NCBI GenBank assembly: GCA_001769385.1 | Contig: MEPB01000037.1 | Location: 76,241-140,240 of the forward strand | From: Bacteroidetes bacterium RIFCSPLOWO2_12_FULL_35_15 | GTDB taxonomy: Bacteria; Bacteroidota; Bacteroidia; 2-12-FULL-35-15 | Direction of reading: 5' to 3' | DNA length: 64,000 nt | Shown here: one piece after another, positions 1 through 64,000 of the stretch | Layout of the letters: each line of letters starts with the position of its first letter | Numbering within the stretch: position 1 is the stretch's first letter | Notes under the pieces: generated by a model | The model's database searches: none | What the model was told of the DNA's origin: nothing | What the model saw: only the letters and a program-made list of their open reading frames with translations | Position numbers and translations under genes: made by a program

Positions 1-64
1 AATGGATCAAAGCAACTATGAAAGTAAAATAGAATATTTTTCAAATGATAAAAACAAATCAAAA

Positions 65-958
65 ATGAATAAAAAAATATTTTTCTCGTTTGTAATAACA
101 AGCCTGCTTCTTGCGTGTAATAATTCCAAAAATAGTTATGATGCATCCGGCTCTTTTGAAACAGAAGAAACTATTATTTCTTCTGAAGCATCAGGTACAC
201 TGAAACAATTTGATATTCAGGAAGGACAATCTCTGAAAGCAGGTCAGCTTATTGGCTATGTGGATAGCATCCAATTGTTTTTAAAGAAAAAACAATTGGA
301 AGCACAGATCAATTCATTACTCAGCAAAAAACCGGATATCTCAACTCAACTTGCAGCTTTGCAAGAACAATTAAAAATAGCTGAGAAGGAACAAGTTCGT
401 TTTACCAATCTTGTAAAATCAGGTGCGGCCACTTCAAAACAACTGGATGATATTACTGCGCAAGTAGAAATTTTAAAAAAACAAATTGAAGCCCAGAAAT
501 CTACTTTGAGTATTTCATCAGAAGGGATCAATAAAGATGTGTTGCCTTTAAAATTACAAATAGAACAATTGAATGATCAGTTACAGAAATGTAAATTAAT
601 TAATTCGGTGAACGGAACTGTTTTAACAAAATATGCTGAAACAAATGAAATTACTACTCCGGGAAAACCGCTTTATAAAATTGCAGACCTGTCTAACCTG
701 ATTCTTCGTGCTTATATAACAGGAAATCAACTGCCGCTTGTTAAACTAAATCAGAAAGTAAAAGTGCTGACCGATGATGGTGCCGGAAAATTCAATGAAA
801 CAGAAGGGACTATCATTTGGATCAATGACAAAGCAGAATTTACTCCAAAAACGATCCAAACAAAAGATGAAAGAGCCAACATGGTGTACGCGCTGAAAAT
901 TTTAGTAAAAAATAACGGATTCTTAAAAATAGGTATGTATGCTGAAGTCAAATTTTAA
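65..958 (+). CDS. HlyD/YbhG-family periplasmic adaptor lipoprotein of an ABC exporter
   Basis: Membrane fusion protein that would link the inner-membrane ABC exporter encoded just downstream to an outer-membrane channel. I start it at the ATG at 65 because this gives a signal peptide with a lipobox LLAC (Cys18). The frame stays open to base 2, but the residues upstream do not look like coding sequence of the family. A short lipoyl-like half (about residues 30-70), a long Gln/Lys/Glu-rich coiled-coil hairpin (about 75-180), the second lipoyl half (SVNGTVL) and a beta-barrel domain follow in the usual order. Its length of 297 residues is normal. The neighbours (two ATPases, two ABC-2 permeases) match the E. 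coli ybhGFSR arrangement; a TetR regulator or TolC gene may lie before the window. The substrate is unknown. Confidence 0.88.
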   Translation: MNKKIFFSFVITSLLLACNNSKNSYDASGSFETEETIISSEASGTLKQFDIQEGQSLKAGQLIGYVDSIQLFLKKKQLEAQINSLLSKKPDISTQLAALQEQLKIAEKEQVRFTNLVKSGAATSKQLDDITAQVEILKKQIEAQKSTLSISSEGINKDVLPLKLQIEQLNDQLQKCKLINSVNGTVLTKYAETNEITTPGKPLYKIADLSNLILRAYITGNQLPLVKLNQKVKVLTDDGAGKFNETEGTIIWINDKAEFTPKTIQTKDERANMVYALKILVKNNGFLKIGMYAEVKF

Positions 959-1017
959 TTTAAGAAATACTGAAATAATATAATTTTTACCTGAGCAAAA
1001 CACGATATTCAGGAATA

Positions 1018-1048
1018 TCCCTTCAAGGTTTCAAACCCTGAAAGGGAT
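1018..1048. repeat. Short imperfect inverted repeat between adaptor and ATPase genes
   Basis: TCCCTTCAAGG at 1018-1028 pairs with CCTGAAAGGGA at 1037-1047, with 9 of 11 positions complementary. It lies in the 135-base gap inside the exporter operon and has no following T-run, so it is not a typical terminator. It may be an mRNA processing or stabilising hairpin, or a dispersed repeat. Confidence 0.45.
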
Positions 1049-1093
1049 TATGAAGGAACAATCGCAAATTTATCCTGTTTTTTTAAAATAGTA

Positions 1094-2011
1094 ATGGTTA
1101 CTCTGACTAACATAACAAAAACGTATAATAAAGGAAGTATCCTTGCTGTTGACAATGTTTCATTTTCTGTTGGCAAAGGAGAACTTTTTGGTTTGATAGG
1201 GCCGGATGGGGCTGGGAAGACAAGCATATTCAGAGTTCTTACTACACTTTTACTCCCGGATGGTGGTTCTGCAACAGTTGATGGGTGTGATGTGGTTAAG
1301 CATTATAAAACTATTCGCAGCCAGGTTGGATACATGCCGGGAAAATTTTCTTTGTATCAGGATCTAACAGTGGAAGAAAATCTTCATTTTTTTGCAACAC
1401 TATTTAATACCACAATTGAAGAAAATTACGAACTGATCAAAGAGATTTATGTGCAGATAGAACCATTCAAAACAAGAAGAGCTGCAAAGCTATCCGGGGG
1501 AATGAAACAAAAACTAGCACTCTGTTGCGCGTTGATCCATAAACCAACTGTTCTTTTTTTAGATGAACCAACTACCGGAGTTGATGCTGTTTCACGAAAA
1601 GAATTTTGGGAAATGTTAAAGCGGTTAAAAAAGCAAGGCATTACTATTTTGGTTTCTACTCCTTATATGGATGAAGCAACTCTTTGTGATCGGATCGCAT
1701 TGATTCAAACCGGGAAGATTATGTCGATCGATACGCCCCAAAATATTGTTAAGGCCTATTCAGGTAAACTGTATATAATAAAATCGGATAGTATGAATTC
1801 CTTGTCGAATGATTTACACAATTATGAAAATACGCTTAGTTGCTACGCTTTTGGAGAGTATTTGCATCTTTCATTCAAGCTCGATTCTGAAAATTTTGAA
1901 AAGGAATTATTAAATTATCTGGTAGCAAAAGGACATAAAAAAATTGAATTGCAACTAACAGTTCCAACTATTGAAGATTGTTTTATTAAGTTAATGAGTA
2001 GTACAGAATAA
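1094..2011 (+). CDS. ABC transporter ATP-binding protein (YbhF N-terminal-half type)
   Basis: Nucleotide-binding subunit of the exporter, 305 residues. Walker A is GPDGAGKTS (residues 36-44), the signature is the canonical LSGGMKQ (133-139) and Walker B is VLFLDEP (153-159). The H-loop reads STPYMDEA, so the usual switch histidine is a proline at residue 190. As I recall the family, this is how the first half of the fused E. coli YbhF looks; here the two halves are separate genes. The segment after residue 210 is the usual C-terminal extension of drug-export ATPases. It would act at the cytoplasmic face as a heterodimer with the product of 2143-2883. Confidence 0.93.
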   Translation: MVTLTNITKTYNKGSILAVDNVSFSVGKGELFGLIGPDGAGKTSIFRVLTTLLLPDGGSATVDGCDVVKHYKTIRSQVGYMPGKFSLYQDLTVEENLHFFATLFNTTIEENYELIKEIYVQIEPFKTRRAAKLSGGMKQKLALCCALIHKPTVLFLDEPTTGVDAVSRKEFWEMLKRLKKQGITILVSTPYMDEATLCDRIALIQTGKIMSIDTPQNIVKAYSGKLYIIKSDSMNSLSNDLHNYENTLSCYAFGEYLHLSFKLDSENFEKELLNYLVAKGHKKIELQLTVPTIEDCFIKLMSSTE

Positions 2012-2047
2012 CCATAATGATGATTCTAAAAAAAGTCTTACACCCAG

Positions 2048-2100
2048 TCTTCGACAAACTCAGACTGACCGCGTGTTGGTCATATTGAGTTTGTCGAAAT
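2048..2100. repeat. REP-like hairpin (variant A)
   Basis: TTCGACAAACTCAGACTGACC at 2050-2070 is nearly complementary to the sequence at 2078-2098, separated by GCGTGTT. It lies between the two ATPase genes. It resembles in style, but not exactly in sequence, the hairpins at 2917-2975 and 20117-20171. A dispersed palindromic repeat is likelier than a terminator, since no T-run follows. Confidence 0.7.
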
Positions 2101-2142
2101 AGGTAGGTGGCTTTGAAAATAATTAAATTGACATTATCAATA

Positions 2143-2883
2143 ATGAAAGAGGCAGTAATAAAAACAGAAAAACTCTCGAAGCGATTTGGCGATTTTGTTG
2201 CTGTCAATGAAATTTCATTCGAAGTGTTTCCGGGCGAAGTTTTTGGATTTCTTGGTGCAAATGGTGCTGGAAAAACAACAGCTATGCGAATGTTGTGCGG
2301 ACTTTCTATTCCCTCTTCCGGAATCGCAACGGTTGCCGGATTTGATGTGTACAAACAAACTGAAAAAATCAAAAAAAATATTGGATATATGAGTCAGAAG
2401 TTTTCACTGTATGAAGATCTGACTGTACTTGAAAACATTCGATTCTTTGGTGGTATTTATGGTTTATCCGATAAACAACTGAAAGAAAAAAGCAACGAAC
2501 TTATTTTGACGTTGGGTTTGCAAAACGAAACTAAAAAATTGGTGGGGGCATTGCCTTTAGGCTGGAAACAAAAATTATCTTTTTCGGTTGCCATAATCCA
2601 TCAGCCTAAAATTGTTTTTCTGGATGAGCCAACAGGCGGTGTGGATCCGGTGACTCGCAGACAATTTTGGGATCTGATCTATAAGGCTGCGAATAGTGGA
2701 ATAACCATTTTTGTAACAACCCATTATATGGATGAAGCGGAATATTGCAATCGGGTTTCAATGATGGTGGATGGCAGTATCAAAGCATTGGATTCGCCTG
2801 CGAATTTGAAAAAACAATTTTCGGCAAGTTCAATGGATGAGGTGTTTTTTGAATTGGCTCGTGGAGCAAAAAGAGGTGAATGA
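2143..2883 (+). CDS. ABC transporter ATP-binding protein (YbhF C-terminal-half type)
   Basis: Second nucleotide-binding subunit, 246 residues from the ATG at 2143. A GTG at 2107 is in frame but lies within the foot of the upstream hairpin region and adds non-family residues. Walker A is GANGAGKTT and Walker B is IVFLDEPTGGVDP; the H-loop TTHYMDEAE has its histidine. The signature is degenerate: LPLGWKQ in place of LSGGQ. Paired with the first ATPase (good signature, no H-loop His) this gives one consensus and one degenerate ATP site. Same strand and order as ybhF; about 130 bases with a perfect hairpin separate it from the permeases. Confidence 0.93.
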   Translation: MKEAVIKTEKLSKRFGDFVAVNEISFEVFPGEVFGFLGANGAGKTTAMRMLCGLSIPSSGIATVAGFDVYKQTEKIKKNIGYMSQKFSLYEDLTVLENIRFFGGIYGLSDKQLKEKSNELILTLGLQNETKKLVGALPLGWKQKLSFSVAIIHQPKIVFLDEPTGGVDPVTRRQFWDLIYKAANSGITIFVTTHYMDEAEYCNRVSMMVDGSIKALDSPANLKKQFSASSMDEVFFELARGAKRGE

Positions 2884-2916
2884 TTAAACTAGTAACTGTT
2901 TTAGAATACCTGCCCG

Positions 2917-2975
2917 CTTTCTCGACTCCGCTCGAAATGACTAGAACGCAGTCATTTCGAGCGGAGTCGAGAAAG
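2917..2975. repeat. REP-like perfect hairpin (26-bp stem)
   Basis: The left arm at 2917-2942 (core TCTCGACTCCGCTCGAAATG) is exactly complementary to the right arm at 2950-2975, around a 7-base loop AGAACGC. The same stem recurs at 20117-20171 with a different loop, so this is a dispersed palindromic element and not a gene-specific terminator. It sits between the ATPase and permease genes of one transport operon and could set differential mRNA stability. Confidence 0.88.
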
Positions 2976-3012
2976 TACGACAGGAAATAATTACAAAAGC
3001 ATACTATAAAAA

Positions 3013-4119
3013 ATGAAACAATTTTTAGTTTTTATAAAAAAAGAATTTTACCATGTTTTTCGTGACAGGAAAACCTTGCTTATGCTTTTCGGATTGCCAA
3101 TAGCTCAGATCGTGCTTTTTGGTTTTGCATTGACCAATGAAATAAAAAACAATAGAATTGTAATTGTTGATTATGCAAAAGATATGGCCTCACAACAGAT
3201 CATCAATAAAATAGAAGCAAGCAACTATTTTGACGTTGAAAAATCACTTTTGAGTCATAACGAAATTGAAACTGCTTTTAAAGAAGGGAAAATAAAATTG
3301 GCAGTTGTGTTCCCTTCAAATTTTAACAATGACTTGCTTCATTTGAATAAATCACAGATCCAGATCATTGTTGATGCTTCAGATCCTAACACGGGCACAA
3401 CTCTTAGCACTTACATTTCATCCATTGTAATAACTTACCAAAATGAATTGCTGAAAAACAATTCAATTCCTTATCGCATTGTACCGGAAGTTCGCATGTT
3501 GTATAATCCTGAATTAAAAGGTGCACCTAATTTTGTCCCGGGTGTGATGGCACTTGTGATGATGCTTATTTGTGTAATGATGACATCTGTTTCTATTGTA
3601 AAAGAAAAGGAAAAAGGCACCATGGAAGTTTTGCTGGTTTCTCCTTTCAGACCGATTTTGGTTATTTTATCTAAGGCTGTTCCTTATTTGTTAATTTCAT
3701 TAGTGAATGTTTCTATAATTTTAGTGTTGAGTGTTTATTTACTCGACCTGCCAATTAACGGAAGTATATTGTTGCTTTTTGCTGAAAGTACCTTACTGAT
3801 TATAACTGCACTTTCGTTGGGTTTACTCATTTCAACTGTAACTGATTCTCAGCAAGCAGCCATGTTATTATCTATGATGGGAATGATGTTACCTACAGTT
3901 TTCTTTTCAGGATTTATGTTCCCGATTGAAAATATGCCCTGGCCATTGCAAATGATCTCCAATATTGTACCAGCTAAATGGTACTATATTATTGTAAAAT
4001 CAATTATGATAAAAGGATTGGGATTTTCAGCCATTTGGAAAGAAACGCTGATTCTTTTTGGAATGACGGTGTTCCTGCTTACTATTAGTTTAAGGAAATT
4101 TAAAATTCGATTGGCATGA
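3013..4119 (+). CDS. ABC-2 type transporter permease (YbhS/YbhR-like)
   Basis: Integral membrane subunit, 368 residues. There is one N-terminal membrane segment (about residues 20-40), a large periplasmic domain (about 45-170), and five or six membrane helices in the C-terminal half. The cytoplasmic coupling motif KEKEKGTMEVLLVSP marks the ABC-2 family. Its stop overlaps the start of the next permease (ATGA at 4116-4119), which points to translational coupling and a heterodimeric pore. It presumably works with the two ATPases upstream and the HlyD-like lipoprotein in drug or lipid export. Confidence 0.92.
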   Translation: MKQFLVFIKKEFYHVFRDRKTLLMLFGLPIAQIVLFGFALTNEIKNNRIVIVDYAKDMASQQIINKIEASNYFDVEKSLLSHNEIETAFKEGKIKLAVVFPSNFNNDLLHLNKSQIQIIVDASDPNTGTTLSTYISSIVITYQNELLKNNSIPYRIVPEVRMLYNPELKGAPNFVPGVMALVMMLICVMMTSVSIVKEKEKGTMEVLLVSPFRPILVILSKAVPYLLISLVNVSIILVLSVYLLDLPINGSILLLFAESTLLIITALSLGLLISTVTDSQQAAMLLSMMGMMLPTVFFSGFMFPIENMPWPLQMISNIVPAKWYYIIVKSIMIKGLGFSAIWKETLILFGMTVFLLTISLRKFKIRLA

Positions 4120-5237
4120 GGACGATACGATTATTATTAGAAAAGGAATTCCGTCAGATCTTTAGAAATAAGGCGCTTTTGCCAATGATATTTGCAATGC
4201 CTTTAATACAATTGATAATATTACCATTAGCGGCCGATTATGAAGTGAAAAATATTTCTATTTCGGTAGTTGATCACGACCATTCTTCCTATTCACAGAA
4301 ACTTATTTCATCCATCACTTCTTCCGGTTATTTTAAACTAATTGGTTATACATCTTCCTATTCTGAAGCCATACATCTGGTAGAAATAGATAAGGCGGAT
4401 CTTGTTTTGGAAGTTCCGGCAGGTTTTGAAAAAAATCTGGTTAGGGAAAATGAACAAAAATTATTTATAGCAATAAATGCCATCAATGGTGTAAAAGCAG
4501 GTTTGGGAGGAGCCTACTTAAATAAAATTATTGCAAATTTCAATACTGATATTCAATTGCAATTAATTCAACCTTCGCGATACAATCCTGTACCCGTCAT
4601 TGATGTTGTTCCTACCAATTGGTATAACCCATTTATGAATTACAAATTTTTTATTGTACCCGGAATATTAGCAATATTGGTTACAATGATTGGAGGTTAT
4701 ATGTGTGCATTGAATATCGTAAAGGAAAAAGAAGTGGGTACCATTGAACAAATAAACGTAACACCCATTAAAAAAATTCATTTCATTTTAGGAAAATTAA
4801 TTCCATTCTGGATCATTGGTATTTTTGTTTTTACCATTGGATTAGTTGTTGTAGCAAGACTTATTTATGGAATTGTTCCGATGGGGAACATTGTTTTGTT
4901 ATATAGTTTTTTATCTGTTTACCTGGTTGCTCTGTTAGGATTTGGCTTGCTTATTTCTACCTATTCAGAAACACAACAGCAAGCTATTTCAGTAGCTTTT
5001 TTCTTTGTGATGATCTTTATTTTAATGAGTGGATTGTTTACTTCCATTGACAGTATGCCCGACTGGGCAAAAGTAATTGCCCAGTTGAATCCGGTAACTT
5101 ATTTTATTGAAGTGATGCGCATGATCGTTTTGAAAGGAAGTGGATTTAAGGATATTAAATGGCATTTTGTTATCGTTGCTATATTTGCTTTTGTATTGAA
5201 TGGCTGGGCGATTCTGAATTATAAAAAAACTACTTAA
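4116..5237 (+). CDS. ABC-2 type transporter permease (YbhR/YbhS-like partner)
   Basis: Second membrane subunit, 373 residues, with the same architecture as the preceding gene: N-terminal helix, periplasmic domain, then a C-terminal helical bundle with the coupling motif KEKEVGTIEQINVTPIKK. The GLLIST segment is shared with the partner, which suggests the two arose by duplication. It starts four bases before the upstream stop. It closes the exporter operon; the next gene, DUF1697, is 14 bases away and may be co-transcribed without sharing the function. Confidence 0.92.
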   Translation: MRTIRLLLEKEFRQIFRNKALLPMIFAMPLIQLIILPLAADYEVKNISISVVDHDHSSYSQKLISSITSSGYFKLIGYTSSYSEAIHLVEIDKADLVLEVPAGFEKNLVRENEQKLFIAINAINGVKAGLGGAYLNKIIANFNTDIQLQLIQPSRYNPVPVIDVVPTNWYNPFMNYKFFIVPGILAILVTMIGGYMCALNIVKEKEVGTIEQINVTPIKKIHFILGKLIPFWIIGIFVFTIGLVVVARLIYGIVPMGNIVLLYSFLSVYLVALLGFGLLISTYSETQQQAISVAFFFVMIFILMSGLFTSIDSMPDWAKVIAQLNPVTYFIEVMRMIVLKGSGFKDIKWHFVIVAIFAFVLNGWAILNYKKTT

Positions 5238-5251
5238 ACATTTAGTTTAGT

Positions 5252-5806
5252 ATGAAAACCTACATATCTATTTTAAGAGGAATCAATGTTAGTGGGCAGA
5301 AAATGATAAAAATGCCTGAATTAATAAAAATGTATGAAAGCCTAAACTTTAAAAAAGTGAAAACGTACATACAAAGCGGAAATGTGATCTTTCAGGATAA
5401 AAAAACAAATTGTCCGGATTTGGAGAAAAAGATATCAAAACAAATTTCTATTGATTTCCATTTTGAAGTTCCTGTATTAGTGAAAGAGGAAAAAGAGTTG
5501 ATTACCGTTTTGAAGAATAATCCTTTTTTAAATAAAAGAAAAGAGGATGTTACTAAGCTTCATGTCACATTCTTATCGAAAGAGCCGGAACTTGCCGATT
5601 TGGAAAAAATTAAAAACGGTAGTTATAATGGGGATGAATATATTTTTTTCGGTAAAACTATTTATTTGTTTTGTCCGAATGGGTATGGTAGAACTAAATT
5701 AACCAACAATTTTTTTGAAAATAAATTAAAGGTGGTAGCATCAACCAGAAATTGGAATACGATAAATAAATTAGTTGAAATTGCGGAAAATACCGGGAAA
5801 GAATAA
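5252..5806 (+). CDS. DUF1697 family protein
   Basis: A cytoplasmic protein of 184 residues. It opens with the family hallmark YISILRGINVSGQK followed by MPELIKMYESLNFKKVKTYIQSGNVIF, which is characteristic of DUF1697. No catalytic role has been firmly assigned to this family, and none is proposed here. It lies 14 bases after the exporter operon and may be expressed by read-through. The C-terminal segment NGYGRTKLTNNFFENKL is also typical, so the protein appears complete. Confidence 0.9.
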   Translation: MKTYISILRGINVSGQKMIKMPELIKMYESLNFKKVKTYIQSGNVIFQDKKTNCPDLEKKISKQISIDFHFEVPVLVKEEKELITVLKNNPFLNKRKEDVTKLHVTFLSKEPELADLEKIKNGSYNGDEYIFFGKTIYLFCPNGYGRTKLTNNFFENKLKVVASTRNWNTINKLVEIAENTGKE

Positions 5807-6079
5807 ATACGAAGTACTCCATTTCATTAGTACCAAAATGTTTTGTCAATTTTGACCGTAAGGAAAATCTCAATGGAAATATTTCTGAAAAGGAGATTTC
5901 TCCGCGGAGTTTAGGAGAAGGGATGCACATATAGTTCGGCAGGCTCAATATGACAATACACGGTTCAATTCTCTAATGCTGAGTGATTCGAAGTAGTCGA
6001 AATGATATGATTGGCAAAATACAGAAAACTCCTCTTTATTTATATTGAAACAAAATCTATAAAAAGATTCTTTTAAACT
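5807..6079. other. Intergenic stretch with degenerate repeat fragments
   Basis: No gene is supported here. Two fragments resemble single arms of the dispersed hairpins: GTTCGGCAGGCTCAATATGAC around 5934-5954 and GATTCGAAGTAGTCGAAATGA around 5985-6006. These look like decayed half-copies, fitting a slowly eroding repeat between two convergent genes. Confidence 0.5.
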
Positions 6080-6113
6080 AAAAATGTCCAACAAAAATTT
6101 GCCGGACATTTTT
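6080..6113. terminator. Bidirectional intrinsic terminator
   Basis: AAAAATGTCC (6080-6089) pairs with GGACATTTTT (6104-6113) around a 14-base loop. An A-run before and a T-run after the stem make it usable from both strands. It lies between the convergent DUF1697 gene and the minus-strand lipoprotein gene. Confidence 0.75.
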
Positions 6114-6132
6114 AATTTAAGGATAGGCCAAA

Positions 6133-6651
6133 TTAAGAATTTGGTTTTTCTGCTTCTTTTGCTTTTAAGGTTTTAGCAGCATCAATCATTGTTTGAACAG
6201 CTTTTTCATCAAATACTTCCCCTTTGATATCTTCAATTAAATAAGAAACAGTACCAGGTTTTACAATTGTATAAAAATGAAACTCCGGTGCAGTAATTTC
6301 CGACTCCCAAAATAACAAAGTGGGTTCATCTTTTACATAACGTTTAAATTTATTTACATCATTTCCGGTAATATCACTCTTTGCTAAAGCAATATCTCCT
6401 TCACCTTCTGAAATTGAAATTTGAAAATTTTTTCCAACTTTAATTTCAGTTGCTCCCCATGATTGTTCAACCATTTCCATTTTTCCTTTAGTTGAATCAG
6501 GAATCATAATTGATAATTGGTTGCCATTTATCTTTAAATTCACCTCTGTCATTCCCGGGATAGAAACAGCGGCATCATCTTTTTTTGATCCACCACAACT
6601 TAATATAGTTAAGATTGCTGGTGTGGCTAATAATAAAATTAGTTTTTTCAT
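6133..6651 (-). CDS. Small lipoprotein of unknown function
   Basis: A predicted lipoprotein of 172 residues, started at the ATG at 6651 because that gives a clean signal peptide MKKLILLLATPAILTILSC with Cys19 as lipidation site. The longer open frame to 6777 adds 42 residues without signal character. The mature part is rich in Lys/Glu/Asp with no motif I recognise; a stretch about a Trp-containing strand and EFHFYTIVKPG suggests a beta-rich fold. It diverges from the RNA methyltransferase gene at 6820. No function is assigned. Confidence 0.75.
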   Translation of the reverse strand: MKKLILLLATPAILTILSCGGSKKDDAAVSIPGMTEVNLKINGNQLSIMIPDSTKGKMEMVEQSWGATEIKVGKNFQISISEGEGDIALAKSDITGNDVNKFKRYVKDEPTLLFWESEITAPEFHFYTIVKPGTVSYLIEDIKGEVFDEKAVQTMIDAAKTLKAKEAEKPNS

Positions 6652-6807
6652 TTGCTTATTTTTGTTTGTTTTGTTCAACAAATATATAATATATGTAACA
6701 GAGTGCAAATACATCTTTTCAAAAACAATTAACATTTTGGGATAGATTTTACTAAAGAGTCCCAATTTTAAACTCATCCTTCCTAAGTTCCAAAAGCAAT
6801 AAATAAG

Positions 6808-6815
6808 TACATTTG
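6808..6815 (+). promoter_or_regulatory. Bacteroidota -7 element, probable leaderless start for the methyltransferase
   Basis: TACATTTG matches TAnnTTTG exactly and ends four bases before the ATG at 6820. With transcription normally starting about 5-8 bases after this box, the mRNA would begin at or inside the start codon. I see no good TTG at the -33 position. Confidence 0.55.
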
Positions 6816-6819
6816 TAGC

Positions 6820-8052
6820 ATGACTAAAGAATTTTATTTAAAACACCACTCCTTTCATATTAAAGCAATCTTTAATGCACTGAAAGATATTTTCGAAAAA
6901 AATGAATATGCTGATAAGGCAATTGAAAAAGTAATGCGTGCCAATAAAAAATGGGATGTACGAGAACGTAGTTTCGTTGCAGATGTAACTTATGATATGG
7001 TTCGTAATTGGCGTTTATTAATGGCTTCAGCTGGTGTTGAGGGGAAACTGACGGATAAAAATTTGTGGATGATATTGGGTACTTATTTGGTTTTTGATGG
7101 ATATTCATTGCCGGAGAGTAATTATTTTAAAGGATTAAATGAAAAGAAGATCATTTCACAATTAGAGAAGTTTCATAAGATTCGAAAAATTCGTGAATCA
7201 ATACCCGATTGGTTAGATGCACTTGGAGAAAAAGAAATAGGAAAGGGATGGGATAAAGTTATTCGTGCTCTAAATCAACCACCGACAGTAGTTTTAAGAG
7301 CTAATACTTTAAAAACAACCCCTAAGGATCTGCAAAAAATATTAGAGGAAGAAGAAAAAATAACCGACTCTTCCTTAATTATGTGGTCACCTGATGCTGT
7401 GGAATTAAAATTTTCACGAAATGTTTTTAGAACGGAAGCTTTTCATAAAGGTTTATTTGAGGTACAAGATGCATCCTCTCAAATGGTTTCTGAATTTTTA
7501 AATGTTCAGCCTGGAATGCGTGTAGTTGATGCTTGTGCGGGTGCAGGAGGGAAAACATTGCATCTCGCTGCTTTAATGAAAAACAAGGGACGAATAATTG
7601 CATTGGATGTAAAAGAGAAAAAATTACTGGAATTAAAAAAACGTGCTACAAGAGCAGATGTTCGAATTGTTGAAACACGTGCAATTGATTCCTCAAAAGT
7701 TATCAAGCGATTAAAAGATACTGCAGATAGGTTGTTGCTGGATGTTCCGTGTTCAGGATTGGGAGTGTTAAGAAGGAATCCGGATAGTAAATGGAAATTG
7801 AATTTAGAAGAAATTGAACGCGTCAAAACTATTCAACGTGAGATCCTTCAGAATTTTTCTGATATCACAAAAGTTGGTGGGAAAATGGTATATGCTACGT
7901 GTAGCATACTTCCATCGGAGGGAGAAGAACAGGTAAAATGGTTTTTAAATCTGGTAGGTGATAAATGGAATTTAGTAGGGGAAAAGCGTTATTCACCGGA
8001 AGCATATCATGCTGATGGATTTTACATGGCCTTGCTTGAAAGAGCAAAATAA
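6820..8052 (+). CDS. RsmB/NOP2/Sun-family RNA m5C methyltransferase
   Basis: SAM-dependent RNA cytosine-5 methyltransferase, 410 residues, probably acting on rRNA. The N-terminal third is a helical NusB-like region beginning with an element typical of Bacteroidota members (ANKKWDVRERSFVADVTYDM). The SAM-binding motif is DACAGAGGKTLHLA. Motif IV, DVPCSGLG, carries Cys311, and motif VI, YATCSILPSEGEEQ, carries Cys361; these are the release and nucleophile cysteines of the family. No separate PUA domain is evident. It is transcribed alone, with its start four bases after a promoter core. The exact target base cannot be deduced from sequence. Confidence 0.9.
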   Translation: MTKEFYLKHHSFHIKAIFNALKDIFEKNEYADKAIEKVMRANKKWDVRERSFVADVTYDMVRNWRLLMASAGVEGKLTDKNLWMILGTYLVFDGYSLPESNYFKGLNEKKIISQLEKFHKIRKIRESIPDWLDALGEKEIGKGWDKVIRALNQPPTVVLRANTLKTTPKDLQKILEEEEKITDSSLIMWSPDAVELKFSRNVFRTEAFHKGLFEVQDASSQMVSEFLNVQPGMRVVDACAGAGGKTLHLAALMKNKGRIIALDVKEKKLLELKKRATRADVRIVETRAIDSSKVIKRLKDTADRLLLDVPCSGLGVLRRNPDSKWKLNLEEIERVKTIQREILQNFSDITKVGGKMVYATCSILPSEGEEQVKWFLNLVGDKWNLVGEKRYSPEAYHADGFYMALLERAK

Positions 8053-8423
8053 ATTGATTCAACGAAAAATATTTTTTTTATTTTGAATTTTTAATAGGAT
8101 ATGTTTTTTGAATTGGAAATCAAAAAATGAAAAAAATATTCTTAAAAATTATTTTTTTTAAAAAAGTATTTTGTAAAATAAAAAAACGAGACGCTCTGTA
8201 GTATAAGTAAAATATATAAGTATAGAGCTCGTGAGTAAAAAAAAGAAATATTATTTAATTTTTCTGTAAATAGTAATAGTGAAAAAATATTTTATAAATA
8301 CAATTATCAAAACACGTTATTAACATTATCAACAAATTTGTGTTAATAAAATAAATAGCAATTTTTCTTTTTGTGTTAATAATTTTTCTTACTTCGTATC
8401 AAATAATTTAACAACCAAAAACC
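8053..8423. other. Very AT-rich 370-base intergenic region with structured elements
   Basis: No gene is supported. At 8186-8232 a bulged hairpin can form: ACGAG (8186-8190) with CTCGT (8228-8232), and CTCTGTA (8194-8200) with TATAGAG (8221-8227), around a 20-base AT-rich loop. Further down, TTTGTGTTAATAA occurs twice, at 8337-8349 and 8370-8382, exactly 33 bases apart. A possible promoter (TTG at 8371-8373, 16 bases, TACTTCGT at 8390-8397) overlaps the second copy, so the repeats could be regulatory sites for the basic protein gene at 8424. Confidence 0.5.
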
Positions 8424-8558
8424 ATGGCAAAAAAAGTAGCAAAAAAAGCAGCTCCAAAAAAAGCAGCTAAAAAAGCAGCTCCAAAAAAAGCAGCTAAAAA
8501 AGTAGCTAAAAAAGCAGCTCCAAAAAAAGCAGCTAAAAAAGTAGCTAAGAAAAAGTAA
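8424..8558 (+). CDS. 44-residue Lys/Ala/Pro-rich histone H1-like protein
   Basis: A tiny open frame encoding a protein made only of Met, Ala, Lys, Val and Pro. It consists of three near-copies of AAPKKAAKK flanked by VAKK units and ends in VAKKK. About half of the residues are lysine and there are no acidic residues. The composition is that of bacterial H1-like DNA-binding tails (Hc1, AlgP type), which bind nucleic acid electrostatically. It is a plausible real gene because it begins with an ATG a short distance after a candidate promoter and is followed within five bases by a strong intrinsic terminator. The KK-spaced composition is repeated in the N-terminus of RsfS at 21079. Disordered; function inferred only. 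Confidence 0.75.
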   Translation: MAKKVAKKAAPKKAAKKAAPKKAAKKVAKKAAPKKAAKKVAKKK

Positions 8559-8562
8559 GAAG

Positions 8563-8587
8563 AAGGCTCGTAAGAGCCTTTTTTTTT
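8563..8587 (+). terminator. Intrinsic terminator of the H1-like gene
   Basis: AAGGCTC (8563-8569), loop GTAA, GAGCCTT (8574-8580), followed by an unbroken T-run. It lies directly after the stop codon of the 44-residue protein and supports that this is a discrete transcription unit. Confidence 0.88.
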
Positions 8588-8622
8588 GCCCTTTTTTTTC
8601 TCCCTCCTTCTTTAAAAATTTC

Positions 8623-9645
8623 TTAAGCCTTCTGAACTACACCAATACCCGGCAAATCGTTTAATGTTATTTTGCCATTTATAAATTCGATCCCATCAAA
8701 AAAATTATTTTTGATCAACAATGGAGCATCCAGATCCGCATAATCAACAAGTGGAGAAAGTTGTGCCGCTGCAGAAACTGCACATGATGTTTCGGTCATA
8801 CATCCGATAAGTATCTTTAAATTTAATTGCCGTGCATAAGAGATCATTCTATTTGCTTCAAATATTCCGGTGCATTTCATGAGCTTTATATTAATTCCAT
8901 GAAAGCAATTTTTGACTTTATCAATATCTGCAAAACGCTGTATGCTTTCATCGGCAAATAAAGGCAAAGGACTTCTTTCATAAAGCCAAAATGCATCATC
9001 AACATTTTCTTTTGGTAAAGGCTGTTCTATAAATAATACATTTTTGTCTTGTAACCAATTTATCATTTCAAGTGCCTGATGTTTATCTTTCCATCCCTGA
9101 TTTACATCAATAGCAATAGGTTTATTAGTAAGGCTTCTGATCGTTGATATAATTAATTTATCATTCTCTCCATTCAATTTTACTTTTAATGTTTTGAATG
9201 AATTTCCTTCAATGAGTTTTTGTTTTATAATTTCAGGCTCATCAATTCCAAGAGTATAGGTGGTATAAGGAGTGTTTTCTTTTTCACAATTAAATAATTG
9301 CCAACAAGATTTGTTTTGTAGTTTTCCCAGGAGATCATGTAAAGCAATATCCACGGATGCTTTTGCTGCTGTATTACCCGGAGCAAGTTCGTCAATTGCT
9401 TTAATGATCATTTCGATATCAAATGAATTTTTAAATCCGGATAAAAGATTTGCTGCTTTATTTAAAAACGACAAAGCTGTTTCATGTGTTTCACTTAAGT
9501 AAGGTGGCATACTTGCTTCACCGAAACCAATTATCCCTTCATGTTCAAGTTGCGTTAAAACAATATTTGTTGATGAACGCACACCATGTGCAATTTTAAA
9601 TGGTCGCTGGAAATACAGAATTGCCGGTGTAAAATTAAGCTTCAT
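8623..9645 (-). CDS. Dipeptide epimerase (enolase superfamily, L-Ala-D/L-Glu epimerase-like)
   Basis: Enolase-superfamily enzyme of 340 residues in the muconate-lactonising/dipeptide epimerase subgroup. The catalytic acid/base lysine lies in LKVKLNG (Lys156, with Lys154), metal ligands are Asp180 (AIDVNQGW), Glu207 (FIEQPL) and Asp232 (ADES), and the second catalytic lysine is Lys254 in INIKLMKCTG. These positions fit dipeptide epimerases, which racemise the alpha-carbon of dipeptides such as L-Ala-D-Glu from murein turnover. Substrate specificity cannot be fixed from sequence. It stands alone, and the 270 bases upstream show nothing else convincing. Confidence 0.88.
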   Translation of the reverse strand: MKLNFTPAILYFQRPFKIAHGVRSSTNIVLTQLEHEGIIGFGEASMPPYLSETHETALSFLNKAANLLSGFKNSFDIEMIIKAIDELAPGNTAAKASVDIALHDLLGKLQNKSCWQLFNCEKENTPYTTYTLGIDEPEIIKQKLIEGNSFKTLKVKLNGENDKLIISTIRSLTNKPIAIDVNQGWKDKHQALEMINWLQDKNVLFIEQPLPKENVDDAFWLYERSPLPLFADESIQRFADIDKVKNCFHGINIKLMKCTGIFEANRMISYARQLNLKILIGCMTETSCAVSAAAQLSPLVDYADLDAPLLIKNNFFDGIEFINGKITLNDLPGIGVVQKA

Positions 9646-9915
9646 TTGGTTTTTTCAGAAAAGTAAATAGTAGTATCAATTGCATTTTAATAATTCTTGA
9701 TTAGTACTAAAATTAAAATAGAGCAATGGTAAGCGCATCTTATGCTTGAACTTATTATTTTGAAAATGCTCAGGATAATCAAACGATTAACAAATTATAA
9801 AAACATTTGTTTTCAATCATATTTTTTTAATAACCCCCTCTTGACGTTCTAAAATTGCAATTTTCTTAATGAGCATCTATTTCAGATGGAGCCCCAAATT
9901 GTGTGGTTAAATAAA

Positions 9916-10770
9916 TTATCCTCCAAAGAAATCAGCAAACGTAAATTTTTCTTTTAAACGAACTCCTTTTTCTGTGTGCTGAACGGTGCAACATTCGTTT
10001 ACAGCGTCATGTTCGAAAAATAAAATAGATTCGTTATCAGCTGCTTGATTTAGTAGGATTTCTTTTTCCGTCATCGTTAATAATGGACGAGTATCATATC
10101 CCATCACATACGGTAATGGAATATGGCCAACTGATGGAATCAGATCAGCCATATAAATAATTGTTTTCCCTTTATATAGTATATTTGGCAACATCATGGC
10201 ATCAGTATGACCACGCATAATGGATAAAGAAATGTTAGAACCTAATTGTTCCGAATCGTCTCCGTCAATAAATTTTAATTGTCCGCTTTCCTGAATAGGC
10301 AAAATGTTTTCTTTTAAAAAACTTGCCTTCTCTCTTGGGTTTGGTTTTGTTGCCCATTCCCAGTGTTCGGCATTACTCCAGTAAGTTGCATTTTTAAAGA
10401 CAGTTTCTAAACCGCTTTTATCATCGTTGTATTTAATGCTTCCACCACAATGATCAAAATGTAAATGCGTTAAAAACATATCTGTTACATCATCAAAACT
10501 GAATCCTGCAGTATGCATTGACTTTTCAAGCGAATCAGTTCCATGTAAATAATAATGTGAGAAAAATTTTGCATCTTGTTTATTGCCCATTCCATTATCA
10601 ATCAAAATAAGCCGGTTTCCATCTTCAATTAATAAACAACGCATTCCCCAGGAACACATATTGTTTTCGTCTGCCGGATTTGTTTTGTTCCACAATGATT
10701 TTGGTACAACACCAAACATAGCCCCCCCATCCAATTTAAAGTTTCCGGTGTTTATTACATGTAACTTCAT
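9916..10770 (-). CDS. Metallo-beta-lactamase-fold hydrolase
   Basis: MBL-fold enzyme of 284 residues, taking the ATG at 10770, which gives the conserved start MKLHVINTGNFKLDGGAMFG. The zinc motif HLHFDHCGG (His102, His104, Asp106, His107) is complete; later ligands include GHTDAMM and the MADLIPS segment, and a final FFEHD supplies another histidine. The GGAMFGVVPKSLW opening is common to lactonase-like and other hydrolytic members such as the AttM/YtnP group, so a lactone or ester substrate is possible. No signal peptide is present, so it is cytoplasmic. Confidence 0.85.
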   Translation of the reverse strand: MKLHVINTGNFKLDGGAMFGVVPKSLWNKTNPADENNMCSWGMRCLLIEDGNRLILIDNGMGNKQDAKFFSHYYLHGTDSLEKSMHTAGFSFDDVTDMFLTHLHFDHCGGSIKYNDDKSGLETVFKNATYWSNAEHWEWATKPNPREKASFLKENILPIQESGQLKFIDGDDSEQLGSNISLSIMRGHTDAMMLPNILYKGKTIIYMADLIPSVGHIPLPYVMGYDTRPLLTMTEKEILLNQAADNESILFFEHDAVNECCTVQHTEKGVRLKEKFTFADFFGG

Positions 10771-10877
10771 GATATAAATATTGGTTTTTTCGAACTGCAA
10801 ATATCGGATTAATACCTGAAAAATGAAGTTTTAAAATATCTGATCGTTAATTAAATCAGGGGCCTGTGTTAAAATGA

Positions 10878-11597
10878 TCATTGAATTAATTCACCAAAAG
10901 CCACAGCACATCCATTGTAGGTTTTTTTGTTTAGTTGAACAGTAACGCTGTTGTTGTATTTTTTTTCACTCATTCCATCGCTGCACTTTTCCTTTTTTAT
11001 TTTTAGTTCGATAGAATTAGTGTCATTTTTAGCAGAGTAAATTACACTACCATTTTTAATTTGTGATTTCGTATAATTAAAATGAATTGTTTTTTGTTCC
11101 ATCGGATCATAAAAATCGATCAGGTTTTCTTTTTCTGAAATTTGCACCTGCCAAAAAGGTTCATTTCCCATGCACCAGTATTCATAAGGAATACAATCGT
11201 TCTGATAATTTTTTAATTCCGTTTCCGAAACTGATTTTATTTGTAATGTATAGGGGTCAGCTTCTGAACCACTTGCTATTAATTCTCCTTTTACTTTAAT
11301 ATAAATTGTTTGATAAGGATATGCATTGGGTAGTATTTTTTTATAAAGAGTATCCAACGAAATTGTTTCGTCTTCTACAGGATAGCTTAAAGAATGGTTT
11401 TCAGAAAAGCAAACTTTCAGCATGCCGCTACTACCAGGTTTTGAAAGGAAATACAATCCTTCAAATTCTTCAACTTTATGGATAGTATCTTTTTTAATGG
11501 TAGTTGTTTGGGGAGTAATCTTAGAAGTGTTTTCTTGCTGATGACAGGAAAACAACAGAAAATTAATTATAAAAAATAAAAACAATAATTTCCTCAT
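10878..11597 (-). CDS. Lipoprotein with COG3650-like C-terminal domain
   Basis: A predicted lipoprotein of 239 residues with signal peptide and lipobox LFSC (Cys18). The N-terminal half (about 45-115) looks like an NlpE-type small barrel. The C-terminal half has WCMGNEPFWQVQISE and ends with NGCAVAFGELI; the C-x-G-N-E-P-F-W motif marks the COG3650 group of envelope proteins, whose function is poorly defined. No operon partner is obvious; the gene follows 65 bases downstream of a terminator serving the next minus-strand gene. Confidence 0.75.
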   Translation of the reverse strand: MRKLLFLFFIINFLLFSCHQQENTSKITPQTTTIKKDTIHKVEEFEGLYFLSKPGSSGMLKVCFSENHSLSYPVEDETISLDTLYKKILPNAYPYQTIYIKVKGELIASGSEADPYTLQIKSVSETELKNYQNDCIPYEYWCMGNEPFWQVQISEKENLIDFYDPMEQKTIHFNYTKSQIKNGSVIYSAKNDTNSIELKIKKEKCSDGMSEKKYNNSVTVQLNKKTYNGCAVAFGELIQ

Positions 11598-11612
11598 TCA
11601 GGATCGGTCATT

Positions 11613-11642
11613 AAAAAAATTGAGCGCCCGAAAGCGCTCAAT
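11613..11642 (-). terminator. Intrinsic terminator of the 11663-12304 gene
   Basis: On the minus strand TTGAGCGC, loop TTTCGG, GCGCTCAA is followed by a T-run, immediately after the stop codon of the upstream gene. Confidence 0.85.
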
Positions 11643-11662
11643 TCATAAACAATTATTTCTTT

Positions 11663-12304
11663 TTAATATTTCTTTTTCCAATTTTGGTATTCGTTAGCAT
11701 CAATTTGTTTAAGCATAGCTTTAATAGCACCTGCCCAATAATTACGCATTCCAACACCCATTGCCTTGCCACTCATTTTTTCACAAACTAATACCTTTTT
11801 TGTTGCGATATCAAAGAAAGTAACGTAAACATCTGCCATTTGAGTTCCCTTATTAAAATTTTCAACAACGAATACCAATCCGATTCCTTCTTTTTTGTCA
11901 CCAGCACCATATTTTTTGATCATCGGATCAATTTCAGTTCTTTCAATTTTCCCTGCATTAAAACTCATACACTTATCAGGATCAATTTTGCTATTAATCT
12001 CATTTATAGGTGCCATATCATAGTAAATATTATCCGCCCTGAACGCTTCCTTTATTTTGAAATTTTGAGGTTCTCTTGCAATGAGGGAATTCCATTCACC
12101 CATCCATTTGTTTTTAATATCACTGCCTGTAGCCGGCAAAGCGCCCATTCCTTGATCAAACTGGCCAACGAATGTTGCTTTTGTAAAGTCCAGTCCGTAC
12201 CAAACTATTTCCTTTGCGGAAAACACGCTTTTTGCATCTTGTGCTTTGGTTACAGCTACTGCTGTGATCAACAAAGCAAATAAAATTAGTTTTTTCATTT
12301 TCAT
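11663..12304 (-). CDS. Conserved secreted protein of unknown function
   Basis: A protein of 213 residues with an N-terminal signal peptide cleaved after VTKA-Q (about residue 21). Two in-frame ATGs, at 12304 and 12298, would both work. The mature part has an aromatic-rich segment EIVWYGLDFTKATFVG and ends in a Trp/Lys-rich tail NEYQNWKKKY. I believe similar proteins exist in other Bacteroidota but know no function. It is single-gene transcribed with its own terminator. Periplasmic localisation is inferred from the signal peptide and absence of other anchors. Confidence 0.72.
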   Translation of the reverse strand: MKMKKLILFALLITAVAVTKAQDAKSVFSAKEIVWYGLDFTKATFVGQFDQGMGALPATGSDIKNKWMGEWNSLIAREPQNFKIKEAFRADNIYYDMAPINEINSKIDPDKCMSFNAGKIERTEIDPMIKKYGAGDKKEGIGLVFVVENFNKGTQMADVYVTFFDIATKKVLVCEKMSGKAMGVGMRNYWAGAIKAMLKQIDANEYQNWKKKY

Positions 12305-12415
12305 TTTTTTGATTGTTTTTGGCTGATTATTAGTTCACAAAATTATTAGTTCAAAATTATTAGTCAAATTTAATTACAAATCAAATACACCTGTTTATTT
12401 CAAATTCAAAAATTG

Positions 12416-14821
12416 CTATTCAATTATCAACATTTCAACTCGTCTGTTTTTTTGACGACCAGCTTCTGTTTTATTATCGGCAATTGGTTTTGTTGCCCCA
12501 AACCATTCCACTTTAAACCTGTTTTCAGCAATACCTTTATTCACCAGGTATTTTTTTATAGCTTCGGCACGTTTTTGCGATAGTTTCATGTTGGTAACTG
12601 CATTTCCTTGGTTATCAGTATGGCCTGAAATTTTTAAATGCCATAATGGTTTCTTCGCCATTAAGGCGGCCAATTCATCTAAGGATGCAAACGATTCTTG
12701 TTTAATAATATCTTTTGCAGATGCAAATTCAAGATTATTAAATGCTTTCTTAATTATTTCTTCTTCAGCTTTTGTAAGCTTCACAGCCACATCATTCTCA
12801 TTCTCACGTTTTAATTTATTGTCATCTGTTTTAAGAATAACAAATTTGAAGAAACGGGTTTTTTCATCAATAAAAGCCATCTTAGGAACACCTCCAACCA
12901 TAACTTTTATTTCTTTGAGGCTATCGGTATCTTCACCCTCCAATTTAAATAATACAAATTCATCTGCCGGCAGATCATCAAATCTGAAAAAGCCATCTTT
13001 GCCTTTAATTGCAGAACGTAAAATTTTTCCATCCGTGTCGATTAAATTCAGTTTTATTTCAGGACAGCCATCATTTGAAGCAGGTCCTGGTTTATCAGGG
13101 CACAAATCTAACTTATCCTGTGTTCCATCACTGTCTCTATCTGGACAACCTTTGAAATCTTGTAATCCGGGAACATCCGGACATTCATCTAATTTATCAG
13201 GAACGCCATCACCATCTTTATCCGGGCAACCTTTGAATTGTGCTAATCCTGCTGTATCAGGGCATTCATCTTCTCCATCAATTATTCCGTCACCATCTTT
13301 ATCCGGACAACCATGAAATGCAGGTAGTCCTGCAATATCAGGACATAAATCATCTTTGTCCTGAATGTGATCGCCATCTTTATCCGGGCAACCTTTAAAT
13401 TCTTCAATGCCCGGAACATCAGGACAATCATCTTTTTTATCAGCTATTCCATCTTTATCCCTATCCTTTTGCTTTCTTCCCATTGTTAAATTTATACCAA
13501 ACTGAACATGAAGGTTTTTTGTGTTTTGTGGGAAAATTGCTCCCAACACATTATCACTTACCATATAAAATTGAACAGGACCAGCGTTAAGTGCAAGGCC
13601 CAATCCAATATTATTATAACTGCGATTATAAATTGAATACGAAGCTGAAACATTAAGCCATCTTCCAACTCTTTGGTTAAATGACAATGCTACTCCGGGA
13701 TGCAATACTTTATCGAATACTTGTCCGTAAAATAAAATTCCTGCATTGCTTTTTTCATTTATATAATAATTTGCACCCAGATAAATTTGAGTGGAAAGCT
13801 TAGTCGTATAACTTTCATGAACGGTATCTATTTTAAATATTTTAGACAATGAATCACCCATTATTTCAAATGCTTGTTCAAGATTCAGGGAATCATTATT
13901 TACAAACTGGTTCAGATCTACCCCTTGATAGGTGAATGATCCATCGGCATCATGACTTTGATAATTGGTTGTTGCATCCTTCCATTTTATAAAGCCAAGA
14001 TCGATCATGCTACCGGAGAAACTAAACTTATCGTTGTATTTATATACACCACCTATGTCAATGCCCATACCGTGGTTTTTCTTTTTAAACGCGTACTTAG
14101 AAACACTGAGGTTATCAAAAGAATTAGTATCAACACCGGAAGTGTTAATGATGATATTTGATTTAGCAGTAATTGCAAAATAGTTTGGATCTGTATTAAG
14201 AGTAACATCCGATTTTTCTGTCCAGATGTTTTCCATTCCATATAAATATTTCACCTTAACACCAATGGTAATTTTGTCATTCAAGTCACGGGCATAACCA
14301 AGACCATATTCGCGATAATGAGAAAAATTCAATCCAAAATTAAAATTTACATCCTGTCCTAACAGATCAGGATCTCCGTTTCCTTTCCATACAAACTCCA
14401 GAAACTTTTTGGGATAACGAAAACGCAGATCTATTTTTTCTGTAATGTTAACACTGAAATAGTTTTTTTCTTTTATAATAAAACCGAATGAAAGTAAATC
14501 TGGATGGTAAGCTACAGTCATGTAATTATTCTTTGATAATTTGCTTAACATATTTCCGAAATCAAGATGAAGTGAATCATCTGCTTCGTGTTTTACCAGA
14601 TCCGAATATTTAAATCCACTGTGACTTAGGTTAAGGTATTGCGAAGAAATACCGGGTAAGCCAACATTATACTTGCTATAAGTAGGTTTTAATGCAGGGT
14701 TAGCATACATACGTTGAGGAACTACCTCCATATTATAGAGTGTCAGGCTTTGCTGAGCGGATGCGGTATTTTGAAATAACAAAATGGTTAGAACAAATAC
14801 TATGTGGATTGTTTTTTTCAT
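12416..14821 (-). CDS. DUF5723-like barrel fused to TSP3 repeats and OmpA C-terminal domain
   Basis: An outer-membrane protein of 801 residues. It has a signal peptide (cleavage after TASA, about residue 22) and a beta-barrel-like region (about 25-450) that resembles DUF5723/PorP-SprF-type proteins of Bacteroidota. Then come five to six calcium-binding thrombospondin type 3 repeats (about 450-587, DKDGDGIxDxxDxCPD units) and a short carboxypeptidase-regulatory-like segment (DGKILRSAIKGKDGFFRF). A peptidoglycan-binding OmpA domain (about 687-801, with ISGHTDNQGN and GRQKNRRVEMLI) ends it. It would anchor the outer membrane to the cell wall. It is the last gene of a likely minus-strand operon, 44 bases after the lipoprotein gene. 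Confidence 0.85.
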   Translation of the reverse strand: MKKTIHIVFVLTILLFQNTASAQQSLTLYNMEVVPQRMYANPALKPTYSKYNVGLPGISSQYLNLSHSGFKYSDLVKHEADDSLHLDFGNMLSKLSKNNYMTVAYHPDLLSFGFIIKEKNYFSVNITEKIDLRFRYPKKFLEFVWKGNGDPDLLGQDVNFNFGLNFSHYREYGLGYARDLNDKITIGVKVKYLYGMENIWTEKSDVTLNTDPNYFAITAKSNIIINTSGVDTNSFDNLSVSKYAFKKKNHGMGIDIGGVYKYNDKFSFSGSMIDLGFIKWKDATTNYQSHDADGSFTYQGVDLNQFVNNDSLNLEQAFEIMGDSLSKIFKIDTVHESYTTKLSTQIYLGANYYINEKSNAGILFYGQVFDKVLHPGVALSFNQRVGRWLNVSASYSIYNRSYNNIGLGLALNAGPVQFYMVSDNVLGAIFPQNTKNLHVQFGINLTMGRKQKDRDKDGIADKKDDCPDVPGIEEFKGCPDKDGDHIQDKDDLCPDIAGLPAFHGCPDKDGDGIIDGEDECPDTAGLAQFKGCPDKDGDGVPDKLDECPDVPGLQDFKGCPDRDSDGTQDKLDLCPDKPGPASNDGCPEIKLNLIDTDGKILRSAIKGKDGFFRFDDLPADEFVLFKLEGEDTDSLKEIKVMVGGVPKMAFIDEKTRFFKFVILKTDDNKLKRENENDVAVKLTKAEEEIIKKAFNNLEFASAKDIIKQESFASLDELAALMAKKPLWHLKISGHTDNQGNAVTNMKLSQKRAEAIKKYLVNKGIAENRFKVEWFGATKPIADNKTEAGRQKNRRVEMLIIE

Positions 14822-14865
14822 AAAAAGAGTTTCTGAGTTTTTTTTAAATTTTATTCTATGAAATG

Positions 14866-16518
14866 TTAGCCTTTTACTTTGATCTTAAATTGAACTCCCA
14901 GCTTTACATCCAGACGGTAAGTGGAATAAATTTTCACGTTTGAGGTTCCTCCATTTGCAGTAGAAGCAATAGCACTTACCAGCATATATTTGGAGTTTTT
15001 TAAAAGCTGCAATCTTGCTTTGTCAATATAAGCATCATATACTTTTTGTGTCGGAGAAGTTACCATTCCTGTTAAAGGGCTCACGACACCTGATTTTAAC
15101 ATTAATTGATTTGGAACTATCAGTGAATCGATTACATTATAAAGTGTATCCACAAAATAAATCTGCATATCCACATCTATGGGAAATCCATTCGAGTTAT
15201 ACATTCTGAACATAGCTGATTCAACATCCTCAGAGATCGTTTCATCAAGTTTAAAATTTACAGTATCTACCAACCAAAAATCTTTTGCAGTTCCCCAAAG
15301 TGGCAGATCAAGTTCCATATCAACTTTAAAGCGACTGGTGTCCAGCACAAAATTATTGTTTGTTGGCCCAGCAGGGTTGGAAAGTGAATTGATCTGGTAA
15401 ACTACATTTTTTGGAACATTATTAATTACGGATACGATGTTACTATTTGTATTATCAAGTGTAAATGAACCTGTCGCTGTTTGTCCGATTTGCGCCCAGG
15501 TAGGACTATTGATTGGAAGTGGATTTGGACTTCCTGTAATTGGATACGACAGGAAAGGAGGTGTAAAGCCATCCAATTGTGAAATGCTCGCAACAATTGG
15601 TACACCATATGAATTTGTGATCACCACTTTCACACTTGGGTCAACCATTGTAAAGGAGCCCATCCCCAAAGAGTTCTTAAATATTGAAATTTCAACGGTG
15701 TCTTTATCAGGTGATAAGGCGACTTGTCCGATATCTCCATAAATCCTACCAAATTGCATGTTACTCAACGATTGATTTAGAGTTACAACATCAGAAGCTG
15801 TTGGAGGTATTCCTGAACCTGTAAGTGTTACAGCATAATTAACAACAAATTGATTGTAGGTTGTTCCACCCATGGTCATGTCAAAAGTATATCCTGCCAG
15901 ACTATAGGTTGCATTAGCCAAAACAGGGACAGTTCCTGTATAAATAAGAGGCAATACCTGAGAAAAAACGACACCGTTCTTTTTTGCAGAAGGTATGGTA
16001 ACGACAATGTTTCCGTTAAATTTAAAGTCAGAACTCAGAGAAATACCAATATCCCCTGTTTTGAAGGTCATGGAATCAACTTTTGGGTTAGGGGCGGTTG
16101 ATCCGGAAACAAAATTTATTGTTTGACTGTAAGGAACGGTAACTGTTCCATTGGTGGAAAGTGCTGCAATTTGTGCCGGTGTAAGAGATGGAGTAGTGTA
16201 TGGCGTAGGATTTTGAGCAGGAATAACAATCAGATCCGAAGCAAGAAGTGAAAACAAATTTCCTTTATAAACCAAGGTGCAAAAATTATCCGCCCCAACA
16301 ATAATTTGACCCTGGGTGTCTTCTCTGGTTAAGATATCCTGTACCGTTAGCGAGGAATATACCAATGGAACCGCAATGTTTGGGTTCCATTCTGTTTGTG
16401 CAAGTTTATTTAAATCAAAATTGTCCTTGATACAAGATTGAAATGTAAAAATCATAATTGCTGTTGAAAGAGCAAAAGCAATTACAATTCTTGATTTTTT
16501 AAAGTTGAAATTTTTCAT
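14866..16518 (-). CDS. Large lipoprotein of unknown function
   Basis: A protein of 550 residues with a signal peptide and a probable lipobox FQSC (about residue 29). The mature region begins with DNFDLNKLAQTEWNPNIAVPLVYSSLTVQDILTR, a start I associate with Bacteroidota surface proteins. It is rich in Ser/Thr/Val beta-strand sequence without recognisable catalytic motifs. It is placed 44 bases upstream of the DUF5723-OmpA gene on the same strand, so the two may be made together and could form an envelope complex; this is inferred from position only. Confidence 0.68.
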   Translation of the reverse strand: MKNFNFKKSRIVIAFALSTAIMIFTFQSCIKDNFDLNKLAQTEWNPNIAVPLVYSSLTVQDILTREDTQGQIIVGADNFCTLVYKGNLFSLLASDLIVIPAQNPTPYTTPSLTPAQIAALSTNGTVTVPYSQTINFVSGSTAPNPKVDSMTFKTGDIGISLSSDFKFNGNIVVTIPSAKKNGVVFSQVLPLIYTGTVPVLANATYSLAGYTFDMTMGGTTYNQFVVNYAVTLTGSGIPPTASDVVTLNQSLSNMQFGRIYGDIGQVALSPDKDTVEISIFKNSLGMGSFTMVDPSVKVVITNSYGVPIVASISQLDGFTPPFLSYPITGSPNPLPINSPTWAQIGQTATGSFTLDNTNSNIVSVINNVPKNVVYQINSLSNPAGPTNNNFVLDTSRFKVDMELDLPLWGTAKDFWLVDTVNFKLDETISEDVESAMFRMYNSNGFPIDVDMQIYFVDTLYNVIDSLIVPNQLMLKSGVVSPLTGMVTSPTQKVYDAYIDKARLQLLKNSKYMLVSAIASTANGGTSNVKIYSTYRLDVKLGVQFKIKVKG

Positions 16519-16586
16519 GGTTGAAATTTTTTGTACTTGCTAAGGTAGTAATTTTTTGAAATTAAAGCACTTACAAAAAAAATCAG

Positions 16587-19325
16587 TTAATCAAGTTGAT
16601 AAACATAAATACTTTTATCAGAACTACCGGTGATCAGGTTTAATATCCCTTCATTATTTATATCACCAATACTGAAAGAAGTTTTTCCGGTAAGCGGGAA
16701 GCCATTATATAAAGAACCATTTTCATTAAACAAATACAATTTATTTTCTGTTTCAGATACAACTCCGATTTTTTCCGTTCCATCAGGAAACAAAAAGAAG
16801 ATTGGCAACCCCGATATTTTTGATTGAAACTCATAAGTATAGATCAGTGATTTATCAGCTGAAAAAATTTTCAATTTAGTACGGGTTAAAAAAATGTATT
16901 CTTTGGTTTTATCATTATTAATGTCTTTATAATCAAAGTAAGGCGATGTTTCAAAATCTTGTAATTTGATGTTTTCCTTATCTCCTGTTAAACTTACTTT
17001 AATTATATTACCTAATGTATCAGCAGCAATTATGTATGATTTGCTATAATCTTTTCCTGTTTCAATAAAAAAGTTACGAATTCCGGGAGCAAGTTGTTCC
17101 TTCATTTTAATACGTATTTCTCCTTGCCGATCAAGCAGGTATATTTTTCCTTTCACATCAATGGCACATATATGATCTTTATTATTGGCTCTGAAATATT
17201 GAAGCGGAACATAAACAAGGTTTGTTGTTTTATCAGATTTAAACCCTGAAACTTCTTCCCCATCAGGTTTATAACAATTGATCTTTTTGTTTTCACAAGC
17301 AATAAAAATTCTATAATCACGATTTTTCTCATAATCAAAAACCGATAAAGCATTGGTTGCCTGTGATTTTAATTTAATTGGAAATCCTTTCATGTCATTG
17401 CCATTGCGATCATACATATAAATTGCTGAACGGGTGTTGAATAATAGTTGTAGTTTCTTGTTTTTTAAAACATCCACTTGAACTATATCACTCATTATTT
17501 TTTCATGCAATTGCTTCGACCAGATTATTTTTCCGGTATTACTGATCAGATAGATTTTATTGGCGTCATCCTGTACAAAGATTTCTTTGGCTTTTGTAAT
17601 ATGATTTGTAACTAAATAGGGCTTTGAACTAATGGTCGTGTCTAATTTTGATTCCCATAAGGTGCTGATCTCCTGCTTAACTTCAGGATTGTATTTTAAA
17701 TAAATGGTGCTGTAAAATAATTTATTGTTAAAAGTGAATTGGATTCCAACGCCTTCAAATTTTTGCAGAAGAGCTAATTGTTTTTCAATATCTTTTGATA
17801 GATCTTCGGTAAGAAAAGAACTATAGATATTGCCTGACCGGGCAATAGAAGAATAAATAAATAAATTTGCTTCCCCGGAAACATTCTCAGCAAATGCCTG
17901 ATAATTTTTATTATTCGCCAATGTTTTGTTGTTCTCAAAATCAGTTATAAAAGTACGCAATGCAGCATCGGTGTTGGCAAATACAATATAATCATCGATG
18001 GCTGTAAAATAATTTTCAGATATTTTATTAAACTGCCATCCGAATATTTGTGGTAATATATTGCGTAATTTTAAATGTGAAATAACGTAATTTCTATAGT
18101 TTGTTGTATCGGGTTTTTCTTTTTCCTTTTTAGCAACCGAATCAACTATTCCATTCAGGGTAGTTACAGCATCATCAATATTGTTCGAACGGATCACTGC
18201 ATAGGCATTGGTTGAAAAATCTGTTGATGAAGGTTCTGTTACAACCAGTGCCATTTCATTGTTTATCCAATCGAACATGGAACGTTCAATGTTGATCTTG
18301 TATTTTTTATTGATCCCCTCAACGTATTGTTCATAATTTTGAGAACGTTGTTTTGCACTCAGATAGTTTTTATAATCGCGATGAAATGATTTGATGTTGC
18401 TTATTCCGAAAAATAGTAACAATGCAGTTTTTGATGGAATAACCTTTGTTAATTCTATCTCTTGTGGCTTTTGTTTTCTGAAAAGATTCAAAAAATTGAT
18501 TGATGAATCGTTCGCTTGTGTAAATCCGCTTAACATTAATGAATTAGGCTTCAAAGTAATGTCCCATCCCGAATAATCTGCAAAATCAGACAAGCCATTG
18601 GTTTCATTTCTGAGTGTAGGAAAAATAAAATTGTTGATCAGATTCGGGAATGTTTTGTAATTAACATACACATTAGCATCCACATTTTTTCCTGCGGTAT
18701 TAATTACCTTACTGAAGTTTTTGTCTTTAGCAATCGAAACACCTGATTTTAATTGACGAATAGCATCTTCAACAAGGTTTTGTTTGCAGCTCATCATTAT
18801 TATTCCCTTTAAAAAAGCATAACTTAAAGAATCCTTATTTGGAGGATGAATAGTTAAAATAGTTACCCCATCATAATCCCTTTCTGTCGGTTCTGAATTT
18901 TTGTTAAGGATTTTCAGAAAATCATCTAATGTTGATGTATAAGTAAGATTTGGCAGGCTATAAACATATAATAGATCAAACGTGTTCGCTCCTGAGAGAT
19001 GAGCAGAAATAAAAATGGAATGATTATCAAGGAGTTTTGAAACTTCAGGATTCATTGTTAATAATGAATCAATATATTTTGCATGAGAATTGAGTTTCGA
19101 AAAACTAGTTGTTCCCAGCAATTCTTCCCACATAATATTGGTTTGCGATAATTTTTTCCAGGTGTTTTTTGCTTGTTTGCTCTCAATTATGAGTGCAGCA
19201 TTGCTTGGGATCGCATTAATTCCTTCGCTGACAGGAGTGCTTATTTCTTTGGTGTAAGTAAACCAATAAACTCCTGCAGCTATTGTGGCTAATAAGAGTA
19301 TTCCGAAAAATATTTTTTTAAACAT
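16587..19325 (-). CDS. Single-pass membrane protein, DUF3352-like region plus propeller-like repeats
   Basis: A protein of 912 residues from the ATG at 19325 (a TTG at 19340 is also in frame). One membrane segment near residues 4-22 anchors a large periplasmic part. The first about 540 residues resemble DUF3352 (INAIPSNAALIIES opening). From about 575 to the end, repeated units such as DRNGNDMKGFPIKL, KPDGEEVSGF, DRQGEIRIKM and NENGSLYNGFPLTG suggest a PQQ- or FG-GAP-like beta-propeller. No enzyme motif is seen. It lies in the minus-strand run between rnhB and the 550-residue lipoprotein gene, with a 68-base gap to the latter. Confidence 0.72.
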   Translation of the reverse strand: MFKKIFFGILLLATIAAGVYWFTYTKEISTPVSEGINAIPSNAALIIESKQAKNTWKKLSQTNIMWEELLGTTSFSKLNSHAKYIDSLLTMNPEVSKLLDNHSIFISAHLSGANTFDLLYVYSLPNLTYTSTLDDFLKILNKNSEPTERDYDGVTILTIHPPNKDSLSYAFLKGIIMMSCKQNLVEDAIRQLKSGVSIAKDKNFSKVINTAGKNVDANVYVNYKTFPNLINNFIFPTLRNETNGLSDFADYSGWDITLKPNSLMLSGFTQANDSSINFLNLFRKQKPQEIELTKVIPSKTALLLFFGISNIKSFHRDYKNYLSAKQRSQNYEQYVEGINKKYKINIERSMFDWINNEMALVVTEPSSTDFSTNAYAVIRSNNIDDAVTTLNGIVDSVAKKEKEKPDTTNYRNYVISHLKLRNILPQIFGWQFNKISENYFTAIDDYIVFANTDAALRTFITDFENNKTLANNKNYQAFAENVSGEANLFIYSSIARSGNIYSSFLTEDLSKDIEKQLALLQKFEGVGIQFTFNNKLFYSTIYLKYNPEVKQEISTLWESKLDTTISSKPYLVTNHITKAKEIFVQDDANKIYLISNTGKIIWSKQLHEKIMSDIVQVDVLKNKKLQLLFNTRSAIYMYDRNGNDMKGFPIKLKSQATNALSVFDYEKNRDYRIFIACENKKINCYKPDGEEVSGFKSDKTTNLVYVPLQYFRANNKDHICAIDVKGKIYLLDRQGEIRIKMKEQLAPGIRNFFIETGKDYSKSYIIAADTLGNIIKVSLTGDKENIKLQDFETSPYFDYKDINNDKTKEYIFLTRTKLKIFSADKSLIYTYEFQSKISGLPIFFLFPDGTEKIGVVSETENKLYLFNENGSLYNGFPLTGKTSFSIGDINNEGILNLITGSSDKSIYVYQLD

Positions 19326-19436
19326 GTTTTTTAGATCCAAAATTGGAGCTTGAATCGGGATCTACGGGCAAAAGTATAAAATGCGATTGCTGAAAAGATT
19401 TGATTTTAAAGGAACTTACTAACAGTTGAATGCTAA

Positions 19437-20036
19437 TTAAAAATCGAATTCCAGCTGATCGGGAATCAGCCGAAAACTTTTTCGATGATGCTCGGTAATA
19501 CCATATTTAATGATAGCTTCCCGATGTTTTTCGGTTGCGTAGGCTTTATTATTCATCCAATCATAATGTGGAAACTGTTCATGCAATCTATCCATGTAGT
19601 CATCACGATATGTTTTTGCAAGGATGGAAGCAGCGGCAATGCTCATATATTTCCCGTCACCTTCAATAATGCAATGATGGGGAATAGTTTTGTATTTCTT
19701 AAAACGATTTCCATCAATCAATAAACTTTCAGGTAAAACTTTTAATTGATCAAGGGCACGATGCATTGCCAAAAAAGAAGCATTAAGAATATTAATTTTA
19801 TCTATCTCTTTCGCACCGACTTCAGCAACCGCCCATGAAATTGCTTCTTGCTCAATGATAGGTCTTAATAGCTTTCGTTGTTTATCACTCAACTTTTTAG
19901 AATCATCTAAAATTGAATTTTTGAATTTTTTTGGAAGGATCACAGCTGCTGCAAAAACCGGACCGGCAAGGCAACCACGACCTGATTCATCACAACCGGC
20001 TTCTACTAAGATCTTATCGAAATATTTTTTGAGCAT
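19437..20036 (-). CDS. rnhB: Ribonuclease HII
   Basis: Cleaves the RNA strand of RNA-DNA hybrids and removes single ribonucleotides from DNA. The 199 residues start with [16 protein letters not shown], containing the catalytic Asp16-Glu17 pair and the GRG substrate-binding motif; a further Asp lies in LLIDGNRF (about 111) and [14 protein letters not shown] is the conserved family segment. Length is normal and the gene is complete. It is the first gene of the minus-strand run toward 12416, separated by 111 bases from the next gene. Confidence 0.96.
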
Positions 20037-20116
20037 ATCTCCAAATTAGGATTCAAGGAATTTACATTTTATAACAATTATTCATTCGTTTTCCCGGTTC
20101 GTTGTGTCCCTCTACT

Positions 20117-20171
20117 TTCTCGACTCCGCTCGAAATGACTAGCGCACGGTCATTTCGAGCGGAGTCGAGAA
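20117..20171. repeat. REP-like perfect hairpin (23-bp stem), second copy
   Basis: The left arm at 20117-20139 (core TCTCGACTCCGCTCGAAATG) exactly complements the right arm at 20149-20171 around the loop TAGCGCACG. Its stem is the same as the 26-bp stem at 2917-2975 but with a different loop. It lies in the intergenic region between rnhB and the end of birA, both on the minus strand. Confidence 0.88.
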
Positions 20172-20228
20172 TTGGGCGGTATTAAAAATTAATAATTTTA
20201 CACATATCTGATAGCTAGCGAATTGTAC

Positions 20229-20993
20229 TTAAGAACAAAATATAATTTCTTTCAGATCAAATTCTTTTTTTTCATGGGATGAAAGCTCCATTTGAAGTTT
20301 CCCTGAAGAAGAAACACCGGTAATTTTCCCAACAAATTCTTGATACTTTGAGGAATAATTGCTCCACTCTTCAAATCTATATAAATTTTGCAAATAGGCA
20401 TTGTTGATACTCTCCAGCTTATTTGTTTTTAATTGCAAATATCGAGCTTCTATAAATTCGCAAATTTGTTCTATTGCTGGCATTAGTTCAACTTCTTTAT
20501 TGGTAAGTGTTTTAAGAGATGTTGCATTTTTTGTTGTAATAAATTCTGTTTGATTGATATTGATACCGATACCAATTATTGAGCTTTGGATATTGTTTTC
20601 CCGAAGTGTATTTTCAATTAAAATACCTGCAATTTTTTTATCACCAACATAAATATCATTTGGCCATTTTATTTTTATTTTTGAACTTAAGTTATGCGGA
20701 TGTAGCCATTCTGCCATTAAGTCAGCGACAGAAAGCGAAATGATTTTTGTAATCAAAAACTGATTGTCGGCTTGCAAAAAGGAGGGATTCAAAATGAGGC
20801 TCAAAGCTATGTTTTTGTTGGCTTCGCTCTCCCATCCACTTCCTCGTTGGCCTCTTCCGTTTTGTTGATCAAAAGTATAAATTAATGTGCCTTCAACCGG
20901 CTTTATTTGTCGCAACAATTCACTGGCATAACTGTTGGTAGAGGCAACCGAGTTTAAATGAATATTATTTTGTCCGACAAATAAAGTTTTCAT
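20229..20993 (-). CDS. birA: Biotin-[acetyl-CoA-carboxylase] ligase
   Basis: Activates biotin with ATP and transfers it to the lysine of biotin carboxyl carrier protein. The 254 residues include the nucleotide/biotin motif GRGQRG (46-51), IKWPNDIYVGDKKIAGILIE (about 108-127, with the catalytic-region Lys120) and a short C-terminal SH3-like domain. There is no N-terminal winged-helix domain, so it is a monofunctional (class I) ligase and not a biotin repressor. It diverges from rsfS, with 85 bases between the starts. Confidence 0.93.
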   Translation of the reverse strand: MKTLFVGQNNIHLNSVASTNSYASELLRQIKPVEGTLIYTFDQQNGRGQRGSGWESEANKNIALSLILNPSFLQADNQFLITKIISLSVADLMAEWLHPHNLSSKIKIKWPNDIYVGDKKIAGILIENTLRENNIQSSIIGIGININQTEFITTKNATSLKTLTNKEVELMPAIEQICEFIEARYLQLKTNKLESINNAYLQNLYRFEEWSNYSSKYQEFVGKITGVSSSGKLQMELSSHEKKEFDLKEIIFCS

Positions 20994-21016
20994 GGAAATT
21001 AATGCAAAGATTTCAC

Positions 21017-21024
21017 TATTTTTG
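21017..21024 (+). promoter_or_regulatory. Promoter core of the rsfS-ftsH-LUD-cdsA operon
   Basis: TATTTTTG matches TAnnTTTG on the plus strand, 54 bases before the rsfS ATG, and lies in the birA/rsfS divergent region. A clear -33 TTG is not seen at the expected distance. Confidence 0.5.
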
Positions 21025-21078
21025 TAGCTAACAATAACCGTTCTGCAAAGAACGAAATAAAACAGAGAAATTCAATTA

Positions 21079-21642
21079 ATGGCAAAAAAGAAAGCAAGTC
21101 CTGTAAAAAAAACAGTAAGCAAAAAACCCGCTGCAAAAAAAGTTGCGGTTACAAAAAAAATTGCAGCAAAAAAAACTGCACCTAAAAAAACTGCAGTAAA
21201 AAAAGTTACAATAAAAAAAGCAGTAATCACAAAAAAGGCAGCACCAAAAAAAATTACAAAACCTGTATCATCCAAAAAAGCAGAGAAGACTGCGATTGAA
21301 AAACTTGTTGATGCAGCAGTGGAGGGTGTTTTAGAAGTTAAAGGAAGAAACATTTCCATTCTCGATTTAAGGAAGATTCATAATCGTGTTTGCGATTATT
21401 ATATTATTTGTCAAGCCGATTCAAATACACAAGTAAATGCAATTGCCGGTTCTGTTGAAGAAATTGTAAAAAAACGAGTTGGTGACAGACCTTATCATAC
21501 CGAAGGGTTTCAAAACGCAGAATGGGTCTTGGTTGATTATGTGACTGTTGTAGTACATATCTTTCAATCACAAATTCGTAATTTTTATAATTTAGAAGCA
21601 TTATGGGCCGATGCAGAAGTTACTAAATTGGCATTTGATTAA
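21079..21642 (+). CDS. rsfS: Ribosome silencing factor RsfS with histone H1-like N-terminal extension
   Basis: RsfS binds ribosomal protein uL14 and blocks subunit joining when nutrients are low. Residues about 73-187 are the RsfS domain (DCYII-type core reads HNRVCDYYIICQAD; PYHTEGFQNAEWVLVDY; VVVHIF). Residues 1-70 are an extra region with 27 lysines, mostly as KK pairs about every five residues interrupted by Ala, Val, Thr and Pro, like a histone H1 tail. Ordinary RsfS proteins are about 105-130 residues long and lack this. The frame runs without break from the ATG at 21079 through both parts. The gene heads the operon with ftsH 21 bases downstream. Confidence 0.92.
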   Translation: MAKKKASPVKKTVSKKPAAKKVAVTKKIAAKKTAPKKTAVKKVTIKKAVITKKAAPKKITKPVSSKKAEKTAIEKLVDAAVEGVLEVKGRNISILDLRKIHNRVCDYYIICQADSNTQVNAIAGSVEEIVKKRVGDRPYHTEGFQNAEWVLVDYVTVVVHIFQSQIRNFYNLEALWADAEVTKLAFD

Positions 21643-21663
21643 TTTTTATAGAACAATCTAGTT

Positions 21664-23739
21664 ATGAGTGATCAAGAACAAAAACCTGAGAATAAAAGTT
21701 TTAAGGATAAATTTCCAAAAAAACCTAACATGCCGAAAACGCCATTTAGTTTTTATTGGATCTATGGTGTAATTGCAGTAGCATTAATTGCAATGCAATT
21801 TTTTAGCTATAGTGGTGGATTAAAAGAAAAAAGCACCACAGAGTTTATTGAAACAATGCTGAAGCAGCACCAGGTTGATAAAATTGTGATCGTTCCTTCT
21901 GAAAACATTGCTGAAATAACTATTAAGAAAGACTTTTTAAAATTGCCTCAATATTCGAAAGATGAACTTGATAAGCATATAAATGGTCCGCATTACAAAG
22001 TTAAAATTGCAAGTGTGGATAAATTTGTGGATCGACTTAACGAAGCACAAAAAGACTTTGAACCGAATCAACGTGTTGATGCGATAAATGAAAACAGAAG
22101 TCAGTGGAGTGATCAGCTCAGTTGGATCATTCCCTTAGTAATAATGATTATCATCTGGATTGTTATTATGCGTAGAATGGGTGGTGGCGCTGGGGGAGGA
22201 CAAATTTTCAATATTGGAAAATCGAAAGCAACCTTATTTGATAAGGATACTAATGTAAACATTACCTTTAATGATGTTGCCGGATTAGAAGGTGCAAAAA
22301 TTGAAATAAAAGAGATCGTGGATTTTCTGAAAAATCCTAAAAAATATACAACATTAGGTGCAAAAATTCCAAAAGGTGCTTTATTGGTTGGACCTCCGGG
22401 AACAGGAAAAACCCTTTTAGCAAAAGCGGTTGCCGGGGAAGCGAAAGTTCCTTTCTTTTCTCTTTCAGGATCTGATTTCGTGGAGATGTTTGTTGGTGTT
22501 GGAGCATCACGTGTTCGTGACCTGTTCCGTCAGGCAAAAGAAAAAGCGCCTTGTATCATTTTTATTGATGAGATAGATGCAATTGGTCGTGCACGTGGTA
22601 AAAACCCTGCGCAAGGAGGAAACGATGAACGGGAAAACACATTAAATCAGTTATTAACTGAAATGGACGGGTTTGGTACAAACAGCGGTGTAATTATTCT
22701 TGCCGCTACCAACCGTGCTGATATTTTAGACAGAGCATTGATGCGTGCAGGTCGTTTTGATCGTCAGATCTACGTAGATATGCCTGATCTGAACGAACGT
22801 AAAGATATTTTTAAAGTGCATTTAAAACCTTTGACATTAGATGCTTCTGTAGATGTAGATTTCCTTGCAAAACAGACACCCGGATTTTCAGGTGCTGATA
22901 TTGCGAATATTTGTAATGAAGCGGCTCTTATAGCTGCTCGTCATGATAAAAAAATTATTGAAAAACAAGATTTCCTTGATGCCGTAGATCGTATCATTGG
23001 TGGGTTAGAGAAGAAAAATAAAATTATTTCAGTACATGAAAAACAAGTAATTGCTTATCATGAAGCCGGACATGCTGCAACCAGTTGGTTGTTGGAACAT
23101 GCATCCCCCCTTGTTAAAGTGACTATTGTACCTCGCGGACGATCATTAGGTGCTGCCTGGTATTTACCGGAAGAACGACAAATTACTACAACAGAACAGT
23201 TGTTGGATGAAATGTGTGCCACACTGGGAGGAAGAGCTGCAGAATCCATAATTTTTGGAAAAATTTCTACCGGTGCTTTGAGCGATCTTGAAAAAGTTAC
23301 CAAACAAGCATACGCCATGATCACTATTTATGGTTTGAATGATAAGATCGGAAACATTAGCTTTTATGATTCTACCGGAGCAAATGAATACGGGTTTACA
23401 AAACCTTATAGCGAAAGAACTGCACAAACAATTGATGAAGAAGTTAGCAAGCTGATTGAAACAGCTTATACCCGTGCTAAAGAAATACTTACAAAAAACA
23501 AAGATTTATTAAAATTATTAGCAGCAAAATTACTTGAAAAAGAAGTAATCTTTAAAGAAGACCTGGAAACAATTTTTGGCAAACGTCCTTTTGATAAAGA
23601 AGATCTACCATTGTTAAAATCAGAAGAAAAGACGGTAGTTGCTTTGGAAGAGAAAAAAGAAACAAGCACGGAAGAGAAAAAAGAAGAAGAAACAAAAACA
23701 GAAAGCGAGCCTGAAAAACCCATAAACACGTTATTTTAA
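21664..23739 (+). CDS. ftsH: ATP-dependent zinc metalloprotease FtsH
   Basis: Membrane-anchored AAA+ protease that degrades misfolded membrane proteins and regulatory substrates. The 691 residues have two membrane helices (about 28-48 and 158-176) around a periplasmic domain, Walker [10 protein letters not shown] (about 242-250), Walker [13 protein letters not shown], second region of homology with [19 protein letters not shown], and the zinc site HEAGH (His466-His470). An acidic Glu/Lys/Thr-rich tail closes the protein. It is the second gene in the operon; the next frame begins three bases after its stop. Confidence 0.97.
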
Positions 23740-23742
23740 ATT

Positions 23743-24399
23743 ATGCGGGATAGCACCACTTCAAAAGAAAAAATTTTAAAAAAAATCCGTAAGGCTTTAA
23801 CTCACAAATCCTCACAAGAAATTGGTGATGTAGATAAAGAATCAGAAATATATACTACTTCTGAAGAACCTTTGGAGATTCAGTTTGCACAAAATTTTTC
23901 GGCACTCAATGGTAAATTTGTTTTTTGTGAAAATGAAGCTGAGTTTATCGAAAATTTTGATTTTATTGCTAAAGACAATAACTGGGAAAATCTTTTTTGT
24001 TTGGAACCAAATTTAAAAGAGGTACTAATCAAAGGGAAAATAAATTTTTCTGATAAAGAAGAAAATCTTCTTGCAACAGACATCGGATTGACTTTTTGCG
24101 AATGTTTGGTCGCTCGTACGGGAAGTGTCATGATCACATCAAAACAAGCTTCCGGTCGCAGATTGCCTGTTTATGCTAATTTTCATATTGTTGTTGCTTA
24201 TACATCACAATTAGTGGCCGATATTAAAGATGCATTAAAACTTATTAAAGGGAAATACAACAATCAGTTACCTTCAATGATCTCAACTATTTCCGGACCA
24301 AGCCGTACTGCTGATATTGAAAAAACATTGGTACAAGGCGCACACGGACCAAGAGAGATTTTTGTGTTTTTAATTGACGATGCACCATTAGCCGACTAA
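23743..24399 (+). CDS. LUD (LutC/YkgG-like) domain protein
   Basis: A protein of 218 residues with the LUD domain: CECLVARTGSVMI, FHIVVAYTSQLV, and the C-terminal signature STISGPSRTADIEKTLVQGAHGPREI, which is characteristic of LutC. LutC belongs with LutAB in lactate oxidation, but no lutA or lutB lies nearby. In my recollection this gene sits between ftsH and cdsA in many Bacteroidota, where its role is not established. It starts three bases after the ftsH stop and is probably translationally linked. Confidence 0.88.
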   Translation: MRDSTTSKEKILKKIRKALTHKSSQEIGDVDKESEIYTTSEEPLEIQFAQNFSALNGKFVFCENEAEFIENFDFIAKDNNWENLFCLEPNLKEVLIKGKINFSDKEENLLATDIGLTFCECLVARTGSVMITSKQASGRRLPVYANFHIVVAYTSQLVADIKDALKLIKGKYNNQLPSMISTISGPSRTADIEKTLVQGAHGPREIFVFLIDDAPLAD

Positions 24400-24410
24400 A
24401 TCTATCGCTT

Positions 24411-25229
24411 GTGAATAATTTTTTCAAACGTACACTTACCGCAGGAGCATTTGTCGCAGTTTTATTAGGCTGTACATTTTACAATCAACTTTCATTTTCT
24501 ATTCTGTTTTTAATGGTCACTGTTTTAGGACTGTTAGAGTTTTATTCCTTGTCGGAAAAAGCAAATGCAAAACCTTTGAAAATTGTTGGAACAGCTATTG
24601 GAGCATTGTTCTTTGCACTCAACACTGCTGTTTGCATGAATGTTTTTAAATATCAGATAGTACTAATTTTTATTCCGATAATCTTTCTTGTTTTTATTAT
24701 TGAATTGTTTTTGAAGAAAGAAAATCCATTTTCCAACATTGCATTTACTTTCCTCGGAATAATTTATGTTGCATTTCCATTATCGTTATTAAATTATATT
24801 TTAACGTATAGTGGAACCTACAGCCATGAACTTTTGTTTGGTATTTTCTTTATCATTTGGAGTAATGATTCAGGTGCTTATCTTGCAGGAGTGACCTTAG
24901 GAAAACATAAAATATTTCCGCGTGTATCCCCAAAAAAATCCTGGGAAGGAAGTATTGGTGGAACATTAGCAGGTTTTTTGGTGGCTTTTATTATTTCTGG
25001 TTGGTACACGAGCATTCAGTTTGCTGATTGGATGGTAATTGCTGCCATACTTATTGTAATGGGCACTTTGGGAGATTTTGTAGAATCACTTTTCAAACGC
25101 AGTGTGGATATCAAAGATTCAGGAAATATTCTTCCGGGTCATGGTGGTATTTTGGACCGTTTTGATAGCTTGATCATGGCAATACCATTTGTATTTACTT
25201 ATTTGTACTTAATGAAACATTTTGCATAA
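24411..25229 (+). CDS. cdsA: Phosphatidate cytidylyltransferase
   Basis: Makes CDP-diacylglycerol from phosphatidic acid and CTP, the branch point of phospholipid synthesis. The 272 residues, from a GTG at 24411, form about seven to eight membrane helices. The C-terminal signature reads LGDFVESLFKRSVDIKDSG, then LPGHGGILDRFDS, which is diagnostic. No better ATG is in frame nearby upstream. It lies 11 bases after the LUD gene. A phosphatidylserine decarboxylase gene, which often follows in this group, is not seen; a small open frame follows instead. Confidence 0.94.
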   Translation: MNNFFKRTLTAGAFVAVLLGCTFYNQLSFSILFLMVTVLGLLEFYSLSEKANAKPLKIVGTAIGALFFALNTAVCMNVFKYQIVLIFIPIIFLVFIIELFLKKENPFSNIAFTFLGIIYVAFPLSLLNYILTYSGTYSHELLFGIFFIIWSNDSGAYLAGVTLGKHKIFPRVSPKKSWEGSIGGTLAGFLVAFIISGWYTSIQFADWMVIAAILIVMGTLGDFVESLFKRSVDIKDSGNILPGHGGILDRFDSLIMAIPFVFTYLYLMKHFA

Positions 25230-25230
25230 A

Positions 25231-25368
25231 ATGCTTCTTCAGGCAGTATATCCTGTAGGCAAATACTTGGGAGCCCGTCCATATGATAGTTCTTGGGGAA
25301 TGCCATTGTGGTCGTATATTTTGGCTGTTATTTTTTACTTTATATCGTTATTCGGGTATGGGTTGTGA
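25231..25368 (+). CDS. Possible 45-residue single-pass membrane protein
   Basis: Starts at an ATG one base after the cdsA stop and runs 45 codons. The predicted product has an aromatic/Gly-rich N-terminal half (PVGKYLGARPYDSSWG) and one hydrophobic segment (LWSYILAVIFYFISLFGYG) ending at the stop. The tight coupling to cdsA and the tail-anchored shape argue for a real gene. There is no family I recognise and no independent ribosome-binding signal, so this is tentative. Confidence 0.4.
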   Translation: MLLQAVYPVGKYLGARPYDSSWGMPLWSYILAVIFYFISLFGYGL

Positions 25369-25389
25369 TAAAAAGAGACAAAAAATGAT

Positions 25390-25421
25390 TATTTAACGAT
25401 GGAAAACCCCTATTTAACGAT
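25390..25421. repeat. Direct repeat TATTTAACGAT, 21-base spacing
   Basis: TATTTAACGAT occurs at 25390-25400 and again at 25411-25421, exactly 21 bases apart, two helical turns, immediately upstream of the candidate gdhA promoter. This geometry is typical of tandem binding sites for a regulator. Confidence 0.6.
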
Positions 25422-25429
25422 ATCATTTT

Positions 25430-25456
25430 TTGGAGTGCATATTTTTTATAAATTCG
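25430..25456 (+). promoter_or_regulatory. Candidate gdhA promoter
   Basis: TTG at 25430-25432, a 16-base spacer and TAAATTCG at 25449-25456, which is close to TAnnTTTG. It lies nine bases after the second direct repeat and leaves a leader of about 45-50 bases before the ATG at 25511. Confidence 0.42.
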
Positions 25457-25510
25457 CAGACCAAAACAGTATTCCTGTAAAAAAATAAAAGGAAACTTAA
25501 CATATAAAAT

Positions 25511-26788
25511 ATGACAACAAAAACAAACACAGCCACAGCAGAACAACACGATAGTATGTTTGATGCAGTATTAGCCAGACTTGATGTTGCTGCAAAAATT
25601 TATGGTTTATCAAATGAAATTGCAAATATTTTAAGAAGTCCACAAAAACAAGTGAAAGTAAGCCTTCCAATTATGATGGATAATGGCAAACAAGAAGTTT
25701 TTGAAGGATTTCGTACTATCCATTCTACAATATTAGGGCCCTCAAAAGGAGGTATTCGTTATGCAACCGATGTTTGTGATGATGAAGTAAAAGCATTGTC
25801 TGCTTGGATGACATTTAAATGCGCTGTCGCTAACTTGCCATATGGTGGAGCTAAAGGTGGTATTAAATGTGATCCTCGTAAAATGAGTGTGGGCGAGTTA
25901 GAGCGTTTAACAAAAGCATATACTGTTGCAATGGCGGATGTGTTTGGTGTTGACAAAGATATTCCTGCTCCTGATATGGGTACCAGCGGACGCGAAATGG
26001 CTTGGCTACTTGATGCATTCAATAAAGTTCACCGTGGGGATTTTCCTGGTGTAGTTACCGGAAAACCAGTTGGCTTAGGTGGTTCTTTAGGTCGTGATGC
26101 GGCAACAGGTCGTGGAGTGATGGTTGCTACTTTAGCTGCATTATCAAAGATGAAATTGGATCCTAAAAAAGTGACGGCAGCTGTTCAAGGATTCGGTAAT
26201 GTTGGTTCACATGCTGCGCGTTTGCTAAGTGAGCAAGGAATTACTGTTTGTGCTATTGGTGATCATACAGCTACTTTCTGGAATGAAAAGGGAATTGATA
26301 TTCAATCTGCTTTGCGTTATGTGAAAGAGAATGGTGGTATTTTAAAAGGATTTACCGGTGCGGTTGAAATTAAAAATACTGAATTATTAACTGCAAATGT
26401 TGACGTATTGGTACCTGCAGCTTTGCAAAATGTAATTACTGAAGAGATAGCACATAGCATAAAAGCAAAATTAATTGTTGAAGGAGCAAACGGCCCGACA
26501 ACACCTGAAGCAGATGCTATTTTGCAGGAGAAAAAAATAATTGTAGTGCCGGATATTTTAGCAAATGGCGGTGGGGTAACAGTTTCTTATTTCGAATGGG
26601 TACAAAATAAATACGGGTACTATTGGACTGAAGAAGAAGTAAATAAAAAACACGATGCTTCCATGAACCTTGCATTTGAAAGTGTTTGGAATAACGGCCA
26701 GCAATATAAAACTACCATGCGAATTGGTGCATACATTACTGCTATGAAAAAAGTAGAATTTGGTATCAAGGCAAAAGGGGTTTATTAA
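25511..26788 (+). CDS. gdhA: Glutamate dehydrogenase (Glu/Leu/Phe/Val dehydrogenase family)
   Basis: Interconverts glutamate with 2-oxoglutarate and ammonia. The 425 residues have the substrate-site motif PYGGAKGGIKCDPR with the catalytic lysine, PAPDMGTSGREMAW, and the dinucleotide-binding motif QGFGNVGSHAAR. Length and order fit the hexameric short-type enzymes of about 420 residues. It is monocistronic, with a strong terminator 22 bases after the stop. The paired direct repeats upstream may be the site of nitrogen-related control, which is inferred only from their placement. Confidence 0.9.
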   Translation: MTTKTNTATAEQHDSMFDAVLARLDVAAKIYGLSNEIANILRSPQKQVKVSLPIMMDNGKQEVFEGFRTIHSTILGPSKGGIRYATDVCDDEVKALSAWMTFKCAVANLPYGGAKGGIKCDPRKMSVGELERLTKAYTVAMADVFGVDKDIPAPDMGTSGREMAWLLDAFNKVHRGDFPGVVTGKPVGLGGSLGRDAATGRGVMVATLAALSKMKLDPKKVTAAVQGFGNVGSHAARLLSEQGITVCAIGDHTATFWNEKGIDIQSALRYVKENGGILKGFTGAVEIKNTELLTANVDVLVPAALQNVITEEIAHSIKAKLIVEGANGPTTPEADAILQEKKIIVVPDILANGGGVTVSYFEWVQNKYGYYWTEEEVNKKHDASMNLAFESVWNNGQQYKTTMRIGAYITAMKKVEFGIKAKGVY

Positions 26789-26810
26789 TAAATAGACTTT
26801 TTCTAAAACA

Positions 26811-26840
26811 AAAACGTCCCGAAATTTCGGGACGTTTTTG
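26811..26840 (+). terminator. Intrinsic terminator after gdhA
   Basis: ACGTCCCGAAA is followed directly by its complement TTTCGGGACGT and a T-run (26811-26840). The flanking A-run makes it potentially bidirectional, serving the convergent pdhB as well. Confidence 0.9.
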
Positions 26841-26939
26841 TTTAGTTCATTCCGGCCAACATAGAGGAATCTTTGTATTCAAGAGATTTATTACAATGGG
26901 GTACATAGATTCTCAAAAGCAGGAAATTAGAGAATATTT

Positions 26940-27923
26940 TTATTGATCCACATACATTACTTCTTTCACAGCTTTTATCACACGAACAACATTTGGTAAG
27001 GAAGCCTCAATTAGTGTTGGAGCATACGGTAATGGAACATCGGCAGCAGTGACACGCAATATTGGAGCATCCAAATAATCGAAAGCTTCTTTTTGAACTT
27101 TAAATGCAACTTCTGTAGCGATAGCCCCCAATGGCCAGGCTTCTTCAACGATCACCAATCTGTTTGTTTTTTTTACAGAAGAAATAATAGTAGCATAATC
27201 AATGGGGCGAATAGTACGCAGGTCAATTATTTCAACACTAATACCTTCTTTCTCTAATTCAATTGCCGCACCGATTGCTTGTTTAATAATTTTACCAAAG
27301 GATACAATCGTAACATCTTTCCCTTCCCGTTTAATATCTGCAACACCAATAGGAATTAAATATTCTCCTTCGGGAACTTCTCCTTTTTCGCCATACATCT
27401 GTTCGCTTTCCATAAAAATCACAGGGTCGTTGTCACGAATGGCTGATTTTAAAAGACCTTTGGCATCGTATGGATTGGAAGGGACAACAACTTTTAATCC
27501 CGGACAGTTTGCATACCAATTATCAAATGCTTGTGAATGTTGCGAACTTAGCATTCCTGCAGAAGCGGTAGCACCACGAAAAACGATGGAAACAGGAAAT
27601 TGTCCACCACTCATACTCATCATTTTAGCGGCAGAATTTATTATCTGGTCAATTGCAACTAAGGAAAAATTAAATGTCATATATTCAACAATAGGCCTTA
27701 ACCCATTCATTGCTGCACCAATAGCAATGCCTGTAAAACCAAGCTCTGCAATGGGTGTATCTATTACACGTTTTTCTCCAAATTCAGCAAGCATTCCTTT
27801 GCTTACTTTGTAAGCACCATTATATTCAGCAACCTCTTCACCCATCAACAATACCTTTTCATCTCTTCGCATTTCTTCGTTCATTGCTTCACGCAATGCT
27901 TCACGAAACTCAATTGTTCTCAT
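26940..27923 (-). CDS. pdhB: Pyruvate dehydrogenase E1 component, beta subunit
   Basis: Beta subunit of the thiamine-diphosphate E1 heterotetramer that decarboxylates pyruvate. The 327 residues start with MRTIEFREALREAMNEEM and contain MGEEVAEYNGAYKVSKGM, the ThDP-contacting Glu region, and the conserved VVPSNPYDAKGLLKSAI and VEEAWPLGAIATEVA segments. The alpha subunit and E2 are not in the window, so pdhA must lie elsewhere. A branched-chain 2-oxoacid role is a weaker alternative, since pyruvate E1 beta of this length is standard for the phylum. Confidence 0.9.
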   Translation of the reverse strand: MRTIEFREALREAMNEEMRRDEKVLLMGEEVAEYNGAYKVSKGMLAEFGEKRVIDTPIAELGFTGIAIGAAMNGLRPIVEYMTFNFSLVAIDQIINSAAKMMSMSGGQFPVSIVFRGATASAGMLSSQHSQAFDNWYANCPGLKVVVPSNPYDAKGLLKSAIRDNDPVIFMESEQMYGEKGEVPEGEYLIPIGVADIKREGKDVTIVSFGKIIKQAIGAAIELEKEGISVEIIDLRTIRPIDYATIISSVKKTNRLVIVEEAWPLGAIATEVAFKVQKEAFDYLDAPILRVTAADVPLPYAPTLIEASLPNVVRVIKAVKEVMYVDQ

Positions 27924-27945
27924 TTGATTTTGATTTAATGAACCG

Positions 27946-27953
27946 CAAATTTA
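27946..27953 (-). promoter_or_regulatory. Candidate pdhB promoter core
   Basis: On the minus strand the sequence reads TAAATTTG, an exact TAnnTTTG match, 22 bases before the pdhB ATG. No clear TTG at the -33 position. Confidence 0.45.
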
Positions 27954-28053
27954 ACCATTTTATGATTAAAATCATTTTAATAAATTTCGTTCTGAAAAAA
28001 TAGTATGACTGTTGGAAATAGCATATTTTTACATCCGTTCAAAAAAATATATT

Positions 28054-29274
28054 GTGGAAAATAATCAATTTGATATCATCATCGTTGGCGGAGGAATTGT
28101 AGGATTAGCATCTGCCTATAAGATCAATCTAAAATATCCTGATAAAAAAATTCTTGTTCTCGAAAAAGAAAAAGAAGTAGCGGCTCACCAAACTGGTCAT
28201 AATTCAGGCGTAATTCACTCCGGGATGTATTATAAGCCCGGATCGTATAAAGCAAAAAATTGTGTGGATGGTCGAAGAGAACTTGTCGCATTTGCCAAAG
28301 AATATAAAATACCTCATGATATTTGTGGAAAAGTGGTGGTAGCAACCGATGATTCGGAATTGGCACACATGAATAAAGTATTGAATAATGCCATTGCAAA
28401 TGGTGTGGAAGGGATTGAAAAAATTAATTCAAAACAAATAAAAGAAATAGAACCATTTTGTGAAGGTATTGAAGGTTTATGGGTGCCATGCACAGGAATA
28501 ATAGATTATGCGGATGTTTCGAGAAAATATGTTGATCTCATACAATCTAAATTTCAGGGAAGCAAGGTGCTTACAGAACATGAGGTTACTGCATTTGATA
28601 AACAACAAGGTTATACAGATGTTATTACCCCGAAAGGAAAATTCAGAGGAACATATATTATTACCTGCGCTGGTTTGCAAAGTGATAGAATTGCAAAAAA
28701 AGAAGGAGCAAAGATCGATACAGCTATTGTGGGTTTTCGTGGCGATTATTATGATCTGAGCGATAAAGGAAAAAATAAAGTACGAAACTTAATTTATCCC
28801 GTCCCAAATGCCAAATACCCTTTCCTTGGAGTTCATTTTACCCGTATGATAAAAGGTGGAACAGAATGTGGGCCAAATGCGGTTTTTGTTTTTAAACGGG
28901 AAGGATATACAAAAACGGATTTCTCTTTAAAAGATACAGCAGAGGCTCTTTCGTTTGGTGGTACCTGGAAATTTTTTGCAAAAAATATGAAGTTTGCCAT
29001 GGATGAATATCATGGTGCCTTTTCGAAAACATTTTTCTTAAAACGTTTGCGTAAATTAATTCCAAGTTTAGAGATGGATGATTTAAAACCCGGACGAGCA
29101 GGTGTTCGTGCGATGGCACTTGCTCCGGAAGGGAATATGATCGATGACTTTAAAATTGAAGTGAATGGAAATGCGATACATGTCTTAAATGCTCCATCAC
29201 CAGCCGCTACTGCATCATTAGCTATAGGGACGGCAATACAGGAAATGGCAAACGAACATTTTCATTTAGGATAA
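28054..29274 (+). CDS. lhgO: L-2-hydroxyglutarate oxidase
   Basis: FAD-dependent enzyme that oxidises L-2-hydroxyglutarate to 2-oxoglutarate, returning a metabolic by-product to the citrate cycle. Taking the GTG at 28054 gives 406 residues. The Rossmann motif follows at once (FDIIIVGGGIVGLASAY); HQTGHNSGVIHSGMYY, GIIDYADVSRKY and the late RAGVRAMALAPEG are diagnostic of LhgO. A TTG at 28012 would add 14 residues with no family character. It converges with the metalloprotease gene through a shared terminator. The adjacent gdhA also uses 2-oxoglutarate, which is a loose metabolic link. Confidence 0.9.
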   Translation: MENNQFDIIIVGGGIVGLASAYKINLKYPDKKILVLEKEKEVAAHQTGHNSGVIHSGMYYKPGSYKAKNCVDGRRELVAFAKEYKIPHDICGKVVVATDDSELAHMNKVLNNAIANGVEGIEKINSKQIKEIEPFCEGIEGLWVPCTGIIDYADVSRKYVDLIQSKFQGSKVLTEHEVTAFDKQQGYTDVITPKGKFRGTYIITCAGLQSDRIAKKEGAKIDTAIVGFRGDYYDLSDKGKNKVRNLIYPVPNAKYPFLGVHFTRMIKGGTECGPNAVFVFKREGYTKTDFSLKDTAEALSFGGTWKFFAKNMKFAMDEYHGAFSKTFFLKRLRKLIPSLEMDDLKPGRAGVRAMALAPEGNMIDDFKIEVNGNAIHVLNAPSPAATASLAIGTAIQEMANEHFHLG

Positions 29275-29293
29275 TTGATTGTAATTATTAATC

Positions 29294-29331
29294 AATAAAA
29301 AACACGTTAATTTTTTAACGTGTTTTTTATT
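29294..29331. terminator. Bidirectional terminator between lhgO and the M43 protease gene
   Basis: AATAAAAAACACGTTAA (29294-29310) is perfectly complementary to TTAACGTGTTTTTTATT (29315-29331) with a TTTT loop. Both strands have A/T runs, so it can end both convergent transcripts. Confidence 0.88.
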
Positions 29332-29353
29332 GATCAGTTTTTAAATAGCATTC

Positions 29354-30964
29354 TTATTTTCTCCGATTTCCTTTTGCGGCCAAAGTCGTAAACAAATTGA
29401 AAGCTGAATAATTAGATAAAGTTGTTCCGGAACAAACACTTGCCACCTGAAATTCATAGGTGGTTGACGAAGACAATCCACTTACCGCCAACGATGTTCC
29501 AGTTGTTGATGCATTAGTCCAAGTAGTTGAAGTTGTTGGTTTATAACGAACACTGTAACTGGACACTCCAGTTGAAGACCAATTTAGTGTAGCACCGCTT
29601 TTAGTTATAAAAGTGGCACTTAAACCGGCAGGAACATTACATGAAGTAAGTACACTACTTGCCAGTGTAGTAAATGTTACGGATGATGAAAATGCAGATG
29701 ACGATGTGGAAGAGCAAACACTTGCTACCTGAACTTCATAAGTTGTTGCTGTGCTCAGGTTGCTTATTCCAAATGATGTTGAAGCCGTTGAAGCAGTTAT
29801 CCAAGTACTTGATGTTGTTGGTTTGTAACGCAGATTGTAACTCACAGCACCTGTTGAAGACCAATTTAAATTGGCGCTGTTTTGGGTGATTAAAGTCGCA
29901 TTCAATCCACCGGGAACATTACAAACAGTAGTTGTGGTTGTAGTACCAGGTGCGGTACCTCCTAATGAAGTTAAAATACTAGCCCTTGGACCATATAAAG
30001 TGGCGTTCATTCGGGCAGTTTGCCCTTGTGTCATCATATTTCTGGCACCATCGGCACTGTAATCCATATAGTTCATGAACATGTCTCCATAGGAATTAAT
30101 ACTGCATGCAGAAAGTTTTGGAAATACAGGGTAATCATAATTTGCCTTTTCCTGACAAGGAGTATCATTTACCAAGTCATCACCACAAGTAGCATCTCCC
30201 CAGATGTGATAAACGTTTAACCAATGCGCTATTTCGTGGGTAGCTGTTCTTCCTTTATTATAACTTGTTTGCAAAGTACCAACTCTTCCAAAGCAATTAT
30301 ATTTGACCACCACACCATCTACAGAAGCTGGTGCTCCTGGAAAAGTAGAATAACCACACAGACCTAAATTACCTACCCAGATATTCAGGTATTGACCAGT
30401 TGGCCAGGCATTGTGCCCACCGTAGCTATCAAATTTTATATAATTATTGGAGGAAAAAGAAGTGTTGGAAGTATATGTTCTTGTAATACCGCTAGTCGCA
30501 TTTCCATTCGGATCCCGTTTTGCTAAAACAAAATGAATGTTAGCATTTGCAGCATAAGGCTGGAAAACGGAAGGTGTGTTTACTGCATCGGCATTAGTTC
30601 TGGAATAATCTTCATTCAGCGCATCGATCTGTGACAATACCTGGGCATCCGAAATGTTTTGGTCAGCCAGGTTATACACTACATGCACCACAACAGGAAT
30701 AGTAATTACCTGGGTGATTGATTTTTGTAGCCCGTTATTATTAGCTATCCTCGTCTGAATGTCACGTTCGATTAAACCCATACGGGTTTTGAGTGCAGGG
30801 TCGGACAAAAGTTGCTGTTCCATGTATTCTGTAGTTCCGCAGGCAGCAGATTTAGCCTGAGTTTCATTTTGAATTGTGGCTGGTGTTATAAGATCACTTT
30901 CTTTTTTACAGGAAAAAAGAAATACCATTAAAATAAATGGAAGGAAGAAGAGTTTTTTGTTCAT
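29354..30964 (-). CDS. M43 (pappalysin-like) zinc metalloprotease lipoprotein with two Fn3 domains
   Basis: A secreted or surface metalloprotease of 536 residues. The chosen ATG at 30964 gives a lipoprotein signal (MVFLFSC, Cys19); the frame stays open to 31060. The zinc motif is HEIAHWLNVYH (243-253), H-E-x-x-H-x5-H as in metzincins, followed by a cysteine-rich segment and the Met-turn MNYMDYS. Two fibronectin type III-like domains (about 350-435 and 440-525) are close copies, each with a TYEVQVASVC/TYEFQVASVC motif, so one duplicated recently. There is no T9SS sorting domain, unlike the related protease at 44429-48808. Cell anchoring is inferred. Confidence 0.85.
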   Translation of the reverse strand: MNKKLFFLPFILMVFLFSCKKESDLITPATIQNETQAKSAACGTTEYMEQQLLSDPALKTRMGLIERDIQTRIANNNGLQKSITQVITIPVVVHVVYNLADQNISDAQVLSQIDALNEDYSRTNADAVNTPSVFQPYAANANIHFVLAKRDPNGNATSGITRTYTSNTSFSSNNYIKFDSYGGHNAWPTGQYLNIWVGNLGLCGYSTFPGAPASVDGVVVKYNCFGRVGTLQTSYNKGRTATHEIAHWLNVYHIWGDATCGDDLVNDTPCQEKANYDYPVFPKLSACSINSYGDMFMNYMDYSADGARNMMTQGQTARMNATLYGPRASILTSLGGTAPGTTTTTTVCNVPGGLNATLITQNSANLNWSSTGAVSYNLRYKPTTSSTWITASTASTSFGISNLSTATTYEVQVASVCSSTSSSAFSSSVTFTTLASSVLTSCNVPAGLSATFITKSGATLNWSSTGVSSYSVRYKPTTSTTWTNASTTGTSLAVSGLSSSTTYEFQVASVCSGTTLSNYSAFNLFTTLAAKGNRRK

Positions 30965-31294
30965 GTTGTTTAAAGTAATTTTTTTTAAAGATTTGAATAA
31001 TGCAGTAATTGCATTTTTAGGCTGATCAGTCAATATTGTTTTTTTTGTTTTCATTTTCATTTTTATTTATTTGTTAAGAGAGATTTGAACTGTTTTGTTT
31101 TTTAGCGCAAAGATGTACATCCTTTTTAGATGGGACATGTTCGGGTATTAAATCCTAATTAGTGTTATTTTGATTGTTATTCTATTCGACTGGTGTGATT
31201 CACCTGTTTGTTTTGTATCGGTGAAATATTAAATTAGTATAGATTAAGTAGGTGTTTTATATATGAGGAATTTTTTTATAAAGCAATTTATATT
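30965..31294. other. Intergenic region between protease start and IS1 remnant
   Basis: About 330 bases without a supported gene. On the minus strand CATCTTTG, a near-match to the promoter core, occurs around 31096-31103. It would give the protease mRNA a leader of about 130 bases. The rest is AT-rich with no repeat that I can define. Confidence 0.4.
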
Positions 31295-31738
31295 TTATTT
31301 GACTAATATTCTTTTTTTTGTTTGTTTTACTTTAGCTTCATTGCTGTCCCAGCACAATAATGATGCCCCATTTTTAATATCAATTACCAGCATTGCATAT
31401 CCTTTTGTTTTCTTTTTCTGAGCAACAATTGTATGTAATTCATTTATTTCAATTGACCTTAGAATGTCGTTGCTTCTGATTTTTTTTGCATGTATGCCCC
31501 ATTCTTTAATCCAATAGAATATGGTTACATGATTTACTTCCAGTATTCTTGCGATGACCCTGTATCCTAATCCTTCCAGGTACATTGCTAAAGCCATTCG
31601 TTTTATTTCATCTGCCCTTACATCAGATTTTCGTATCACAGTGTATCTGTAGCTGCAACTTTTACATTGATATCGCTGGCGTCCGTTTGCGATGCCATCT
31701 TTGCAGAAGTTAGATTGTTTACATTTTGGACAGTTCAT
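31295..31738 (-). CDS. IS1-family transposase N-terminal remnant (zinc ribbon and HTH)
   Basis: A protein of 147 residues matching the N-terminal part of IS1-type transposases. A zinc ribbon is formed by Cys3-x2-Cys6 and Cys25-x2-Cys28, a helix-turn-helix follows (about 45-80, GYRVIARILEVNHVTIFYWI) and then the start of the catalytic domain (98-147). In IS1 the first catalytic Asp lies in a VDELW motif; here the segment reads INELH, so that Asp is Asn99. The protein stops at residue 147, before the other catalytic residues. No terminal inverted repeats or target duplications are visible. It cannot transpose itself; it is either a decaying fragment or a retained DNA-binding protein. Confidence 0.75.
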   Translation of the reverse strand: MNCPKCKQSNFCKDGIANGRQRYQCKSCSYRYTVIRKSDVRADEIKRMALAMYLEGLGYRVIARILEVNHVTIFYWIKEWGIHAKKIRSNDILRSIEINELHTIVAQKKKTKGYAMLVIDIKNGASLLCWDSNEAKVKQTKKRILVK

Positions 31739-31915
31739 ACTTTCTGATATTAAAATTACGAAATCTATATTAGATTAACAAATATATTTAATTAAATTTT
31801 ACATTTATTTGAAATGTTTTGTTCTAAGAAAAAAAAATCAGAACAAAAAAATCAGCCTTTAAATCATTCTGCATCAGAATGAAATAGATCACTGTCCAGT
31901 TTGACATTTGTCATT

Positions 31916-31944
31916 TTGCAAGACACTACTTCGGAATAATTTTG
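31916..31944 (+). promoter_or_regulatory. Strong Bacteroidota promoter for the SprB-repeat protein
   Basis: TTG (31916-31918), 18-base spacer, TAATTTTG (31937-31944), matching the phylum consensus at both boxes. It implies a leader of about 35-40 bases before the ATG at 31988. Confidence 0.68.
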
Positions 31945-31987
31945 CCTCATAAATATAATTATTAAAAACAATTAAAAAAACAAGACA

Positions 31988-34900
31988 ATGAACACGACAA
32001 TTATTATTAGGCAAAAGTTGTTAGATTCTTCCCGACATAATTGTTGGTTTGGGTTAACTAACATTGCAAAACCATTCAACACTTTAAAGGTTGGAAGCAG
32101 CTATATAATTGCTGCGCTATTATTTATTATGATAGCATTAACTTCAGAAAAATCCGTTGCCCAAATCACTACAGGATTTGAATTGGATGGAAATGCAATA
32201 TCAGTGTTACCCAACCCTCCGGATGATTGGGATCTTATTTATAGCAATACGAGCAGCGCACAAGTTGCAACCGGTGTTGTAAATGATGCGCCATCCAGTG
32301 CAGATAATAGATTAACAGTAGGATCTAAAGATCAGGGGGATATTAATACCTGGCACTATGATATTGCAAGTGTACCTGACAAGAATGATATCCTTCATGC
32401 TGGAGCGGCACTTTATGGCGGTAATAAGATCTATTTTTTCGGTGATCGATATGCCGTAAGTGGGGATGCACAAATCGGTTTTTGGTTATTTAAAAACCCC
32501 ATAACAACAAATGCAGATGGAACATTCAACGGAGTTCATGCAATTGGTGACATTTTGTTGTTGTCAAATTTCGTAAATGGAGGAGGCGTACCTGTCATAG
32601 TAGCTTACGAATGGGTGGGCAGCGGAGGTTCTGACGGAACCCTGAATCTGGTTCCTGTTTCAGGAACCAACCTTTACGCCATTACTAATAGTAGCGTAGA
32701 ACCTTCTCCTTGGCCTTATCAGGAAAAAGATGGCACACCTGCTAATTTTTTTCCTGTTGGTGGATTTTATGAAGGAGGAATTGACCTTGCCGGCTTAGGC
32801 TTTGGCATCGATCCCTGCTTCAGTTCTTTCATTATGGAAACCCGATCATCAGCGTCAGTAAATGCAGAATTAAAAGATTTTGTGATGGGTAATTTCTTCA
32901 CCAAACCACAGGTCTCAGTTAATTCGCCTAGCATTTGTGTTAATGGAGGTCCGGTTACTTTAACAGCAACTGTACAAGGAGGTGTTAGTCCATTCTCATA
33001 CTTATGGGCACCAGGTGGAGCAACAACTGCTTCCATTAGTGTTTCGCCTTCTGTTACTACAACTTATACCGTTACAGTAACAGCAGCTAATGGATGTATT
33101 GCAAATCCTGCAACAGGAACAGTTACGGTAAATCCTTCTCCGGCATGTTCAATAGGTGATCCAAATCCACCTTTGGCTGTGGTAATCTGTAATACTCCCG
33201 GAAATACAATCTCAACAAGTACATCTATAGATCTTAATTTATTCACACTTTCCTGGTCTATTACGCCTTCACAAGCCGGCATGACGGGTTGGACGATTAC
33301 TTCAGGACAGGGTACCAATTCAATTGTATTCACTTCAGGTTTATGCGGTTCGGCAGGATCAAGTGTGGACGTGGCTTTAACAGTAACCGATAAATCAAAC
33401 GGATGTGTTAGTACCTGTCATAAAACGATATTGCCAACAGCTCCTCAATGCGGAGCATCTATTAATCCTCATGATAGTCTGGATTGTATTATAACACAAG
33501 TTACATTAACAGGTGTTGCAAATTCGGACAATCCGAATCCGATTTTATTATGGACAGCAAGCAATGGCGGACATATCGTTTCGGGAGCCAACACCTTATC
33601 AGTTGTTGTGGATGCACCCGGAACCTATACATTTAGTGTTACTGACGCAATTAATGGTTGTAATGCTTTTGCAATTACTTCGGTAACACAAAACATTTCA
33701 ACACCTGTATTAAGTGAAACTCATACAGATGTTTCCTGTAATGGATTAAGCGATGGGTCCATTGACTTAACAGTTAGCGGAGGAAAAGCGCCATATTCTT
33801 ATCTATGGAGCACAGGTGCTACCACTCAGGATATTAATGGTTTAGCGGCAGGAACATATTCTGTAACCGTAACAGGAGCCAACGGTTGTTTTTCAACTAA
33901 AACAATAGTGATTACTCAACCTCCTGTATTAGTTTTGTCAACGCAAAAAACAGATGTTTTATGTAACGGTGGCAGCACCGGCAGTATCACAGCGAGTGCT
34001 TCGGGTGGAACTTCTCCTTACCAGTTTTCTATAGGTGCAGGAGCGTTTGGTTCAAACAATGTGTTTAATGGGTTGGCTGCAGGAACTTATACTATTCATG
34101 TAAAAGATGCACATGGTTGCGAGAAAACAGCTAGTGTAACTATTAATGAACCAACACTGGTAGTATTAAGTACACAAAAAACCGATGTGTTGTGTAATGG
34201 CGAAAGCACTGGCAGTATCACTGCAAGTGCAACAGGCGGAGTTCCCCCTTACCAGTTTTCTATCGATGCAGGTTCGTTCGGTTCAAATAATGTATTCAAC
34301 AATTTAGCAGCAGGCACTTATACTATTCATGTAAAAGATGTTAACGGTTGCGAAAAATCGGTTAGTGTTACAATCAGTCAACCATCTTTGGTAGTATTGA
34401 GTACTCAAAAAACCGATGTATTATGTAATGGTGAAAGTACAGGAAGCATAACTGCCAATGCGACAGGTGGAGTGCCTCCTTATTTGTTCTCGATCAATAC
34501 AGGTGCATTTGGTTCAAATAACGTATTTAGTAATTTAGCAGCAGGTACTTATACTATCCATGTAAAAGATGCTTACTCCTGTGAAAAAACGGTTACTGTT
34601 ACAATTACTCAACCAACTCTGGTAGTATTGAGCACCCAAAAAACCGATGTGTTGTGTAATGGAGAAACCTCAGGTAGCATCACAGCTAGCGCTACGGGCG
34701 GAGTAACTCCTTACTTATTCTCTATCAATTCAAGTCCATTTAGTTCAAGCAATATGTTTGATAATTTAGCAGCTGGTACTTATACTGTTCGTGTAAAAGA
34801 TGCGAATGGTTGCGTAAAAACAACTGAAGTTACCATTTCAGAACCACCATTATTAGTATTGAGTACTCAAAAAACAGACGTATTATGTTTTGGTTTAAGT

Positions 34901-36307
34901 ACTGGTAGCATCACAGCTAGCGCTACGGGCGGAGTTGGCTCTTATCTGTTCTCTCTTGGCGGTGGAGTATTCGGTTCAAGTAATATATTCAACAATTTAC
35001 CTGCCGGCACTTATACCGTTTATGTAAAAGATGCGAATGGCTGCGAGAAAAAGATGGATGTAACCCTTACTCAACCTCCTGCAGTAAAATGTTTATTGAC
35101 TGCTCCTGACCCACTACCAGTATGTGGATCTACGGGCAATATATTAACTGCTGAAGTATCCAATGCTGTTACATATACATGGACAGTTAATGGTGATGGC
35201 TGGTTAATTACAGCCGGTCAAGGGTCTTCCTCTATTACTTATACAGCCGGAAAAGATAGTGCAACCTTTACTTTAGTTGTTGCTAATACAAATGGTTGTA
35301 AAGACACTTGCATCGTAACCTTTGGAGTTGGATCTTGTGTGAGATTAGTGCCGTTCTGTACCTTAACCCAAGGATTCTATGGACAGTCAAAAGGAATGTC
35401 ATGCGCAACAGGCGAAAGATCCCTTGCTTTAGTAACCCGTTTATTGGGAGCACCTTTTGGAAATCTGGTAATTGGTAAATCAGGACACTCTCTAACCATT
35501 ATGCAAAGTTTTGCAAATTGTGTGATATTGAGAATGCCTGGTGGAGGTCCTAGTGTTGTTCTTCCAGCCGGAAACACTTTGTTTGATGCAAACTGTAATT
35601 CTTCAATCCCACTTAATAATAATGGCAGATTTAATAATACGTTATTAGGTCAGACCATTGCATTAGGCCTCAACATGAGGTTGGATACAGATCTTGGAGC
35701 ATTTGTTATCCCGGGCACATCATTTACAACAATAGGTGCTCTTCCAGGACTTGATGGTAAATGTGGAACAGAAGATGATGTACCTGTATTTACATCAGTA
35801 CTTACAGAATCAATACCACAATCAGTGTTAACTGCTTTGAATTCGCTTTATTCAAGCGCTTCTGTAGCCAATTTGTTCGACCTTGCAAACCGTGCATTAG
35901 GTGGATTAACAACCGGAGGAGCAGGCTTAAAGGAGATCAATGCTGCTGTTAGTGCAATTAATGAAGGATTTGACGGATGTCGCTTCATAGATGCTAGTTC
36001 TAAAAAATTAACTTCAACAGGTAAACCGAAAGGTGACAAAACGAATACTATTGTTTCAAAAGCATATCCAAACCCATTTGCATATTCTTCAACAATAGAA
36101 TTTACTACTAAAAAAGATGCAGTAGTAACTGTAACTGTTTATACTATTACAGGTACTAAAATAGCCGATCTATTTAGTGGTGAAGTGAAAGCTGATGAGG
36201 TTAAACAAGTAATTTTCAAAGGAGAAAGTCTTCCTAATGGAATTTACATCTACAGGATAACTTCAGGTGATAAAGTATATTTTGACAGATTGGTTTTGCA
36301 GAAATAA
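31988..36307 (+). CDS. Giant SprB-repeat surface protein with T9SS type A sorting domain
   Basis: A cell-surface or secreted protein of 1439 residues. A long N-region precedes the hydrophobic signal segment (about 38-55). Residues about 60-300 are a beta-rich domain (GFELDGNA, VPDKNDILHAGAALYG, DAQIGFWLF, YEWVGSGGSDG). An Ig/PKD-like domain with VNPSPAC and a pair of related modules follow. Next come six SprB repeats (about 575-1035), five of them nearly identical. A conserved domain around CTLTQGFYGQSKGM follows, and the C-terminal type A sorting signal (PNPFAYSSTIEF, LPNGIYIYRI, RLVLQK) ends it. This sends it through the type IX system. SprB-type repeats are known from gliding adhesins; no ligand is known here. 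Confidence 0.9.
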   Translation: MNTTIIIRQKLLDSSRHNCWFGLTNIAKPFNTLKVGSSYIIAALLFIMIALTSEKSVAQITTGFELDGNAISVLPNPPDDWDLIYSNTSSAQVATGVVNDAPSSADNRLTVGSKDQGDINTWHYDIASVPDKNDILHAGAALYGGNKIYFFGDRYAVSGDAQIGFWLFKNPITTNADGTFNGVHAIGDILLLSNFVNGGGVPVIVAYEWVGSGGSDGTLNLVPVSGTNLYAITNSSVEPSPWPYQEKDGTPANFFPVGGFYEGGIDLAGLGFGIDPCFSSFIMETRSSASVNAELKDFVMGNFFTKPQVSVNSPSICVNGGPVTLTATVQGGVSPFSYLWAPGGATTASISVSPSVTTTYTVTVTAANGCIANPATGTVTVNPSPACSIGDPNPPLAVVICNTPGNTISTSTSIDLNLFTLSWSITPSQAGMTGWTITSGQGTNSIVFTSGLCGSAGSSVDVALTVTDKSNGCVSTCHKTILPTAPQCGASINPHDSLDCIITQVTLTGVANSDNPNPILLWTASNGGHIVSGANTLSVVVDAPGTYTFSVTDAINGCNAFAITSVTQNISTPVLSETHTDVSCNGLSDGSIDLTVSGGKAPYSYLWSTGATTQDINGLAAGTYSVTVTGANGCFSTKTIVITQPPVLVLSTQKTDVLCNGGSTGSITASASGGTSPYQFSIGAGAFGSNNVFNGLAAGTYTIHVKDAHGCEKTASVTINEPTLVVLSTQKTDVLCNGESTGSITASATGGVPPYQFSIDAGSFGSNNVFNNLAAGTYTIHVKDVNGCEKSVSVTISQPSLVVLSTQKTDVLCNGESTGSITANATGGVPPYLFSINTGAFGSNNVFSNLAAGTYTIHVKDAYSCEKTVTVTITQPTLVVLSTQKTDVLCNGETSGSITASATGGVTPYLFSINSSPFSSSNMFDNLAAGTYTVRVKDANGCVKTTEVTISEPPLLVLSTQKTDVLCFGLSTGSITASATGGVGSYLFSLGGGVFGSSNIFNNLPAGTYTVYVKDANGCEKKMDVTLTQPPAVKCLLTAPDPLPVCGSTGNILTAEVSNAVTYTWTVNGDGWLITAGQGSSSITYTAGKDSATFTLVVANTNGCKDTCIVTFGVGSCVRLVPFCTLTQGFYGQSKGMSCATGERSLALVTRLLGAPFGNLVIGKSGHSLTIMQSFANCVILRMPGGGPSVVLPAGNTLFDANCNSSIPLNNNGRFNNTLLGQTIALGLNMRLDTDLGAFVIPGTSFTTIGALPGLDGKCGTEDDVPVFTSVLTESIPQSVLTALNSLYSSASVANLFDLANRALGGLTTGGAGLKEINAAVSAINEGFDGCRFIDASSKKLTSTGKPKGDKTNTIVSKAYPNPFAYSSTIEFTTKKDAVVTVTVYTITGTKIADLFSGEVKADEVKQVIFKGESLPNGIYIYRITSGDKVYFDRLVLQK
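33929..35083 (+). repeat. Five tandem 231-bp SprB repeats
   Basis: Five coding copies with starts near 33929, 34160, 34391, 34622 and 34853, each exactly 231 bases (77 codons) after the previous one. Each opens with the STQKTDVLC segment. Copies 4 and 5 share an unbroken stretch of over 30 identical bases (within GSITASATGGV), so they are recent or homogenised. Confidence 0.88.
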
Positions 36308-36320
36308 AATAAATGTAAAA

Positions 36321-36367
36321 CCATAAAAAAAAGATCCTCCGGTTTTCCGGAGGATCTTTTTTTATGG
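36321..36367 (+). terminator. Intrinsic terminator after the SprB-repeat gene
   Basis: A stem of about 21 bp (core AAGATCCTCCGG paired with CCGGAGGATCTT) with a TTTT loop and a following T-run, 14 bases after the stop codon. Confidence 0.92.
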
Positions 36368-36488
36368 TTTAAAACCAGTATGGATGTTAGCATTTACGAA
36401 TCAATTTTTTTTAGGTACTCTTAACTCAATTTCACATAAAGATTTCGCCCCATCTATCAACAATTAATTCCATTCATCATTTGAATTT

Positions 36489-36517
36489 TTGAATACTCAC
36501 AATTAATTCTACTTTTA
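36489..36517 (+). promoter_or_regulatory. Promoter of the M16 peptidase gene
   Basis: TTG (36489-36491), 18-base spacer, TACTTTTA (36510-36517). It would start transcription about 13-15 bases before the ATG at 36537. Confidence 0.58.
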
Positions 36518-36536
36518 CAAAAATCAAATTTTCATT

Positions 36537-39464
36537 ATGAAAAAATCAATTGTCACTAATGTTATTGCTGTCGCAATTCTATTGTTTTTTATTAATTTTT
36601 CTAACATCTTAGCACAACAAGCGGCTAAAGTTTACAAGTATGAATCGGTAGCAAACGATCCTTTAAAAGCTCGTATTTACAAGCTTGAAAATGGGCTGAC
36701 TGTTTATATGACAGTTTATAAAAATGCACCTCGAATTCAAACCTACATAGCCACTCGTGCCGGAAGTAAAAATGATCCTACGGATGCAACGGGCTTGGCA
36801 CATTATTTAGAACATATGTTGTTTAAAGGAACCGACAAATATGGGAGTAAAGATTATGCAAAAGAGCGGGTAGAACTGGATAAAATAGAAACTCTTTATG
36901 AAGTTTACCGCAAAACTACCGATACCACAAAAAGGAAATTTATTTATCATCAAATAGACAGCATTTCGGGATATGCTTCCACCTTGGCAATTGCAAATGA
37001 GTATGATAAAATGTTGGCGACAATTGGAGCAAAAGGAACCAATGCCTACACCTGGTTAGAACAAACTGTATATGTAAATGATATTCCTTCCAACCAACTT
37101 GATAATTGGACCTCTATTGAAGCAGAACGATTTAGTAATCCGGTATTGAGATTATTTCATACGGAATTAGAGGCTGTTTATGAAGAAAAAAACAGAGGAT
37201 TGGACAATGATGGAGAAAAATCCTGGGAGGCATTATTTGCAGGGTTATTTCCTAATAACACATATGGTTCACAAACTACCATTGGAACCATTGAACATTT
37301 AAAAAATCCTTCATTATTAGAAATAAAAAAATATTTCAACACCTATTATGTTCCAAACAACATGGCAATATGTCTTTCGGGAGATTTTGATCCTGAGGAA
37401 ACTATTAAATTAATTGATAAAAAATTCAGCTCATGGAAAAATAAGCCTGTTCCGGTATATCAACCTTTTATTGAAAAACCAATTGCCAGTCCGGTAATAA
37501 AAGAGGTTTTTGGGCCAGATGCTGACAATGTAATGTTAGGATATCGATTTGCTGGTGCAAATACGCAAGATGCTGATATGATAATGTTATTAAGTAAAAT
37601 TTTATCGAATGGCAAAGCCGGATTAATAGATCTGAATTTGAATCAAAAACAAAAAGTATTACAGGCCGGAGCATTTGATATGGAGTTTAAAGATTATTCC
37701 TCTTTGATTTTGAATGGAAACCCCAAGGAAGGACAAACACTCGAACAATTGAAAGAGCTGCTGTTGGAAGAAATAAACAATGTTAAAAAAGGCAATTTCC
37801 CGGATTGGCTTTTAAGTGCAATTATTACAGATATGAAGTTGCAAGAAACAAAAATGTATGAACGCAACAGCAGGCGTGCTGATGCCTTTGTAGGAGCCTT
37901 CATTTCAGGAGTTCCATGGAGTGACGCGGTAAACACAATTGAACGTTTGTCTAAAATTTCGAAGCAAGACATCATCAATTTTACTCAAAAAAATTGTACT
38001 GATAATTATGTTGTTATTTATAAAAGAACAGGAGAAGATAAAAATGTACTAAAAGTTACAAAGCCTGCCATCACACCTGTGCAGGTTAACCGGAATGATC
38101 AGAGTGCATTTGTAAAAAACATTATAAATTCCCCGGCAAAAGATATTGAACCTGTATTTCTGGATTATCAAAAAGATATCAAACATCTTTCTGTAAAAAA
38201 CAATATCCCGCTTTTATATACTGAAAATACGGAAAATAAAACATTTGGCTTGTATTATGTTTTTGATATGGGCACTGATAATAATAAAAGACTGGGAATA
38301 GCCATTGATTATCTAAAATATTTGGGAACTGATAAATATTCGGCAGAAGCATTACAGCAAGAGTTTTATAAACTAGGAGTTAGCTTCGGAGTGTATTCCA
38401 GTCCTGACCAAATTTGGGTATATATGAGTGGATTAACAGAAAATTTTGATAAGGCAACTCAACTTTTCGAAGATTTATTAGCAAACGCAAAACCGGATGA
38501 AGAAGCTTTAAGAAATTTAGTCTCTGATATTTTAAAGAAACGTGATGATGCAAAATTAGATAAAAATGAAATTCTCTGGGGCGGACTTTCATCTTATGGT
38601 AAATATGGGAAAATCTCACCATACACAAACATTTTATCAAATACTGAATTACAAAAAGTAACATCAAAAGAACTAATTGACATCACCAAACAACTCACTT
38701 CTTTTGAACATGATATTCTTTATTATGGAAGCAGTAAAAGCGAAGAGGTGCAGAAAATGTTGAACAAAAATATGCATCTGCCTGCTACACTCACTCCTGT
38801 ACCAAAAGCTGTTAAATACAATGAATTGGAAGCAGGAGCAAACGTTTATGTGGTAGAGTATGACATGAAACAAGCGGAGATTATAATGCTTTCAAAAGAT
38901 GAAATGTATAACAAAGACAATGTTCCATCAATACGAATGTTCAACGAATATTTTGGTGGTGGAATGTCTTCTATTGTGTTTCAGGAACTACGTGAATCAA
39001 AAGCTTTGGCATATTCTGTTTTCGCTGATTATGCTATTTCGGATAAAAAATCGGATCCAAATTATGTATTTTCATACATTGGCACCCAAGCTGACAAACT
39101 GCCTGAAGCAATGGCCGGCATGATGGAACTGATAAATAATATGCCGGAATCTCAAAATAATTTCAAAGCATGCAAAGAATCTATTTTGCAAGGCATACGG
39201 ACGGAAAGAATTACAAAAGAGGCTATTTTATTTAACTACAAAAATGCTCAACGCTTAGGATTAAATTATGATATAAGAAAAGATGTTTTTGAAAAAGTTC
39301 CTGGTATGACCTTTGAAAATGTAAAAGCATTTGAATCGAGCCATGTTAAAAACAAAAAATATACTGTTCTTGTTTTAGGTAAAAAAGAAAGCATAGATAT
39401 GAAAACACTTGAGAAATATGGAAAGGTTAATTTTCTTTCACTTGAAGATATTTTTGGGTATTAG
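36537..39464 (+). CDS. M16 family zinc peptidase (pitrilysin/insulysin type)
   Basis: Secreted clan ME metallopeptidase of 975 residues. A signal peptide (cleaved about residue 27, ILAQQ) implies periplasmic or outer-membrane location. The inverted zinc motif is HYLEH (His89, Glu92, His93) with the third ligand in ELEAVYEEKNRG. The two-times-two-domain M16 layout fits the length: the second half has the typical inactive-partner segment FQELRESKALAYSVFADY. Processes or degrades peptides. It has its own promoter and is followed by convergent transcription from the glycosyltransferase gene. Confidence 0.93.
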   Translation: MKKSIVTNVIAVAILLFFINFSNILAQQAAKVYKYESVANDPLKARIYKLENGLTVYMTVYKNAPRIQTYIATRAGSKNDPTDATGLAHYLEHMLFKGTDKYGSKDYAKERVELDKIETLYEVYRKTTDTTKRKFIYHQIDSISGYASTLAIANEYDKMLATIGAKGTNAYTWLEQTVYVNDIPSNQLDNWTSIEAERFSNPVLRLFHTELEAVYEEKNRGLDNDGEKSWEALFAGLFPNNTYGSQTTIGTIEHLKNPSLLEIKKYFNTYYVPNNMAICLSGDFDPEETIKLIDKKFSSWKNKPVPVYQPFIEKPIASPVIKEVFGPDADNVMLGYRFAGANTQDADMIMLLSKILSNGKAGLIDLNLNQKQKVLQAGAFDMEFKDYSSLILNGNPKEGQTLEQLKELLLEEINNVKKGNFPDWLLSAIITDMKLQETKMYERNSRRADAFVGAFISGVPWSDAVNTIERLSKISKQDIINFTQKNCTDNYVVIYKRTGEDKNVLKVTKPAITPVQVNRNDQSAFVKNIINSPAKDIEPVFLDYQKDIKHLSVKNNIPLLYTENTENKTFGLYYVFDMGTDNNKRLGIAIDYLKYLGTDKYSAEALQQEFYKLGVSFGVYSSPDQIWVYMSGLTENFDKATQLFEDLLANAKPDEEALRNLVSDILKKRDDAKLDKNEILWGGLSSYGKYGKISPYTNILSNTELQKVTSKELIDITKQLTSFEHDILYYGSSKSEEVQKMLNKNMHLPATLTPVPKAVKYNELEAGANVYVVEYDMKQAEIIMLSKDEMYNKDNVPSIRMFNEYFGGGMSSIVFQELRESKALAYSVFADYAISDKKSDPNYVFSYIGTQADKLPEAMAGMMELINNMPESQNNFKACKESILQGIRTERITKEAILFNYKNAQRLGLNYDIRKDVFEKVPGMTFENVKAFESSHVKNKKYTVLVLGKKESIDMKTLEKYGKVNFLSLEDIFGY

Positions 39465-39499
39465 TTTCTGTTAGCTCCAATTTTATTTCAAAAAAATCT

Positions 39500-40924
39500 T
39501 TATTGGGGATTTTCCACTTTGTAAATTTCACTGAAACAATAATTTTTTTCAAATCGTTTTATCAATTTGAGCTTTTTTGTGTTCTTTAATTGTTCAAGAA
39601 ATTCAAGTTTTTCAAAGTTTGTTTGTATCAGATATTCTGTATTATCAGTTGCATTCACCTGAACATTTTTAAACAGATTTTCCTGTGATACATATCCTGA
39701 ATATTTATCGGTAAGATAAGTCCGCATTAAAAAATTCGCAACAATGTTTTTATCCTGCAAATTTTCCTTCTGGCAATATCGTGTCATTTCCTGACTTACT
39801 GCAATTGCATCAACATAGCTTAAAGAATGATCACTTACGTGTTTTTTGTCAAAACAAAAATAAATTCCAACCCCAAGAATTAATAAAACAGCAGGATAGA
39901 AAAGTAATTTATTACTTGAAGTGATTTCTGTAACAAAAAAAGAAACAATGATGATAAATGGTACTAAAATAGTAAGTAAATAACGTGGAGAATAAAAATT
40001 AGCGGAACTGAAAAGCAAATAGAAAACAACAAAAAAACTTAAAACCAAAATTATTTTTGACTGAGCTGTTTTTAATTTAATTTTTTTAATTAAAAAGAAA
40101 ACCAATAAACTAATTATCAAAGCGAATGACAATACATTCCGACCTTGATAAATAAATAAATAAGCCGAGTAGTTTTTTAATTTTTCAAGGATCGAACTTA
40201 TCAAAAAATTATCACCATTGGTGTATAGTGGCAGAAAGAAATAGCCGGTTTTGATTTTCTGAAGAATAAAAAACAAGGAGGTTAAAATAATCGGAATGCA
40301 AATGATAACTATTTTTTTAACATCATTTTTTAAGCTGTATTTGTTTTTTTTTATTGCGAATAGTTCGATCAGTTGCCAAAACCCACAACTTAAAATGGCA
40401 ACTATTCCGGATTCTTTTGTTAGTAATAACAACGTTCCAAACAGTAGATAGGCCCATGTATTATTTTTTAAAAAACTATAAATAGTTAAAAGACTGAGCA
40501 AAGCAACCAGCATTTCGGGAAGTAATAAAGCCGATTGTGCAAGAAACACAGGTTGAACCAAAAGAATGGCAGAAGCAATTATTGCAACTTTTTCAGAAAA
40601 AAAAGTGCGACAAAATATATAATTTACAAGCATCAATAGGATGGAGATCAATAAAGGAAAAATGTGACTTCCTGTAATACTATTTCCGAAAACATGCCAT
40701 GCAGCTGCATTCATAAAATGGAAGAACAAAGGATGCCCCCTGGAGATATCAAAAGGAACAGCACCAGGAAATAAACTGAGTCCGTTTTCAAACAGCAAGT
40801 GAACAGCAGTTGAGTAAGGCCAAGCTTCATCCCAAAAATAAGGCAGGCTTAAGGTCGGAATTTTTAGTCCGATCAAAAGCAGGATCAAACCAAATAAAAA
40901 AATGATTCCTCTGTTTTTTCTCAT
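39500..40924 (-). CDS. GT39-like (ArnT/PMT_2) membrane glycosyltransferase
   Basis: A polytopic membrane protein of 474 residues with about ten to twelve helices. The N-terminal loop has the acidic motif LPYFWDEAWPY followed by RGHPLFFHFMNAAAWHVFG, as in dolichyl/undecaprenyl-phosphate-dependent mannosyl- or aminoarabinosyltransferases of the GT39/PMT_2 clan. The C-terminal soluble part is short. It probably transfers a sugar from a lipid carrier to a periplasmic acceptor, which cannot be identified. It is alone on the minus strand, convergent with the M16 peptidase gene and divergent from icd. Confidence 0.8.
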   Translation of the reverse strand: MRKNRGIIFLFGLILLLIGLKIPTLSLPYFWDEAWPYSTAVHLLFENGLSLFPGAVPFDISRGHPLFFHFMNAAAWHVFGNSITGSHIFPLLISILLMLVNYIFCRTFFSEKVAIIASAILLVQPVFLAQSALLLPEMLVALLSLLTIYSFLKNNTWAYLLFGTLLLLTKESGIVAILSCGFWQLIELFAIKKNKYSLKNDVKKIVIICIPIILTSLFFILQKIKTGYFFLPLYTNGDNFLISSILEKLKNYSAYLFIYQGRNVLSFALIISLLVFFLIKKIKLKTAQSKIILVLSFFVVFYLLFSSANFYSPRYLLTILVPFIIIVSFFVTEITSSNKLLFYPAVLLILGVGIYFCFDKKHVSDHSLSYVDAIAVSQEMTRYCQKENLQDKNIVANFLMRTYLTDKYSGYVSQENLFKNVQVNATDNTEYLIQTNFEKLEFLEQLKNTKKLKLIKRFEKNYCFSEIYKVENPQ

Positions 40925-41061
40925 TATACTTTTAAAAATCGTTTTTTGATTTTTTCATTTTAAACACAAATGTAGCATTAAATCCCCCGGTTTTCCATCT
41001 CGCAAGAGCTCATTGACATTGATTTGATTGAATTTTAGATAAAATACTGACGAATGTCAGT

Positions 41062-41091
41062 TTGCTTCATTCGTTCAAAATCTTATATTTG
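41062..41091 (+). promoter_or_regulatory. Promoter of icd
   Basis: TTG (41062-41064), 19-base spacer, TATATTTG (41084-41091), a full Bacteroidota consensus match, 54 bases before the icd ATG. Confidence 0.7.
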
Positions 41092-41145
41092 CATCTCTTT
41101 TTAAACACACCAGAATTTTAACTTCAAATTTAAAACTATATTATC

Positions 41146-42390
41146 ATGAGCAAAATTAAAGTGGCTAACCCTGTGGTTGAATTAGATGGCGATGAAATGA
41201 CTCGCATCATTTGGAAATTTATTAAGGATAAATTGATTCTTCCTTACCTTGATCTGGATATTAAATACTATGACCTTGGTCTTGAACACCGCGATGCAAC
41301 TAATGATCAGGTAACTATTGATTCTGCTGAAGCAATAAAAAAATACAATGTAGGTATTAAGTGTGCCACCATCACTCCTGATGAAGAACGTGTGATAGAA
41401 TTCAAATTGAAACAAATGTGGAAATCACCAAATGGTACTGTTCGTAATATTTTGGATGGAACTGTTTTTCGTGAGCCAATCGTATGTAAAAATGTTCCTC
41501 GTTTAGTTCCAAACTGGACTGCGCCAATTTGCATTGGTCGTCATGCATTCGGTGATCAATACCGTGCAACAGATTTTGTAACAAAAGGAAAAGGTAAGTT
41601 AACCATTAGTTTTACTCCTGAAGATGGCAGTCCCGCTCAATCTTTTGAAGTATTCAATTATAAAGGTGATGGCGTTGCTATGGCGATGTATAATACTGAT
41701 GAGTCAATCAAAGGATTTGCTCATTCTTGTTTCAATACCGCATTACAAAAGAAATGGCCTTTGTATCTTTCAACAAAAAATACCATCTTGAAAAAATACG
41801 ATGGTCGTTTTAAAGATATTTTCGAGGAAATATATCAAGCGGATTATAAATCCAAATTTTTAGCCGCAGGTATTGTTTACGAACACCGATTAATTGATGA
41901 CATGGTTGCATCAGCATTAAAATGGAACGGAAATTTTGTTTGGGCTTGTAAAAATTATGATGGAGATGTTCAGTCGGACACTGTTGCACAAGGATTTGGT
42001 TCATTGGGTTTAATGACATCTGTTCTTGTAACACCAGATGGAAAAACGATGGAAGCCGAAGCAGCACACGGTACCGTGACACGTCATTATCGTGAACATC
42101 AGGCAGGCAGACCAACATCAACAAATCCAATTGCATCCATTTTTGCCTGGACACGCGGATTAGAATTCCGTGGTAAATTAGATAATAATCAGGACTTGAT
42201 CAATTTCTGTCAGACACTTGAAAAAGTATGTGTTGAGACAGTTGAATCCGGTAAAATGACCAAAGATCTGGCAGTTTGTATTCATGGTAATAAAGTAAAT
42301 CATGGCGAACATTATTTATATACCGAAGAGTTTTTAAATGCGTTGGATGCTAACTTACAAGCAAAACTTTCAAAAAAAGTAACAGCATAA
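41146..42390 (+). CDS. icd: NADP-dependent isocitrate dehydrogenase (type II, eukaryote-like)
   Basis: Oxidatively decarboxylates isocitrate to 2-oxoglutarate. The 414 residues belong to the homodimeric type II group: [22 protein letters not shown] at the start, [30 protein letters not shown] for isocitrate binding, [14 protein letters not shown], and [27 protein letters not shown] with the metal-binding aspartates. [17 protein letters not shown] is the NADP-site segment. It is monocistronic with promoter and terminator visible. Confidence 0.95.
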
Positions 42391-42415
42391 TTATTAAATA
42401 ATTTTATACTTTACC

Positions 42416-42454
42416 AGAAGCAATTTCTTTCAAAAGGAATTGCTTCTTTTTTTT
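42416..42454 (+). terminator. Intrinsic terminator after icd
   Basis: AGAAGCAATT (42416-42425) pairs with AATTGCTTCT (42438-42447), followed by T residues to 42454, 26 bases after the stop codon. Confidence 0.88.
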
Positions 42455-42523
42455 AGTGATTGATATCACCAGATATTATTTATTGATTTATTATTTTTGG
42501 TATGTTAAAAAATATAATTTAAT

Positions 42524-42904
42524 ATGGGATTTATTTCAGAATTTAAAGCGTTTGCATTGCGCGGTAATATTGTTGATTTGGCTGTTGCAGTTGTTATTGG
42601 CGGTGCATTTGGTAAAATCGTATCCTCTTTAGTGGATGACATCATTACTCCTGCTATATTAACCCCCGCTCTTAAAGCGGCTCATTTAGCAGATTTAGGC
42701 CAGCTTGTAATTCCTGATACAGCAATTAAATATGGTAATTTTATTGCTCAGATTATTTCATTTGTTTTAGTAGCATTTACATTATTTATAGTAATAAAAG
42801 CAATAAATACAGCAAAGAAAAAAGAGGATGCCGCAGCAGCTCCTGCCCCTCCTTCGAAACAAGAACAATTACTCACTGAGATCCGCGATCTGCTAAAAAA
42901 ATAA
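42524..42904 (+). CDS. mscL: Large-conductance mechanosensitive channel
   Basis: Pentameric inner-membrane channel that opens under high membrane tension. The 126 residues begin with FISEFKAFALRGNIVDLAVAVVIGGAFGKIVSSLVDDIITP, which is the amphipathic N-helix and pore-lining TM1 with its Gly/Ala-rich packing face. TM2 follows (ISFVLVAFTLFIVIKAIN), then a charged C-terminal helix with an Ala/Pro linker. The periplasmic loop is short but intact. The next gene begins six bases after the stop, so they are co-transcribed. Confidence 0.95.
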   Translation: MGFISEFKAFALRGNIVDLAVAVVIGGAFGKIVSSLVDDIITPAILTPALKAAHLADLGQLVIPDTAIKYGNFIAQIISFVLVAFTLFIVIKAINTAKKKEDAAAAPAPPSKQEQLLTEIRDLLKK

Positions 42905-42909
42905 TTCCG

Positions 42910-43929
42910 ATGAAAAAATATATCTTATTATTTACGATGTTCCTTGCAAGTTTTTTCGTTGTTGCACAAAAGGATTCTACAAAAGCAAAAGTCGATTCGA
43001 TACAAACAAAGATCCATGCATTAAAAACTGCCAAAGATTCTATCATTGCAGCTGACACGATACGTTATTGGAAAAAGGGCGGGCTTATAGGGCTTAACTT
43101 TTCGCAATCAAGCTTTACCAATTGGGCTGCAGGAGGAGAAAATTCACTTTCTGTAACGTCCCTTGTCAGTTTATTTGCAAACTATAAAAAAGATAAAGAC
43201 AGTTGGGACAATACGCTCGACTTGGCATATGGAATGCTTCAAACAGGTGCTGCACCTTTACGGAAAAATGAAGACAAAATCGATTTCTCTTCAAAATATG
43301 GTCGCTATGCATTTTTAAAGCACTGGTATTATACCGCATTAGTGAGTTTTAAAAGCCAGTTTGCCGATGGGTATAATTATCCGAATGATTCTGTTGTAAT
43401 TTCACATTTTATGGCACCTGGTTATTTGTTAGGTTCACTTGGTATGGATTATAAAACGACAGATAACAGCTTTTCTTTGTTCTTATCTCCCTTAACCTGG
43501 AAAACTATTTTTGTAAACGACCAGAAATTAGCAGATGCAGGTGCTTATGGTGTTGATAAAGCGGAGTATGATAGCGTTGCAGGGGTTTATGTTATGGTAA
43601 AACACGGAGCAACAATAACTAATCAGTTTGGAGGGTATTTAAAAATGACCTTTAAAAAAGATATTTTTAAAAATGTAAATTTTGCGACTAAATTGGAATT
43701 ATTCAGCAATTATTTAAAAAATCCACAAAATATTGTTGTCAACTGGGAAACGCTTATCGGCTTAAAAGTAAATAAATTTCTTTCGGCAAGCATTAGCACA
43801 AATATGATCTATGACAATGATATTCCGGTTCCTGTAAAGCGTGAAATTAATGGAGTTACAGTGGATGGAACAGGTCCGCGTTTACAATTTAAAGAAGTAT
43901 TGGCAATTGGATTTTCTTATAAGTTTTAA
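42910..43929 (+). CDS. DUF3078 family outer-membrane-like protein
   Basis: A protein of 339 residues with a signal peptide (cleaved after VVAQ, about residue 20). The motif GLIGLNFSQSSFTNWAAGGENSLS is the opening of the DUF3078 domain of Bacteroidota. The rest alternates aromatic and polar residues and ends in FSYKF, a C-terminal aromatic residue as in outer-membrane barrels. No enzymatic motif. It follows mscL by six bases, which suggests co-expression, but a shared function is not implied. Confidence 0.87.
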   Translation: MKKYILLFTMFLASFFVVAQKDSTKAKVDSIQTKIHALKTAKDSIIAADTIRYWKKGGLIGLNFSQSSFTNWAAGGENSLSVTSLVSLFANYKKDKDSWDNTLDLAYGMLQTGAAPLRKNEDKIDFSSKYGRYAFLKHWYYTALVSFKSQFADGYNYPNDSVVISHFMAPGYLLGSLGMDYKTTDNSFSLFLSPLTWKTIFVNDQKLADAGAYGVDKAEYDSVAGVYVMVKHGATITNQFGGYLKMTFKKDIFKNVNFATKLELFSNYLKNPQNIVVNWETLIGLKVNKFLSASISTNMIYDNDIPVPVKREINGVTVDGTGPRLQFKEVLAIGFSYKF

Positions 43930-44084
43930 GATGTCATTTCGCTATTTTTCTTCTCTTAGTATAAACTTCGTGGGGGAATCTTTGTAATTATAAGCATAAT
44001 TGCAAGGGAGTAAAAAGTTTTCTGGGTAAGCTCAAATGACAATAATAATTTTAGAATCCTCTTCATTTTATGAAAGGTTTTTTT

Positions 44085-44092
44085 TAGTTTTA
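44085..44092 (+). promoter_or_regulatory. Weak promoter core just before the Cdd1-like gene
   Basis: TAGTTTTA, a partial TAnnTTTG match, ends four bases before the ATG at 44097. If used, the mRNA would be leaderless. Confidence 0.35.
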
Positions 44093-44096
44093 TCAA

Positions 44097-44378
44097 ATGA
44101 AAACCTTATCAAAAAAGGATAAACAAATTAGTGAACTTCGCCAAATACCGGGTGTTGGAATTTCTATTGCCAATGATCTGATCAATATTGGTATCACTTC
44201 TATAACTGATTTAAAAAATAAAGATCCTGAATGGTTGTATCATCAATCAAATAAATTTGCGGGAGTGGTGCAGGACAGGTGTTTGTTGTATGTTTTTAAG
44301 TGTGCTGTTTATTATGCGTCCGAAATAAAACATGATAAGGAAAAATTAAAGTGGTGGAATTGGAAAGATAGAAAATAA
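44097..44378 (+). CDS. Cdd1 (pathogenicity locus) family helix-hairpin-helix protein
   Basis: A small protein of 93 residues. LRQIPGVGISIANDLINIGI is a helix-hairpin-helix motif and LYHQSNKFAGVVQDRCLLYVFKCAVYYA plus the C-terminal LKWWNWKD are the hallmark of the Cdd1 family (PF11731). The helix-hairpin-helix motif suggests non-specific DNA contact; the family has no established function. Single gene with an AT-rich upstream region. Confidence 0.86.
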   Translation: MKTLSKKDKQISELRQIPGVGISIANDLINIGITSITDLKNKDPEWLYHQSNKFAGVVQDRCLLYVFKCAVYYASEIKHDKEKLKWWNWKDRK

Positions 44379-44408
44379 AAAAAGAGGGGCTGCTCTTGCA
44401 CACCCCTC
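44376..44408 (-). terminator. Intrinsic terminator of the 1459-residue protease gene
   Basis: On the minus strand GAGGGG (44408-44403) pairs with CCCCTC (44389-44384), enclosing an inner TGC/GCA pair and a short loop, followed by a T-run (44383-44377). It lies 20 bases after the gene's stop. Confidence 0.78.
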
Positions 44409-44428
44409 CCTGATATTAACCTGAAGTT

Positions 44429-47400
44429 TTATTTTATAATAAGTTTTTGATTTATTGATTGACCGTTCACATTTACGTTTACAATATAAACACCTTTTGC
44501 TAAATGCTCATCAGAATTTAACTTAACTATTGCTCCATTGGATTTGCCACTAAACATTTCTAAGCATACCGTTTTTCCATAAATATCATAAACAGTGATC
44601 ATCAGATCATAAACAGTTTCAGGTAAACTATTAATACTAATGTTAAAACCATCCCCATCAGATGGATTGGGATAAACTGAAATACTATTTATTAATGAGG
44701 TATTCGGGTTAGATGTTTCTGCAGGTGTCCTTAGCTCATTATTCCCTCCTCCTGCTAAAGCTGGTGCCGAAGGAGTAGTAATTTGGCAAACAGTAGCAAA
44801 GTTACCCCATTGAGTTCCAACTTTGGCTCTTACTCTAACATCATATGTTTTGTTGTACTGAATACCGATAATCCAAGCAGGATTGAAAGCGCATTGTGAA
44901 GTATTAGTTTTAGTATAACTAAAACTACTTGAAGTATTGACAAATTCCCATTCGTAGTTAACCGCTCCTGGAACCGCATCACAATATATTAATTGAGTGA
45001 GACTTGATAAAACCCTACCACAATCTAAGGCTCGTACTTTAGTGTCTGGTATGCTTGAAGGAGTATTTATTTGACAGACAGTAGCAAAGGTACCCCATGC
45101 TGTACCCACTTTTGCTCTTACTCTTACATCGTATGTTTTGTTGTATTCAATTCCAATTATCCAAGCAGGATTGAAAGCGCATTGCGAAGTATTAGTTTTA
45201 GTATAACCAAAACTACTTGAAGTATTGACAAATTCCCATTCGAAGTTAACCGCTCCTGGAACTCCGTCACAATACACAACTTGATTTAAAGCAGCTAATG
45301 TAATTCCACAATCTGCAGCTCGCACTTTTGTATTTGGGATTGAAGAGGGTGTAGTAATTTGGCATACTGCACCAAAATTTCCCCATAAAGATCCTACTTT
45401 TGCTCTAACACGAACATCATAGGTTTTGTTGTATTCAATTCCAATAATCCAATTTGGATTAAAAGCGCATTGAGAAGTATTGATAAAACTTACACTACTT
45501 GCAATACTAACAAATTCCCATTCGTAAGCAACAGCTCCTGTAACAGCATCGCAGTAGATTAATTGATTTAAAGTTGCTAATGTTATTCCACAATCTGCTG
45601 TCCGAATTTTTGTAACAAGAGAGTTACAATTCTGAGTAACAGCCTTTATATGCTGTGCCGAACAAGTTTTAGAATCGGTAACAGTTACAGTATAACTTCC
45701 CTGTGACAAACCACTTATGTCTTCTGTAGTTGCTCCGTTACTCCAACTGTATGTATAGGCAGGAGTTCCACCTGATACAATTAAATTTATGGATCCATCA
45801 TTATCTGTACAGGTAGATTGAGCCATGGTACTACTTAAACTTGGTAAAACATTAATTGTGGCTATGACTGCTGTTCTGGATGATGTGCAACCTCCATTTG
45901 TTACATCTACATAATAAGTAGTAGTCGTAGAAATACTAGGTGTGGAAAAAGAAGTTCCTGTTCCTAAACTTGCACCGCCACTGCTTGCGGCATACCAATT
46001 TAATGTTCCAGCACTTGCTGTTGCCCCAAGAGAAACTATTCCTGTACCACAACGGCTACCCGGTGTTGTTCCTGTAATTGTGGGTGAAGCATTAATTGTA
46101 GCAATAACTGCTGTTCTGGAGGAAATACAACTTCCGTTTGTTGCATCTACATAATAAGTAGTGGTAGAAGAAATACTCGGAGTACTGAAAAAAGTTCCTG
46201 TTCCTAGACTTGCACCGCCACTGCTTGCGGCATACCAATTTAATGTTCCAGCACTTGCTGTTGCCCCAAGAGAAACCATTCCTGTACCACAACGACTACC
46301 TGGAGTTGTTCCGGTGATGGTTGGCATTGAGTTAATGCTTGCTATTACCCCTGTTCTGGATGATGTGCAACCACCATTTGTTGCATCTACATAATAAGTA
46401 GTAGTCGTAGAAATACTCGGAGTGCTGAAAGAAGTTCCTGTTCCTAAACTTGCACCGCCACTGCTTGCGGCATACCAATTTAATGTTCCAGCACTTGCTG
46501 TTGCTCCAAGAGAAACTGATCCTGTGCCACAACGACTGCCCGGTGTTGTTCCTGTAATTGTGGGTGAAGCATTAATTGTAGCTATAACTGCTGTTCTGGA
46601 TGAAATACAACTTCCATTTGTTGCATCTACATAATAAGTAGTAGTCGTAGAAATACTCGGAGTACTGAAAGAAGTTCCTGTTCCTAAACTTGCACCGCCA
46701 CTGCTTGCGGCATACCAATTTAATGTTCCAGCACTTGCTGTTGCCCCAAGAGAAACTGTTCCAGTACCACAACGACTACCCGGTGTTGTTCCGGTTATTG
46801 TCGGCATTGAGTTAATGCTTGCTATTACTCCTGTTCTGGATGATGTGCAACCACCATTTGTAGCATCCACATAATAAGTAGTAGTCGTAGAAATACTTGA
46901 TGTTATATAAGAGTTTCCTGTTCCTAAACTTGCACCGCCACTGCTTGCGGCATACCAGTTTAATGTCCCTGAACTTGCATTAGCTCCAAGTGTTACAGCC
47001 CCAGTACCACAATGACTCCCTGGTGCTGTTCCTGTAATGGAAGGTAAAGTATTAACAGTTGCTATCACTGCTGTTCTTGCAGATGTACAAGAAAGGTCGG
47101 TTGCATCCACATAATAATTGGTGGTAGAAGAAATACTTGGTGTAGTAAAAGAAGTTCCTGCACCTAAACTTGTACCGCCACTACTTGCAGCATACCAATT
47201 TAATGTTCCTGCACTCGCTGTTGCTCCTAATGAAACCGTTCCTGTTCCACATCTGCTTCCCGGTGTTGAACCTGTAATTGTTGGTGTTGTGCATCCCGAT
47301 GAAAAAATCACAGAAAAATCTTCTACCTGTCCATAAGTAGGAACAAAACAGGAATTTGAAATTGTATAATTCACAAAATCCGAAATAACCCTGATCCATA

Positions 47401-48808
47401 TCGGTTGTCCGGTGGTTGGTGAAGCAGATGTTGTAAAACTTCCGGTATGAGTTAATGCTCCTGTATTATCATTATATACTGTTTCCCCACTATCCTCAAA
47501 ATCACCATCATTATTATAATCAATAAATACGCGAACTTTTTCATTATTAATGGTTCCATTGGCTACCGTAATTGAATATAAAGTATTGGGAGTTAAACTA
47601 AAATTGCTGCACCAGTTATTGCGAAATCCACCGTCTGCAACGGTTCCGCTTGATGCATAAGAAGTGCTTCCAATTGTTAAACTGTAAACTCCCATCCCAG
47701 TATTACCTGTAAGTGTAATAGACTGAGGAGAACATGCTTTAGCAACAGATGGAGAAGAACCGGTAACAGCCAATAATCCCGGAGAGGTTAGTAATGAAGC
47801 CCGTGTGCCGGAAATAGCTGCTCTGATTCGATCTTTTTGATCAAGAGAGAATTTTGTCTGACAATAGTCAGAAGAATAAGACATAATGTTCTGAACAACA
47901 TTCGTTAAACTCTGACCGGTGCAGCTAGCTCCTGTATCTCCGCAATCACCATCCACTCGTTGATGAGCTTCCGTATCACAACACAAATCGCCTTGCATTG
48001 TACAATCGGTGTTTACGGGGCAACCAGCATCATCTCCTTCAAAAGTATGATACAAATCAAATGCATGCCCAAGTTCATGGTTAGCGGTTGAATTATAATT
48101 AGTGTACGTTTTCAAATTATATCCTAATGAATTGGTTGGGTCATATCCAAAAGAATTAAAAAGAATAACAGCACCATCATAAGTTGAACCTGCACCAGGG
48201 AAATATGCATACCCTTGTGTCCCGGCACCCCCTCCATTATTATCAATTTCACTTACTATCCAGATGTTGTAATATTCAGAATTTGGCCATTTGCTTATCG
48301 CCTTTATTGTTGTTTCATTTGCGGAAGTAATACCTTGTGTATTATAATCTGATACCCCGGACGCGTTAACACGAACAATCCCTGTAGTAGCATTACAGAA
48401 AGGATCCCGCACTGCCAGTTGAAATTGAACCTGGATATCCGTTGAATATGGGCTTGCACCACCATAACAATTATTCAGATTTGCGATAGCACTATTAATT
48501 TGGGCGTCAGAAATATTTGTACCTACACCGATAGCTTCACCTTTATTAAGTATATGTACCACCACTGGAATAATATATATACCCCCAGTTTTTGCAGGGT
48601 AATTAATTATTTGTTGTATCTTAATCTCATTAGCTTGCATACGGGCTGCATAGGCAGGGTCCGATAAAAGTAGCTGCTTGTGTAAAATCGCTGATTTACA
48701 TTTTTCAGCCTGAGAAGACAATGTAGAATTTAAGTTGTTTTGTGCGAATACTGATAGAGTAGTCAGAAAGCAAAAAATAGCAATAAAAGTTCGTATGTTT
48801 AATTTCAT
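44429..48808 (-). CDS. M43 metalloprotease with GEVED, six Ig-like repeats, SprB repeat and T9SS sorting domain
   Basis: A secreted protease of 1459 residues. After the signal peptide (about 1-22) comes an M43 (pappalysin-like) catalytic domain with [11 protein letters not shown] (244-254), a cysteine-rich insert and the Met-turn [16 protein letters not shown] domain follows ([23 protein letters not shown]). Six 80-residue Ig-like/CHU_C-associated repeats (about 506-986) come next, then one SprB-type repeat, three about 90-residue repeats (DCGITLA...[14 protein letters not shown]) and a type A sorting signal ([31 protein letters not shown]). It would be a surface or secreted T9SS substrate. 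It carries its own terminator and diverges from the GldM-C-like gene at 48943. Confidence 0.9.
45850..47290 (-). repeat. Six tandem 240-bp repeats with 480-bp higher order
   Basis: Coding repeats of about 240 bases (80 codons) within the 1459-residue protease. Unit ends alternate between GGC...ASINSM and GSC...ATINAS forms in units 2-5, which means that a two-unit (480-bp) block was duplicated. Long identical stretches, for instance the [12 protein letters not shown] segments, indicate recent origin or gene conversion. Confidence 0.88.
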
Positions 48809-48920
48809 GGAAGAAATGATTAAAATTAATATCTCATAAATATAGAAAAATCTGATTGAATTTCCTTATTTAAAATTTTTTTTTCAAAGAAAATAACTAA
48901 CCGATCTCCTGTTATGGTGT

Positions 48921-48928
48921 TATATTTG
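48921..48928 (+). promoter_or_regulatory. Promoter core of the GldM-C-like gene
   Basis: TATATTTG, exact consensus, ending 14 bases before the ATG at 48943. No convincing TTG at the -33 position. It is in the divergent region with the large protease gene. Confidence 0.52.
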
Positions 48929-48942
48929 TGTAATAGATAACC

Positions 48943-49353
48943 ATGAAAATTCTCATTTCCATACTAATCGTATTTGTCTTTTCAACTTCTTTGTTTGCTC
49001 AGGAAACAAATGAATCAAACAGAGGAACGATTACCGTTCAAAAAAAAGGACAGCTATCAAAGATTCAATTTGATGATGTAAATTATCGCCTTATTGGCAT
49101 TGATCAGTATGGAAATATTGTGGATAGTGCAGTAGTAGAATTTCAGATGGCAGTTACTATTAAAGGGATTTTTTACACCGAACAGACTCTTGGTTCTGCA
49201 CTAACTTATAAAATGCAACAATTACTGGGTAAAAGTGATCGCACATCGAAAATATATTTCGATAAAATAAAAGCAAAGGACCGAAACGGAACTCTGGTAA
49301 ATATGCCGGCTTTCAGATACAACTTTGGTTACAGGGATGAGAATAACGAATAA
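48943..49353 (+). CDS. Small secreted protein resembling the GldM C-terminal domain
   Basis: A protein of 136 residues with a signal peptide (FVFSTSLFAQ, about 1-20) and a mature domain with strong likeness, from memory, to the last domain of GldM: VEFQMAVTIKGIFYTEQTLGSAL, KMQQLL, KIYFDKIKAKDRNGT, and a final Pro/aromatic strand. GldM is the T9SS motor protein whose periplasmic tail meets the outer-membrane ring GldKN. Here the domain is free and carries its own signal, without the membrane helix. It diverges from a T9SS cargo protease. Function inferred, not established. Confidence 0.62.
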   Translation: MKILISILIVFVFSTSLFAQETNESNRGTITVQKKGQLSKIQFDDVNYRLIGIDQYGNIVDSAVVEFQMAVTIKGIFYTEQTLGSALTYKMQQLLGKSDRTSKIYFDKIKAKDRNGTLVNMPAFRYNFGYRDENNE

Positions 49354-49355
49354 GG

Positions 49356-50783
49356 TTACTCAAAAAAATCTTTATTGAAATTTACCAGATATAATTTTTG
49401 AGAAGCTCTTGAAACTGCTGTATATAGCCAACGTAAGTATTCTGTATTGATCATTTCATCTGTTAAATAACCTTGTTCTACGAACACACAGGGCCATTGT
49501 CCACCCTGCGCTTTGTGACAAGTTACAGCATACGAAAATTTTACTTGCAGTGCATTAAAGAATTTATCTTCTTTTACTTTTTTTAATCTCAATTTTTTGT
49601 CAGCAATATCACTATAATCAGCCGATACCGATTCGTATAGTTTTTTATTGTCTGCTTGTGATAAGGCAGGAGATTCGCTCATGATGGTATCTAAAAGCAA
49701 ACACACCTCTAATTCCTGTTCATCCGGATAATCGATCATGCGGATGCGGACATCAGCAAAACGAAAGTCGTGCATTTCCTGAATTTTTCCGATGTGCATT
49801 AATTGAATAATATCACCATTGGCAATGAATCCGGCTTTTGATTCTTCGGGCAACCAGAAATAATTATTCTTCACCACCATCATGTAATCACCCGATGACA
49901 ATTCATTTTCCTGCCAGCGAATACGTACTCGAATCTGTTGATTGAAAATGTTTGCACGCTTATTCGAGCGGCAGATCACCATCGTGTCTTCTGCTCCATA
50001 ATTACTGTATGCGCTATTCAATGCGTCTTCCAGCTCATCTCCTCCTAACCGGATAATGTCTTTAAAATCATCCAAAACAAAATGAGGCTTCGTATTTCTT
50101 TCCTCCTTAATCTGATTTCGAAGGCTTGTTGCGTTGGATAAAATTCCTGAGTTTTCATTTTGCCGGAGCACTTCAGTTAATTCAAAAGATTCAACCGCAA
50201 AAGAATAAGATGCTTTTAAAAATTCAATGTCCAATGCCGGACTCACATCCAACCCAACAGGAGGCAACTGCGCTGTATCACCAATTAAAATTAATTTGCA
50301 GTTTGCCCCGTTAAAAACATAAGAGATCAGATCATCCAATAAACTACCACCACCAAACATCCCTCCATCATTCAATCCTCCGGAACTGGAAATCATTGAA
50401 GCTTCGTCAACTATAAAAATGGTTTGGGTATGTAAGTTTTGTTGCAATTGAAAAGCAAGTCTGCCATCTGCATTGGGTTTACGAAAATATATTTTTTTGT
50501 GAATGGTAAATGCTTGTTTTTTTGTATAATTAGCAAGCACTTTGGCAGCTCTGCCGGTTGGGGCAAGCAAAACAGTTTTTCCATTCAAGGCCGGTAAGCT
50601 TTGAACAAGAGAGCGAACAATAGTTGTTTTTCCTGTTCCTGCATACCCTTTAATAACAAATATCTGATCAGCGTTTTCCCCTAAAATAAATTCGGAAAGT
50701 TTACTTAATAAAGTACTTTGGCCACTTGTTGTTTCAAATGGGAAATGTTGTAATAAAATTCTTTTGAATTCTTCTTGATTCAT
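49356..50783 (-). CDS. RecD/Dda-like ATP-dependent DNA helicase (superfamily 1B)
   Basis: SF1 helicase of 475 residues. Motif I is GYAGTGKTTIVRSL, motif II FIVDEASM, motif III ILIGDTAQLPPVG, with VLRQNENSGI after it and the UvrD-C-like motif YAVTCHKAQGGQWPCVFVEQ; LYTAVSRASQKLYLVN is motif VI. These order and spacing fit the Dda/RecD2-like helicases that unwind DNA 5' to 3'. No additional N-terminal domain is present. Convergent with the preceding gene (two bases apart) and divergent from DUF3822. A role in replication restart or repair is inferred from family. Confidence 0.9.
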   Translation of the reverse strand: MNQEEFKRILLQHFPFETTSGQSTLLSKLSEFILGENADQIFVIKGYAGTGKTTIVRSLVQSLPALNGKTVLLAPTGRAAKVLANYTKKQAFTIHKKIYFRKPNADGRLAFQLQQNLHTQTIFIVDEASMISSSGGLNDGGMFGGGSLLDDLISYVFNGANCKLILIGDTAQLPPVGLDVSPALDIEFLKASYSFAVESFELTEVLRQNENSGILSNATSLRNQIKEERNTKPHFVLDDFKDIIRLGGDELEDALNSAYSNYGAEDTMVICRSNKRANIFNQQIRVRIRWQENELSSGDYMMVVKNNYFWLPEESKAGFIANGDIIQLMHIGKIQEMHDFRFADVRIRMIDYPDEQELEVCLLLDTIMSESPALSQADNKKLYESVSADYSDIADKKLRLKKVKEDKFFNALQVKFSYAVTCHKAQGGQWPCVFVEQGYLTDEMINTEYLRWLYTAVSRASQKLYLVNFNKDFFE

Positions 50784-50864
50784 TGATGGTAAAGATAATC
50801 AAACCTTACAATAAAAATTTGCTGCTACATTCTGTTTGCACAAATTCCTATTCTGGAATAGGCC

Positions 50865-50890
50865 TTGCAAGGCAAAAAAAACTATATTTG
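50865..50890 (+). promoter_or_regulatory. Promoter of the DUF3822-rsmD unit
   Basis: TTG (50865-50867), 15-base spacer, TATATTTG (50883-50890). The exact -7 core lies nine bases before the ATG at 50900, so the leader would be only a few bases long. Confidence 0.58.
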
Positions 50891-50899
50891 CTTTCTGTA

Positions 50900-51775
50900 A
50901 TGACCATAGCATTAAAAAATAACATATCACTGATCAATTCATTTATAGATGAAGCATTTGATGTTAAAAAAACAACATCATTTCAGCTTGTTATTCAAAT
51001 AGGTATGGATGGCGTTTTGTTGGCTGTAAACGAAAAGGAGAAAAACAAATACATTGCTTTTGAAAATTATACGTTTCAAAATCTTTATAATTTTGATGCC
51101 ATTGGTGATTCATTAGATGAACTTTTAAAAGAAAGTAAACTGCTGAATCATAAATACAAAGCAGTTACCTGCTCGGTGGTCAATAATCTTTCTACTTTGG
51201 TTCCAAATGCGCTTTTTGAAGAAGATAGAATAAAAATGTATTTAAAGTTCAATACAACTTTGGAAGGCAACGAATTTATAATTGCCGATGATCTGAAAAG
51301 TATTGATACCAAAAACATTTTTGCTTTGCCCTTCGCACTAAAAGTAAAATTGGATCAGTTATTCAACAACATTACCTATCACCATTTTTCAAGCGGACTG
51401 ATCGATAGTTTATTGATCCAGAATAAAAATCAAACAAGCAAAAAATTATTTGTGCATGTTCAGACAACTCATTTTGAAGCCATTGTTATAGAAGGAAATA
51501 AATTGCTTTTTTACAATACCTTCAATCATCACTCTGCCGAAGATTTTATTTATTATTTACTTTTTGTTTGTGAGCAATTGCAACTGAATCCTGAAAAAAT
51601 AGAAACTGTTCTTTTAGGAGAAATCGATAAGGAATCAGCCATTTACTCCATTGTACAAAAATACATTCGCAATATTAAATTTGGCGAACGCACCGATAAT
51701 GCAGATTACAGTTATCAGCTGCAAACATTCCCGAAACATTTTTATTTCACACTTTTTAACCGCTATTTCACATAA
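50900..51775 (+). CDS. DUF3822 family protein
   Basis: A cytoplasmic protein of 291 residues. I choose the ATG at 50900 over the upstream in-frame start at 50783, because a promoter core lies between them and the extra 39 residues have no family character. Sequence blocks such as QIGMDGVLLAVNEKEKNKYIAFENYTF, LFVHVQTTHFEAIVIEGNKLLFYNTF and DFIYYLLFVCEQLQL are typical of DUF3822 in Bacteroidota. They are reminiscent of actin-fold strand patterns, which is a guess. It overlaps rsmD (TAATG), so the two are co-translated. Confidence 0.82.
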   Translation: MTIALKNNISLINSFIDEAFDVKKTTSFQLVIQIGMDGVLLAVNEKEKNKYIAFENYTFQNLYNFDAIGDSLDELLKESKLLNHKYKAVTCSVVNNLSTLVPNALFEEDRIKMYLKFNTTLEGNEFIIADDLKSIDTKNIFALPFALKVKLDQLFNNITYHHFSSGLIDSLLIQNKNQTSKKLFVHVQTTHFEAIVIEGNKLLFYNTFNHHSAEDFIYYLLFVCEQLQLNPEKIETVLLGEIDKESAIYSIVQKYIRNIKFGERTDNADYSYQLQTFPKHFYFTLFNRYFT

Positions 51776-52311
51776 TGCGTATTGTTAGCGGAACTCACAA
51801 AGGAAGGGTAATTCATGCACCCAACAATCTTCCTGTAAGGCCAACGACCGATTTTGCAAAAGAAAGTTTATTCAATATTCTGAACAATCATTTTGAATTT
51901 GATGGCTTACGAATCCTGGATCTGTTTTGTGGAACAGGAAACATGTCCTATGAATTTGCTTCGCGAGGTTGCGGTTCTATTACATGTGTTGACAGTCATT
52001 TCCATTGTTGTGATTTTGTAAAGAAAACAAGTGCTGCTTTTAAAATGGATCAAATAAAAGTGATCAAATCGGATGTGTTTTCTTTTCTGAAAAACGGGGG
52101 CAATCCCTACCACATTATTTTTGCCGATCCTCCTTATGAGCTGGAAAACTTTAAATCAATACCCGAACTTATTTTTGAAAAAAAACTATTAAAACCTGAT
52201 GGTTGGCTCATTGTAGAACATGGTCCGAATACAGACCTGTCCAGTCTCGGGCATTTTTCAGAACATCGTAAGTATGGCAATGTAAATTTTTCAATTTTTG
52301 TAAATACTTAA
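51775..52311 (+). CDS. rsmD: 16S rRNA (guanine966-N2)-methyltransferase
   Basis: Methylates G966 of 16S rRNA using SAM. The 178 residues begin MRIVSGTHKGRVI and continue LPVRPTTDFAKESLFNIL, the family start; the SAM motif is LDLFCGTGNMSYEFASRG and the catalytic IFADPPYEL (NPPY-type). Its start codon overlaps the stop of the DUF3822 gene (TAATG at 51773-51777). Length and motifs are complete. Confidence 0.94.
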   Translation: MRIVSGTHKGRVIHAPNNLPVRPTTDFAKESLFNILNNHFEFDGLRILDLFCGTGNMSYEFASRGCGSITCVDSHFHCCDFVKKTSAAFKMDQIKVIKSDVFSFLKNGGNPYHIIFADPPYELENFKSIPELIFEKKLLKPDGWLIVEHGPNTDLSSLGHFSEHRKYGNVNFSIFVNT

Positions 52312-52312
52312 T

Positions 52313-52348
52313 CGTTATTCGTAAATTCGTACTTATTCGTAATTCGTA
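52313..52348. repeat. Short ATTCGTA-type direct repeats
   Basis: The gap between rsmD and coaD contains ATTCGTAAATTCGTACTTATTCGTAATTCGTAG-like sequence with four copies of ATTCGTA or ATTCGT. They may be a slippage-type microsatellite; no regulatory meaning is visible. Confidence 0.5.
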
Positions 52349-52359
52349 GATTTTAAATC

Positions 52360-52827
52360 ATGAAAAAACGTATCGCCATTTTTCCGGGTTCATTTGATCC
52401 AATCACAAAAGGACATGAAAGCATTGTTAAACGTGCTCTTCCGTTATTCGATGAAATCATTATCGGCATCGGTGAAAATATTCACAAATCATACTACTTT
52501 CCGCTTGAAAAGCGTAAACAATGGATAAAAAAAGTATTTAAAGCCGAATCAAAGATTCGGGTGGAAAGCTATACCGGATTGACCATTGAGTTTGCTAAAA
52601 AGATGAAAGCGAATTATATCTTACGTGGATTAAGAACTTCTGCAGATTTTGAATTTGAAAAGGCCATTGCTCAAAACAATAAAATTATGGCGGATGAGAT
52701 AGAAACGCTCTTTATTTTGCCAACGCCAGAGTTGTCTGCAGTTAACTCAACCATTGTACGTGATATTATCCGAAATGGTGCAGATGCTTCTCATCTTATT
52801 CCGAAAGGAATTAATCTTAAAGATTAA
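52360..52827 (+). CDS. coaD: Phosphopantetheine adenylyltransferase
   Basis: Transfers AMP to 4'-phosphopantetheine in coenzyme A synthesis. The 155 residues include the nucleotidyltransferase motif FPGSFDPITKGHESIV (with the HxGH-type T-x-G-H), IVESYTGLTIEFAKK-like substrate segment, NYILRGLRTSADFEFEKAIAQNN, and the C-terminal STIVRDI signature. All catalytic positions look intact. It lies 48 bases after rsmD, on the same strand. Confidence 0.95.
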   Translation: MKKRIAIFPGSFDPITKGHESIVKRALPLFDEIIIGIGENIHKSYYFPLEKRKQWIKKVFKAESKIRVESYTGLTIEFAKKMKANYILRGLRTSADFEFEKAIAQNNKIMADEIETLFILPTPELSAVNSTIVRDIIRNGADASHLIPKGINLKD

Positions 52828-52880
52828 ATTACAATATTCGGGCAACGTTTTTGTTATTGTTTAAAAAGAATTTATTTCAG

Positions 52881-54305
52881 ATGCAAAAAGTAGTAGTTCT
52901 CTTGTTAGTGATTTTATATTTCAACGTTTCATTTTCTCAAAATGTGAAAATCAGTGGTGTTGCTAAATCGTATGAAAACAAAGAGATTGGCGTGTGGGTG
53001 AACAATGATTATATTTCTAATACACAAAAACAACTTACTTATTCTGCTATTGATTCAGTAGGGAACTTTTTACTGGAATTTAACAGTAAGGAAATTCAAT
53101 ACATTACTTTAAAGGTTGAAAAAAGCATTGCATCGATGTATATCGAACCAAATGCTAACTATGATGTAATGATACTACCACCCGATTCCAGCTCTTATCA
53201 AAATCCAAATCTGGAACACGATGTAAAAATCTCCATCAAACTGAAAAGCAAAACAGAAATTAATGCCTTAACAATGGATTATGATAAACGCTTCGATGAT
53301 TTTTTAAGTGTTGATTACAAATCTTTTGTGAGCAGAAGATCCAAGCCGGAGATCGATTCATTCAAATTGGTAATGCATGATTTTTATTCATCAGTAAATA
53401 ATCTGTATTTCGAAGCCTATATTAATTACACCATTGCCGCATTAGAAGAGAAAACGAATGTTAGCGAAAAAAAATTATATGAAAATTATCTTCAGGGAAA
53501 ACCCGTTATCTATAACAATCCTGAATACATGAATTTTTTTAATGCTTTTTACAAACAAAAACTTCAAAATTATTCGCTTACGAACGAAGGTAAATCATTG
53601 AAATTCCAGATTGATGGTAGAGGCAGTTTTAAAGGAACAATGGATGTTTTAAGACAAGATGATTTTTTAAAAAATGATACTATTCGGGAATTAGTTGTGA
53701 TAAAAGGATTATATGAAAGCTATTATGACGGAGCATTTCAACGGAAGAATATTGTTCCGATGCTGCGGCAAGTTGTGGAAGAAAGTAAAATTCCGGAACA
53801 TCAACGGATTGCCCAAAATATTTTAAATTCCTTTTCGAAATTAAAAGTCGGTGGTACTGCTCCGTTCTTTGAATTGCCTGACAAAAATGGTCTTACACAT
53901 AGCATTGATGAGCTACGTACAAAAAAATATATCTATCTGATGTTCTTTGATAAAAATTGCACAGCATGTTTACAGCAATTGAAAATAATTCCTTCCTTAA
54001 AGAAAAAATATGGTGAACGAATAGAATTTGTAAGTATTTCAACCGATAGTAAAACGTCCGAACTAAAAGATTTCTGTTCACAAAATCCAAAATATGATTG
54101 GTTGTTCTTATATGATAATAGTGCCGGTATGTTGAAAAATAAATATGAAATAAAATCGTTGCCGACCTATTTTTTGATAGATCCTGCAGGGAAATTTATT
54201 CAGGTTCCTGCTGAAAGCCCGGATGAAGATATAGACAGGACATTTTTTGACATCGTCAAACCGAAAGGAAAAAAATGGGGAGTTGGCGATAAGAAGAATC
54301 AATAA
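52881..54305 (+). CDS. Secreted TlpA/thioredoxin-like protein with DUF4369-like N-terminal region
   Basis: A protein of 474 residues, started at the ATG at 52881 to give a signal peptide cleaved about residue 20 (VSFSQN). Residues about 20-330 are a beta- and helix-rich region as in DUF4369/DUF5106 proteins, and about 340-474 form a thioredoxin fold with KVGGTAPFFELPD and the active site FFDKNCTACLQQL (Cys-Thr-Ala-Cys). It is probably a periplasmic thiol oxidoreductase. The gene is 53 bases after coaD. Confidence 0.87.
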   Translation: MQKVVVLLLVILYFNVSFSQNVKISGVAKSYENKEIGVWVNNDYISNTQKQLTYSAIDSVGNFLLEFNSKEIQYITLKVEKSIASMYIEPNANYDVMILPPDSSSYQNPNLEHDVKISIKLKSKTEINALTMDYDKRFDDFLSVDYKSFVSRRSKPEIDSFKLVMHDFYSSVNNLYFEAYINYTIAALEEKTNVSEKKLYENYLQGKPVIYNNPEYMNFFNAFYKQKLQNYSLTNEGKSLKFQIDGRGSFKGTMDVLRQDDFLKNDTIRELVVIKGLYESYYDGAFQRKNIVPMLRQVVEESKIPEHQRIAQNILNSFSKLKVGGTAPFFELPDKNGLTHSIDELRTKKYIYLMFFDKNCTACLQQLKIIPSLKKKYGERIEFVSISTDSKTSELKDFCSQNPKYDWLFLYDNSAGMLKNKYEIKSLPTYFLIDPAGKFIQVPAESPDEDIDRTFFDIVKPKGKKWGVGDKKNQ

Positions 54306-54322
54306 ATTTTTAATCCATTCCA

Positions 54323-54931
54323 TTAATTAATTTCTTTCATAACCTCCTTAATCGATTCATAAGTAGTATCATATACTTTTTTCAAATTTTTTGAAGAAAA
54401 CCATTTTACATCCGTAATTCCTTCTTCAATTTGTGGAACAAGTTTTGAATCATCTCCACAGCTCATTTCAAACCAATAGGTACGTTTTAAGATAGCTTTT
54501 TCTTCCATGAAGTAAGTATGATAGGTGGAAGGTAATTCTTTAAGAATTTTCAATTTTTTAATCCCACATTCCTCTTTAACCTCCCTAATGGCAGCTTTTT
54601 TAATGCCTTCGCCTTTTTCAATTTTTCCTTTTGGCAGATCCCACTTTCCATTTCGGTAAATAAATAACCATTCTTCTTTTTGGTTTTTGACTAAGCCACC
54701 AGCCGCTTCAATGAGCCTGAATAAGGAATTAAAATAACTTGTTAATTTCTTTTCGCTTTTATTGAAAAAATAGACATGAGTCAAATCATTTCTATTCATT
54801 AATTCATCGTAATTAAAACGCATTTCGTCAGAGGATTGAATAAGGGATAAAGAGCTTCCTTTACTTGCTTTAAAAAGGGTTTTATCGTTTATTAAATATA
54901 TATATTTATCACCGGAAAATATTTTTATCAT
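54323..54931 (-). CDS. Nudix hydrolase
   Basis: Nudix protein of 202 residues. The Nudix box is complete: GKIEKGEGIKKAAIREVKEECGI, matching G-x5-E-x7-R-E-U-x-E-E-x-G-U, in the second half. It hydrolyses a nucleoside diphosphate linked to another moiety; the substrate is not clear. The N-terminal half of about 75 residues is extra and without match to a domain I know. It is convergent with the TlpA-like gene and divergent from pyrE. Confidence 0.88.
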   Translation of the reverse strand: MIKIFSGDKYIYLINDKTLFKASKGSSLSLIQSSDEMRFNYDELMNRNDLTHVYFFNKSEKKLTSYFNSLFRLIEAAGGLVKNQKEEWLFIYRNGKWDLPKGKIEKGEGIKKAAIREVKEECGIKKLKILKELPSTYHTYFMEEKAILKRTYWFEMSCGDDSKLVPQIEEGITDVKWFSSKNLKKVYDTTYESIKEVMKEIN

Positions 54932-54976
54932 TGCTTAAAAATTAAAATTAGTTAACTCCAAAACTAAATTGTTTAA

Positions 54977-54984
54977 TATATTTG
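54977..54984 (+). promoter_or_regulatory. Promoter core of pyrE, probable leaderless start
   Basis: TATATTTG (54977-54984), exact consensus, ends four bases before the ATG at 54989. A GTG at 54986 would begin even closer. Transcription would begin at or inside the start codon. Confidence 0.55.
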
Positions 54985-54988
54985 TGTG

Positions 54989-55630
54989 ATGAAACAAAAT
55001 GAAGAATGTGCTTTAAAAATTGCAGAATTCCTACTGCAAATTAAAGCAATAAAATTGCAACCGAACAAACCTTTTACCTGGGCATCGGGATGGAAATCCC
55101 CAATTTATTGTGATAATCGTGTAACACTCTCTTATCCAAAGGTTCGTACATTTATCCGACAGGAGTTTGTAAAAGCAATATTAGAAAAATTTGGAAAACC
55201 GGATGTAATAGCAGGTGTGGCAACCGGTGGTATTGCCCAAGGAGCTTTAGTAGCTCAGGAATTAGGGTTACCATTTGTTTATATTCGCAGCGAAGCAAAA
55301 AAACATGGATTAACAAATCTGATTGAAGGAGTGGTGGAAAAGGGACAATCTGTTGTTGTTATTGAAGACCTTATTTCTACCGGAGGAAGCAGTTTGAAAG
55401 CAGTAGAAGCATTACGTGAAGCAGGTTGTGAAGTAAAAGGGATGGCTGCTATTTTTACCTATGGTTTTAAAACAGCAACGGATAATTTTAAAGCTTCGAA
55501 ATGTAAGTTAATCACCCTGAGTAATTACGAATTACTTATTAAACAAGCCTTGCAATCAAATTATATTACAGATAAAGATTTAAAATCAGTACAACAATGG
55601 CGTGAAAACCCTGCCGAATGGATGAAATAA
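54989..55630 (+). CDS. pyrE: Orotate phosphoribosyltransferase
   Basis: Converts orotate and PRPP to OMP in pyrimidine synthesis. The 213 residues, from the ATG at 54989, contain the substrate segment FTWASGWKSPIYCDNR, the dimer-contact Lys-rich YIRSEAKKHGLTN and the PRPP-binding motif VVVIEDLISTGGSSLKAVE (about 126-144) with the conserved acidic pair Glu-Asp. Length is standard. The SRPBCC gene 81 bases downstream may be co-transcribed. Confidence 0.95.
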   Translation: MKQNEECALKIAEFLLQIKAIKLQPNKPFTWASGWKSPIYCDNRVTLSYPKVRTFIRQEFVKAILEKFGKPDVIAGVATGGIAQGALVAQELGLPFVYIRSEAKKHGLTNLIEGVVEKGQSVVVIEDLISTGGSSLKAVEALREAGCEVKGMAAIFTYGFKTATDNFKASKCKLITLSNYELLIKQALQSNYITDKDLKSVQQWRENPAEWMK

Positions 55631-55711
55631 ATATTTTTCAAAACACATTAGGGATTAATAGGAAATCTCAAAACATCTGACAAAAAAATTAAAAACTAAT
55701 CAACCCACCAT

Positions 55712-56116
55712 ATGTCATCACTTAAACTAGAAAGCGAAATTGTTGAAATCGAAAATTCTGCTGAAAATATTTTTACTTATTTGAGTGATTTTAAAAATTT
55801 CGAAAAATTGATGCCTCCTCAAGTTACTAACTGGACAGCAACAACAGATGAGTGTTCATTCACTATAAATGGAATGGCTACCATCGGAATGAAAATAGTT
55901 GAAAAGTTTTCTCCCGTAAAAATCAGTATTACATCGCATGGAAAAGTTCCCTTTGAATTTAAACTGTATGTTTTAATAACTGTCGTTGATTCTTCGAAAT
56001 GCAAAGGTCAGTTAACATTTGAATCGGATATGAATCCAATGATAAAAATGATGGTAGAAAAGCCACTCGGTAATTTCTTTAATATGCTCGCGAAGAAAAT
56101 GAAGGATATTAAATAG
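55712..56116 (+). CDS. SRPBCC (polyketide cyclase/START-like) family protein
   Basis: A protein of 134 residues with the SRPBCC fold pattern: KLESEIVEIENSAENIFTYLSDFKNFEKLMPPQVTNWTATTDECSF, where a helix-strand start and a mid-domain glycine-rich strand (INGMATIGMKIVEKF) form a hydrophobic cavity. Ends with a long C-terminal helix (KPLGNFFNMLAKKM). The ligand is unknown. I recall similar proteins after pyrE in related genomes, but the function is not established. Confidence 0.82.
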   Translation: MSSLKLESEIVEIENSAENIFTYLSDFKNFEKLMPPQVTNWTATTDECSFTINGMATIGMKIVEKFSPVKISITSHGKVPFEFKLYVLITVVDSSKCKGQLTFESDMNPMIKMMVEKPLGNFFNMLAKKMKDIK

Positions 56117-56192
56117 GAATTTTTCTTCTATTAGAGGTTTCTGATTTCATTAACTCATAATCTAAAATAAAATACCTAGTCACTTCGTTGCG

Positions 56193-56300
56193 ACCCCTTC
56201 GACTTTGCTCAGGATAAACTCCGGGAGCGTATCGAGAAGGGGTTGAAATTAGAAACAATAAGCCTTCTCATGTTCTCGATACTCCTTTCTGAAAAAGGAA
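56193..56300. repeat. Degenerate dispersed-repeat region
   Basis: ACCCCTTC at 56193-56200 pairs with GAAGGGGT at 56236-56243, and GTATCGAGAA (56229-56238) recurs inverted as TTCTCGATAC at 56273-56282. Sequences such as CTTTGCTCAGGATAAACTCC resemble the other dispersed elements of this window. It lies in a 263-base gap between the SRPBCC gene and the convergent DinB gene. Confidence 0.55.
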
Positions 56301-56379
56301 GGCTAACGAACTGACACCCCACACTTGCGATAACAGTATTTGAACGAAAATTAAACGGTATAAAATATTTTTAATAAAA

Positions 56380-56889
56380 CTAAAGATATTTTGATTTGAT
56401 AACATTTATATGATGGGTTGTATGTCCTGCGATCATATATAAAACAGAGAGAACGGTCATAATATTACCATTCACATTTCCTAACTGACTCATTGTTTCA
56501 TTATCAAACTGCTTGAACAAGGCTAAATTTGCGCCACGTACAATTGCAAATTCATGCGCCAGATCGTACAGCGTTCTATTTTTAAAATTTGCATTGGCTA
56601 CATATGCATTTTCATCAAAACCTGGCATCACTGTTTTATCTCTACGTGCAAAACGTAAAGCCCGGCATCCCAATATCCGTTCTGTATCAATGATGTGACC
56701 AAGTACTTCTTTGATCGTCCATTTGCCATTTGCGTAGGCATAATTCTCTTTTTCCTCCGGGATCTCAGATATTACCGATTGAATATCTATCATTTGGTTC
56801 TCCAATGCTTTTATGATATCATTGGAGGGTACCAAATTAATATAGGAAGTATAATAAGCCGGATGTTCTGTTGGTTGTGGTCTTTCCAT
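56380..56889 (-). CDS. DinB-like family protein
   Basis: A four-helix-bundle protein of 169 residues. The metal-site histidines are placed as in DinB/YfiT proteins: LGHIIDTERILGCRALRFARRD (first His), and GHTTHHINVIK near the end (second and third His). Members bind a metal and act in varied thiol or damage-response chemistry; the specific role is unknown. It follows the oligopeptidase gene with only four bases between them, so they share a transcript. Confidence 0.85.
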   Translation of the reverse strand: MERPQPTEHPAYYTSYINLVPSNDIIKALENQMIDIQSVISEIPEEKENYAYANGKWTIKEVLGHIIDTERILGCRALRFARRDKTVMPGFDENAYVANANFKNRTLYDLAHEFAIVRGANLALFKQFDNETMSQLGNVNGNIMTVLSVLYMIAGHTTHHINVIKSKYL

Positions 56890-56893
56890 GATC

Positions 56894-58618
56894 CTAAATT
56901 TTTTCTAATTCATTTTTTACAAAATCAGCGAGTTCTTTTACATAAGCCTGTGAAAAATTAAATTCAATACCGGCTGCTTTATATATTTCAGGAATTGATT
57001 TGGTATATCCTAATCGTAATGCAGCCTCATAATTATTTAATCCTTGTTCGGGATCACGTTTGTAATTTCTCCAAACGGCAATAGCACCTAGTTGGGCCAT
57101 TCCATATTCAATATAATAAAAAGGCACTTCAAAAATGTGTAATTGATTTTGCCAACTGCGCGATTTTGCTTCTTCAAAACCTTTCCAGTCAATCACCTTA
57201 CTTTGAAATTGATTGATCACATTTTCCCAGTTTTTCATCCTTTCTTCCACAGTATGTTTTGGATTTTCATATATCCAATGTTGAAATTTATCAACTGCAG
57301 CTATCCATAATAGTGTGTTTAAGGACTTTTCCAATTGCTCTTTTTTAGCACGTTTCAGATCATCAGCATTTTTGAAAAAAACGTCCCAGTGTTCCATCGA
57401 AATTAATTCCATGGACATAGAAGCTAGTTCCGCAACCTCCGAAGGTGTACTTTTAAAATCGACCAGTTCAAGGTCACGGGTAACAAATGAATGAATGGCA
57501 TGTCCTCCTTCGTGTACCATTGTTACCAGATCACGTTGAGTACCCACCGAATTCATAAAAATAAAAGGAACACCAATTTCATACAATGGATAATTGTATC
57601 CACCGGGAGCTTTTCCAATGCGGGATTCAAGATCCAAATGCCCCATTGTTTTCATGATTTCTAAATATTCGCCATAGGAATGACGGACTTTATAAAAACA
57701 CTCAATTGATTTGTCGAGTAATTCAGCACCACTTGAAAATGGTTTTAGTGCCGGTCTCCCTTCCAGATCAACATCGGTATCCCAAGGTTTAAGGGATTCT
57801 AATTTCAATGCTTTTTTTCTCTCCAGATCAGCTGTTTCCGCCAAAGGAAGAACTTCCTTTGCGATTGATTCATGAAAATCTGTACAATCTTTTACCGTAT
57901 AATCGAAGCGGCCTAATTCTTCAAATTTATAATCACGATAGTTGGAAAATCCTGCATTTAATGCTACCTGGTGGCGAAGTTGAAGTAATTCAGAAAACAG
58001 ATCGTTCAGCTTTTCTTTATCTTTATTTCTCCTTTGTTGAATTTTAAAATAAATTTCTTCACGTACACTTCTATCAGTATCTTTTAAAAAACTTGCAGCT
58101 TTTTGTAAGGTTATTTCTTCGCCCTTCCATTCAATGGTCATAGCTGCGGCAATGGCACCATACTTTTGTGATTCTGTTTGAATTTTTGTAAGCAAAGGGA
58201 TATTTTCATCACGATAAAGTTCCAGTGCTTTCTTAACACCTCTTAAATAAATGTGATATTTATTCTGATCCAGTTCTTTTAAATAGATCGATGCAACAAG
58301 TTTCTTGTTTAATTCATTATTGAATGGAGCAACATGCGGCTCAATTTCAGTTACAAAAAAATTGTAGGAATCCAGCAATTTTTTATTGGCAGTATCACAG
58401 GTCATTTTGATGTATCGCCAAGCCATATCTTCGCTCAAAGCAGCCTCCAGTTCACTTCTATCCAACATCCATTTTTCAAGTTCTTTGGCTGAAGAAATTT
58501 TTCGTTCCTTCAGATCCTGAAAAAATAATTTTATTCTGTCCCATGAATCAATACTTAATTCTTGAGGCAAAAAATGCCGGATAGGCTTAGTAGGAATAAT
58601 TACCTGATTTGTTTCCAT
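56894..58618 (-). CDS. M3 family oligoendopeptidase
   Basis: Zinc oligopeptidase of 574 residues in the M3 family (oligoendopeptidase F-like). The active site reads VTMVHEGGHAIHSF, with HEGGH near residue 368, and a downstream Glu in ELASMSMELISM as the third ligand. The helical N-terminal part has RRNKDKEKLNDLFSELLQLRHQVALNAGF. No signal peptide, so it works in the cytoplasm on peptides from protein turnover. It has no obvious terminator before the DinB gene, in line with an operon. Confidence 0.92.
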   Translation of the reverse strand: METNQVIIPTKPIRHFLPQELSIDSWDRIKLFFQDLKERKISSAKELEKWMLDRSELEAALSEDMAWRYIKMTCDTANKKLLDSYNFFVTEIEPHVAPFNNELNKKLVASIYLKELDQNKYHIYLRGVKKALELYRDENIPLLTKIQTESQKYGAIAAAMTIEWKGEEITLQKAASFLKDTDRSVREEIYFKIQQRRNKDKEKLNDLFSELLQLRHQVALNAGFSNYRDYKFEELGRFDYTVKDCTDFHESIAKEVLPLAETADLERKKALKLESLKPWDTDVDLEGRPALKPFSSGAELLDKSIECFYKVRHSYGEYLEIMKTMGHLDLESRIGKAPGGYNYPLYEIGVPFIFMNSVGTQRDLVTMVHEGGHAIHSFVTRDLELVDFKSTPSEVAELASMSMELISMEHWDVFFKNADDLKRAKKEQLEKSLNTLLWIAAVDKFQHWIYENPKHTVEERMKNWENVINQFQSKVIDWKGFEEAKSRSWQNQLHIFEVPFYYIEYGMAQLGAIAVWRNYKRDPEQGLNNYEAALRLGYTKSIPEIYKAAGIEFNFSQAYVKELADFVKNELEKI

Positions 58619-58764
58619 TGAATAATTTGTTTGGGAGTAGAAAAATTTATACCAAAGGTATTTTATTTATCGAACATTTTTTCGCTGCTTTGTAAATGGA
58701 AAAGTGCCACACTGTTGGTTTTTTGAAAACCTGTTTTGTTTCGGATAATGAAAAAAACCGGTGC

Positions 58765-59304
58765 TTATGCAACTCCGGTTTTTCTTACGCCTTGTGTTTT
58801 TACTTTTGAACTGGCTGTTTTAACAGGTTTTGTATTGGTATCTTTTACCTTTGCTTTTCCTGTTGATTTGGTTTCGGCACTTGCTTTAACTTTTGCTTTT
58901 TCATCTTCTGTTTTCTCTTCCTTTTTTTCAAGTAAGCCTTCTTTTTGAAGAATGTTATACCAGCTCAACACTTTTTTAATATCCGAGGTATGAACTCTTT
59001 CTTCATCATACTCAGCAAAAGCAGTTTTAAAATAGCTTCTAAGTTCAGCGTCAGGTGATTTATGATTAATACCCGGACCACCTTTTTCCTTGTCATAAAG
59101 TTTTTGTAACACTTCTTTCAACGCAACATCATCACCTGTTGAATACATGCTAACATCTTCCAATGCACTCACACGATGAGTTGAATAAGCGGGGATACGC
59201 TTTTTATCGATCAACGATTCTACTATTAGTCCGTTTTTTGTTTGAGCAATTACTTTATAAAGTCCGCTCATTCCTGCAATTGAAATAATTCCGCTTAAAT
59301 CCAT
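58765..59304 (-). CDS. DUF5606 family protein with Lys/Ala/Thr-rich tail
   Basis: A protein of 179 residues. Residues about 1-125 are the Bacteroidota-specific DUF5606 domain, starting MDLSGIISIAGMSGLYKVIAQTKNGLIVESL and with STHRVSALEDVSMYS. The C-terminal about 50 residues are a low-complexity basic tail (KAKVKASAETKSTGKAKVK type). Function is unknown; the first half may be an RNA- or protein-binding small barrel. The tail is a third occurrence in this window of a Lys/Ala-type extension, though less regular than those at 8424 and 21079. Confidence 0.85.
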   Translation of the reverse strand: MDLSGIISIAGMSGLYKVIAQTKNGLIVESLIDKKRIPAYSTHRVSALEDVSMYSTGDDVALKEVLQKLYDKEKGGPGINHKSPDAELRSYFKTAFAEYDEERVHTSDIKKVLSWYNILQKEGLLEKKEEKTEDEKAKVKASAETKSTGKAKVKDTNTKPVKTASSKVKTQGVRKTGVA

Positions 59305-59543
59305 AGTTTTTTTAGTTTAATGCACAAAGTTAAAAAATTATTGATTGCTGATTATACCTAAAGTATTTTATTTACTACTGATTCTTTTGATACGTTTTAA
59401 CCACATAGAACATAGTGTTTTAGGGTTGTCTGGAAAATGAATTTTATCCCATAGTCTATGTTTAAAGCTCCGCCTGTGTATAAGAAGGCTCTGTTTTTTT
59501 CTATGTCTCAAGTGGCTAATTTTAAGAAAAAAACATAAAAATT

Positions 59544-59987
59544 TTATTCAAAAAATGGAATGTTTTCTAAATATTTGTAATTATTAGCTGAATAGTCCAT
59601 TTGGCAGCAAAAATGATTGAGTCCATTCGTGATCACTAAATATTTTACTTTAAAATTCATGTTGTAACGTGCTACCTGATCAAATACATCTTGTGTGATC
59701 TTCACTTCAGGTGCTTTACACTCTACCATTAAATAAGGATTTCCTGTTTTATCAAACACTAAAACATCAGCCCTTTTTTGTAATTGGTTATATTTTAACC
59801 CCATTTCTACTGCAATTAGCGAGGCGGGGAATTTTTTTTCCTGTACTAAAAATTGTAAAAAATTTTGACGTACCCATTCTTCCGGTGTAAGCACGACATA
59901 TTTTTTTCTGAACATGTCAAAAATCTGTGTGTTTAATCCTTTTTTTTTCAGTTTAAACTGATATGTTGGTAAATTAAGAGCTTGCAT
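59544..59987 (-). CDS. Stand-alone HsdR N-terminal nuclease-like protein
   Basis: A protein of 147 residues that corresponds to the type I restriction enzyme R-protein N-terminal domain (PF13588). The PD-(D/E)xK residues are present: Asp74 in RADVLVFD and Glu89-x-Lys91 in VECKAPE, with QVARYNM following. This points to an intact nuclease fold of its own, but no methylase or specificity subunit is near. I recall it near holA in Bacteroidota, where it is not a restriction gene. Divergent from amn. Confidence 0.85.
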   Translation of the reverse strand: MQALNLPTYQFKLKKKGLNTQIFDMFRKKYVVLTPEEWVRQNFLQFLVQEKKFPASLIAVEMGLKYNQLQKRADVLVFDKTGNPYLMVECKAPEVKITQDVFDQVARYNMNFKVKYLVITNGLNHFCCQMDYSANNYKYLENIPFFE

Positions 59988-60324
59988 ATGCTACTACGAT
60001 AGTACGAAAAATTTACTCTAAACCGGGCTGTTTTTTTTGTTAAAAATTTCTAACAAGCCAAATAAAACGCACCTTAATTTGTATTTTCGCCTGAAATTTT
60101 AATTTTTTAATGCCGAACAAAATATTTCGCCCGAAAAAGATGGATTCATTCGTGCGGGCGGGGACTTTGAAAAAGGAAACATGCAGGCAATTCTTGGTTT
60201 GTAGAGTAACGACAGGTTGTTAAATAAATAAAACACCTCCTGAATATTACCAAAAGATTTGTTATTCGTATATTGTAAAAAAATCAAATTTAATAGAAAT
60301 AATAAAAATTAGTAATTAGCATTC
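59988..60324. other. Intergenic 337 bases before amn
   Basis: No convincing gene on either strand. A small region at about 60113-60170 with GGGCGG and CGCCCG motifs is more GC-rich than its surroundings; an open frame on the minus strand there has no protein character. No promoter core of the TAnnTTTG type is clear. Confidence 0.4.
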
Positions 60325-61098
60325 ATGAAAAGCAAAGAAGAAATAGTACAAAATTGGTTACCTCGTTACACCGGAACGCCTTTAAATGAATTTGGAAAGT
60401 ACATTTTACTGACCAATTTTGGCAGATATGTAAAAATGTTTGCCGAATGGAACAATGTAAAAATTAATGGCTTGGATATGCCGATGCCAAATGCCACAGC
60501 GAATGGAATTACAATCATCAATTTCGGGATGGGAAGCGCAAATGCTGCAACAATAATGGACCTGTTAAGTTCCATTGAGCCGAAAGCAGTATTATTTTTA
60601 GGGAAATGCGGAGGATTAAAAAAGAAAAATGAATTAGGAGATCTGATCCTACCCATTGCTGCCATACGTGGAGAAGGAACATCAAATGATTATTTCCCAC
60701 CAGAAGTTCCTGCTTTACCTGCTTTTAATCTGCAAAAAGCGATTTCAACAACTATCCGAAATCACAATAAAGATTATTGGACAGGAACTGTTTATACTAC
60801 CAATCGTAGGGTTTGGGAGCATGATGATGAATTTAAAGATTATTTGCGTAAAATACGTGTGATGGGAATTGATATGGAAACAGCTACCATTTTTTCAACC
60901 GGGTTTCATAATCATATTCCAACCGGTGCATTGTTATTGGTGAGTGATCAACCAATGGTTATAGAAGGAGTTAAAACTGCCGAAAGCGATCTGAAAGTAA
61001 CTCAGAATTTTGTTGATGATCATTTGAAAATTGGTGTAGATTCGCTGAATGAGCTTATTAATAATGGCTTGACAGTTAAGCATTTGAGATTTGAATAA
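60325..61098 (+). CDS. amn: AMP nucleosidase
   Basis: Cleaves AMP to adenine and ribose 5-phosphate. The 257 residues fit the short bacterial form, with IINFGMGSANAATIMDLL for the phosphorylase-fold nucleoside site, FLGKCGGLKKKNELGDLILPIAAIRGEGTS for the base site and RVMGIDMETATIFSTGFHNHIP with the conserved ME segment. ALLLVSDQPMV also fits the family. No fused regulatory domain is present. holA follows 95 bases later. Confidence 0.9.
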   Translation: MKSKEEIVQNWLPRYTGTPLNEFGKYILLTNFGRYVKMFAEWNNVKINGLDMPMPNATANGITIINFGMGSANAATIMDLLSSIEPKAVLFLGKCGGLKKKNELGDLILPIAAIRGEGTSNDYFPPEVPALPAFNLQKAISTTIRNHNKDYWTGTVYTTNRRVWEHDDEFKDYLRKIRVMGIDMETATIFSTGFHNHIPTGALLLVSDQPMVIEGVKTAESDLKVTQNFVDDHLKIGVDSLNELINNGLTVKHLRFE

Positions 61099-61193
61099 AA
61101 ACATCTCATCCCATAATCCCTCTCTAAAAGGAGGAAGCAATAGATGAACTATTACTAAAAAAAGCATTTCTTTCTACAAAAAAGACAAACTTT

Positions 61194-62243
61194 ATGGAAT
61201 TTAATGAGATAATGTCGGAGCTAAAAAAGAAGGTGTATCGCCCTGTTTATTTTTTAATGGGCGAAGAACCTTATTTTATTGATATTATTTCCGATTATAT
61301 GGAGAGCAATGTGTTGGATGAAATGGGAAAAGAATTCAATCAGACTGTACTTTATGGTCGTGATGTTACTGCTGCGGATATAATTGGTGCAGCAAAACGA
61401 TTCCCGATGATGAGCGAACACCAGGTGATAATTGTAAAGGAAGCACAAAATATTCGTGATCTGGTTGCAAAAGAAAAAGAGGGCGATAAACAAAAAGACA
61501 AGGAAAAAGTAAAATTGCCTTTTGAAAGCTATCTTGAAAATCCACAAAAGTCAACCATTCTCGTAATTTGCTACAAATACAAAACAATTGATAAACGTAC
61601 CAGCATTGCTAAATTTATCGAGAAAAATGCTGTTCTTTTTGATTCCAAGAAGATATACGACAATCAGGTTCCTACATGGATCAATAATTATTTGAAAGGA
61701 AAAGAATATACTATCGGTCCGAAAGCCAGTGCTTTGCTTACTGAATATTTAGGAACAAATCTGAGTAAGGTTTCCAATGAGTTGGATAAATTAATAATCA
61801 ATCTTCCTCCGAAGGCAGAAATTACTATAGAGCATATCGAAACAAACATTGGTATAAGTAAGGATTACAATGTATTTGAATTACAAAATGCCATTGGCAA
61901 AAAAGAGGTTTTGAAGGCAAACCGGATCATTAATTATTTTGCCGCCAATGATAAGGAACATCCATTAGTGATGACGGTTGCTTCGCTGTATGGTTATTTC
62001 TGCAAACTGTTATCCTATCATTTTGTGGCTGACAAATCAAAAGCAAATTTGGCATCTGCAATGGGAGTGAATCCATTTTTTTTAAGCGATTACGAACGCG
62101 CTGCAAAAAGTTATTCTGTTGATAAACTAAGAAGAATATTTGCCTATTTACGCGAGTATGATCTCAAATCAAAAGGTGTTGAAAATGGCTCTGTTACAGA
62201 GGGAGAGTTGTTGAAAGAATTGCTGTTTAAAATATTACATTAG
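61194..62243 (+). CDS. holA: DNA polymerase III delta subunit
   Basis: Opens the sliding clamp as part of the clamp loader. The 349 residues have the HolA layout: N-terminal LKKKVYRPVYFLMGEEPYFIDIISDYM, an AAA+-like region without Walker A, the middle KTIDKRTSIAKFIEKNAVLF and a C-terminal collar domain (LKSKGVENGSVTEGELLKELLFKIL). The insertion of a Lys/Glu-rich stretch (KEKEGDKQKDKEKVKL) is often seen in the phylum. The next gene begins 20 bases downstream. Confidence 0.9.
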   Translation: MEFNEIMSELKKKVYRPVYFLMGEEPYFIDIISDYMESNVLDEMGKEFNQTVLYGRDVTAADIIGAAKRFPMMSEHQVIIVKEAQNIRDLVAKEKEGDKQKDKEKVKLPFESYLENPQKSTILVICYKYKTIDKRTSIAKFIEKNAVLFDSKKIYDNQVPTWINNYLKGKEYTIGPKASALLTEYLGTNLSKVSNELDKLIINLPPKAEITIEHIETNIGISKDYNVFELQNAIGKKEVLKANRIINYFAANDKEHPLVMTVASLYGYFCKLLSYHFVADKSKANLASAMGVNPFFLSDYERAAKSYSVDKLRRIFAYLREYDLKSKGVENGSVTEGELLKELLFKILH

Positions 62244-62263
62244 TAATAAACAAACATCTACAC

Positions 62264-62866
62264 ATGAAAAAAGGCATTTACTGTTTAGAAGGTTTGTGGG
62301 CACATGATTTAAAAAATAAATCAACTGTACTCCCTATTCTTGAATTATTGGAAAAAGGTGGCATTTCCAACTTCATTCACCATACATGTGCTACTAAAGA
62401 AGAGTTGAGCTTTTTTCTTGAAAAATGGAAACAAAAAACCATTAAGAATAAATATCCGATATTGTATCTGGCCTTTCATGGTAAAAAAGGACATATTTAT
62501 ATAACTAATAAAACTACACTGTCATTAAAAGACCTGGCTGAAACACTGGGTGACTCTGCTGATGGAAAGGTAGTGTTTTTTGCTTCCTGCGAAACCTTAA
62601 ATACCGGAGGAAGAACTATTCAGACATTTCTGAAAAGAACAAATGCAATCGCTGCAATTGGATACAAACAAGAAGTAGATTGGATGGTTGCAACCGCATT
62701 TGAACTTTTGGTTTTAGATGCCCTTCAGCAAGATAAATTTGATAGTAAAGGAATTGATAATATCGAACGGAAAATAAAATCCGAATATGGTAATTTACAT
62801 CAAATTCTCGATTGCAGAATTGTGATCAATAAATACATTCATTTTCCCAGGAAAAGAGCTACATAA
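62264..62866 (+). CDS. DUF6642-like protein with caspase/CHAT-type His/Cys dyad
   Basis: A protein of 200 residues without signal peptide or membrane segment. Two conserved-looking motifs have caspase-fold features: ILYLAFHGKKGHIYI with His72 at the end of a hydrophobic strand, and KVVFFASCETLNTGG with Cys109 after the next strand. The H-G and S-C pairs at strand ends are typical of the C14/CHAT clan. No extra effector or sensor domain is fused, and no protease substrate is near. It lies 20 bases after holA. I associate the sequence with DUF6642 from memory; the caspase assignment is inference from motifs and could be wrong. Confidence 0.6.
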   Translation: MKKGIYCLEGLWAHDLKNKSTVLPILELLEKGGISNFIHHTCATKEELSFFLEKWKQKTIKNKYPILYLAFHGKKGHIYITNKTTLSLKDLAETLGDSADGKVVFFASCETLNTGGRTIQTFLKRTNAIAAIGYKQEVDWMVATAFELLVLDALQQDKFDSKGIDNIERKIKSEYGNLHQILDCRIVINKYIHFPRKRAT

Positions 62867-62963
62867 AAAAATAGTTATAGGTCATTCTGATTGAAACGAA
62901 CCATCTCAACAAAAAAGATGCTTCACCTTGTTCAGCAAGACAAACGAATAAAATTTTTTGATT

Positions 62964-63371
62964 ATGAATTATTGGCTGGTAAAATCTGAACCATATAAAT
63001 ACAGTTGGGAACAATTTGTAAAAGATAAAAAAGCAGTGTGGGATGGTGTTCGCAATTATTCAGCACGCAACAATATGCGGGCAATGAAAAAAGGCGACCT
63101 GGTATTTTTCTATCATAGTAATGAAGGTCTTGAAATTGTTGGAATAGCAAAGGTGCTGAAAGAAGCCTATCAGGATCCAACAACAGATGATACAGCTTGG
63201 AGCGTTGTTGAACTGGCACCTTTTAAAGCCCTGAAAAATCCTGTTACTCTGGCGCAGGTAAAAGCCGACAAACAATTAGCCGACATTCAATTAATACGTT
63301 TAAGCCGATTGTCGGTGGCTTCTATTAAGCCTTTTGAGTTTGATAGGATTTTAGCGCTTTCGGAAAGTTAA
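62964..63371 (+). CDS. EVE domain protein
   Basis: A protein of 135 residues from the ATG at 62964 (a TTG at 62958 is in frame). The EVE fold signature is NYWLVKSEPYKYSWEQF at the start, then VWDGVRNYSARNNMRAMKKGDLVFFYHSN, with the conserved Trp-Asp-Gly-Val-Arg-Asn-Tyr segment. EVE and YTH-like domains bind modified bases in DNA or RNA. Members stand alone as here in many bacteria. It lies 97 bases after the caspase-like gene. The substrate modification is not known. Confidence 0.9.
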   Translation: MNYWLVKSEPYKYSWEQFVKDKKAVWDGVRNYSARNNMRAMKKGDLVFFYHSNEGLEIVGIAKVLKEAYQDPTTDDTAWSVVELAPFKALKNPVTLAQVKADKQLADIQLIRLSRLSVASIKPFEFDRILALSES

Positions 63372-63482
63372 AATCTGAATTCTCAAACCCTTGACTGATT
63401 AAATATTTTAAAATAGCTGATTCGTTCTCAAATTCTCAACTTTCCGACTCCGGCCGAAATGATTTTTTATTCCAAATAATCT

Positions 63483-63490
63483 TACTTTTG
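63483..63490 (+). promoter_or_regulatory. Promoter core before the 5-codon ORF
   Basis: TACTTTTG, exact consensus, ending five bases before the ATG at 63496 (mini-ORF) and 19 bases before the ATG at 63510. Confidence 0.5.
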
Positions 63491-63495
63491 CGAAC

Positions 63496-63513
63496 ATGGT
63501 TTCTAAAAAATGA
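63496..63513 (+). CDS. Possible 5-residue leader ORF coupled to the next gene
   Basis: ATG GTT TCT AAA AAA TGA encodes Met-Val-Ser-Lys-Lys. Its stop overlaps the start of the next frame as ATGA (63510-63513). Placed five bases after a promoter core, it could be a leaderless mini-ORF that feeds ribosomes to the membrane protein gene. It may equally be chance. Confidence 0.3.
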   Translation: MVSKK

Positions 63514-64000
63514 TTGACACTACTATATATATATTCGATTTTCCAATACATGAACCGGTAACAGTACTGACCGATTATATCATTACTTTTTTGTGTTTTT
63601 TGTTTTTCTTCCGATTGAAAAATGAAAACAAGATCGTTTCAGTAAAATATTGGAAAGCCTTTTTTTTATTCTTTGGAATTTCAACGCTGGTTGGAGGATG
63701 TTCACATGCTCTATTTGCAATTCATGAAGGATTGGCATACAAATCTTTCTGGATCGCCATGCAAGTATTAAATGGTTTTGCTGTTTATTCTGCACAGCTG
63801 GCAACTTATCATACCGTTTTACAAAAAACAGAAAGTAGAGAAATATGGAAACGGAGTTATGGTGTACAATTAATTGTATTTTTAATTACCGTATTTATTT
63901 TTCAAAATTTCTTAGTTGTTGTGTTTGATAATGCGATTGGATTAATTCCAATAATGATATTTCATTTTATGGATCTCAAAAATCCAAGAACAAGCAAATT
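63510..64000 (+). CDS. Polytopic membrane protein, truncated by the window end
   Basis: The frame is open from the ATG at 63510 to the last base of the window (163 codons and two bases) and so is incomplete. It predicts at least five hydrophobic segments: TDYIITFLCFLFFF, WKAFFLFFGISTLVGG, SFWIAMQVLNGFAVYSAQLA, QLIVFLITVFIF and GLIPIMIFHF. Conserved histidines (SHALFAIHEG, YHTV, IFHF) near helix ends might bind a metal, as in CREST-type hydrolases, but this is weak. It resembles DUF6962 in my memory, without confirmation. Ribosomes could reach it by coupling from the overlapping 5-codon frame. Confidence 0.62.
   Translation, partial: MIDTTIYIFDFPIHEPVTVLTDYIITFLCFLFFFRLKNENKIVSVKYWKAFFLFFGISTLVGGCSHALFAIHEGLAYKSFWIAMQVLNGFAVYSAQLATYHTVLQKTESREIWKRSYGVQLIVFLITVFIFQNFLVVVFDNAIGLIPIMIFHFMDLKNPRTSK

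Follow-up and report, generated by a model that had tools for sequence, protein, structure and literature searches.

A lysine-rich N-terminal tail under selection for positive charge on the ribosome silencing factor RsfS of a Bacteroidia genus

Ribosome silencing factors are usually regarded as minimal one-domain proteins, whose RsfS domain binds the 50S subunit at uL14 and prevents the 30S subunit from joining. In the window analysed here (the whole stretch of 64,000 nucleotides from contig MEPB01000037.1 of Bacteroidetes bacterium RIFCSPLOWO2_12_FULL_35_15), the rsfS reading frame opens instead with a long segment rich in lysine and alanine. This raises the question of whether such a tail is a real part of the protein, whether it is maintained by selection and what it could do on a factor of the ribosome. 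The features of the locus are collected in Table 1, together with two further genes of the same genome.

Table 1. Coordinates of the rsfS locus (window positions) and of two other genes with polycationic tails
Feature	Position	Strand	Remarks
rsfS	21079..21642	+	187 aa plus stop; ATG start; N-terminal polycationic tail
Disordered Lys/Ala/Val/Thr/Pro tail, residues 1-70	21079..21288	+	27 K, net charge +26, KK every 5-6 residues
Imperfect 15/30-bp DNA repeats inside the tail	21151..21219	+	5-codon units
RsfS/iojap/YbeB domain, residues 77-176	21307..21606	+	PF02410, TIGR00090, alignment to 6sj6, fold match
Conserved 5' leader segment GCAAAGAACGAAATAAAA	21045..21062	+	Leads to the ATG of the tail; sequence conservation across the genus
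TATTTTTG	21017..21024	+	Matches -7 promoter element TAnnTTTG; kept across most of the genus
birA-like biotin-protein ligase gene	20229..20993	-	Divergent upstream neighbour, 32/32 in the genus
ftsH	21664..23739	+	Downstream neighbour, 31/32 in the genus
DksA/TraR-like gene	L265:1178-2251 = contig C33:89677-90750		Flanked by ileS and lspA (both identified from sequence)
DNA topoisomerase I (TopA) gene	L264, contig C19 about 166270-168690		807 aa; last ~45 residues with 19 Lys, net charge +20

The folded part of the protein matched both family models above their curated cut-offs, PF02410 with E 3.3e-30 and 104.6 bits (cut-off 21.6) and TIGR00090 with E 2.5e-30 and 104.6 bits (cut-off 56.9). In S. 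aureus, RsfS contacts uL14 via Glu70, Asp81 and Tyr98 (PMC7125091). An alignment to this protein (6sj6) gave E142, D153 and Y170 as the equivalents; among 27 sequences the first two were invariant and Y170 was conserved in at least 90%. The domain was predicted by AlphaFold2 with pLDDT values mostly of 80-93, and the top Foldseek match was S. aureus RsfS on the 50S subunit (6sj6_9, E 4.2e-11, rmsd 1.6), followed at lower rank by relatives from E. coli and from mitochondria that are bound to assembly intermediates. The 187-aa protein is a genuine ribosome silencing factor, with the same complete domain, predicted fold and uL14-contacting Glu/Asp/Tyr as the RsfS/YbeB/iojap proteins (PF02410, TIGR00090; 6sj6, 4wcw, 2o5a). 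The same domain occurs in MALSU1, the mitochondrial homologue, which sits on intermediates of large-subunit assembly (5ool and others). In MALSU1, too, the domain is preceded by N-terminal sequence, and the domain match starts near residue 85 of 234. That extension, however, is known as a targeting and partner-binding region and not as a Lys/Ala repeat tail.

The tail contained 13 alanines beside its 27 lysines, no arginine and one acidic residue. Pairs of lysines start at residues 3, 4, 10, 15, 20, 26, 31, 36, 41, 46, 52, 57 and 66, and the lag-5 autocorrelation of lysine was 0.55, a value that was equalled in 0/5000 shuffles. A preliminary description of this DNA had counted 27 lysines in the first 70 or so residues, mostly as KK pairs every five residues, and had called the extension histone H1-like in its Lys/Ala composition and joined in frame to a complete RsfS domain. 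Count and coordinates were borne out, the spacing proved to be mostly 5-6 residues, the composition was supported, and the fusion was confirmed by the PF02410 match at residues 77-176. Among 329 predicted proteins from 423 kb of the organism's own genome, the tail was the top Lys/Arg-rich 60-aa stretch, with a Lys/Arg fraction of 0.40 against a mean of 0.19 (sd 0.05). AlphaFold2 predicted it to be disordered (block-mean pLDDT 44-60), with no predicted secondary structure.

The tail shares its Lys/Ala/Pro/Val/Thr composition and its spacing with HC2 and the bacterial histone H1-like proteins (PF07382, NF038053), and it could be read as a nucleoprotein domain of the HC1/HC2 family fused to RsfS. 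Weak matches were indeed obtained, but they lay far below the curated cut-offs: 21.6 bits for HC2 (24 bits in the genome search) against 40, and 23.2 bits for the Burkholderia-type H1-like model against 80. No match to Hc1 (PF07432) was detected in the genome at E <= 1. Moreover, the HC2/H1-like proteins are free nucleoid proteins, whereas here the tail is fused to a folded ribosome factor, and the tails of relatives diverge freely in length as well as in sequence, a pattern that fits a shared composition and not descent. An H1-like domain is therefore very improbable, and membership of a histone family was rejected, the HC1/HC2 scores being under the cut-offs or absent.

Whether the tail is translated at all was considered next to the evidence on the start codon. 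In most RsfS of other Bacteroidia families the protein begins 7-18 residues ahead of the domain, which would fit a real start near residue 70 and an untranslated tail, the alternative raised in the preliminary description. However, no in-frame ATG, GTG or TTG was found in codons 2-80; the first candidate is GTG at codon 81, which falls within helix 1 of the predicted structure (residues 72-86), and a start there would cut this helix. The leader conserved across the genus stops at the ATG of the tail, and the ratio dN/dS of the tail (0.18-0.55 in close pairs, against 0.01-0.08 for the domain) indicates coding constraint. A start near residue 70 is thus scarcely credible. Since there is no internal start and the leader is conserved into the ATG of the tail, the tail belongs to the gene product, barring later cleavage. 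Further upstream, TATTTTTG fits TAnnTTTG, the Bacteroidota -7 promoter consensus, and may represent a promoter element. Gene order around rsfS is constant in the genus (Table 1), and the sole locus at which ftsH was not seen had just 98 bases of downstream sequence covered.

The alignment proposed earlier as a check on the conservation of the tail came out in its favour. Of the 36 genomes that represent the genus, 32 yielded an RsfS, in every case with an N-terminal Lys-rich tail; the four genomes with no RsfS match were not counted as losses. The tails were 55-110 aa long (85 +/- 16 aa, n=32) and had a net charge of +16 to +35, or 0.31 +/- 0.03 per residue (n=32). Characterised RsfS/YbeB/iojap members are without an N-terminal polycation of this size and charge.

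The substitution pattern was most informative in two gap-free pairs of close relatives (L034/L036 and L017/L027). Lysine was changed at none of 57 positions and the other residues of the tail at 35 of 117 (Fisher p 1.4e-7). A neutral simulation with the same number of nucleotide mutations led to 8-10 lysine changes per pair and lowered the net charge to ~22 (from 31) in one pair and to ~17 (from 26) in the other, while the observed charges were 31/31 and 26/25. The positive charge of the tail is therefore under purifying selection. The spacer residues A, V, T, I, P and S swap freely, and in more diverged pairs the lysine positions themselves turn over, in up to 15 of 29 columns, while the amount of charge stays. 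This shows that selection acts on the amount of positive charge and not on a fixed motif or site. It also means that RsfS has a selected function beyond its domain in a genus which always keeps the tail.

These data also bear on the second rival reading, according to which the lineage tends towards low-complexity expansion: A-rich repeats of 15 bp would slip on the ends of several proteins and be tolerated, with weak selection for a soluble and non-toxic product. The imperfect 15/30-bp DNA repeats within the tail are the likely source of its length changes, and the strong variation in length, the AT-rich genome (GC content of 34% over the 423 kb examined) and the presence of tails on functionally unrelated proteins all point the same way. 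On the other hand, lysine codons were kept far beyond the neutral expectation while synonymous change went on, and the tail was lost in 0/32 genomes. Two observations from other families also speak against tolerated expansion, namely tails whose GC content reaches 0.51 and in which AAG and AAA codons are mixed, and a counterpart at the other end of the protein (see below). Taken together, such an expansion seems rather unlikely as the explanation.

Outside the genus, the statement that normal RsfS has no such tail held for most relatives, but it did not hold throughout, as tails recur in several families of Bacteroidia. Long Lys-rich N-tails were found in at least six other family-level groups (f12, f14, f36, f40, f11 and f27), and shorter ones in f29. 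Their length was 36-188 aa, and up to 197 aa in L116; L076 and L116 stand out with extreme tails of 188 and 197 residues, respectively. In a tree of 113 domains, from a class-level sample that is enriched for long frames and whose fractions are no prevalences, the N-tail required 9 changes (7-9 in bootstraps), two of them forced by starred branches. In the AU test a single clade of all N-tailed rows was not rejected (p 0.31). For this reason recurrence is claimed here, with no number of origins, and a count of many independent gains, as the best tree alone would give, was not adopted. In family f16 a Lys-rich tail of ~40 aa was located at the C-terminus of RsfS in all four members read (L011, L071, L085 and L092). 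This version is separate from the N-tails by its position, and it points to the same demand being met at the other end of the protein. Since most Bacteroidia RsfS have no tail, RsfS can perform its core function without one.

What the charge could serve can be approached from the site at which RsfS binds. In S. aureus this site includes bL19 and helix H95 of the 23S rRNA, and Gln, Arg and Lys residues contact the rRNA backbone (PMC7125091). In E. coli, RsfS is present on both immature and mature 50S subunits, where it may serve as a checkpoint late in assembly (PMC13246957). The preliminary description had suggested that a polycation on such a factor could change its rRNA affinity, its contact with the nucleoid or the storage of silenced ribosomes. 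We therefore favour, at about even probability, a tail that acts as a polycationic tether and raises the affinity and the residence time of RsfS on 23S rRNA. The unstructured Lys/Ala tail would be degenerate in sequence, would lie along nearby 23S rRNA, or along other RNA or DNA in crowded cells, and would add non-specific electrostatic affinity for the rRNA around the RsfS site. As a result, RsfS would stay longer on 50S subunits, whether mature or immature. An electrostatic tether without fixed geometry is suggested because the charge is kept while the spacers A/V/T/I/P/S interchange. Both rRNA as the ligand and an effect on affinity or residence time are our inference.

A precedent is offered by the Lys repeats of actinobacterial topoisomerase I, which stabilise the enzyme-DNA complex (PMC7398561). 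As in that enzyme, degenerate H1-like Lys/Ala repeats (KK period 5-6 in the tail described here) with predicted disorder are appended to a protein associated with nucleic acid. The actinobacterial repeats, however, are C-terminal, belong to a DNA enzyme and occur in GC-rich genomes, whereas the RsfS tail is N-terminal, belongs to a ribosome factor and occurs in an AT-rich genome. The tail would work like those repeats without being a member of their kind. Both the RsfS family and Lys/Ala tails as a kind of appendage are already known. A literature search found no paper joining RsfS with Lys-rich tails; the combination of the two, its conservation across the genus and a selection on charge as measured here were all absent from the literature searched.

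A tail of this kind is not specific to RsfS, as was revealed by a survey of 423 kb of the organism's own genome together with targeted searches. A DksA/TraR-like protein of 357 aa carries 72 lysines in its first 195 residues (K/A-rich, net charge +70). Tail composition and the start MAKK are the same as in RsfS of the same genome, while the folded domain differs. The DksA/TraR family acts on RNA polymerase. Throughout the genus this protein has a long frame of 269-389 aa, with one frame longer still, and the DksA-like domain of the genus lacks two of the four cysteines. Long frames recur in several further families, among them some with a tail-less RsfS. The second case is the C-terminal tail of TopA (Table 1), and C-tails of a similar kind were found in the sister species L205, L207 and L211. 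Both K/A tails had escaped the genome search with the HC2 model, which is insensitive to them, and the idea that the RsfS tail is the sole H1-like polycation of the genome was ruled out by them.

The main rival to the tether on rRNA takes up these proteins. It holds that the tail keeps RsfS, with or without the 50S subunit, on DNA or bulk RNA in a nucleoid or RNA condensate, whereby subunits that are silenced or immature would be stored close to the nucleoid, and that DksA-like and TopA bear the same tag for the same reason. Both of these act on DNA or RNA polymerase, and the composition of the RsfS tail is H1/HC2-like. Against this, RsfS is known to bind the ribosome, and no polyanion is closer or more abundant than rRNA. 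In addition, RsfS tails and long DksA frames co-occur incompletely: f12 and f14 have RsfS tails but a short DksA, and f4, f6, f7 and f19 show the reverse. Storage near the nucleoid is accordingly a serious but still unlikely reading. A bolder proposal, which we regard as doubtful, is that RsfS on the ribosome, DksA-like on RNA polymerase and TopA on DNA, as a set of regulators of growth arrest and of the chromosome, share interchangeable polycationic tails which jointly set the location of these factors. Silenced 50S subunits and transcription control would then be gathered in one RNA/DNA-rich compartment in starvation, and a tethering code would replace a dedicated histone-like protein.

The tether on 23S rRNA remains the reading that we prefer for RsfS, although similar tails on proteins of the sister species suggest a more generic role. 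An adenylate-kinase-like protein of 422 aa in L208 and a 2-oxoglutarate:ferredoxin oxidoreductase-like protein of 707 aa in L206 (both named from sequence) have long C-terminal K/A tails, and the known ligands of adenylate kinase and of the oxidoreductase are not rRNA. With tails of this kind also on the DksA-like protein, TopA, the adenylate kinase and the oxidoreductase-like protein, the idea of an appendage special to RsfS is weakened; it is a lineage-wide kind of tag. As judged from the sequences, the similar tails on other regulators of the genus suggest a shared means by which proteins may be retained on RNA or DNA. Their occurrence on RsfS and on other regulators, above all on the DksA-like protein, would bear on the retention of factors at ribosomes or the nucleoid in uncultured Bacteroidia. 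Within the window itself, a DUF5606/DUF6852 protein of 179 aa (58765-59304, minus strand) was observed to have a Lys-rich C-terminal extension of mixed charge.
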